A stretch of 35,476 nt of DNA. Source: Clostridia bacterium (lineage in GTDB: Bacteria > Bacillota > Clostridia > TANB77 > CAG-508). The stretch spans positions 1 to 35,476 of the forward strand of contig JAFVBS010000026.1 of the NCBI GenBank assembly GCA_017479865.1. Direction: 5' to 3'. The notes beneath the pieces were generated by a model that was not told the DNA's origin, did not search any database, and saw only the letters and a list, made by a program, of their open reading frames with translations. Numbering within the stretch: the stretch's first letter is position 1; the number at the start of each line of letters is the position of its first letter. Positions 1-35,476 of the stretch are shown piece by piece. The position numbers and the translations under genes are program-made.

Positions 1-26
1 GAGTGTACTAAGATACACGAAACATT

Positions 27-142
27 TCTGGTGATGATTACATGGAGGAAATACCTGTTCCCATACCGAACACAGAAGTCAAGCTCCAATGTGCCGACGA
101 TATTTGTGGGTTACCCTGCTGAGAAAATAGGTTGTCGCCAGA
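27..142 (+). rRNA. rrf: 5S ribosomal RNA
   Basis: The core carries the conserved 5S segment CCCATACCGAACACAGAAGT, and the ends pair as a terminal helix (TCTGGTGA at 27-34 with TCGCCAGA at 135-142, one G-U pair). The length of 116 nt is normal for 5S. A run of ten T follows at once, so helix I plus the T-run may terminate the rRNA operon. Bases 1-26 are probably 23S-5S spacer; the 23S gene would lie outside the window to the left. Confidence 0.95.
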
Positions 143-193
143 TTTTTTTTTGTTTAAAACAATTCAATTTTTTAATATAAATTTTAAGATCAT

Positions 194-222
194 TTGATAA
201 ATTTATGAAAAGATGTTATACT
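194..222 (+). promoter_or_regulatory. Sigma-A type promoter ahead of the structured leader
   Basis: TTGATA (194-199) and TATACT (217-222) are separated by 17 bp, a near-consensus housekeeping promoter. Transcription would start near 229, about 28 nt before the structured element at 257-359. The transcript could be a free small RNA or the leader of the flavin reductase gene at 491. Confidence 0.6.
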
Positions 223-256
223 AATAATAGCTTAAGTGAAAATATCCTGTCATTTG

Positions 257-359
257 AGCAACACCAGATATGTGGTAGTGACACATATCTTTTTTTGTAT
301 CTAAAAACGGAGCAGGTAGTGACTGCTCTGAACTGAAAATCAGTTTTACTTGTGTTGTT
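257..359 (+). ncRNA. Candidate structured RNA: closing stem plus three hairpins, two with the same heptaloop
   Basis: An outer stem (257-264 with 352-359, 8 pairs, one G-U) encloses three hairpins. Hairpin 1 is a perfect 9-bp stem at 266-274/282-290. Hairpin 2 has 8 pairs (one G-U) at 308-315/323-330. Hairpin 3 has 6 pairs at 331-336/340-345 with an AAA loop. Hairpins 1 and 2 have unrelated stems but the identical loop GTAGTGA. Seven T follow hairpin 1 (290-296), so it could also act as a terminator. I do not recognise a known RNA family. This element, its promoter and the repeat at 434-475 are what the 348-bp gap between the 5S gene and the flavin reductase holds. Confidence 0.45.
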
Positions 360-433
360 TCTATTTGATTATTTTTGAATTTAATTAAAAATTTTTGAAA
401 TATATGATTTCCTTTTAAATAGAAATATATTAT

Positions 434-475
434 AATAGAAAAAACAAAAAATGAAATAGAAAAAACAAAAAATGA
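434..475 (+). repeat. Perfect 21-bp tandem duplication in the leader of the flavin reductase gene
   Basis: Bases 434-454 and 455-475 are identical A-rich 21-mers of the form AATAG-A6-C-A6-TGA. The first copy overlaps a TATAAT at 431-436 that could be the -10 of a second promoter. The second copy ends just before the ribosome site AAAGGAGAT. Confidence 0.85.
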
Positions 476-490
476 AAAGGAGATAAAAAT

Positions 491-1063
491 TTGAGTAAAG
501 TTATTTGGAAGCCAGGAACTTTTATTTATCCATTACCAGTAGTAATGGTCTCTTGTGGAGATATGGAAAAAAGTAATATTATTACAGTTGCTTGGACAGG
601 TATTATTAATACAGACAAGCCAATGTGTTATATTTCTGTCCGCAAAGAAAGATATTCCCATGACATGATTGCCAACAGCAAAGAATTTGTTATTAACTTA
701 ACTAACGAAAAATTAGTATATGCAACCGACTGGTGTGGTGTCAAAACAGGAGCAAAAGTCGATAAATTTGGGGAAATGCATTTAACAAAAGAACCGGCTA
801 AATTTGTGAAATGCCCATTAATTAAAGAAAGTCCTGTATCAATTGAATGTAAAGTAAAAGAAATTCGTTCACTAGGTAGTCACGACATGTTTATAGCAGA
901 AATAGTTTCTATTGATGCGGATGAAAAATATATTGATGAAAAAGGTGCTTTTGATATTACAAGATGCAACTTAATTACTTATGCTAATGGAAAATATTTT
1001 ACTCTTGGAAAACAAGTTGGCAAGTTCGGCTATTCTGTGCAAAAAAAGAAAAAACATAGATAG
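491..1063 (+). CDS. Flavin reductase family protein
   Basis: A 190-residue protein of the flavin reductase-like, FMN-binding split-barrel family (flavoredoxin type). The N-terminal part matches the family layout, with the stretch around SCGDMEKSNIITVAW followed by the pattern ending in YSHDMI. Such proteins bind FMN and reduce flavin or act as electron carriers in the cytoplasm; the donor cannot be read from sequence. The start is TTG at 491, chosen because AAAGGAGAT lies just upstream and no ATG fits. The C-terminus is a short lysine-rich tail. It stands alone between the rRNA operon and the ribosomal protein block. Its leader carries a promoter, a structured RNA candidate and a tandem repeat. 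Confidence 0.85.
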   Translation: MSKVIWKPGTFIYPLPVVMVSCGDMEKSNIITVAWTGIINTDKPMCYISVRKERYSHDMIANSKEFVINLTNEKLVYATDWCGVKTGAKVDKFGEMHLTKEPAKFVKCPLIKESPVSIECKVKEIRSLGSHDMFIAEIVSIDADEKYIDEKGAFDITRCNLITYANGKYFTLGKQVGKFGYSVQKKKKHR

Positions 1064-1206
1064 AGTAGGGAGCTTAATTTTCTATGATAATAAAATTTCA
1101 AAAGTGTAAAAGTATAGCTTTCAGTCTTTTTTATCAATGGAAGAGTTAAGTGTAATTTTGAACTTGCGATTTTTTGATATTTTTTAAACAACTTAGGCTA
1201 AAATGG

Positions 1207-1235
1207 TTGACATATCAGAAAAAAAGTGATATCAT
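1207..1235 (+). promoter_or_regulatory. Promoter of the rpmG-secE-nusG block
   Basis: TTGACA (1207-1212) and TATCAT (1230-1235) are spaced by 17 bp. The predicted start of transcription, near 1242, falls inside the perfect hairpin at 1237-1267. Confidence 0.7.
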
Positions 1236-1236
1236 A

Positions 1237-1267
1237 TTTAAGCGTATGTAAGAGACATACGCTTAAA
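1237..1267 (+). promoter_or_regulatory. Perfect 13-bp hairpin at the 5' end of the rpmG transcript
   Basis: Bases 1237-1249 pair perfectly with 1255-1267 around the loop AAGAG. It is followed by A residues, not T, so it is not an intrinsic terminator on this strand. It sits at the predicted transcription start, so it could be a stabilising 5' stem-loop or an operator. Confidence 0.5.
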
Positions 1268-1301
1268 AAAATGAAAACGCAAAAAGCTGGAGGTGTGTTA
1301 A

Positions 1302-1466
1302 ATGGCTGCAAAAGGAGCAAGAGAACCAATCACATTAGAATGTACAGAATGTAAAAGAAGAAATTACATGACAGAAAAAAACAAGAAAAACGATACAGAA
1401 AGATTAGAGGTCGTAAAATATTGTAAATTCTGCAAAAAACGTACAACACATAAAGAAACAAAATAA
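1302..1466 (+). CDS. rpmG: 50S ribosomal protein L33
   Basis: A 54-residue L33 with the zinc-ribbon form: CTEC at residues 14-17 and CKFC at 41-44, the cysteine-containing type found in many Firmicutes. It is a structural protein of the large subunit near the E-site. The start ATG at 1302 is preceded by GGAGGTG. It opens the usual Firmicutes order rpmG-secE-nusG-rplK-rplA, with secE starting 24 nt after its stop, so they are probably co-transcribed. Confidence 0.95.
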
Positions 1467-1490
1467 TAACCTTTTAAAGGGGGAACAAAA

Positions 1491-1850
1491 ATGCCTAAAA
1501 AAGAACTAAGTAAAAGCGATAAAAAGGAAAATAAACATTTCTTCAAAGATTTTAAGGCAGAGTTAAAAAGAGTAATTTGGCCAACACCAAAGCAACTTGT
1601 CAATAATACTGTTGCGGTTATTACGATTGTATTAATTACGGCAATCATTGTATTTGTTTTAGATTTGGTTTTTAGGTCCGTTAATAAATACGGAATTAAT
1701 CAATTAAAAAGCGTTGTAGGAACTTATCAAGAAGAACATCAAAACAAAGAAAACTCAAACAATGAAAGCAATGAAGAAGCAAACAACGAACAAACAAATA
1801 GTAATGTAACTGATACAAATACGACAGTTGATAACACAGAAAATCGATAG
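1491..1850 (+). CDS. secE: Preprotein translocase subunit SecE, with an Asn/Glu-rich C-terminal extension
   Basis: SecE is the small clamp subunit of the SecYEG channel. The conserved core is visible: an amphipathic segment with FKAELKRVIWPT (about residues 21-32) followed by one membrane helix (about 40-61). The protein is 119 residues, while typical Gram-positive SecE is about 60-75. The excess is a tail from about residue 80 that is rich in Asn, Glu, Gln and Thr and looks disordered. The ribosome site is AAAGGGGG. It lies directly upstream of nusG (17 nt), the classic pairing. Confidence 0.93.
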   Translation: MPKKELSKSDKKENKHFFKDFKAELKRVIWPTPKQLVNNTVAVITIVLITAIIVFVLDLVFRSVNKYGINQLKSVVGTYQEEHQNKENSNNESNEEANNEQTNSNVTDTNTTVDNTENR

Positions 1851-1867
1851 AAGGAGGTCTTACATCT

Positions 1868-2401
1868 ATGTCTCAAGAAAATAGCGAATTAGAGCCAAAA
1901 TGGTATGTAGTACATACTTATTCAGGGTATGAAAACAAGGTAAAAACAGACTTAGAAAAGACCATCAAAAATAGAGAACTTGAAGATTATTTCTTTGATA
2001 TCATTGTGCCAATGGAAGAACAAATTGAAATTAAAGAAGGACAAAGAAAAACGAACCTTAAAAAAGTTTTTCCAGGCTATGTTTTAATTAAAATGATTGT
2101 TACAGAAAAAACATGGTATATTGTTAGAAACACAAGAGGTGTTACTGGATTTGTAGGCTCAGGAACGGATCCTATTCCGTTAAATGACGAAGAAATCCGC
2201 AAAATGGGATTTGAACCAATAGAAATTAATGTGGATTACGACGTGAATGATTCTGTTAAAGTGATAGAGGGTCCACTAACAGACTTTATCGGAACCGTAA
2301 CAGAAATCAATAAAGAAAAACACAAAGTAAAAGTATTAGTTTCTATGTTCGGAAGAGAAACACCTGTAGAGTTGGAATTTTCTCAAGTCCAAAAAATCTA
2401 A
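1868..2401 (+). CDS. nusG: Transcription termination/antitermination factor NusG
   Basis: A 177-residue NusG. The NGN domain opens with KWYVVHTYSGYE (about residues 11-22) and contains FPGYVLIKM. The C-terminal KOW domain begins near residue 125, with VKVIEGPLTDFIGTV. It binds RNA polymerase and promotes processive elongation and coupling. It is preceded by AGAAGGAGGT and follows secE in the expected order. Confidence 0.97.
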   Translation: MSQENSELEPKWYVVHTYSGYENKVKTDLEKTIKNRELEDYFFDIIVPMEEQIEIKEGQRKTNLKKVFPGYVLIKMIVTEKTWYIVRNTRGVTGFVGSGTDPIPLNDEEIRKMGFEPIEINVDYDVNDSVKVIEGPLTDFIGTVTEINKEKHKVKVLVSMFGRETPVELEFSQVQKI

Positions 2402-2474
2402 TTTTATATATTTCGTTTATAATCTATTTTTAGATTAGTATACATATTAAACAAAATGAAGGAGGTGCACTAAC

Positions 2475-2903
2475 ATGGCAGAAAAAGAAATTGGCAATGT
2501 AATTAAATTACAAATTCCAGCAGGAAAGGCAAGCCCAGCTCCACCAGTAGGACCAGCGTTAGGTGCTAGTGGCGTTAACATCATGGATTTCGTAAAACAA
2601 TTCAATGATAGAACAGCTACAATGGGAAATACAATTATTCCTGTTGTCATCACTGTTTATAAAGACAAATCATTTGAATTTATTACAAAAGAACCACCTA
2701 TGGCAGTATTAATAAAAAAAGCTGCAAAAATAGAAAAAGGTTCTGGAAAGCCTAACAGAGAAAAAGTTGCAAAACTAACGAAAGCACAGGTAGAAGAAAT
2801 TGCAAAACAAAAAATGCCAGACTTAAATGCCGCATCATTAGAAGCAGCAATGAGCATGGTTGAGGGAACTGCAAGATCTATGGGTGTTACTGTTGAAAAT
2901 TAA
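2475..2903 (+). CDS. rplK: 50S ribosomal protein L11
   Basis: A 142-residue L11 of normal length. The N-terminal domain carries the proline-rich segment [16 protein letters not shown] and the C-terminal domain binds the GTPase-associated rRNA. The start ATG at 2475 follows AAGGAGGTG. The stop overlaps the first bases of a long imperfect palindrome (2902-3001) that separates it from rplA. Confidence 0.97.
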
Positions 2904-3001
2904 ATTAAATCTAACTGCGTTAGTTGTTTAAAGAAAATCCTTTGGCGAACCTTAAGTACGCCTGCGGTTTTCTTCTCCAACTGCCTTGTTACATTTAATT
3001 T
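2902..3001. repeat. Long imperfect palindrome between rplK and rplA (element E1)
   Basis: The outer 9 bp are a perfect inverted repeat (2902-2910 with 2993-3001). The arms continue imperfectly inward to a core of AAGAAAATC and GGCG (from about 2931) against CGCC and GGTTTTCTT (to about 2974). As RNA it would fold into one long hairpin of about 100 nt with internal loops. It has no T-run. It could be a processing or regulatory hairpin, possibly bound by L1, or a decayed palindromic repeat. Confidence 0.6.
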
Positions 3002-3073
3002 ACTTTCCAACGGAAGTAAACAATTTAAATTTTGGGAGAGTTAAAAAACTCGCTTGAACCAAAGGAGGGTAAA

Positions 3074-3757
3074 ATGAAAAGAGGAAAGAGATATCAAGAG
3101 GCTGAAAAGCTAATTGATAGAAAAAAATTATATAGTGCAAAAGAAGCACTAGAATTAGTAGAAAAAATGCCAAAAACAAAGTTTGACGAAACAGTTGAAC
3201 TACATGTGAAATTAGGTGTTGATTCAAAACAAGCTGACCAACAAGTAAGAGGTACAACAGTACTTCCAAATGGTACAGGTAAAACACAAAGAGTATTAGT
3301 ATTTGCCAAAGGACCAAAAGCAGACGAAGCACAAAAAGCGGGAGCTGACTTTGTTGGAGCAGAAGAATTAATTCCAAAAATTGAAAAAGAAAACTGGTTT
3401 GATTATGATGTTATCGTAGCAACCCCAGATATGATGGGCGTTGTAGGAAGATTAGGTAAAGTATTAGGTCCAAAAGGATTAATGCCAAACCCTAAATCAG
3501 GAACTGTTACAATGGATGTTACAAAAGCAATCAATGAAATTAAATCAGGTAAAGTAGAATACAGATTAGACAAAAACAACATTGTTCACCTTGGTTTTGG
3601 TAAAGTTTCATTTGGAGCAGAAAAATTATTAGAAAACTATGATACTGTTATGGGAGCTATTATTAAAGCAAAACCAGCAGCAGCAAAAGGACAATATATC
3701 AAAAGTGTAGCAATTTCTACTTCAATGGGACCAAGTATGTATATTGATCAAAAATAA
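3074..3757 (+). CDS. rplA: 50S ribosomal protein L1
   Basis: A 227-residue L1, the L1-stalk protein and in many bacteria a translational repressor of its own operon. Family motifs include [16 protein letters not shown] near the N-terminus and the block [20 protein letters not shown] in the middle. I chose ATG 3074 because AAAGGAGGG is just upstream and the sequence then begins MKRGKRY as usual. The frame stays open to 3032 but without a ribosome site. Confidence 0.97.
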
Positions 3758-3763
3758 CAACAA

Positions 3764-3890
3764 AAATATAGCCAAAGAAAGTAAGCACAAACATAAGTCT
3801 TACCGAGGCAAGAAAGAGCGGATTAAAATCCAATCATATTGCCTTGCTAATGGCGATATTGGTTGGATTTTTATATATTTTAGGAGGTGA
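3764..3890 (+). promoter_or_regulatory. Ribosomal protein L10 leader
   Basis: The region before rplJ contains ACCGAGGCAAGAAAG (from 3802), resembling the conserved core of the Firmicutes L10 leader RNA. That leader binds L10(L12)4 and represses rplJL. The motif is followed by a strong terminator-like hairpin (3827-3872), which fits attenuation. Position, motif and hairpin agree; the boundaries are approximate. Confidence 0.7.
3827..3872 (+). terminator. Attenuator hairpin in the L10 leader
   Basis: AATCCAA (3827-3833) pairs with TTGGATT (3863-3869). The stem continues imperfectly to GCC/GGC around the loop TTGCTAAT and is followed by a T-run. Read-through is needed to reach rplJ, so this is probably the regulated attenuator and not an operon end. 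Confidence 0.7.
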
Positions 3891-3894
3891 AAAA

Positions 3895-4392
3895 ATGGCA
3901 AGTACTACAATCTTAGAACAAAAAGAAAAAGCAGTTAAAGAACTAGCAGAAAAAATGAAAGAGGCAAAAGTAATTCTTTTAACAGATTACAGAGGAATTA
4001 ATGTTGCAGATGTAACAAAATTAAGAACTGAATTAAGAAATACAAATAGTGAATATAAAGTTATTAAAAACAACATTATCAAAAGAGCATTAAATGCAAA
4101 TGGAGAAACTGGACTAGATGATTTACTAGAAGGACCAACTGCTCTAGTTATGGGAACAGAGGACTATTTAGAACCATCAAAAGTAATTTACAATTTCTCT
4201 AAAAACAATGATTTCTACAAAATTAAAGGTGGAATCATCGATGGCAAAGTAATGACAGCAGAAGAAATTATTACATTAGCAAAACTTCCATCAAGACAAG
4301 AGCTTATGGCAAAATTGGCCGGTTGCTTACTTGGCAATATTACCAAGTTGGCAGTTGCATTGGATGCGGTTAGGGCTCAAAAAGAATCTTAA
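3895..4392 (+). CDS. rplJ: 50S ribosomal protein L10
   Basis: A 165-residue L10, the base of the L7/L12 stalk. The N-terminal rRNA-binding half contains ILLTDYRGINVADVTKLR, and the C-terminal helix that binds L12 dimers ends AVALDAVRAQKES. The start is ATG 3895 after TAGGAGGTG. An upstream in-frame ATG at 3844 lies inside the attenuator hairpin and is rejected. Confidence 0.97.
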   Translation: MASTTILEQKEKAVKELAEKMKEAKVILLTDYRGINVADVTKLRTELRNTNSEYKVIKNNIIKRALNANGETGLDDLLEGPTALVMGTEDYLEPSKVIYNFSKNNDFYKIKGGIIDGKVMTAEEIITLAKLPSRQELMAKLAGCLLGNITKLAVALDAVRAQKES

Positions 4393-4514
4393 TTCCAATG
4401 AAAAGCTTCATCTTGCGTCGTTAAACTTCATAAAAATTTTTTCGATGTACCACCCAGTACTATCTCAAAAATTTTTATTCGTTTGCCTAGCAATATTCGC
4501 TTTTGATTGAAATT
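4391..4514. repeat. Long imperfect palindrome between rplJ and rplL (element E2)
   Basis: AATTCCAATGAAAAGC (4391-4406) is mirrored by GCTTTTGATTGAAATT (4499-4514) with two mismatches. Further in, ATAAAAATTTTT at about 4430-4441 is mirrored by AAAAATTTTTAT at about 4467-4478. The whole is a 124-bp hairpin with a short centre. Like E1, it starts at the stop codon of the upstream gene. It may be a processing site that separates the levels of rplJ and rplL, or a repeat element. Confidence 0.65.
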
Positions 4515-4579
4515 AAAAAATTATGATAAAAAAATGAAGAGTAAACAGCCATGTTTACGGAAAATAGGAGGATTTTAAA

Positions 4580-4948
4580 ATGGCAAAAGTTGATGAATTA
4601 TTAGAAACTATCGACACTTTAACAGTTGTTGAATTAGCTGAATTAGTAAAAGGAATTGAAGAAAAATATGGAGTATCTGCAGCAGCAGTTGCAGCACCAG
4701 TAGCTGGTGGAGCAGCAGCAGGAGCAGCTGAAGAAAAATCAGAATTTAATGTAGTATTAAAAGAAGTAGGAGCAAACAAAATCCAAGTAATCAAAGTAGT
4801 AAGAGATGCTACAGGATTAGGATTAAAAGAAGCTAAAGATTTAGTTGATGGAGCTCCAAAAACAGTAAAAGAAGCAGTTAAGAAAGAAGAAGCTGAAGAA
4901 TTAAAAGCTAAATTCGAAGAAGCTGGAGCAACAATTGAATTACAATAA
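4580..4948 (+). CDS. rplL: 50S ribosomal protein L7/L12
   Basis: A 122-residue L7/L12, the multi-copy stalk protein that recruits translation GTPases. The N-terminal dimerisation domain is followed by an Ala/Gly-rich hinge (about residues 34-52). The C-terminal domain carries [21 protein letters not shown] and [15 protein letters not shown]. The start ATG follows ATAGGAGG. Codons are almost purely AT-ending, as expected of a very highly expressed gene here. A terminator follows. Confidence 0.98.
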
Positions 4949-4964
4949 TATTGTTAACATTGTT

Positions 4965-5004
4965 AGAAGTCTATGTGTTTTATCCATACATAGGCTTCTT
5001 TTTT
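4965..5004 (+). terminator. Intrinsic terminator after rplL
   Basis: AGAAGTCTATGT pairs with ACATAGGCTTCT (one G-U), followed by six T. This closes the ribosomal protein block. Confidence 0.88.
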
Positions 5005-5043
5005 ATGTTAAATTTCGGCCGTCATTTTTTTGATTTAATAGCA

Positions 5044-5072
5044 TTGACTTTCCACGATAGAAGTTATAAAAT
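5044..5072 (+). promoter_or_regulatory. Promoter ahead of plsX
   Basis: TTGACT (5044-5049) and TAAAAT (5067-5072) are spaced by 17 bp. Downstream, TATTGATA and TATCAATA form an inverted repeat (about 5088-5123) in the leader; I see no FapR-like operator. Confidence 0.55.
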
Positions 5073-5167
5073 AGAAAAGCAATCATATATTGATAGCAAC
5101 TATGATGTTAAAGTATATCAATAACAATAGAAAAAAACATCGAACTCAAAAGGAGAGAAAATAAAGA

Positions 5168-6184
5168 ATGATTATACTATTAGATGCCATGGGGGGAGAT
5201 AAAGCACCAGATGCCAATATTAAAGGAGCAGTCAAGGCGATTGAGCAAATTGAAGCAGAAATAGTCCTCATTGGAAATGAAACAATCATCAAAAATAGAA
5301 TTAAAGAGTTATATGGAAAAGATGACATCAGTCAAATTTCCCCAAGATTAACCATTCATCATACAACAGAAACCATTGAAATGGAAGATATTCCTACGCA
5401 GGCAATTAAACACAAAAAAGATTCTTCAATGGTAGTAGGTTTTCAAATGTTAAAAGAAGGAAAAGGCGACGTATTTATTTCTGCTGGAAATTCAGGTGCT
5501 CTTTTAACAGGGGCAACGTTATTAGTAGGCAGAATTAAGGGAGTGGATAGACCAGCCATAGCAGGCATATTGCCTGCATATAAAAGTAGGTTAGTATTAA
5601 TGGACTGCGGAGCCAATACCAATTGTAAGCCAATTAATCTGTTACAATTTGCACAGATGGCAAGTATTTACTTAGAAACCACACTAGGAGTTAAACAACC
5701 AAGAGTAGGCTTACTCAATATTGGAACAGAAGAAACAAAAGGTAACGAGTTGATGAAACAGTCGTACCAATTGCTAAAAGAAAAAGGAAAAGAGGTTGGA
5801 GTTAATTTCATTGGCAATGTGGAAGGAAGAGACGCTTTTTCCGGAAATGTTGATATTGTCGTGACAGATGGATTTACAGGGAATATCTTCTTAAAAGCAG
5901 TAGAAGGATTAGGAAAATTTGTCAAAAGAACATTATCAGAGAGTTTAAAGAAAAATGTACTTTCTAAAATAGCGTCAGTACCAAGTTTGCCAGCAATTAA
6001 CCGTTTTGCTAAAACAGTAGATTACAAGGAATATGGAGGAGCATTATTCCTAGGAGTTAAAAAGCCAGTAGTCAAAGCGCATGGAAGTAGTGATGAAAAA
6101 TTATTTGAATTCACTATCAAACAAGCAGAGCAATTTGTAAAAAATAAGGCAGTAGAAAAATTAACAGAACAGTTTGAAAAGTAA
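5168..6184 (+). CDS. plsX: Phosphate acyltransferase PlsX
   Basis: A 338-residue PlsX that converts acyl-ACP to acyl-phosphate, the acyl donor for PlsY in phospholipid synthesis. The diagnostic start is MIILLDAMGGDKAP. Other family blocks are SAGNSGALLTGAT, MDCGANTNCKP, FIGNVEGRD and VTDGFTGN. Length is normal. It stands just upstream of acpP, its substrate carrier, in the usual Firmicutes order plsX-acpP-rnc. Confidence 0.97.
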   Translation: MIILLDAMGGDKAPDANIKGAVKAIEQIEAEIVLIGNETIIKNRIKELYGKDDISQISPRLTIHHTTETIEMEDIPTQAIKHKKDSSMVVGFQMLKEGKGDVFISAGNSGALLTGATLLVGRIKGVDRPAIAGILPAYKSRLVLMDCGANTNCKPINLLQFAQMASIYLETTLGVKQPRVGLLNIGTEETKGNELMKQSYQLLKEKGKEVGVNFIGNVEGRDAFSGNVDIVVTDGFTGNIFLKAVEGLGKFVKRTLSESLKKNVLSKIASVPSLPAINRFAKTVDYKEYGGALFLGVKKPVVKAHGSSDEKLFEFTIKQAEQFVKNKAVEKLTEQFEK

Positions 6185-6212
6185 GAAAAAATGAAATATT
6201 TTGCAAAAGTTC

Positions 6213-6241
6213 TTGACAATTTTACATAGATATATTATTGT
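6213..6241 (+). promoter_or_regulatory. Promoter ahead of acpP
   Basis: TTGACA (6213-6218) with TATTGT (6236-6241), 17 bp apart. The -35 is consensus and the -10 weak. It would give acpP its own transcript in addition to read-through from plsX. Confidence 0.5.
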
Positions 6242-6285
6242 ATGAATAAATAAAGTAATTACCATTAAAGGAGGTGAACTTCAGG

Positions 6286-6528
6286 ATGAGTTCAGAAGAA
6301 GTTTTTGAAAAGGTAAAAGGAATCATTGTAGAACAATTAGGAGTTAGCGATACTGCAGTAACTATGGAAGCATCTTTTATTGATGATTTAGGAGCTGATT
6401 CTTTAGATATCGTTGAACTAATTATGGCATTAGAAGAGGAATTTGATACAGAAATTCCAGACGCTGATGCAGAAAAAGTGGTTACAGTGGGCGATGTAGT
6501 AGAATATATTAAAGAACATGTAGCCTAA
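6286..6528 (+). CDS. acpP: Acyl carrier protein
   Basis: An 80-residue ACP with the phosphopantetheine site DLGADSLD; the modified serine is residue 39. It carries the growing acyl chain in fatty acid synthesis and supplies PlsX. I place the start at ATG 6286: AAAGGAGGTGA ends 8 nt before it, while the upstream GTG at 6274 lies within that ribosome site. It is followed by a strong terminator. Confidence 0.97.
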
Positions 6529-6546
6529 TTAAATAGAGTATAAAAA

Positions 6547-6578
6547 AACGCCACACAATTACAGTGCGGTGTTTTTTT
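6547..6578 (+). terminator. Intrinsic terminator after acpP
   Basis: AACGCC-A-CAC pairs with GTG-C-GGTGTT (one A-C mismatch, one G-U), followed by a T-run. Confidence 0.85.
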
Positions 6579-6599
6579 GCGAAATTTTAAAATGTTCGC

Positions 6600-6628
6600 T
6601 TGTTTTTTAGCAATAAATATTGTATAGT
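6600..6628 (+). promoter_or_regulatory. Possible promoter ahead of rnc
   Basis: TTGTTT (6600-6605) and TATAGT (6623-6628), 17 bp apart, directly after the acpP terminator. A further TATAAT at 6635-6640 lacks a good -35. Confidence 0.4.
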
Positions 6629-6664
6629 ATTTATTATAATAAAAATTTTAGTGGAGGTGAAAAA

Positions 6665-7342
6665 ATGAATTTTACAGCATTAGAACAAAGTATTGGTTAT
6701 ACTTTTCAAAACAAAGAACTTTTAAAAAATGCACTTACTCATACTTCTTATGCTTATGAAAATCATGTCGATAGCAATGAAAAGTTAGAGTTTTTGGGTG
6801 ATAGTATTTTAGAATTCTTATCAAGTAAATATATATATCAAAATTATCCAAAACTAAAAGAGGGAGAAATGACTAAAGTGAGGGCAGAAGTAGTTTGCGA
6901 AGAAAGCCTTTATGAAGTTGCGCAAAAACATCATTTTAGTGATTTTTTATATCTTGGAAAAAGTGAAAGGTTAAGTCATGGCAATATGAAACCAGCCATT
7001 TTAGCAGATAGCGTAGAAGCGGTGATTGCAGCTATGTATTTTGATGGTGGACTAGAAGTAGTAGAAAAGTTTATTGTAGAAAACTTAAAAGGAGCCGTGG
7101 AAATTTCTAGTATGCATGTGGGAATGAAAGATCACAAAACGGTTCTACAGGAAAAACTACAAATTCATGGTAATGTGCATATTGTTTACGAAATTATTGG
7201 AACTCATGGGCCAGACCATGATAAAACCTTCACAGCACAAGTGTCTTGCGATGGAAAAATACTAGCAACAGGAGAGGGAAAAACAAAAAAACAAGCAGAA
7301 ATGCAAGCAGCAGAAAAGGCATTATTAATGCTTGAAAATTAG
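6665..7342 (+). CDS. rnc: Ribonuclease III
   Basis: A 225-residue RNase III, which cuts double-stranded RNA in rRNA precursors and in structured mRNAs. The signature NEKLEFLGDS (about residues 38-47) and the second acidic block ADSVEAVIAAMYFDGG make up the metal site. The C-terminal dsRNA-binding domain starts around residue 155 and includes GKTKKQAEMQAAEKAL. The start is ATG 6665 after TGGAGGTG; the longer frame from 6620 has no ribosome site. It lies between acpP and an Elp3-like gene, as in many clostridia. Confidence 0.96.
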   Translation: MNFTALEQSIGYTFQNKELLKNALTHTSYAYENHVDSNEKLEFLGDSILEFLSSKYIYQNYPKLKEGEMTKVRAEVVCEESLYEVAQKHHFSDFLYLGKSERLSHGNMKPAILADSVEAVIAAMYFDGGLEVVEKFIVENLKGAVEISSMHVGMKDHKTVLQEKLQIHGNVHIVYEIIGTHGPDHDKTFTAQVSCDGKILATGEGKTKKQAEMQAAEKALLMLEN

Positions 7343-7409
7343 GAATTAGTATTATATCAAAAAATATATAATATTGACTAGTGAAAATTGGCTGGAAAGG
7401 AGAATCAGC

Positions 7410-8486
7410 ATGAAAAAAGAATATATTATTCCTATATTTGTCCCACACTTGGGTTGCCCCCATCAATGCACCTTTTGCAACCAAAAAAATATTAGCGGAC
7501 AAGCCAAGCAGGTAACAGCAAAAGAGGTAAAAGAAACAATTGAATATTACCTAAAAAACTTTCAAGATAACCATAAATATGTAGAAGTAGCTTTTTTTGG
7601 AGGAAGTTTTACAGGAATTGATGTCAATACTCAAAATGAATTATTAGAAGCAGTAAATGAATATATTGACTTGGGAAAAGTAAAAAGCATTCGTATTTCT
7701 ACGAGACCAGACTATATTGATAAGCAAACCTTAAAGAGGTTAAAAAAATATCATGTTAAAACCATCGAATTAGGAGTACAATCTACCAATGACTATATTT
7801 TAGCAAAATGTCGAAGAGGGCACACCTTTGAAGATGTTAAAAATGCTTCCAAATTGATTCGACGTCATGGGTTTGTTTTAGGGCATCAAATGATGATAGG
7901 ACTTCCAGAAAGCACAAAATTGGATGAATACAATACGGCAAAAGATTTAATTAAATTAAAACCAAAAATTGTTCGCATATATCCTGTTTTAGTCATTAAA
8001 GACACACCTTTAGCGGAAGAATATGAAAAAGGGGAGTATGTTCCACTTACCCTAGAACAAGCAGTTGAAAGGTCAAAGGAAGTGGTGGCTTTATTCCAAA
8101 AAGCAAAAGTAACTGTCATTCGCATTGGACTTCAAAACACAGAAGAAATTTCAGACCCAAATCTAGCAACAAGCCAAGTACTTGCAGGACCATATCACCC
8201 AGCTTTTAGGCAATTAGTAGAATCTAGCATGTGGTATGATGAAATTGTTGGCAAAATTAAAACATTTAATACCAAGGTCATGAAAGTAAAAATTACAGCA
8301 AATCCAGAAAACATCAATTCAATTATTGGACATAAAAAAGAAAATGTACTCAAATTAAAGGAATTTTATGATGTTGATGTGATTGTCAAAGCAGATGAAA
8401 CGATAAAAAAAGGAAAATTCAATATTAGCATTGAAAAAACATATGAAGATATGTTACAAGAAGAAAGAGAAAAAATAGCAAAATAA
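7410..8486 (+). CDS. Elongator protein 3-like radical SAM protein
   Basis: A 358-residue radical SAM enzyme with the 4Fe-4S site Cys16-x3-Cys20-x2-Cys23 in LGCPHQCTFCNQ. Further blocks are FFGGSFTGI, ELGVQSTND, MIGLPES and VLAGPYHPAFRQLVES. This matches the Elp3/MiaB-like family found next to rnc in Firmicutes, whose exact substrate is not settled. The lack of an N-acetyltransferase domain of the eukaryotic type argues against true Elp3 activity. I chose ATG 7410 because AAAGGAG lies 7 nt upstream. It is followed by a terminator. Confidence 0.85.
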   Translation: MKKEYIIPIFVPHLGCPHQCTFCNQKNISGQAKQVTAKEVKETIEYYLKNFQDNHKYVEVAFFGGSFTGIDVNTQNELLEAVNEYIDLGKVKSIRISTRPDYIDKQTLKRLKKYHVKTIELGVQSTNDYILAKCRRGHTFEDVKNASKLIRRHGFVLGHQMMIGLPESTKLDEYNTAKDLIKLKPKIVRIYPVLVIKDTPLAEEYEKGEYVPLTLEQAVERSKEVVALFQKAKVTVIRIGLQNTEEISDPNLATSQVLAGPYHPAFRQLVESSMWYDEIVGKIKTFNTKVMKVKITANPENINSIIGHKKENVLKLKEFYDVDVIVKADETIKKGKFNISIEKTYEDMLQEEREKIAK

Positions 8487-8498
8487 AACATGAATAAA

Positions 8499-8540
8499 AA
8501 CGCCTATTGTTACCAATACTGGTAATGATAGGTGTTTTAT
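8499..8540 (+). terminator. Intrinsic terminator after the radical SAM gene
   Basis: A 16-bp stem with G-U pairs (8499-8514 with 8521-8536) around a 6-nt loop, followed by TTTTATTATT. Confidence 0.8.
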
Positions 8541-8553
8541 TATTCAATTTAAA

Positions 8554-8676
8554 AGGCTACTGAAATATTGTTTTCCAGCTCTCCCCAACTAACGCATACA
8601 ATGGTGTGTAATGGCTTTGCCATAACACAACCATTAAAACCTTAAGTCGTTTTGAAAACAATATTTTAGCTAGCCT
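8554..8676. repeat. Long imperfect palindrome upstream of yitT (element E3)
   Basis: The end AGGCTACTGAAATATTGTTT (8554-8573) is mirrored by an arm ending TATTTTAGCTAGCCT (8662-8676). A second stem sits inside, near AATGGTGTGTAATGG and its counterpart CCATAACACAACCATT. The arms are clearly related to those of element E4 at 24066-24138. No coding capacity is evident. It looks like a small MITE-like or palindromic repeat. It lies 15 bp before the yitT start. Confidence 0.65.
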
Positions 8677-8691
8677 AAGAATGGAGTTAGT

Positions 8692-9538
8692 ATGAAAAGA
8701 GTCATAACCGATTTTTTTTATTTAGTCTTAGGCTGCGCTATTATGGCAATAGGAACTTCCTGTTTCCTATTGCCTAATCAGCTTTCTTCTGGTGGGTTTT
8801 CTGGAATTGCTACAATTATTTATTATCTTTTCAAATTTCCCATGGGGACCACCATTTTATTATTAAATCTTCCCTTTTTTCTATGGGCATTTTTTAAATT
8901 AGGAAAAGAGCTAATTATTAAATCATTGTTAGGTACTGTGTTCCTAGCAACTTTTATTGATGTGTTTGACAGAATACCACTTCTTACCTCCGATAAATTT
9001 TTAGCCTGCATTTATGGAGGTGTGTGTATTGGAATTGGAATGGCATTGGTACTAAAATCAGGTGGTTCTACTGGAGGAACCGATTTAATTACCTATATTG
9101 CTAAATCATATCGACCATATATCAGAACGAGTAGCTTAATTGTCATCATCGACATTGTCATTATTTTACTCAATGTAATTTTCTTCAAAAAAGTAGAAAT
9201 TGGGCTCTATTCTGCGATTGCTATCTATTTAGTGGGCAAAATGATTGACATTGTTTTTGAAGGGGTGAATTTTACAAAAATGATGTTTATTGTTTCTAGT
9301 AAGTATCGAGAAATTGCAGAGGAAATAGGCAATAAGTTAGAAAGAGGGAGTACAGGAATTTATGCAAAGGGAATGTATACCAGAGAAAAAAGAATGATGC
9401 TATTATGTGTTGCGTCAAGAAGAGAGATTGCAAAAATTAAGCAATTAGCAACTCGGAATTGATCCAAAAGCTTTCATTGTGATTGTGAATGCAAGAGAAG
9501 CATGGGGAGAGGGATTCAAAATGGATAAAGCAATGTAA
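8692..9538 (+). CDS. YitT family membrane protein, with a +1 frameshift at a CGG codon
   Basis: A multi-helix integral membrane protein of the YitT family (N-terminal membrane domain plus C-terminal DUF2179). It shows the family block LKSGGSTGGTDLI and the end of the membrane part near KMIDIVFEGVNF. The zero-frame ORF stops at 9460-9462. If the C of the in-frame CGG at 9454-9456 is skipped, the frame continues GIDPKAFIVIVNARE and on to TAA 9536-9538, giving 281 residues, the usual length. The tail IDPKAF is characteristic of the family, so the frame change is real relative to homologues. It could be a ribosomal frameshift, a mutation or a sequence error. Function in the family is poorly defined. 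Confidence 0.8.
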
Positions 9539-9545
9539 AATCACA

Positions 9546-9581
9546 AGTCGAAAAATGTCGAAAACTTCTTAAAATTCGGCA
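9546..9581 (+). promoter_or_regulatory. Cluster of Spo0A boxes upstream of the spoIIA operon
   Basis: TGTCGAA (9556-9562) is an exact match to the 0A-box core. AGTCGAA (9546-9552) is a one-mismatch copy 10 bp upstream, on the same face of the helix. TGCCGAA lies on the opposite strand at 9575-9581 and fits TGNCGAA. In Bacillus and clostridia spoIIA is activated by Spo0A-P with sigma-H. A TATAAT at 9625-9630 without a good -35 may be part of the promoter; I cannot find a convincing sigma-H site. Confidence 0.6.
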
Positions 9582-9662
9582 AAACTTCCTATGTTTTGCT
9601 ATGGAAATAAACTGGAAAAAAATGTATAATAAGGCAAGCAAAACAAAGGAGGAGGAAGCAAA

Positions 9663-9992
9663 ATGACAAGTAGTTTTCAAGAAGCGGACAAGCAACTTAC
9701 CATACAAATTACAGAAGAAATTGACCATCATACCACAGAAAAACTAAGGAGGAAAATGGATTATGAAATTACAAGATTTATGCCTAGAAAAGTTATGCTT
9801 GATTTTAGTAAAGTTACTTTTATGGACAGTGCTGGAATAGGCTTGCTTATTGGTAGGTATAAGTTAGCAAAACTGTTAGGAGGCACATTAGAAGTAAATC
9901 ACGCAAGCGCAGCAATTACAAAAGTATTAGAAATGAGTGGCGTAGTTAGAATTATTCCAATACATTCAGTCAATAGCGAAATGGTGGGATAA
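9663..9992 (+). CDS. spoIIAA: Anti-sigma F factor antagonist SpoIIAA
   Basis: A 109-residue STAS-domain protein. The phosphorylated serine is Ser56 in [17 protein letters not shown]. Dephosphorylated SpoIIAA pulls SpoIIAB off sigma-F, starting forespore gene expression. The start ATG follows AAGGAGGAGG. Its stop overlaps the possible spoIIAB ATG by one base (TAATG), so translation of the two may be coupled. Confidence 0.96.
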
Positions 9993-10534
9993 TGTTTCAA
10001 AGTAGAAAAATAAAAAAGGAGGAGGCTGCTGACAAATTTGTCAGTAGCAACAAAAAAATGAAAAGTATTTATGATAACGAAATGGAGCTTAATTTTTTAA
10101 GCAAATCCAATAATGAAGCATTTGCGCGCATTACAGTAGCAGCATTTGCTTCTCAATTAGACCCAACGGTAGAAGAATTAGCTGATATTAAAACTGCTGT
10201 ATCCGAAGCGGTAACGAACTCCATTATTCATGGATATGAAGACACGCAAGGAATGGTAAAAGTAAAGGCAAAATTGCTAGGACAAACCATTGAAATTGAA
10301 ATTGCAGATAATGGAAAAGGAATTGAGGATGTAGAATTAGCGAGAAAACCTCTGTATACCACAAAGGGAAACTTAGAAAGGTCTGGTATGGGATTTACCA
10401 TCATGGAAAGTTTCATGGACGAAGTACATATTGATTCTGTAGTAGGAATTGGAACAAGAGTTACAATGAAAAAAACAATTAAAAAGGAAGAAATAATAGA
10501 AGAAAAAAATGCCGAAGCAATCGAGCAAAACTAA
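9992..10534 (+). CDS. spoIIAB: Anti-sigma F factor SpoIIAB
   Basis: A serine kinase and anti-sigma factor of the GHKL fold. With ATG 9992 it has 180 residues: the N-box [12 protein letters not shown] at about 73-83, DNGKGI at 107-112 and GMGFTIM at 132-138. The start is uncertain. ATG 9992 overlaps the spoIIAA stop but has only a weak GGTGGG site and adds about 25 unusual residues. ATG 10058 gives [17 protein letters not shown], close to the usual family start, and a strong AAGGAGGAGG (10016-10025) lies before it. A hairpin between them (10025-10048) would shorten the spacing to about 9 nt. The C-terminal Lys/Glu-rich tail is also longer than usual. Confidence 0.95.
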
Positions 10535-10555
10535 AATGAGGAGGCATTTTTTTGT

Positions 10556-11290
10556 ATGCAAGAAGAATTTGAAAATGATGTTAACAGCATTATTCAGGCA
10601 CAAAATGGTAATCAAGAAATAATGCAGCAATTAATTGACAATAATAAAGGGCTTATTTGGAGCATTGTTAAGCGTTTTCAAGGGAGAGGTTATGAGTTAG
10701 ATGACTTGTATCAGGTTGCCGTGATTGGTTTTATTAAATGCATTAAAAGATTTGACACAAGTTTTGAGGTAAGACTTTCTACTTATGCTGTTCCTTATAT
10801 ATTAGGAGAGGTAAAAAGATATCTTCGTGATGATGGACCAATTAAAGTAAGCAGAAGTATGAAGGAATTAGGAATTAAAGCCATAGAAATTCAAAGAGAG
10901 TACTTTAGAAAATATGGAAAGGAAATCAAAATTGAGGAGCTTGCCAAAGAACTTCACACTTCAAAAGAAGAACTTGCTTTAGCATTAGAAGCATTTTATC
11001 CTATCCATTCCATTGATGAAACAGCTTTTCAGGGAAATGATGATAATGATTTAAGCTTATTAGATAAGATTGGAGGAACCGTGGATGAGGAAGTACATAT
11101 TACGGATAGACTATCTATCCAACAAGCATTAAATAGCCTAAAAGAGCAAGAAAAACAAGTTATTTTACTACGCTATTACAAAGGAAAAACACAAACAGAA
11201 ATTGCTAAAATTTTAGGAATTACCCAAGTGCAAGTTTCTCGAATTGAAAGAAAAACATTAGACCATATGAAAATTAAATTAGCAATATAA
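10556..11290 (+). CDS. sigF: Sporulation sigma factor SigF
   Basis: A 244-residue sigma-70 family protein, the early forespore sigma factor, held by SpoIIAB. Region 2 contains DDLYQVAVIGFIKCIKRFD and STYAVPYILGEVKR. Region 4 ends with a helix-turn-helix, KTQTEIAKILGITQVQVSRI. The start ATG 10556 follows TGAGGAGG. It is the third gene of the spoIIA operon and spoIID follows after 21 nt. Confidence 0.95.
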   Translation: MQEEFENDVNSIIQAQNGNQEIMQQLIDNNKGLIWSIVKRFQGRGYELDDLYQVAVIGFIKCIKRFDTSFEVRLSTYAVPYILGEVKRYLRDDGPIKVSRSMKELGIKAIEIQREYFRKYGKEIKIEELAKELHTSKEELALALEAFYPIHSIDETAFQGNDDNDLSLLDKIGGTVDEEVHITDRLSIQQALNSLKEQEKQVILLRYYKGKTQTEIAKILGITQVQVSRIERKTLDHMKIKLAI

Positions 11291-11311
11291 TAATGGAAGG
11301 AAGAGAAGACG

Positions 11312-12310
11312 ATGAAAAAATTACTAATTTATTTATTCCTTTTTTTCATCTTGTGCTTTTCCATTCCCATTTTTTTTACGGCTCAATTTTCTTCTAAAGA
11401 AGTGGCAATGTCGGAAAAGAAAAATGAAATAGATCCTTCTACTTATGACTATAAAAAGTATCAAACTGTGAGGGTATTACACACTAAAACAAATCAAGTA
11501 GAAGAAATGAAATTAGATGACTATTTGTATGGGGTAGTAAGCGCTGAAATGCCAGCAAGCTATGAAATGGAGGCACTAAAAGCACAGGCAGTTGTCGCAA
11601 GAACCTATACTTTATATAAAATACAAAATGGTGGGGGCAAGCACCAGGCGCAAAACGCAAATATTTGTGATTCACCAACTTGTTGCCAGGCATGGATTTC
11701 CAAAGAGGATAGATTAGCCAAATGGGAGGAAAGCAAAAGGGAGGAATATTGGAATAAAATTGTAAGTAGTGTTAACAGTACGCAGGGAAAAATGATTACC
11801 TATGAAGGAAAAGCAATTAATGCTTTTTTTCATGCCAACAGTGGAGGAATGACAGAACCTCCTATAAATGTATGGGGAGGAAGCAATTATCCCTATTTAC
11901 AAGCTGTTGCAACGTCGGGAGAAGATGCTTATAGTCAATATTCTTCACAAATGACAACTACAAAAGAGGAGTTTGAAAAGGCTATTCAAAAAGAACATAG
12001 TAATTTTCAAATCAATTGGGAAGAAAAAGATTGCATCAAAATAGAAGAATACACCGATGGAAATCGTGTAAAAACAATTAAAATTGGAAATTTGAACTTA
12101 TCAGGAGTAGAGGTAAGAACCTTATTTAAGCTAAGGTCTGCGAATTTTCAAATTACTATCGAAGGAGACCAGGTAAAATTTGAAGTAATAGGATACGGCC
12201 ATGGAGTTGGAATGAGTCAAACCGGAGCAGATAGCTTAGCCAAACAGGGGAAAAGTTATGAAGATATTATTAAACATTTCTATACCGGAGTGGAATTGAC
12301 AAACATTTAA
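11312..12310 (+). CDS. spoIID: Stage II sporulation protein D (SpoIID/LytB lytic transglycosylase)
   Basis: A 332-residue membrane-anchored enzyme that cleaves peptidoglycan during engulfment. An N-terminal hydrophobic segment (about residues 3-23) anchors it. The SpoIID core begins DYLYGVVSAEMPASYEMEAL, with the probable catalytic glutamate at residue 79 by analogy with the Bacillus enzyme, followed by LKAQAVVARTY. The C-terminal end GYGHGVGMSQTGA and FYTGVEL is typical. The position directly after sigF suggests transcription with spoIIA as well as mother-cell control. The next gene encodes a SpoIIQ-like LytM protein, its functional partner in engulfment. Confidence 0.93.
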   Translation: MKKLLIYLFLFFILCFSIPIFFTAQFSSKEVAMSEKKNEIDPSTYDYKKYQTVRVLHTKTNQVEEMKLDDYLYGVVSAEMPASYEMEALKAQAVVARTYTLYKIQNGGGKHQAQNANICDSPTCCQAWISKEDRLAKWEESKREEYWNKIVSSVNSTQGKMITYEGKAINAFFHANSGGMTEPPINVWGGSNYPYLQAVATSGEDAYSQYSSQMTTTKEEFEKAIQKEHSNFQINWEEKDCIKIEEYTDGNRVKTIKIGNLNLSGVEVRTLFKLRSANFQITIEGDQVKFEVIGYGHGVGMSQTGADSLAKQGKSYEDIIKHFYTGVELTNI

Positions 12311-12333
12311 CAAATGAATGGTGTGACCATGAC

Positions 12334-12365
12334 AAATTGTAAAAAAATTTCATTTTTTACAATTT
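12334..12365 (+). other. Perfect 13-bp AT-rich hairpin between spoIID and spoIIQ
   Basis: Bases 12334-12346 and 12353-12365 form a perfect inverted repeat around a 6-nt loop. No T-run follows, so terminator function is doubtful. Alternatives are an operator or an mRNA 3'-end structure. No clear sporulation promoter is visible in the rest of the gap. Confidence 0.5.
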
Positions 12366-12443
12366 ATAGAGTTGTTCTTGTATAAATTTCTAATAGCCTG
12401 TCAATAATGATACTAAAGAAAATATTGAAGGAGGAATTATTTT

Positions 12444-13268
12444 ATGAGAAGAGAGAGCAGAAGAAGCAAAGAGACAGAGGGCGGCTTAGATACAAGAAAA
12501 ATGTTATATATTGCAGGCACAATTTTAGCATTAGCGGTAATTGCTTTTGTGATTACCTTTATTGTTTATGGAAACACCTTAAATGAAAGCAGTACTGAAT
12601 TAGGAAAATTAAACAGTAGCATTAGTAATACGTATGCGAATGATAAAGCGGAGGAAACAAGTACTTCGTATGGAAAGACAGTTAATGAAGTAAAAGAATC
12701 TGATGCAAAAAACAATAGCTCTAATACAGAAAAAGTAGCTGTCAATACAAGTAATGCAGAAAAAAACAAAAAAAATGAACCTAGCTCTACAAAAACTGCA
12801 GAAACAAAAACTAAAACAACAAAGTCTGAAGAAGTGGTCAAAACAGAAAAGGTACCAGACCCAACATTTAAAATGCCGGTAGCAGGAGAAATTATGAAAG
12901 AATTTGCGGGTAATAAATTGGTGTATTCAAGCACTTTAGATGTATGGACTGCACACAATGGAATTGATATTAAAGCAGACAAAACTACTGTAGTAAAGGC
13001 AGCAGCAGATGGAACGGTTTCTTCCATAAAAAATGACCCACGTTATGGATTAACAGTTATTATTGAACATGTCAATGGTTATAAAACAATTTATGCTAAT
13101 TTGTTAAGTACAGAGTTTGTCGTAGTAGGAGAGAAAGTAACGCAGGGACAAAGCATTGGAACAGTTGGAAATACTGCCACCTTTGAAGTTTCAGACGAAT
13201 CACATCTGCATTTTGAACTTTTAAAGGAAAATGAACAACAAGATCCAGAGTTGTATTTAGAACAATAA
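12444..13268 (+). CDS. spoIIQ: SpoIIQ-like M23 (LytM) peptidase
   Basis: A 274-residue protein with an N-terminal membrane helix (about residues 20-42), a low-complexity Ser/Thr/Lys/Glu linker and a C-terminal LytM/M23 domain from about residue 142. The zinc-site residues are present: His171 and Asp175 in HNGID, and His254-x-His256 in HLHF. Bacillus SpoIIQ has lost part of this site, whereas clostridial SpoIIQ proteins can keep it, so this copy may be an active endopeptidase. Its place next to spoIID supports the role at the engulfing septum with SpoIIIAH. The start ATG follows AAGGAGGAA. Confidence 0.85.
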   Translation: MRRESRRSKETEGGLDTRKMLYIAGTILALAVIAFVITFIVYGNTLNESSTELGKLNSSISNTYANDKAEETSTSYGKTVNEVKESDAKNNSSNTEKVAVNTSNAEKNKKNEPSSTKTAETKTKTTKSEEVVKTEKVPDPTFKMPVAGEIMKEFAGNKLVYSSTLDVWTAHNGIDIKADKTTVVKAAADGTVSSIKNDPRYGLTVIIEHVNGYKTIYANLLSTEFVVVGEKVTQGQSIGTVGNTATFEVSDESHLHFELLKENEQQDPELYLEQ

Positions 13269-13273
13269 CATTA

Positions 13274-13302
13274 AAAGAGCCGTTTTACAACTGCTCTTTT
13301 TT
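13274..13302 (+). terminator. Intrinsic terminator after spoIIQ
   Basis: AAAGAGC-C-GTT pairs with AAC-T-GCTCTTT around TTAC, followed by a T-run. Confidence 0.85.
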
Positions 13303-13370
13303 ACTTTTCTCTTCCATTTTATTGAGAATATGATATAATAGTGTAAAACACAAAAAGAGGAGGGGTTACT

Positions 13371-14285
13371 TTGAGTGAACAAGCATTAATACTAAAATGC
13401 GAAAACTTACATAAAAAAATAGGCAAAAAGGAAATTTTAAAAGGAGTCAATGTTGCAATATATGAAAGTGACATTTTAGGACTCATTGGACCAAATGGCG
13501 CAGGAAAGACGACAACTATTAAATTAATTCTAGGACTGCAAAACATTACAAGTGGTAGTGTTACCATTAATGGCCATGATATTCAAAAGGATTTTACCAA
13601 AGCAATTAGCAAGGTAGGAGCAATTATTGAAAATCCAGATTTATATCTTTATTTAACGGGATTTGAAAACTTAAAATTAGCAGCAAATCTTTATCCAGGA
13701 ATTGATAAAAAGCGAATTGATGAGGTGGTCAAATTAGTAGGGCTTGAAAATAGAATTCATGATAAAATATCAAAATATTCTTTAGGAATGAGGCAAAGAC
13801 TAGGAATTGCACAAGCTATTTTACACAAGCCGAACCTATTAATTTTAGATGAACCTACCAATGGACTAGACCCGGAAGGCATTAAACAGATGCGTGATTT
13901 GCTAAAAATGTTAGCACAAAAAGAGAAAATGTCTATTTTAATTTCAAGCCATAACTTGGCTGAAATTGAAACACTTTGTAACAAAGTTTGTATTATTCAA
14001 AATGGACAAGTAATAGAGACAAGTGACTTAGAGACCGTTAAAAAGGAAGAACACGGTTTATACATTTTTGAAGTAGATAGCACAAAACAACTTAATACCT
14101 TTGTATCACAAGAGAATCATATTTTAAATGACAATGAATTTACTGTCAAAGTAGAAAAGGAAGAAGTGCCAAATATTGTGCAAACATTAGTCGAAAATCA
14201 TGTAAAAGTTTATCGAGTAGAAGAAGAAAAAATGTCTTTAGAAGACGCATTTTTAAAGAAGACGGGAGGGAATATCATTGATTAA
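13371..14285 (+). CDS. ABC transporter ATP-binding protein
   Basis: A 304-residue ABC-2 type ATPase. Walker A is GPNGAGKTT (residues 40-48), the signature is YSLGMRQRLG and Walker B is LLILDEPTNGLDPEG, followed by the H-loop SSHNL. A C-terminal region of about 90 residues follows the ATPase domain, as in bacitracin or lantibiotic export and Nos-type ATPases. The start is TTG 13371 after AAAGAGGAGGGG. It overlaps the permease gene by 8 nt, so the two are translationally coupled. A TATAAT at 13334-13339 may be the promoter -10. The substrate is unknown. Confidence 0.92.
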   Translation: MSEQALILKCENLHKKIGKKEILKGVNVAIYESDILGLIGPNGAGKTTTIKLILGLQNITSGSVTINGHDIQKDFTKAISKVGAIIENPDLYLYLTGFENLKLAANLYPGIDKKRIDEVVKLVGLENRIHDKISKYSLGMRQRLGIAQAILHKPNLLILDEPTNGLDPEGIKQMRDLLKMLAQKEKMSILISSHNLAEIETLCNKVCIIQNGQVIETSDLETVKKEEHGLYIFEVDSTKQLNTFVSQENHILNDNEFTVKVEKEEVPNIVQTLVENHVKVYRVEEEKMSLEDAFLKKTGGNIID

Positions 14286-15750
14286 TTTAATTAGAAATGA
14301 AATGACAAAAATTCTCAAAAAGAAAAGTATCTATATTACCTTAATCATTACACTAGCATTTATTATTCTCACAAATGTGATATATCAAATAAAAATGAAC
14401 TGGGATAGCGATTATTTAGATAACGAAATTGCTTTTTATGAGGAACAACTTAAAGAGCTAAACCCAAAATTAGCCAGTGATAAGGAACAATATGTAGATG
14501 CAAAATCAAATTTGGAAATGGATCAATTATTAAAACAATACGGAGGAACCAATACTTGGCAAGGAGAAATTATTCGAACAAAAATATATTCATACATATA
14601 TACATTAAATTGTCATGAATATGGAGTAGGTGAGGTAGCACTAGAGGAGTTTACACAAGCAAAACAAACATATGAGAAGATGTTAGAACAACTCAAAAAT
14701 GATGACTGGAAAGCATTTGCCATGGCAGATAGGCAAGAAATTACAATACAATTAAAACAGGCAAAAGAAGAGTTGGCACAAGCAAAGAGTGTGAATGCAG
14801 AAAAAAAGGTGATAGAGAGCTTAGAAGAACAAGTGAAAACTCTAGAAACTAGCAAGCAAGTGGCTGAGTGGAGAATTGAAAAAAATATTAGTTATGATAG
14901 CGGATATCTCAACGATGCTTTAAGTGTTTATGAAAGTGGAAGTTCTCAAATTAGAAACTATGAAAAAGAAAATGATCAAAAAGAATATAATGAAAAATTA
15001 CAGTATTATCAAACATTAAAAGATGTCAATATTGCAAAATATGATATTGAGCATGAAACAACCTCAGGGAAGGCTAATGACGGAAGAGGCGTTTTACTTC
15101 GCACTTTTGATGAATATGAAATTTTTATCATCATTATGATTGTGATGATAGCAGGTTCTATTGTGAGTGAGGAATTTAGCAAAGGAACTATCAAATTGTT
15201 ATTAATTAAACCATATAAAAGAACGACCATTTTAACAGCAAAATTTATTACCTGTATTATTATGTTATTGATTGTAATTTTGTTAGTGATGGGAATGCAA
15301 TTTGTAGTAGGCGGTATTATCACAGGATTTGATAAATACCAAACACCGGCAGTAGTATACAATTATAATACTCATCAAATACAAGAAATGAGTTTAATAA
15401 GTTATTTAGCACAACTAACAGTAGCAAAATTACCAATTTACATCCTACTTATGACCTTAGCATTTGCACTTAGCACTCTCTTTAACCATACAGCTCTATC
15501 CATTACGATTGCCTTACTTGGATACATGGGCTCATCAATTATTAACATGTTAGCAATTCAGTTTAAACTACAATTTCTCAAATTTTTTGTGACACCAAAC
15601 TGGGATTTATCACAATATTTATTTGGTAACATTCCACAATTCCAATACATTAGCTTATCACTTTCAATTGGCGTATGCATTGCTTACTTTATCATCATGC
15701 TCATTCCGACCTACATGGTGTTTAAAAAGAAAAATATTAAAAATATTTAA
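14278..15750 (+). CDS. ABC-2 type permease with a large extracytoplasmic or coiled-coil insertion
   Basis: A 490-residue membrane partner of the ATPase before it. One hydrophobic helix lies near residues 17-35. A hydrophilic, Glu/Lys/Gln-rich region of about 240 residues follows, with heptad-like stretches (for example LKQAKEELAQAKSVNAEKK). The membrane domain starts near residue 280 at EIFIIIMIVMIAGSIVSEEF and has about five more helices. The motif SEEFSKGTIKLLLIKP is typical of ABC-2 permeases. The start TTG 14278 lies inside the end of the ATPase gene after GGAGGG. The substrate is unknown. Confidence 0.88.
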   Translation: MINLIRNEMTKILKKKSIYITLIITLAFIILTNVIYQIKMNWDSDYLDNEIAFYEEQLKELNPKLASDKEQYVDAKSNLEMDQLLKQYGGTNTWQGEIIRTKIYSYIYTLNCHEYGVGEVALEEFTQAKQTYEKMLEQLKNDDWKAFAMADRQEITIQLKQAKEELAQAKSVNAEKKVIESLEEQVKTLETSKQVAEWRIEKNISYDSGYLNDALSVYESGSSQIRNYEKENDQKEYNEKLQYYQTLKDVNIAKYDIEHETTSGKANDGRGVLLRTFDEYEIFIIIMIVMIAGSIVSEEFSKGTIKLLLIKPYKRTTILTAKFITCIIMLLIVILLVMGMQFVVGGIITGFDKYQTPAVVYNYNTHQIQEMSLISYLAQLTVAKLPIYILLMTLAFALSTLFNHTALSITIALLGYMGSSIINMLAIQFKLQFLKFFVTPNWDLSQYLFGNIPQFQYISLSLSIGVCIAYFIIMLIPTYMVFKKKNIKNI

Positions 15751-15766
15751 ATTCACCTAACAAAAT

Positions 15767-15800
15767 AACACCAGTATTTTAATATACTGGTGTTGTTTTT
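15767..15800. terminator. Terminator between the permease gene and the convergent SPFH gene
   Basis: AACACCAGTAT (15767-15777) pairs perfectly with ATACTGGTGTT (15784-15794), followed by GTTTTT. The symmetry suggests it can serve both converging units. Confidence 0.88.
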
Positions 15801-15824
15801 ACATATTTTATATCCTTAAGTTTT

Positions 15825-16736
15825 TTATTCTTTTCCTTTTTTATCTTTTAATACTTCGGCAACACTTCCAAGAGAACCTAAAGCTCCAGTTGCTTCAAAA
15901 GGAATAAATACTTTGTTTGCTTCTCCGTTAGCAACTTCTTTCAAAGTTTCTAAGGATTTTAATTGAACTAACTTCTCATCTGGTTTTGCTTTCATCATGG
16001 CATCATACACGAGTTCAATTTCTTCTGCTCTTGCTTCTGCTACTTTCTTAATTGCTTCAGCTTCACCGGTTGCTCTTCTAATTTTTGCTTCTTTATCAGC
16101 CTCTGCCTCTAAAATAGCAGCTTCCTTTTTACCTTGTGCCAATGTAATAGCAGATTGTCTTTCACCTTCCGCTTGTAAAATTAATGCTCTTTTATTTCTT
16201 TCTGCATTCATTTGTTTTTCCATTGCATCACGAATGTCAGCAGGTGGGGTAATGTCCTTAATTTCTACTCTGTCTACCTTGCATCCCCATTGGTCTGTTG
16301 CTTCATCAAGAATTACTCTTAACTTATCATTGATAGCATCACGAGAACTGAAAGTATCATCTAAGTCCATTTTTCCAACAATATCACGAATAGTTGTAAT
16401 GGCTAAGTATTCAATACCTTTCTTTAAGCTTTGAATTTCATAAACGGCTTTTGCAGGATCTGTTACCCTGTAGAATACTACGGTATCAATGGTAATAGTA
16501 ACGTTATCTTGAGTAATTACCCCTTGTGGTGGAATATCCATGGTTTGTTGTTTTAAGCTAACCACACTACGAACATGGTCCACAAATGGAATGATGATGG
16601 TAAGACCGGCATCTGCTACTTTATGAAATTTACCAAGTCTTTCAATAATGTACACCTCAGATTGCTTAACAATTTTAATGGAATTAAATGCAATAATTAA
16701 AATGATAATTAATATAACTAATAAAACCCAAATCAT
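15825..16736 (-). CDS. SPFH/band 7 (stomatin-like, QmcA) membrane protein
   Basis: A 303-residue stomatin/prohibitin family protein. The N-terminal membrane helix (about residues 2-20) is followed by the SPFH domain (QSEVYIIERLGKFHKV, DRVEIKDITPP) and a long Ala/Glu/Lys-rich helix with EAEADKEAKIRRATGEAEA. Such proteins form large membrane-associated rings or microdomains. It is co-transcribed downstream of an NfeD gene (47 nt gap), the standard partner, which argues for the QmcA/YbbK-NfeD system. Confidence 0.9.
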   Translation of the reverse strand: MIWVLLVILIIILIIAFNSIKIVKQSEVYIIERLGKFHKVADAGLTIIIPFVDHVRSVVSLKQQTMDIPPQGVITQDNVTITIDTVVFYRVTDPAKAVYEIQSLKKGIEYLAITTIRDIVGKMDLDDTFSSRDAINDKLRVILDEATDQWGCKVDRVEIKDITPPADIRDAMEKQMNAERNKRALILQAEGERQSAITLAQGKKEAAILEAEADKEAKIRRATGEAEAIKKVAEARAEEIELVYDAMMKAKPDEKLVQLKSLETLKEVANGEANKVFIPFEATGALGSLGSVAEVLKDKKGKE

Positions 16737-16783
16737 AAAAAACCTCCTTAAAATAAATATATATTAAAATATTAATATCAAAA

Positions 16784-17242
16784 TTATTCAGAAATTGTGG
16801 TAGATGGTTTGACTAACCTAACAACTGCCTTAACGCCATCAATTTTGGTAACTTCGACTTCTGAACCTTCTGCAATAACTTCGTCACCCTCACATTTAGC
16901 AGACCAGTCTTGCCCTTGAACTTTAATTTGCCCCACTGCCAAAGAAGAGTTAATTTCTTTAGTGACAATTCCGGTTTTACCAATAATGGAAAACGCATTG
17001 GTGACAACAGTTTTATCATTTTTGGTTAATTTTTTTACAAATGGTTTGGTACAAAAAATGAGGAGAGCAGACGAAATAACAAATGCTGCTACTTGAATTA
17101 CTAAATTATTTGTCACAAGACTAACTAACATAGCAATTAGTGCTCCAATGCCAAGCCAAAAAATTAAAAAGCGAACTGTAATGATTTCAGCCACAAAGAA
17201 AACCCCAGCTGCAATTAACCATATGTACCACATGAAATTCAC
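16784..17242 (-). CDS. NfeD family membrane protein
   Basis: A 152-residue short NfeD (NfeD1b type): N-terminal membrane helices to about residue 70, then a soluble OB-fold domain with IGKTGIVTKEI and EVTKIDGVKAVVRLV. It lacks the N-terminal ClpP-like protease domain of long NfeD proteins. It precedes the SPFH gene on the same strand, matching the known fusion and operon association. The ribosome site on the minus strand is AAAGGAG. Confidence 0.88.
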   Translation of the reverse strand: MNFMWYIWLIAAGVFFVAEIITVRFLIFWLGIGALIAMLVSLVTNNLVIQVAAFVISSALLIFCTKPFVKKLTKNDKTVVTNAFSIIGKTGIVTKEINSSLAVGQIKVQGQDWSAKCEGDEVIAEGSEVEVTKIDGVKAVVRLVKPSTTISE

Positions 17243-17372
17243 ACTCCTTTTTATTGATTAGTGTAAACTCTTTCTTTCACACCATCTATTATACTATATT
17301 TTTTGGCAAAAGAAAATATGTAAACAGAAAAAAGTGGAAAAATGTTGAAAAAATAAAAAAGCTTAGAAATAT

Positions 17373-17401
17373 TTGCACAATGTTCTTTCCTGATATATAA
17401 T
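17373..17401 (+). promoter_or_regulatory. Promoter of the Sun-family methyltransferase gene
   Basis: TTGCAC (17373-17378) and TATAAT (17396-17401) with 17 bp spacing, about 40 nt upstream of the chosen start. Confidence 0.65.
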
Positions 17402-17441
17402 AAAAGAAAATGATGACTCATCAATGGAAAGAGGAAAAGGC

Positions 17442-18370
17442 ATGGAAGAGAGAAAATTACCCAATTTTTTAATTGCTAAGTTACAACAGCAATATGGAAA
17501 AAAGCTAACAGAGCAGATAATACCAGGTTATGGGCAACAGAGAGTAACAACATTTCGTGTGAATACGTTAAAAGCGAATTGTGAAGTGATAGAAGAAGAA
17601 TTGAAAAAAACAAATATACAGTATGAAAAAGTTTCATGGTATGATGAGGCTTATATTGTAAAAAATGTAACTGAAAAAGAGTTACAAGAGCTTGATATAT
17701 ATGAACAGGGCAACATTTATTTGCAAAGCCTTTCTTCAATGCTACCACCACTCATTTTAAAACCGAAACCACGGAGCCGATATTTTAGACATGGCAGCAG
17801 CTCCACGGAGGAAAAACAACGCAGCTTGCAGCTCTTTCGAACAACCAGGCACATATTACTGCTTGTGAAATGAATACCATCCGAGCAGAACGCTTAAAAT
17901 ATAACATAAAAAAGCAAGGAGCTACCTCTGTTTATGTGATGGTAAAAGATGCTAGAACCATTGATGATTTTTTCTCGTTTGACCAAATTTTATTAGATGC
18001 ACCATGTAGTGGAAGTGGAACACTTAATGTAGAAAATCAAAAATTAAAAGCAACGTTTACACCTCAACTAATTAGTAAAACAGTTGCCATCCAGAAAAAG
18101 TTATTACAAAAAGCAGTGAATATTTTAAAAGTGGGGAGCGAGATGGTATACTCTACCTGTTCTATCTTAGAAGAAGAAAATGAAGCAATTATTAACGAAA
18201 TTTTAAAAACGAATAGAGTGGAAATTGTTCCAATTGAAAAAAAGGCAATGGAAGACCTACCATTTTTGCCAACAAAAATACCAGGCACATTATGTATTTG
18301 CCCAAATCAATATTATGAAGGCTTTTTTATAGCCAAGCTAAGAAAGACAAAAAGAGAATTCCAAACATAG
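17442..18370 (+). CDS. NOL1/NOP2/Sun family RNA (cytosine-5) methyltransferase with two +1 frameshifts at CGG codons
   Basis: An RsmB/RsmF-like SAM-dependent rRNA m5C methyltransferase without a NusB domain. Skipping the C of in-frame CGG at 17772-17774 and again at 17806-17808 gives one protein of 308 residues, with PGADILDMAAAPGGKT (SAM motif I). It continues to the catalytic cysteines in DAPCSGSGT and STCS and the family C-terminus CICPNQYYEGFFIAKL. Without the two skips the frame ends at 17873 in nonsense. The two +1 shifts add to +2, exactly the frame of the second half, and no other lesion is seen. I chose ATG 17442 (AAAGG upstream) over 17424, which lacks a ribosome site. Confidence 0.82.
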
Positions 18371-18391
18371 GAATCCTCTTTTCGTCTTTTT
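18343..18391. terminator. Terminator overlapping the end of the methyltransferase gene
   Basis: AAAGAC, AAAAGAG and ATTCC (from 18343) pair with GGAAT, CTCTTTT and GTCTTT (to 18389), then T residues. The stop codon lies in the loop. It is also placed to terminate the converging spoVD unit. Confidence 0.82.
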
Positions 18392-18410
18392 ATCGTAGTA
18401 TTTTAGCCTT

Positions 18411-20639
18411 CTATTGACTTAATGTTACTTTCACAATTGAACCTTCTTCAACAGAGGTTCCTGCAATAGGATCTTGGCTAATGACAGTACCAGAGCCTGT
18501 GTAGTTCAAATTCAAATTCTTTTCTTTTAATAAATTTTTCACCTGCGAAAGTGATTTGCTTAGTAAATCGGGAACCGATTTGGAAACTCTTGTATTTTCC
18601 TCTGCAGAATAGAGTTTTACAATGGAACCTTGAAGAAGTTGAGTTCCTTTTTTAGGGTATTGCTCTGTTACTAAATCAGTAGATTTGGCAGAAGTACTAC
18701 AAGTAAATCCTGCACCTTCTAAAATTTTCTTTGCTTCTGATACTGTTTTGTTTGTTACATCTGGTAGAGTAATCGTTTTATTCGAAGAATTGTCAGAATT
18801 GTTAGTAGCATTAGCAGGAATCTGCATATAAGGCAATAAATCTGTTAAAATTTGTCCAGCAACGGGAGCGGCAACTTCACTTCCATGATGTCCTTTTGAA
18901 CCATTTGGAGCATAGAGGGTAACCAATACAACTGCTTCAGGGTTTTCTACTGGAGAAATAGCAACAAAGGAAGCAGTGTATCCCTCATTCTTTCCAGGAG
19001 AAGGCTCTGAAGTTCCTGTTTTTCCTGCAATGGAATATCCTTTTACTTTAGCATATTTTCCTGTACCATCTGTCACAACCGATTCTAACATATCAAGCAT
19101 TGTTTCGGCAGTTTTTTTGGAAATAACCTGTCTTACTTGAACTGGATTAATAGTAGTAACAGCACCGGTATCTGTATTGACAGTTTCTTTGACAATGCGA
19201 GGCTTCATTAAAATACCATCATTGGCAACAGCGCTAACTGCAGTAATCATTTGAAGGGGAGTGACGGTAAACCTTTGCCCAAATGACATAGTAGCAAGTT
19301 CTACTGGACCAATATTTTCTAAGGGCCAAATGGTTCCTACCTTTTCTCCAATACTATTTACTCCTGTTCTTTCCGAAAAACCAAATGCTTCGTAATATTT
19401 ATATAAAGTGGTAGCACCAATTTTTTGAGCAATTTGAGTAAATGCTGGATTACAAGAATTTTCAATGGCTTGTCTTAAACTTTGGCTACCATGACCAGCC
19501 TTGTGTGAACACCACATTTTAACCCCCGAAACCATTTGGTAACCCTTACAAGTATAAACATTAGCTTTATTAGGAGTTGCCAAATTTTCTTCTAAAGCAG
19601 CAGAAGCGGTAACAATTTTAAAAACAGAACCAGGCTCATAAGGGTCTGAAATGGCACGATTTCGATATAAACTGGTTAATGTATTATATTTAGTGGAGGA
19701 ATCTAATTTTCCCCAATCTGTTTCACTAATATGGGTTGGGGTGAAGGGAGTATTTAAGTTGTAGTCTGGATAGGTTGCCATTGCTAGAATATCACCGGTT
19801 TTAGGGTTCATGACAATTGCATTTCCGCCACGTTCGCATTTGTTTTCAAGGCAAGCTTGTTTTAAATATTTTTCTACAATAGACTGAATATTTGCGTCAA
19901 TGGTTAAAGTAATATTACTACCGTTTTCGGCTGGCACATTTGTTTCTTCAGTATCTGGAATGATGTCTCGAAAGGCATCTTTGGAGGCAACCACTTTACC
20001 AGGAGTACCTGTTAATACACCATCCCAAGCTCTTTCTAAACCTTCTAATCCTTGATTGTCAGTACCACAAAAACCAATTAACGTTGAGGCCAGGTTTTCG
20101 TAAGGATAATATCTTTTGGTGTCTTCATTAATATTAATGCCAGAATAGTATTCTTCCTTTTTCATCCATTCTCTTAATTTGTCAACTTTATCCTTTTCTA
20201 CTTTTTGTGCAATGGTAACAACCGAAGAAGTACTAGAAACCTTTTCTAATGTTTTTTTATAATCTAATTCAAAAATTTCAGAAAATGCTTTTGCTACTTT
20301 TTCCTTTAAGGCAGTTGTTTTCGTTTCATCAACTCTATCATATTTGTCTGTAACTACAATCCTTTGAGGATTAATACTAACCGTATCTACTTGTGCACTA
20401 ATGGCTAACGCTTTACCAGTAGTATCATAAATGGTTCCCCTTTTAGGACTAATCACATCGCTTTCAATTAATTGCTTATACATAGCTTCTTTTAATTCAG
20501 CTCCTTGCACGAATTGAAGCCAGGCAATACGTATTAATAAAAGAAAGAATAAAATGAACGTAACGAGCAGTGTCATTCTTAGTCTTTTAGAAATAGTTGG
20601 TATTTTTTTTACTTTACTTGTATTGGTATTTTTTTTCAT
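18411..20639 (-). CDS. spoVD: Class B penicillin-binding protein, SpoVD/FtsI type, with two PASTA domains
   Basis: A 742-residue peptidoglycan transpeptidase. A membrane helix at about residues 22-45 is followed by the PBP dimerisation domain. The transpeptidase has SVFK (Ser338-Lys341), SCN (395-397) and KTGT (540-543). Two PASTA domains follow (about 620-680 and 685-742). It could serve division or spore cortex synthesis. The sporulation gene content around it favours SpoVD, but with no mraY/murF neighbours this is not certain. The ribosome site on the minus strand is AAAGGGG. It lies 10 nt downstream of an HD-GYP gene and is probably co-transcribed with it. Confidence 0.88.
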   Translation of the reverse strand: MKKNTNTSKVKKIPTISKRLRMTLLVTFILFFLLLIRIAWLQFVQGAELKEAMYKQLIESDVISPKRGTIYDTTGKALAISAQVDTVSINPQRIVVTDKYDRVDETKTTALKEKVAKAFSEIFELDYKKTLEKVSSTSSVVTIAQKVEKDKVDKLREWMKKEEYYSGININEDTKRYYPYENLASTLIGFCGTDNQGLEGLERAWDGVLTGTPGKVVASKDAFRDIIPDTEETNVPAENGSNITLTIDANIQSIVEKYLKQACLENKCERGGNAIVMNPKTGDILAMATYPDYNLNTPFTPTHISETDWGKLDSSTKYNTLTSLYRNRAISDPYEPGSVFKIVTASAALEENLATPNKANVYTCKGYQMVSGVKMWCSHKAGHGSQSLRQAIENSCNPAFTQIAQKIGATTLYKYYEAFGFSERTGVNSIGEKVGTIWPLENIGPVELATMSFGQRFTVTPLQMITAVSAVANDGILMKPRIVKETVNTDTGAVTTINPVQVRQVISKKTAETMLDMLESVVTDGTGKYAKVKGYSIAGKTGTSEPSPGKNEGYTASFVAISPVENPEAVVLVTLYAPNGSKGHHGSEVAAPVAGQILTDLLPYMQIPANATNNSDNSSNKTITLPDVTNKTVSEAKKILEGAGFTCSTSAKSTDLVTEQYPKKGTQLLQGSIVKLYSAEENTRVSKSVPDLLSKSLSQVKNLLKEKNLNLNYTGSGTVISQDPIAGTSVEEGSIVKVTLSQ

Positions 20640-20649
20640 ATTTACCCCT

Positions 20650-21588
20650 TTAAATTCTTAATTTTTTAATCATCTTAATCTCTTGATATAGTTGATTGAT
20701 TACATCATTTCGTAGCACTAGGGCATCACGATACTCTTGCAAAATTTGCTTATAATTATCAAAATTTTCTCCTTGGGCAAACAAATAGCGCATTCCTTCT
20801 AGGTAATAATTTTTTGTTTTCTCTTTTGTGGCTTTTTCTGCCTTTTGACCATATTTTTCAACTAATTCTAGACGTTTAATTTGCTCTTTTAAATAATCTA
20901 CATAATTCATCACACCACTAATTTCATATAGGGTATCATCAATTACAACCTTAAAGAGCTTTTTTAAAATTAAACCATTAATTTTTCCCGTTTTTTCTTT
21001 CACAGCTAATTGGTCTAAGGCTATTAGTTTAGGGTCTGGCTGTGCATCTTTAATGAGTTCCTTTAACGTTTCAGAAATATTGACATGTGTTTTATACTGT
21101 CTTTTGGTAACAATGGCATCATATTCATCGGCAACACGAATAATTTGAGCTTCATAAGGAATATCTTTTTTGGTAATGCCATTTGGATAGCCTGAGCCGT
21201 CTAAAGCCTCGTGATGGTCTAAAGCACCTAATGCATAAGGACGTAATTTTAAATCCTTCATACACATTTCGTATCCTAATGTAGTATGAGTTTTAATAAT
21301 TTCATATTCTTCATCAGTTAACTTTGAGGGCTTTTGCAAAATTTTAAGAGGAATAAATAATTTACCAATATCATGTAAATAACCAGAAATTGTACAATGA
21401 ATGGTAAATTTTTGATTACATTTTAAATATTCACAAATTCTACAGCATAAATTTGCCACATTCTCACTATGCTTTCTGGTAAGAGGATCTAAATTTCCTA
21501 AAATATTTAATTGATAGCGCATGGTTTGGTCTAAATTGTATGATTTTAGGTTGATAGGACTATAAAAGTCAAGCTTTTCTTGATACAT
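20650..21588 (-). CDS. HD-GYP domain protein
   Basis: A 312-residue cytoplasmic protein with an HD-GYP phosphohydrolase domain: RKHSENVANL at the first histidine, SGYLHDIGKL for the HD pair, then LDHHEALDGSGYP with the GYP motif and RVADEYDAIV. The family hydrolyses cyclic-di-GMP or related dinucleotides, or acts as a sensor. The C-terminal third is helical and Lys/Glu-rich. No receiver or membrane segment is present. The tight link to the PBP gene (10 nt) suggests a shared transcript, perhaps tying signalling to wall synthesis. Confidence 0.87.
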   Translation of the reverse strand: MYQEKLDFYSPINLKSYNLDQTMRYQLNILGNLDPLTRKHSENVANLCCRICEYLKCNQKFTIHCTISGYLHDIGKLFIPLKILQKPSKLTDEEYEIIKTHTTLGYEMCMKDLKLRPYALGALDHHEALDGSGYPNGITKKDIPYEAQIIRVADEYDAIVTKRQYKTHVNISETLKELIKDAQPDPKLIALDQLAVKEKTGKINGLILKKLFKVVIDDTLYEISGVMNYVDYLKEQIKRLELVEKYGQKAEKATKEKTKNYYLEGMRYLFAQGENFDNYKQILQEYRDALVLRNDVINQLYQEIKMIKKLRI

Positions 21589-21683
21589 GTAACTTCTCCT
21601 TCAATTTCTTTTGTATTCTTTTTGAACTAATCATACTACAAAATGAGAATGAAAGCAAGATAAAAATTTTTTGAAAAAAAGAA

Positions 21684-21712
21684 TTGTAAGCACTTTTCCT
21701 TTGTGATATACT
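21684..21712 (+). promoter_or_regulatory. Promoter of the 770-residue coiled-coil gene
   Basis: TTGTAA (21684-21689) and TATACT (21707-21712) with 17 bp spacing and TGTG just before the -10. Confidence 0.6.
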
Positions 21713-21745
21713 TGTCAATGAAAAGAAAAATTTTAGGAGGAATGT

Positions 21746-24058
21746 ATGCCTAAAAACATTGCAGAAGAAAAAGAAAAACTAAAAGAGAAGCTAGCATATT
21801 TGAAATTAAATTTAGAAAAAATACCAAAGTTTTTAAAAGAATATACTAATTTTCAGTTTCGTCCAAGCAAGTCCTACGACGAAACAAGCTATAAAGTATA
21901 CCGATATTTAAACGTGAATGATATTCAAATTTTATTAACACCCACCGAAAGACTAAAAGACTTGAATGAAAAATATAAGCTTGCTAAACCCATTGCATGC
22001 TACTTGGATTCTAAATCGAAAGAAAACATGGAACAGTTTGCTGAATTTTTGAAAATGCTCAATGATGTAACAATGCCAGAAATGCTGCAAATTGAAAAAG
22101 AACAGGAAGAATTTCAAAAATATATTCCTTATGAAGTAAAATATATGGATAATTTTACTTGGCAAATTTATTATTCAGACATTTCCAATCAATATTTTAT
22201 GTTAGTGCCTACTCATGAAAAAAACAATGCCGCCCTATTTTATTTACTCAAAAAGCAAATAGAAAGTCATCAAACAAAAACAGAGCAATACATTTATGTG
22301 CCAATTAGCCATATGGAATATTCGGGAAAATATATAACCAAGAGCCAAATTGCTGATATGGAAAACTATTTATGGTATTTTACGAAAGAATGGCCAAGTA
22401 CTTTTGAGGTGCACAATTTCAAAAATAGTATGGAGCTCAAAATAGTAGGCAAAATGGATGTATATGACAGTATGAAAAGCCCTTATGTGATTACATTAAG
22501 CAACAAAGAGCAGGCTTTAGAACAATATAAACTACTAAAGGCATTATTTATTCTATCTACAGGACTTGCAGAAGAATACCAATTTGAACTTAAAATTAAC
22601 GAAGAAGGGGCATTTGATTTTTACTTTTCCGAAAATACAAAATTGGAATATCAAAATCTATCAACATTTATTACTAAGGAAGCTCTCTTAAAAATGAAAG
22701 AAGTTCAAGCAGAAAATAAACAAATAATACAAGCAGAGAAAGAACTAGAAACCCTAAAAAAAGTTACTGAAAAGCAAACACAGGAGTATTTAGAAAAGCA
22801 AAGGCAAATTGCTACTTTTTTAGCTTGTAAGAAGAGCTTTTTTAAAAGAGTAAAATACTATTTTTCAACAACGAGAAAAAAGCAACTTATTAAGGGGCAA
22901 CAAGAAAAAAATATTAGCCTAAAGGAGCACCAAAAAAACAATCAATCACTAGAGGTGGTCTATGAGCAAAAAGAACAATATACCATTGAAGATGTGATTG
23001 CAATAGGCACAAAATTAGAACAAAAACATAAACAATTCAAAAATTTAACATTAGATATCAAAGCACTAGAATTAAGAAAAGAAAATAATGCTAGAAAAAT
23101 TAAAAATGCTAATATTTATTTAAATGAAATTGAAATGCATAAAAAGAGTATTTTTGAGTTTTGGAAATTTACCACCAAAGATGAACTTCCTTCTTTGGAA
23201 GAGGGAGAAACAGAGGAAATATCAAAAGAAAAAATTGGAAAAACATTTCTCTATCAAGAAGACTTTGAGGACCTAGGCAAAAGAATGGATGCAGTACAAC
23301 GAAGAAAACTTTCAAAGAATGAAGCAGACAGCATTTTTGCAGCAATACAAGCACGACAATCAATGCAAATATTAAATCAAACCAAGAATGCAGAGTTAAC
23401 AAAAGAGCAACTTAAAATTTTGGAGAAAGAATTTAAACAATTGCAAAAAGAATATGCAGCTAATAGCGATGCAATGGCACAAAAGGATTTTGACATTTTT
23501 GGGGGCATGTTAGAGGACAAAACAAAAATTAAAGAAATTAATAATATCAAGCATAGGGAAATTGAAAAAGATAAATATAAGGTACTAAACATTACCACAA
23601 AAACGGACATAACTTTATACATTGATAACTTAAAAAATTATTTAAAATTACTAAAGGAGGCAGAACATAAAATTGCAACAGATTGCAATTTACCTATTTA
23701 TTTTGCTAGTACAGAAGACTTAGATGCAAACAATTTTAACATATTTAACCTTAATTTAGGAGAAGAAATAGAAGCGGTCCTCAAAAAGAAAAGAGCAAAC
23801 CAAAAAATAAAGTTGTATCGTTTAAATGTAAAAGAGAATATGCCACTTTTATATTATACAAATATTATTTTTTATGATAATTTTAACAATACTTTGCCAG
23901 AGGGCATGAATTTGTCAAGTAAGGTACTCATTGATTTAAGCAATTATCAATTAATAAAAATTAGCGAAAAACAATTTTGCATCAATAGTCAAAAAAATGC
24001 CTATGAAAATAAGGTAGAAAAGGTCAATTTAACAGAGTACGAAGTAGAGCTAAAGTAA
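21746..24058 (+). CDS. Large coiled-coil protein of unknown function
   Basis: A 770-residue protein that I do not recognise. It has no signal peptide and no membrane helix, so it is probably cytoplasmic. The first 310 residues look like a mixed alpha/beta globular part (for example KVYRYLNVNDIQILLTPTER). Residues from about 312 to 620 are mostly charged helix with coiled-coil character (Lys, Glu and Gln rich). The last 150 residues again look globular, with LPEGMNLSSKVLIDL near the end. No P-loop, nuclease or other catalytic motif is evident. The start ATG follows TTAGGAGGAA. It is monocistronic between a promoter and the palindrome E4. Codon use resembles its neighbours. Confidence 0.75.
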   Translation: MPKNIAEEKEKLKEKLAYLKLNLEKIPKFLKEYTNFQFRPSKSYDETSYKVYRYLNVNDIQILLTPTERLKDLNEKYKLAKPIACYLDSKSKENMEQFAEFLKMLNDVTMPEMLQIEKEQEEFQKYIPYEVKYMDNFTWQIYYSDISNQYFMLVPTHEKNNAALFYLLKKQIESHQTKTEQYIYVPISHMEYSGKYITKSQIADMENYLWYFTKEWPSTFEVHNFKNSMELKIVGKMDVYDSMKSPYVITLSNKEQALEQYKLLKALFILSTGLAEEYQFELKINEEGAFDFYFSENTKLEYQNLSTFITKEALLKMKEVQAENKQIIQAEKELETLKKVTEKQTQEYLEKQRQIATFLACKKSFFKRVKYYFSTTRKKQLIKGQQEKNISLKEHQKNNQSLEVVYEQKEQYTIEDVIAIGTKLEQKHKQFKNLTLDIKALELRKENNARKIKNANIYLNEIEMHKKSIFEFWKFTTKDELPSLEEGETEEISKEKIGKTFLYQEDFEDLGKRMDAVQRRKLSKNEADSIFAAIQARQSMQILNQTKNAELTKEQLKILEKEFKQLQKEYAANSDAMAQKDFDIFGGMLEDKTKIKEINNIKHREIEKDKYKVLNITTKTDITLYIDNLKNYLKLLKEAEHKIATDCNLPIYFASTEDLDANNFNIFNLNLGEEIEAVLKKKRANQKIKLYRLNVKENMPLLYYTNIIFYDNFNNTLPEGMNLSSKVLIDLSNYQLIKISEKQFCINSQKNAYENKVEKVNLTEYEVELK

Positions 24059-24065
24059 ATACCAA

Positions 24066-24138
24066 TAAAGCTAGCTAAGATATTGTTTTTTAAGTGAGTT
24101 AGGCTTCAAAAACGAAAAACAATTTCTTAGTAGCTTTA
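24066..24138. repeat. Imperfect palindrome of the same family as E3 (element E4)
   Basis: TAAAGCTAGCTAAGATATTG (from 24066) is mirrored by an arm ending CAATTTCTTAGTAGCTTTA (24120-24138). One arm matches an E3 arm at the pattern GCTAGCTAA-ATATTGTTTT, so the two form a repeat family with a shorter centre here. It lies between two converging genes and may also end transcription. Confidence 0.65.
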
Positions 24139-24151
24139 CTGTTAAAATATG

Positions 24152-24343
24152 TTAGTCATGACTAAATAACAATTTAATGCTCCATAAACCGGAAATACCA
24201 ACCAAGCTATAAATAATTCTACTAATAACTGACATGGCACCAAAAATGGTATCAACTAAGTTAAAATTGAATAATCCAATTAATCCCCAATTAATAGCGC
24301 CAATAATGACTAATACTAAAGCAATGGTATCTATAATTTTCAT
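24152..24343 (-). CDS. DUF378 family small membrane protein
   Basis: A 63-residue protein with two membrane helices, matching DUF378 (Bacillus YuzA type) by VIIGAINWGLIGLFNFNLVD and the conserved second helix RIIYSLVGISGLW. Function is unknown. The start at 24343 is preferred because GAAAGGA lies 7 nt before it. A methionine three codons earlier overlaps that ribosome site. Confidence 0.85.
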   Translation of the reverse strand: MKIIDTIALVLVIIGAINWGLIGLFNFNLVDTIFGAMSVISRIIYSLVGISGLWSIKLLFSHD

Positions 24344-24428
24344 CACGCTCATCCTTTCACATATAATTTTGTATAATATAATTATAGGTAAATTTTTGAA
24401 AAAATATTCAAAAAAAATAAAATTCTGC

Positions 24429-24457
24429 TTGCTATTTTCTTGTTTTTTTGGTATGAT
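24429..24457 (+). promoter_or_regulatory. Promoter of the tRNA-Leu unit
   Basis: TTGCTA (24429-24434) and TATGAT (24452-24457), 17 bp apart. It resembles the promoter at 26869-26897. Confidence 0.6.
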
Positions 24458-24477
24458 AATAAAGACGTGATGATATA

Positions 24478-24570
24478 TTTATTATTGTGTATATGCCGAT
24501 GTGGCGGAACTTGCTGTGGCTGTTCGAAGCGAAGCGAGTTACAGCCTCAGTATGTGAGAGCCAAAAGAAA
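24478..24570 (+). pseudogene. Truncated 5' copy of tRNA-Leu followed by a hairpin
   Basis: Bases 24478 to about 24511 repeat 24571 to about 24604 with a single difference. The repeat covers the tRNA leader and the tRNA 5' end up to the D-arm. The first copy then diverges into a long hairpin (CTGTGGCTGT paired with ACAGCCTCAG, with TCG/CGA inside). It lacks an anticodon arm and T-arm, so it cannot be a functional tRNA. It is transcribed ahead of the true tRNA if the promoter call is right. Confidence 0.7.
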
Positions 24571-24587
24571 TTTATTATTGTATATAT

Positions 24588-24670
24588 GCCGATGTGGCGG
24601 AACTGGCAGACGCACTGGATTCAAAATCCAGCGGGAAACCATGTGGGTTCGAGTCCCACCATCGGTACCA
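24588..24670 (+). tRNA. tRNA-Leu (anticodon CAA)
   Basis: The acceptor stem GCCGATG (24588-24594) pairs with CATCGGT (24660-24666), followed by discriminator A and encoded CCA. The anticodon stem-loop GGATTCAAAATCC has CAA at the anticodon position. The long variable arm of a class II tRNA and the T-arm GGTTCGAGTCCC are present. It reads UUG codons. Confidence 0.95.
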
Positions 24671-24672
24671 AA

Positions 24673-24701
24673 AAATACTCCAGCTAAGCTGGAGCATTTT
24701 T
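24673..24701. terminator. Bidirectional terminator between tRNA-Leu and sigK
   Basis: CTCCAGC (24678-24684) and GCTGGAG (24688-24694) around TAA. A T-run follows on the plus strand, and A residues before the stem give a T-run on the minus strand. Confidence 0.9.
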
Positions 24702-24703
24702 GT

Positions 24704-25410
24704 TTAACCGTGACTCCTTCATTTCTTTTGCTAATTTTCCAATCGCTTTTGTCTCAATTCTCGATACATAAGAGCGAGAAATCCCCATACTGCTGGCAAT
24801 TTCATTTTGTGTTAAAGGCTTTTTTCCACCGAAGCCCAAAACGCAATTCCAAAATAGTTTTTTCACGACCTTTTAATACTTCTTTCATCTTCTCATAAAG
24901 CTTTTTTACCTTAAATTTTAAGTCGACTTCATCCTCAATGTTTTTTTCATTATTTTCTAAAACTTCTTGCAAAGTAACAGTATTATCATCCTTATCCTTT
25001 CCAATAGGGTCATCTAAAAATACTTCTGATCCTAACTTTTTAGTACTTCTCAAATACATTAAAATTTCGTTATCAATGCAACGAGAAACATAAGTGGCAA
25101 GTCTTACTCCTTTACCAGAATCAAAACTATTAATTCCTTTAATTAATCCAATTGTTCCAATGGAAATTAAATCATCTGGATCCGCTTTGGAAGAAGCATA
25201 TTTTTTACTCACATGCGCAACTAGTCTTAAATTATGTTCAATTAATATATTACGAGCATCTTCATTACCTAAGCGAAAAAGCTCCAAATATTTTTTTTCT
25301 TCTTCTATTGCCAAAGGCTCGGGAAATAGGCTGTTATTGGAAATGTATCCTACCAAAAAAATGGAAGACTGTAAAAAGGCTAAAAAGCCAGAAAGAGAAA
25401 GAGCAAGCAT
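24704..25410 (-). CDS. sigK: Sporulation sigma factor SigK with a +1 frameshift at a CGG codon and a second CGG at its end
   Basis: The late mother-cell sigma factor. The N-terminus (LALSLSGFLAFLQSSIFLVG) is the hydrophobic pro-sequence type removed by SpoIVFB, then ISNNSLFPEPL and region 2 (NLRLVAHVSKKY, IGTIGLIKGINSFD). The zero frame stops at 24802. Skipping the C of CGG (24831-24829) restores region 4: FGL, then GGKKPLTQNEIASSMGISRS. A second in-frame CGG (24710-24708) follows KES. Skipping its C gives Gly and TAA at 24706-24704, for 234 residues, just before the terminator. Reading it as Arg would put the stop in the terminator loop (24684). No skin-type insertion is present. Confidence 0.82.
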
Positions 25411-25496
25411 ATTCTACCTCCAATCAATATATCAAATTATATGATAATGAAAAACGGAAAGTGCATGACCAAAATTGAAAATCCAACAACTTCCAA

Positions 25497-25525
25497 TTGA
25501 CAAAAAACGACAGAAATATTACAAT
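25497..25525 (+). promoter_or_regulatory. Promoter of the glucosaminidase gene
   Basis: TTGACA (25497-25502) and TACAAT (25520-25525), 17 bp apart. It leaves a 5' leader of about 85 nt. The rest of the 207-bp gap up to sigK shows no clear sigma-E site for sigK. Confidence 0.65.
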
Positions 25526-25617
25526 AATATTAAGTGAAAGAATTTAAGTAACCTTAGCATAACCAAAGGAAAATTCTTCTTTAAATTAATAGAAATTTTA
25601 AAAGGAAAATAAAAACT

Positions 25618-26835
25618 ATGCAACAAAAGAAAAGAGAAAATCAAATGAAAAAAGGAATTTTTGCAGTGATTTTAATTTTTACAATTACTGCCGTTATTTG
25701 CTTTGCTTATTTGATTCAAGATTCGCAAAAAACAACCTATGCTTCTTCTACTACACCTAACATCTCCTATGAAGTTATTTCTACTAATACAATTCCTATT
25801 GATGAAATCATTAAGCACAATCAAACAATTATCAAAGAAGAAATAGAAAGGAAAGAAATTGATTTAGAATATACAACAAAGTATATGGAAGATAGTGATT
25901 TACCAAAAGGAATGATACAGGTATTACAAGAGGGAGCTGACGGTAAACAAGAGGTTATTATCAAAAAAACATACGAAGATGATACCTTAATTAAGGAAGA
26001 ACAAATTGGAAACCAATTAACAAAAGCAGCAGTCAATAAAATGGTGTCTATTGGAACAGGACCTTACAGTAACAATTATGAACCAAAAAAAGGAGATACC
26101 CTCTACGTTACCTCACAAATGTTAGCGGTAAGGGTTAATCCAGAAGAAACTGCAGAAAAAATAATTACGCTGATGAAAAGGAATGAAGTAAAACTACTAG
26201 AAAAACAAAAATTATGGTATCAAATACAATACGAAAGTTATATAGGATGGGCAAAAGCGGATTGCTTAACATATTTCAATCCAAATGTACAACAAGTAGA
26301 ACAAGTACAAGGGCAATACACAAAAGCACAGCTTTTAAACAAATTAGAATTTGGCATGTTACTCAATCAACCAAGTGGACTATCTTTAGAACAATTCAAA
26401 AAAATATTTCAAAATGAAGCAAAAGATACAAGAAAGGTTTTTCAAAATAACGCACAATATTTTTATTACGCAGAAAAGCAATATCAAGTTAATGGCGTAT
26501 TTATTGCAGCAGTTGCTATACATGAAAGCGGTTGGGGAGGATCTGCTATTTCTACCCGTAAAAATAATCTATTTGGCTATGGAGCATATGATAGGGACCC
26601 ATATAATAGTGCTTACAGCTTTTCAAATTATTCTGAGGGCATTGACTTGCTGGCAAGAGTTTTTGCAAAATATTATTTAAATGCACCTGGAAAAGCTATT
26701 TATGGTGGAAATAAAGCAGATGGATGCTACTATCATGGAGCAACTTTATCGGGCGTTAATGTAAAATATGCTACAGATAAAAAATGGGCAAATGGAGTTT
26801 ATTACTGGATGAAATATTTGTACAATCGACTATAA
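25618..26835 (+). CDS. Cell-wall hydrolase: G5, SH3-like and glucosaminidase domains
   Basis: A 405-residue secreted or membrane-anchored protein. A hydrophobic segment (about residues 11-30) is followed by a G5 domain (about 58-142, ending KMVSIGTG). An SH3-like wall-binding domain follows (about 155-225, with MLAVRVNPEE and YIGWAKADCL). The C-terminal domain is a glucosaminidase (LytG/FlgJ-like) with the probable catalytic Glu303 in AVAIHESGWGGS. It would cut the glycan strand of peptidoglycan. The start is ATG 25618 with AAAAGGA upstream; ATG 25645 is an alternative. A terminator follows. Confidence 0.88.
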   Translation: MQQKKRENQMKKGIFAVILIFTITAVICFAYLIQDSQKTTYASSTTPNISYEVISTNTIPIDEIIKHNQTIIKEEIERKEIDLEYTTKYMEDSDLPKGMIQVLQEGADGKQEVIIKKTYEDDTLIKEEQIGNQLTKAAVNKMVSIGTGPYSNNYEPKKGDTLYVTSQMLAVRVNPEETAEKIITLMKRNEVKLLEKQKLWYQIQYESYIGWAKADCLTYFNPNVQQVEQVQGQYTKAQLLNKLEFGMLLNQPSGLSLEQFKKIFQNEAKDTRKVFQNNAQYFYYAEKQYQVNGVFIAAVAIHESGWGGSAISTRKNNLFGYGAYDRDPYNSAYSFSNYSEGIDLLARVFAKYYLNAPGKAIYGGNKADGCYYHGATLSGVNVKYATDKKWANGVYYWMKYLYNRL

Positions 26836-26869
26836 GGGAATGTTTTTAAAAAATATTCCCATTTTTTCT
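26836..26869 (+). terminator. Intrinsic terminator after the glucosaminidase gene
   Basis: GGGAATGTTTTT pairs with AAAAATATTCCC (one G-U), followed by a T-run. Confidence 0.8.
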
Positions 26870-26897
26870 TGCTATTTTACATTCTTTATTGTATGAT
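26869..26897 (+). promoter_or_regulatory. Promoter of the VirB2-like/CpaE-like gene cluster
   Basis: TTGCTA (26869-26874) and TATGAT (26892-26897), 17 bp apart; TATAAT overlaps at 26897-26902. The -35 overlaps the end of the preceding terminator. Confidence 0.55.
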
Positions 26898-26954
26898 ATA
26901 ATAAGTAAAAAAATAGAAGTCATTATACTAAAAAATAGGAGGGGCGGACAACTC

Positions 26955-27362
26955 ATGAAAAAAGCAATAGCAATTTTATTTATATTTTTATTTATATTTG
27001 GAACAGTAACAGTTTTTGCAACCAACACACAACAAAATTCACCAAAATCTAATGCATCAACTACAAATTTAGTAGATTTAAAAGACAAAGCACTTCAATC
27101 ATTAGAGGATTATCAAGTCGCCTACGGAAATGAAACTTATGGCCTTGCGGCGTATATTTTAAACATTGTTAGAATTTATAGTATTCCTTTTGGATTTGTA
27201 GGAATTGTGTTAGCAGCTATTTATCGATATGTCATTGGTATTAGAAAATTAGATGTACAAGATAAAGGATTTGGCGTTTTAGTTGCTATTATTACGGTTA
27301 TGGTAATTTGCCAAGTATTACCATTGATTTTTGCAATCGTTGTAAGAGGTTGGAGGGGTTAA
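26955..27362 (+). CDS. Small membrane protein resembling TrbC/VirB2 pilins
   Basis: A 135-residue protein with a signal peptide (KKAIAILFIFLFIFGTVTVF, cleavage near FAT) and two hydrophobic helices (about residues 68-92 and 104-129) separated by the short basic loop YVIGIRKLDVQDKG. This architecture resembles VirB2/TrbC-type pilins and the related small membrane proteins of Gram-positive secretion systems. No specific sequence motif confirms it. It sits 4 nt before a CpaE-like ATPase gene, in an operon. The start ATG lies after AGGAGGGG. Confidence 0.55.
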   Translation: MKKAIAILFIFLFIFGTVTVFATNTQQNSPKSNASTTNLVDLKDKALQSLEDYQVAYGNETYGLAAYILNIVRIYSIPFGFVGIVLAAIYRYVIGIRKLDVQDKGFGVLVAIITVMVICQVLPLIFAIVVRGWRG

Positions 27363-27366
27363 ACAA

Positions 27367-29724
27367 ATGAAAGTATTATTTGCAGTGAATAATGAAAGCA
27401 TTTCTGAGTCTATTATTAAAAATTATCAACAAAAATATAAAGAGATTATATCAGCAAAAAATGTATATTATTTTAATGCAATTATTAAAGAATTACAAAG
27501 GGATAAAACATATGATAGAGTAATTATCAGTGAAGATTTAGAGCCATTTTCAAATCATAATTATGAAGCAATTGATAAGTTTATTTTTGAAAGGCTAGAC
27601 AATATTAGTGATGAGGCAACAAACAATATGGGAAATGATATTCCTATCATTTTAATTTGCTCTGATAGAAGAACAAAAACGGAACCACTACTTGTGAAAC
27701 TGTTTGGAATAGGAATATATAGTGCTTTAATAGGAAAAGATAGAAGCATTACCAATGTTTGTGATTTACTCAATAAACCACGTACCAAAAAAGAAGCAAA
27801 AATATACTATCATATTGATACAGAAGATGTTGACTACAAAGCAGAAAACGAAGGCAGTGTTAGCGAAGTTGAAATTCAAAATATTTTAAATCATTATAAA
27901 CGTTTAGGAAGAAATGAAGAAAAATATGTAGAAAGTTTTGATAGAATAGCAGAACAATATACAGATGCTCAATTAAGACTTATTATCAAGTTTTTGCCTT
28001 TAAATGTCAAAGCAGTGCTAGAAGCCAACAGTCCAAAATATCAAGAAATGATTACTTTTGGAGCAGGTGTAAAAGAAAAAACAACTAAGGCTACTGCAAG
28101 TTATACTACTAGTGAGCCAAATAAGCCTAAAAAAGAAGTAAAAAAGGAAGCTTCAGGCATAGAACTCATTGAAAAAAATTTAAGCAAAAATAAAATGAAA
28201 GACCCTGTCATCATTCCGTCTTCTATTGGTACAACAAAAACAAGAGTAGAGCCACAAGAAGAAAAACCTGTAGTTGTGACACCAGTAAAGCAAGAAAATA
28301 GTGCAAAACCTGCACCAGCCCAATTGGAAAATCCATTAGATGATTTTATTGATGTTTCGTTTGAAGATGAAGCAATCGAAGAAGAACATGAACCTGTAGT
28401 AGCCCCAAAAAGAAGAGGAAGACCTAGAAAAGTACAGCCAGTAGCAGAAATTCAAGAGGTACCAACAGAAAGTCAACCAAAAAGAAGGGGAAGACCTAAA
28501 AAAATACAACCAGAAATAGAAGAAGAAGTTACACCAACAGCTACAGTGGAAGAACCACCAATCAGTCAATCTGTGCCAGTAAATCTCTTTGAATTAGGAG
28601 AGGAAGAAGAGCAAGCGAGTATGTCATCTTCTTATCAAAATGATATGGTATTACCAGGACTTGAAGAAGAAACAGAAAATTCAGCTACACAAGAAGCGGA
28701 AAATTTTGTACTTCCAGGATTAGATGACGAGCCAATTCAAACATCTTCTTATCAACAGCAAATACCATCTTACCAAAAGAAAGCGCCTCAAAACCAAGAA
28801 GTAGAAAGAACACAAAACAACAATCAAATAGGTAGTAGTTTAGAAAACTTTTTAACCAAAGATAAAAAAGTAGTTGCTTTTGTAGGAACTTCCAAAAATG
28901 GAACTTCATTCCTAGTTAACAACTTGGCAGAATTGCTTTCAAACAAAGGAATTAAAACAGCTATTTTAGATTTAACAAAAAATAAAAATGCTTATTATAT
29001 TTATACAGAAAATGAAGAACCATTAAGAGAAAAGGCCTATAGTGCAATTGAAAATTTAAGAAGAGGAATTCCAGAAGGAATACAAGTGAATAAAAATTTA
29101 ACAGTCTACACAACCCTTCCAGTAGAAGATGATTCAATCAATGATTATCATAATATTTTAGAAACATTGGTGAAAAACTACTCTTTAATTTTATTAGACT
29201 GTGACTTTGATACAAATTATGGCTATTTCAAAGAGGCACAAGAACTTTATTTGGTACAAACTATGGATGTACTAACCATTCAGCCATTAACTGCATTTTT
29301 AAGGGAATTAAAAGCAAAAAATGTATTAAACCCTGAAAAAATAAGAGTGGTTCTTAATAAAATGCTAAGGGTAAGAACTGTATCAGAAAAAACAATTATT
29401 GGAGGAATGGCTTTTTACAATGACCCTGCAATGTCCTTCATGACAGAATTATTTAATAAAGACACTGTGCCATATACAGTAAGACCTTTTGAGGAACAAA
29501 CCTATGCAAAATACTTAGAAGGTTTAATTAATTGTAAAATTACGTTAAACGGTTACTCTAAAAACTTGCTTGTAGCACTCTCAAAATTAGGAAATATGGT
29601 ATATCCATTAATTTCGAATAACAACACAAACCAAAAAAATGGATATTCTTATCAACCTCCAACAGCCAATACTTTTTCTAGTAATATGAATAACACATTA
29701 AATAAAATGAAAAATAATTATTAA
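27367..29724 (+). CDS. CpaE-like MinD/ParA-type ATPase with two AT-hook motifs
   Basis: A 785-residue protein. The N-terminal 140 residues look like a receiver-like alpha/beta fold. A helical segment and a long acidic linker follow. The linker holds two AT-hook-like motifs, KRRGRPRK (348-355) and KRRGRPKK (372-379), and two copies of a LPGLEEE / LPGLDDE motif. The C-terminal P-loop domain begins KVVAFVGTSKNGTSFLVNNLAE. Its Walker A (507-514) is degenerate: SKNGTS where MinD/ParA proteins have a GKT/S-type loop, so ATP hydrolysis is uncertain. SLILLDCDFD is the switch-like strand. CpaE proteins place tight-adherence pili, which suggests a localisation or pilus role. Confidence 0.6.
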   Translation: MKVLFAVNNESISESIIKNYQQKYKEIISAKNVYYFNAIIKELQRDKTYDRVIISEDLEPFSNHNYEAIDKFIFERLDNISDEATNNMGNDIPIILICSDRRTKTEPLLVKLFGIGIYSALIGKDRSITNVCDLLNKPRTKKEAKIYYHIDTEDVDYKAENEGSVSEVEIQNILNHYKRLGRNEEKYVESFDRIAEQYTDAQLRLIIKFLPLNVKAVLEANSPKYQEMITFGAGVKEKTTKATASYTTSEPNKPKKEVKKEASGIELIEKNLSKNKMKDPVIIPSSIGTTKTRVEPQEEKPVVVTPVKQENSAKPAPAQLENPLDDFIDVSFEDEAIEEEHEPVVAPKRRGRPRKVQPVAEIQEVPTESQPKRRGRPKKIQPEIEEEVTPTATVEEPPISQSVPVNLFELGEEEEQASMSSSYQNDMVLPGLEEETENSATQEAENFVLPGLDDEPIQTSSYQQQIPSYQKKAPQNQEVERTQNNNQIGSSLENFLTKDKKVVAFVGTSKNGTSFLVNNLAELLSNKGIKTAILDLTKNKNAYYIYTENEEPLREKAYSAIENLRRGIPEGIQVNKNLTVYTTLPVEDDSINDYHNILETLVKNYSLILLDCDFDTNYGYFKEAQELYLVQTMDVLTIQPLTAFLRELKAKNVLNPEKIRVVLNKMLRVRTVSEKTIIGGMAFYNDPAMSFMTELFNKDTVPYTVRPFEEQTYAKYLEGLINCKITLNGYSKNLLVALSKLGNMVYPLISNNNTNQKNGYSYQPPTANTFSSNMNNTLNKMKNNY

Positions 29725-29746
29725 ATGAAAAACAAGAGGTGATTTT

Positions 29747-30850
29747 GTGATACTTATAGTTATTATACTATTGGTAATGATTATTACTTTATTAATGGTA
29801 TATAATATATCAATCCATAAAAAAATACAAAACTTTAATAACTTAAATCAAAAGATAACAAGCTTAAATATACTACAGGACTTTATGAATACGCTTAGTG
29901 AAGTTACCTCTGTGGATGAAAAAATTAAAAAAATTAATGACATTTTAATCGAAAGGTATGAAATTAAATATTCCACTATCGTTATCTATGATGGTGCAGA
30001 GTATGTAGTAAAAGCCTCTAATGTAGAAGAAAAACATTGGAACACCCTTAAAAACTTGCAAAATGAAGAACTCTTTAAGGACAGTATTCAAACAGCAACT
30101 CCAAAATATATTACCGTTGAAAAAGAGGGAGAAAGATTACCTTATCAAAAAATGGAGTTTGGTAGAGCAAAATCCGCAATGTTTTTCCCTCTTTACGTAG
30201 AAAATGTCTATATAGGCTACTGGATTATTGAGGGAAGTAGACCTCATGAGTTTGATCATGTGGATACTACCATCTTAGAAGTAATTCGAAATAATATTGT
30301 TTCTGTCTTAAAAACGGTAGAAAATCAGCAAGTAATTGAGCACATTGTAAGAGATGACAAATTTAGTAGCTTGAAATCAGCAGAATATTTATTTGGCGAA
30401 GGAAAAAAAGTTATTGACCAACATACAACTTCTACAGTTTGTTTGTTTAAAATTACAAACTTAGAAGAAATTAACGAAAAATTTAGTAGAAAAACAGGAA
30501 ATGAAGTTATTATAAAAATAAGCGAAATTGTTAAGGAAAATTTGGCAGAGGAATATATTTTTGTAAGATATATGGGACCAAAGTTTGCCATTGTATTTTC
30601 AGGCATTGACAAAAATGGGGTAGCAGACTTTATGAAGGAATTAAAACAGGAAGTAGAAACAATCCAAATAGAGCCTGTAGAAGTTATAACACAAAAAACA
30701 AAGAAAAACAAATTAGAGCCAGCAATGCCTAAAATCAACATTGTTTTATCAACTTATTACAAAGGAACTGCTTTAGAAGGGTTAACCAGAAAACTTGAAG
30801 AATATTTAGACGAAGCTCCAATAGAAGAAAATACTATTAATTATTTATAG
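29747..30850 (+). CDS. Membrane protein with GAF-like and degenerate GGDEF domains
   Basis: A 367-residue protein: N-terminal membrane helix (about residues 1-20), short coiled coil, GAF-like domain (about 40-195), then a diguanylate-cyclase-like fold (about 215-360). The signature loop reads RYMGPKF where an active enzyme has RYGGDEF, so the active site is lost; it may bind nucleotide or only mediate contacts. It starts at GTG 29747 after AAGAGGTG and follows the CpaE-like gene by 22 nt in the same operon. Confidence 0.7.
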
Positions 30851-30864
30851 GAGGAAATCAAAAT

Positions 30865-31119
30865 ATGATATCTGATGAAACAGTTAGTTTTAAAGTAGAA
30901 AAGGAAAAAAACATTAAAGCAAGGGAAATTTTAAAAGAGGTATATAGTGCTTTAGAAGAAAAAGGCTATAACCCAATTAATCAAATAGTAGGTTACATTT
31001 TGTCTGGTGATCCTACTTATATTACGAGCCATAATGATGCTAGAAATTTAATTCGTAAAGTAGAAAGAGACGAATTATTAGAAAAAATGGTAAAAAACTA
31101 TATAGGATTGGATGACTAA
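30865..31119 (+). CDS. ireB: IreB family regulatory phosphoprotein (UPF0297)
   Basis: An 84-residue protein of the IreB/YrzL family, with [20 protein letters not shown] and [17 protein letters not shown]. In Enterococcus IreB is phosphorylated by the Ser/Thr kinase IreK on threonines near the N-terminus; Thr5 in SDETVSF is the likely counterpart. It stands before ruvX and yrzB, the conserved Firmicutes trio. In many relatives alaS precedes it; here a pilus-like cluster does. The ribosome site is TAGGAGGA. Confidence 0.93.
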
Positions 31120-31124
31120 AACCA

Positions 31125-31550
31125 ATGCGAAAACTAGGAATTGATTATGGTGATAGTAGGGTAGGTTTGGCTTTAACAGATGAATTGAACATTACGGCAC
31201 AGGGACTAGAAACAATTTCCCATTATGGCAATGACAAAATAGTATTAAAACGATTAGAAGAGTTATTAACCTCATATCAAATTGATACATTTGTAGTTGG
31301 CATGCCAATTAATATGGATGGCAGTAAAACAGAAAGGGTAGAAGTAACAGAAAAATTTATTCATAAACTAAAATGTCGATTTCCCAAAATTATAATTGAA
31401 ACCATTGATGAAAGACTTACCACTGTTGCTGCTCACAAAACAATGAATTACTTGAATATTGATAAATTCAAAAAAAAGCAAATTGTCGATACCATTTCTG
31501 CAGTATACATTTTAGAAACCTATATGAATAAGCAGAAAAACAAAATATGA
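31125..31550 (+). CDS. ruvX: Putative pre-16S rRNA nuclease (RuvX/YqgF)
   Basis: A 141-residue RNase H-like fold protein of the YqgF family, which processes the 5' end of 16S rRNA. The start RKLGIDYGDSRVGLALTDE contains the first catalytic Asp. Further blocks are VVGMPINMDGS, IDERLTTVAA and DTISAVYIL with the last acidic residue. It starts 5 nt after the ireB stop, so the two are translationally linked. Confidence 0.95.
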   Translation: MRKLGIDYGDSRVGLALTDELNITAQGLETISHYGNDKIVLKRLEELLTSYQIDTFVVGMPINMDGSKTERVEVTEKFIHKLKCRFPKIIIETIDERLTTVAAHKTMNYLNIDKFKKKQIVDTISAVYILETYMNKQKNKI

Positions 31551-31646
31551 ATAGTCACCTAAAAAATGACAATACTAATGGAAGATATTAATGTTGTAGT
31601 AATACAATTAAAAATACAATTAAAAAAGTGAAAGGAGAAATGAGAA

Positions 31647-31976
31647 ATGAGTGAAGATTTAAACAACAATGACAATATGAACGAGGGAGAAGAATTAGAT
31701 AACATATTAGTTTTAAATGATGAAGATGGAAATGAGGTAGAATTTGAATTCTTAGACATTATTGAATATGATGGAGAAGAATACGTTGTGTTATTACCAG
31801 TAGAGGAAGAGGATGATGATGAAGCTGGTGAGGTAGTCATTTTAAAACTAGAAGATAATGACGATGAAGACTCTGATGAAGAATCTTATGTTAGTGTAGA
31901 TGATGAAGAAGTATTGAATAAAGTATTTGAAATGTTCAAAGACAAATTCAAAGACGAATTCAATTTTGTAGACTAA
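31647..31976 (+). CDS. yrzB: DUF1292 protein (YrzB family)
   Basis: A 109-residue, extremely acidic protein. The DUF1292 core is VEFEFLDIIEYDGEEYVVLLP followed by an acidic stretch and EVVILKL. Function is unknown, but it follows ireB and ruvX in most Firmicutes. The ribosome site is AAAGGAG. A strong terminator follows. Confidence 0.92.
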   Translation: MSEDLNNNDNMNEGEELDNILVLNDEDGNEVEFEFLDIIEYDGEEYVVLLPVEEEDDDEAGEVVILKLEDNDDEDSDEESYVSVDDEEVLNKVFEMFKDKFKDEFNFVD

Positions 31977-31990
31977 TAGTAAATAAGGCA

Positions 31991-32048
31991 AGAAACAAAG
32001 AAATATGATGAATTATTCACGATATTTCTTTGTTTCTCTTTTTTTTTC
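31991..32048 (+). terminator. Intrinsic terminator after yrzB
   Basis: A perfect 16-bp stem (31991-32006 with 32022-32037) with a 15-nt loop, followed by a long T-run. Confidence 0.9.
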
Positions 32049-32099
32049 GCCTAAAATATGATATTATAGATGTCAAATAAAAGAAAAGGACGAAAGACT

Positions 32100-34010
32100 A
32101 TGTCGGTACTAAATAACATTCATTCACCAGAAGATTTGAAAAAATTAAATACACAAGAAAAGGAAGCCTTAGCAGAAGAACTAAGAAATTTTACTTTAGA
32201 AACAGTCTCCAAAACGGGGGGACATTTGGCCTCTAATTTAGGTATTGTAGAATTAACCATTGCATTACATAGTATTTTTAATATACCACAAGATAAACTT
32301 GTTTGGGATGTAGGACATCAAACCTATATTCATAAAATGCTAACGGGAAGAAAAGAACAAATGCCAACATTAAGAAAATTAAACGGGCTATCAGGTTTTC
32401 CAAAGGCAGAAGAATCTGAATATGACTGCTTTAATACAGGGCATAGCAGTACTTCTATTTCGGCGGCATTGGGCATGGCAAGAGCTCGAGACATTCAAAA
32501 ACAAAAATATTTTGTGGTTGCTGTCATTGGCGATGGAGCCTTAACAGGTGGAATGGCATTAGAGGCACTCAATGATGCTGGTTGTAGTAAAACCAATTTA
32601 ATTGTAATTCTCAACGATAACGAAATGAGTATTTCGAAGAATGTAGGGGGAATTTCCACCTTTTTAACCAAATTAAGAACGAGAAAAAGTTATAAAAAGT
32701 CCAATGCCTATATAAAAAAAATAGTCAAAAAATTGCCAGGAAATATGGGAGATGGCATTATTCATTTTGTTAAAAAAATGAAATACGGCATGAAACAGCT
32801 CATTCTTCCTAATATGTTTTTTGAAGATATTGGCTTTACCTATTTAGGACCAGTAGATGGTCACAATATTGAAAAGCTAGAGGATATACTTGAAAAAGCT
32901 AAAAGTCAAGAAGGACCGGTACTGGTTCATGTGTTGACAAAAAAAGGAAAGGGATATATTCCAGCCGAAACTAATCCTGACCAATATCATAGTACTTCTA
33001 GTTTTAACCTAATCACAGGGGAAAGCTTAAAGCCTAAAAAAGATGATTATTCCAAAATATTTGGCAATGAATTAGTTAAATTGGCAAGTAAAAACGAAAA
33101 AATAGTAGCAATTACGGCCGCTATGAAGGATGGAACAGGGTTAAAAGAATTTGCTAAACAATTTCCAAACCGTTTTTTTGATGTTGGTATTGCAGAACAG
33201 CATTGCCTTACTATGGCAGCGGGAATGGCAAAGGAAGGACTAATTCCAGTGGTTTCTATTTATTCGTCATTTTATCAAAGAGCTTATGATCAAGTGATTC
33301 ATGACATTGCCATGCAAAATTTACCTGTTATTATGTGCGTGGATAGAGCTGGCATTGTGGGTAACGATGGAGAAACTCACCAAGGCATATTTGATTTAGC
33401 ATTTTTTAACTTAGTTCCTAATTTAACAATTATGGCACCAAAAGACTTTGAAGAATTGAGACAAATGTTAGCATATAGCATTACCTTAAAAAAGCCGGTT
33501 GTCATTCGTTACCCTAGAGGGGGGGAGGATGACATTACTTTTGAAAAACATGAATCAATAGAACAAGGAAAAGCAGAAATATTAAGAGAGGGAAAAAATA
33601 TTACCATCATTGCAATTGGAAAAATGGTTGCTAAGGCAGAAAAGGTAGCACAACTTTTGGAGGAACAAGGTGTTTCTGCTGAGGTAATTAATAGCCGATT
33701 CTTAAAACCGTTAGATGAACAAACTATTTTAACTTCCCTTCAAAAAACACAAAAGGCAATTACCATAGAAGATGGCATTATGCAGGGAGGACTTGCTTCT
33801 CAGGTGATAGAACTTGTTCAAAATCATCAGATGCATGCAGTTACAATAAAAACTTTTGGCTATCAGGATGAGTTCATCAAACATGGCTCTGTAGCTGAAA
33901 TTGAAGAGCTATATGGCTTAACTGAGGAAAAAATTGCAGAGCAAGTATTGGCCATGCTTGGAAGAAGCAATGCGAAAGCAAAGGCTCTTACCAATATTAC
34001 AATTTCATGA
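32100..34010 (+). CDS. dxs: 1-deoxy-D-xylulose-5-phosphate synthase
   Basis: A 636-residue thiamine-diphosphate enzyme that joins pyruvate and glyceraldehyde 3-phosphate, the first step of the MEP isoprenoid pathway; it also supplies thiamine and pyridoxal synthesis. Motifs: SKTGGHLASNLGIVELTIAL at the start, WDVGHQTYIHK, the ThDP site GDGALTGG to LNDNEMSIS, and the transketolase part DVGIAEQH with DRAGIVGNDGETHQG. Length is normal. I chose ATG 32100 because AAAAGGA ends 9 nt before it; ATG 32070 lacks a ribosome site. Confidence 0.97.
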   Translation: MSVLNNIHSPEDLKKLNTQEKEALAEELRNFTLETVSKTGGHLASNLGIVELTIALHSIFNIPQDKLVWDVGHQTYIHKMLTGRKEQMPTLRKLNGLSGFPKAEESEYDCFNTGHSSTSISAALGMARARDIQKQKYFVVAVIGDGALTGGMALEALNDAGCSKTNLIVILNDNEMSISKNVGGISTFLTKLRTRKSYKKSNAYIKKIVKKLPGNMGDGIIHFVKKMKYGMKQLILPNMFFEDIGFTYLGPVDGHNIEKLEDILEKAKSQEGPVLVHVLTKKGKGYIPAETNPDQYHSTSSFNLITGESLKPKKDDYSKIFGNELVKLASKNEKIVAITAAMKDGTGLKEFAKQFPNRFFDVGIAEQHCLTMAAGMAKEGLIPVVSIYSSFYQRAYDQVIHDIAMQNLPVIMCVDRAGIVGNDGETHQGIFDLAFFNLVPNLTIMAPKDFEELRQMLAYSITLKKPVVIRYPRGGEDDITFEKHESIEQGKAEILREGKNITIIAIGKMVAKAEKVAQLLEEQGVSAEVINSRFLKPLDEQTILTSLQKTQKAITIEDGIMQGGLASQVIELVQNHQMHAVTIKTFGYQDEFIKHGSVAEIEELYGLTEEKIAEQVLAMLGRSNAKAKALTNITIS

Positions 34011-34025
34011 CATCTTTGAAAAATG

Positions 34026-34055
34026 TTGACAAAACTGCAACTTAACAGGTAAAAT
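34026..34055 (+). promoter_or_regulatory. Promoter of the prepilin region
   Basis: TTGACA (34026-34031) and TAAAAT (34050-34055), 18 bp apart, directly after dxs. Confidence 0.6.
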
Positions 34056-34091
34056 AGAAACATAAAAAAACAAAAGAGGAGAACACAAAAG

Positions 34092-34217
34092 ATGATAAAG
34101 CTTCTGCCCAAAAGGTATATCCCTTGCGAAGCAAGAGTGTCCCTTTTGACAGATAAAAACATAATGTTACAAGAAAGCATATATCACATAGGACAGTGCG
34201 TTTGTAATAGTTTGTAA
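34092..34217 (+). CDS. Possible 41-residue leader peptide ORF of unknown function
   Basis: ATG 34092 has AGAGGAG about 10 nt upstream and the frame runs 41 codons to TAA at 34215-34217. The peptide starts MIKLLPKRYIPCEARVSLLT and has three cysteines; I recognise no family. Its RNA contains CTTGC-GAA-GCAAG as a small hairpin and overlaps a 12-bp inverted repeat. The stretch could therefore be a regulatory leader and not a real gene. Confidence 0.3.
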   Translation: MIKLLPKRYIPCEARVSLLTDKNIMLQESIYHIGQCVCNSL

Positions 34218-34223
34218 CATTAT
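34161..34223 (+). promoter_or_regulatory. 12-bp inverted repeat in the prepilin leader
   Basis: ATAATGTTACAA (34161-34172) and TTGTAACATTAT (34212-34223) are a perfect inverted repeat with a 39-bp spacer. No T-run follows. It could close a regulatory RNA structure upstream of the prepilin start at 34268. Confidence 0.45.
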
Positions 34224-34267
34224 TCTAAAAACAAAAATACAAAAATAGAAAAATTGGAGGGAAACAA

Positions 34268-35476
34268 ATGTTAAATGAAAAATTAAAAAACAAAAACGGT
34301 ATTACACTTATTCACTCGTTGTCACCATTGTAGTATTACTCATACTAGCGGGTGTTACCATTCAAATGGTATTTAGCGACAACGGCATTATCAAACGAGC
34401 ACAAGGAGCAGCAGATGCACAAAAAGAGGCACAAGATAAAGATACTTTAACTGCGATGATGGCAGGTTATGAAGTAGAAAAATTAACCAGTAGCAAATCA
34501 CTGCTAGACTATTTTACAGAGCAAAAAACAAAAGGGGACATAAGCAATGTAACAGCTAATGGAGAAAATGGAGTGCTTGTAACCTTAAATAATGGAACAC
34601 AATACAAAGTAAACGAAGATGGAACAATTACACCAAACAAAGGCATTAGCTTAAGCCAAACCACATTTAATATACAGTTAGAAGAAGACGAAGCAGGAAA
34701 AATAAAAGAAGAGGTAACCAAAACACTAACTGCCAGCTTAACAGGAATAGAAGGAACTATCAAATGGACAAGCAGTGATGAAACAGTAGCAACTGTAAGC
34801 CCTAAAGAAGGAACCAATGTTACCGTAAAAGCACTTGCAAAAGGAACAACAACTATCACAGCAAGCTTAGCAGACGGAACTTACCCTGTGACATGCAAAG
34901 TCACATTAACAGTAAAAAAACCACTTGCAGCAGATGAGGTAGCCTATACCGATAGTAACGGAAATAAATATGGCTGGGAACATATTAATGAATTTTCAGC
35001 AAGCATTTTAAGTAATGCAAATAGTGTTACCACAAATAATGATGGAGTAATGCAAGCAACAGGAACAATGAATGGAAATACAGTTACCATTCCAGTAGGA
35101 ACACAAATGACAGTACAAGTAACACAAGGCAGTACAAAAAAGGCATACACTGTAAGAGTACTTGGATTCAAATATGATGACTTAACCTCAGGAGGAAAAG
35201 CAGGAATTACCTTTGACTTTGTCGAGTTATTACCAAATGCACAAATGAATAGTAGTGCTGATAACACTGAAGGTTGGGGAGGAAGTGGTACAGAAAGCAA
35301 TGATGGAGGATGTGCCTTAAGAGGAACCTTAAATAGTACTACTTTAGCAAGCTTAAACAACAAAGATTATATCAAAGCAGTAAATAAAACATATTATTTA
35401 GGAAATAAAAGTACCGAAACAAGAACCAAGAGTGACAAACTATGGTTATTAGCATGTTCTGAAATTTGGCCAAAAA
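34268..35476 (+). pseudogene. Prepilin-type protein with Ig-like domain, frameshifted near the N-terminus, incomplete at the window end
   Basis: ATG 34268 after TTGGAGGG begins MLNEKLKNKNGITLI, a type IV prepilin-like leader with the cleavage glycine. The frame then stops at TAG 34331-34333. From about 34312 a different frame continues SLVVTIVVLLILAGVTIQMV, the expected hydrophobic helix, and stays open to the window end. The pattern fits loss of one base, probably a T in ATT-TCA. Downstream are a Big2-like Ig domain (SSDETVATVSP and GTTTITA) and the beginning of a C-terminal domain with GWGGSGTESNDGGCALRG. No CGG is involved. It may be a mutation, an off phase variant, a -1 slip or a sequence error. 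Confidence 0.75.

Follow-up and report, generated by a model that had tools for sequence, protein, structure and literature searches.

A solitary small RNA beside a 5S rRNA gene is probably what survives of a par-like type I toxin-antitoxin module in uncultured Clostridia

A short segment of the 35,476-nt Clostridia bacterium DNA analyzed here (the window, meaning the whole stretch) carries two hairpins that present the same 7-nt loop, GTAGTGA, on unrelated stems, which raises the question of what this pair of structures belongs to. The segment lies directly downstream of a 5S rRNA gene (Rfam RF00001, 27-143; a tRNA is located much further away at 24588-24667). Both hairpins were found as given in the preliminary description: hairpin 1 (AGATATGTG-GTAGTGA-CACATATCT, 266-290) is followed by seven T, and hairpin 2 (CGGAGCAG-GTAGTGA-CTGCTCTG, 308-330) includes one G-T pair in its stem. 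There are exactly two copies of the 9-mer GGTAGTGAC in the window, and a hairpin pair with an identical 7-nt loop no more than 80 nt apart occurs once in the window and in 0 of 100 first-order shuffles. A fold of -39.2 kcal/mol (z -4.3) was computed for the region 240-380.

A terminator scan of 140-520 returned exactly two sites, one per strand (0.0 expected in shuffles), at 266-290 on the plus strand followed by the T run and at 328-310 on the minus strand followed by CGTTTTTAGA. Both hairpins exist, yet not as parts of one folded RNA: they are intrinsic terminators on opposite strands, an orientation missed in the preliminary description. Hairpin 2 is part of a transcript arriving from the opposite side. 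The single structured RNA of 100-170 nt envisaged earlier is thereby ruled out, as hairpin 1 ends the plus-strand RNA and hairpin 2 lies on the minus strand. The good promoter noted upstream is present, and with hairpin 1 as plus-strand terminator it follows that an RNA should span ~229 to ~296 (transcription start inferred; single-sequence fold -21.5 kcal/mol), in keeping with the suggestion of a small RNA (sRNA) at this position. Because the genes are convergent and the identical loop is on one DNA strand, the two transcripts would carry complementary loops. The features of the locus are as follows.

194-222, plus strand: sRNA promoter, TTGATA-17-TATACT preceded by a TG element; relatives have TTGACA/TATACT in the same place.
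229-296, plus strand: predicted antitoxin sRNA of ~69 nt, comprising 5' stem-loop, target-binding segment and terminator; based on promoter, terminator, fold and homologous RNAs of similar length in relatives.
230-259, plus strand: predicted 5' stem-loop of the sRNA, 230-239 paired with 250-259, as seen when the window RNA and many relatives are folded one by one.
243-265, plus strand: direct-repeat segment; it is complementary to the putative, lost cognate toxin mRNA at the Shine-Dalgarno sequence and start codon; minus-strand reading GGTGTTGCTCAAATGACAGGATA.
266-296, plus strand: sRNA terminator with loop GTAGTGA at 275-281, the proposed kissing loop; based on the scan and on loop co-variation.
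303-330, minus strand: terminator of the convergent toxin mRNA, loop TCACTAC (322-316), complementary to the sRNA loop; kept beside an intact toxin gene in relatives.
331-345, minus strand: small hairpin around the toxin stop codon; the same sequence spans the stop of intact toxin genes.
340-364, minus strand: remnant of the toxin gene 3' end, ~8 codons with a 1-nt deletion, from minus-strand translation against intact relatives.
491-1063, plus strand: flavin reductase-like gene outside the module (Pfam PF01613, 99.4 bits); no module lies upstream of it in relatives.

The hairpin at 331-345 is the third, internal one noted previously. A distal 8-bp stem said to close the whole structure likewise exists as sequence, but its closing role was rejected, as its arms belong to opposite transcripts and the stem varies in relatives. 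One arm lies in the anti-ribosome-site segment of the sRNA and the other in the 3' end of the gene facing it, so that the stem could arise only if a transcript read through both. Within the toxin mRNA, this complementarity might bring the 3' end back onto the ribosome site, but it is not kept in all subgroups.

A DNA search of 30 genomes of the genus identified strong homologues in several. In most of them, the minus strand behind hairpin 2 has a promoter and a leader containing AAAGGAGG, followed by a short ORF (e.g., MNGYMLIWILLQKIEKLEEELSTYKKNNTEKN) that has a strong ribosome site and stops just ahead of hairpin 2, so that the convergent mRNA encodes a ~31-aa peptide (MNGYMLIWILLQKIEKLEEELNTYKKN). 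Relatives thus have convergent promoters for toxin mRNA and antitoxin RNA, of which the window keeps the antitoxin promoter only. Intact modules possess two one-way terminators whose stems are unrelated and which usually lie some 15-25 bp from each other. Inserts of ~130-150 nt with internal inverted repeats separate the terminators in L036 and L054, where the loops still match. Pairwise differences in the peptide genes fall mostly at third codon positions (1479/912/3610 for positions 1/2/3), which indicates that the ORF is coding. We regard the feature in the window as, very probably, one half of a type I toxin-antitoxin module akin to par, the other half having been lost.

The module relatives are uncultured Clostridia, mostly gut metagenome assemblies. 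The core peptide profile (A1) matched in 82 of 390 genomes and 20 of the 39 genera sampled, all within one family, at E 0.01 or better, with the tail of the list including weak hits. Applied to one sample of the class it gave matches in 0 of 391 genomes, a weak negative, as the few same-family members of this sample also had none. A broader profile found modules in genomes of the same family and, outside it, only two weak hits (E>0.005), while the sRNA-terminator pattern was seen in 0 of 55 from other families of the order. Searches of viral contigs, phages and plasmids with the peptides returned no match; hence no link to mobile elements was found.

What the peptide does is the point on which the strongest rival explanation turns. 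An amphipathic helix makes up half of the core peptide, MxxYMLIWILLQKIEKLEEELNTY, which is only mildly hydrophobic; its hydrophobic stretch of ~11 residues is short for a membrane toxin and counts against the toxin reading. No model in Pfam, NCBIfam or PADLOC covers it, and no Fst or other toxin family matched. These properties favor a convergent sRNA and micropeptide under the same RNA-RNA control, with the peptide acting as a regulator or membrane-associated factor and not as a toxin. We consider this unlikely: the length of the peptide, its patchy distribution, a leader that tends to fold onto the ribosome site, the presence of paralogues with distinct addresses and the repeated loss of the toxin with retention of the antitoxin (both described below) fit a toxin-antitoxin system better. 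The folding of 61 toxin leaders gave a mean z of -2.5 relative to shuffles and a paired probability of 0.66 for the Shine-Dalgarno sequence, with the MAFFT alignment too poor for pair counts.

Comparison between loci bears directly on what the loops are for. In the core group, the sRNA terminator stem GATATGTG is constant while the loops change, with words such as GTAGTGA, GTGAAGA, GTGATGA, GTAGAGA, GTGGAGA, GGAGA, GGTGAA, GTTAGAG and CTCTCT, among others. Across 66 loci with both terminators, the longest word shared by the two loops averaged 6.7 nt, whereas none of 2000 permutations exceeded 4.5; restricting the analysis to the 29 distinct loop pairs gave 5.8 against a permutation maximum of 4.4. 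An independent pass starting from the peptide genes found a shared word of at least 6 nt in 59 of 63 toxin loci (maximum 15 in 3000 permutations), and 30 of 34 distinct sRNA loops were matched (permutation maximum 10). Altogether, at least 29 different loop words are matched. One exception among the 63 loci, L062, had been mis-parsed and is matched in the 66-locus analysis. In L103 the nearest sRNA or terminator is mismatched and a matching second sRNA is on the other side of the toxin, L133 shares a word of only 4 nt, and L188 has a second toxin without a matching partner nearby. Loci with very different peptides (MSSYELIWRLIVLLLLSDHSNECQDRNKE, MTQPELILKLIEMLLTEKEKNNNLQSKLEENEKR, MNAFDIIFFLIVLLFGKNWGKDNSKW) retain the loop match with other stems and other words. 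Next to a core-type module at L176 lies another of this layout, whose peptide is MNAFDIIFFLIVLLFGKNWGKDNSKW and whose loop word is GTGGTT. Matched loops form duplexes of ~-7.6 kcal/mol, compared to -2.5 to +0.8 for unmatched ones.

The earlier proposal that the shared loop is a recognition element and the stems are structural is borne out, as the loops are kept as matched pairs and the sRNA terminator stem is near-invariant; conservation in related genomes, which had been put forward as the check, was thus found. A protein partner for the loops (a decoy RNA) gives way to another RNA as the most likely partner, given that within a locus the two terminator loops co-vary and stay complementary. 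When 22 antitoxin RNAs were folded to a consensus, only the terminator stem was recovered and the 5' stem-loop of the single folds was not; co-variation was slight because the terminator stem is nearly invariant.

Back-to-back terminators are common between convergent genes, and the pair in the window could in principle be two ordinary ones whose loops are alike through copying or recent descent. This reading is very improbable. The stems are unrelated and the loops match locus by locus across the full set of words, whereas copying would carry the stems along, and loop identity is higher within loci than between them. Furthermore, three loci (L055, L103 and L127) have two antitoxin RNAs with different addresses, and in L127 and L055 it is the sRNA nearest the toxin terminator that matches its loop.

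A second patch of complementarity lies in the 5' part of the sRNA, which in antisense closely reproduces the ribosome site and start codons of the cognate mRNA and therefore tracks the first residues of the peptide (MNGY, MTSF, MSGY). Duplexes between this part and the toxin leader averaged -28.7 kcal/mol for cognate and -16.4 kcal/mol for non-cognate combinations (59 loci; lowest of 5000 permuted means, -19.1 kcal/mol), a difference that is partly built in because the repeat could persist from recent duplication.

The window retains no more than the final 25 nt of the toxin ORF, having lost the promoter, the leader with its ribosome site and the start. The sRNA, both terminators and the start-region segment appear intact, and judging by the sequence the window copy appears to be an orphan antitoxin, the surviving half of its module. 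The core toxin profile had 0 matches in the genome of the window. The broader profile identified two intact modules there, both with other addresses:

G000:C18:20780-20866: intact divergent module L215, loops TGTCCG/TGTCCG.
G000:C24:88904-88984: intact divergent module L216, loops AATAGCAGAT/AATAGCAGAT.

Pairing of the window RNA with these two resident toxins is weak (-11 and -13 kcal/mol); it pairs well with MTGY-type leaders of other species, reaching -34.4 kcal/mol in the duplex with that of L073. A pattern search revealed a second orphan antitoxin in the same genome (L002, G000:C28:10215-10243, loop TGACG), where the toxin terminator is retained (loops TTTGACGG and CTGACGAAA) and the toxin gene is absent. 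Further orphan antitoxins are L014, L028, L129, L138, L152 and L157. With the toxin lost in L014, L028, L129, L138 and L157, an unrelated neighbor gene now ends at the old toxin terminator, and the 3' end of its mRNA would bear the kissing loop. L135 has a decayed toxin ORF and a terminator loop that has drifted to GTAAAGA, against GTAGAGA for the sRNA loop; such drift is what a pair no longer under selection should show.

The previously proposed role as a regulatory leader of the flavin reductase gene is scarcely credible, as is a riboswitch, although the position upstream on the same strand would suit either: four relatives (L202, L205, L207 and L209) have the same junction of 5S rRNA and flavin reductase genes without the module, which therefore comes and goes, elsewhere it is flanked by unrelated genes with no conserved flavin reductase association found, Rfam searches of the window and intact relatives gave nothing relevant (matches to Clostridium-PBP and n00280 were low-scoring and far under the cut-offs), and a strong terminator ends the RNA ~195 nt before the gene.

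Returning to the toxin-antitoxin module, we infer a regulation in which both RNAs are expressed and a toxic peptide is held in check. In an intact module, the toxin mRNA (~200 nt) and the antitoxin sRNA would be transcribed toward each other, each ending at its own terminator before overlapping, such that the predicted transcripts have in common two short, separated complementary patches. The terminator loops (here GUAGUGA with UCACUAC) would make the first kissing contact, after which pairing would spread to the 5' part of the antitoxin, which would cover the toxin mRNA at its Shine-Dalgarno sequence and start codon and so block translation. Loop word and start-region repeat may together form the address that separates co-resident modules. 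With its toxin deleted down to the last codons, the solitary antitoxin of the window could neutralize an incoming module of the same address, or it may be decaying.

The closest parallel is par of the Enterococcus plasmid pAD1 (Fst / RNA I-RNA II), an experimentally worked-out type I toxin-antitoxin system in which a toxin mRNA (~230 nt) and a short antitoxin RNA are convergent, kissing of complementary terminator loops starts the contact, repeats pair over the toxin ribosome site and start codon, and the leader folds onto the Shine-Dalgarno sequence (PMC7472228). The new modules share the convergent RNAs, the complementary terminator loops and the repeats directed at the Shine-Dalgarno sequence and start codon. 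In contrast to par, where one bidirectional terminator serves both RNAs and the loops are automatically complementary for that reason, they have two separate terminators with unrelated stems and loops matched by co-variation. Their peptides lack the PXXXG motif of Fst and match no Fst, Ldr or other family model. The module would work like par, but with neither the shared bidirectional terminator nor an Fst-type toxin found, it falls outside the Fst family. Type I modules of Clostridioides difficile (e.g., CD0956.2-RCd10) also pair a small toxin gene with a convergent antisense RNA on the chromosome (PMC6563280); these have long overlapping antisense regions and toxins of 50-53 aa, whereas the new predicted transcripts end before overlapping.

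No description of split-terminator modules was found in the open-access papers searched, and this group of RNA-controlled peptide modules appears to be undescribed so far. A broader possibility, which we offer tentatively and hold to be less probable than the reading of the locus itself, is that these are family-wide peptide modules with a co-evolving, interchangeable kissing-loop address, that many orthogonal modules coexist in one genome, and that solitary antitoxins such as that of the window confer RNA immunity against incoming modules with a matching address. With two terminators in place of the single one of par, the loops are free to evolve, and the many matched words amount to a natural covariation experiment. 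This makes it possible to test directly what terminator-loop kissing does in par-type regulation and what keeps co-resident modules specific. The solitary antitoxins, whose protective role is so far our proposal, would offer a clean test of RNA-based anti-addiction.
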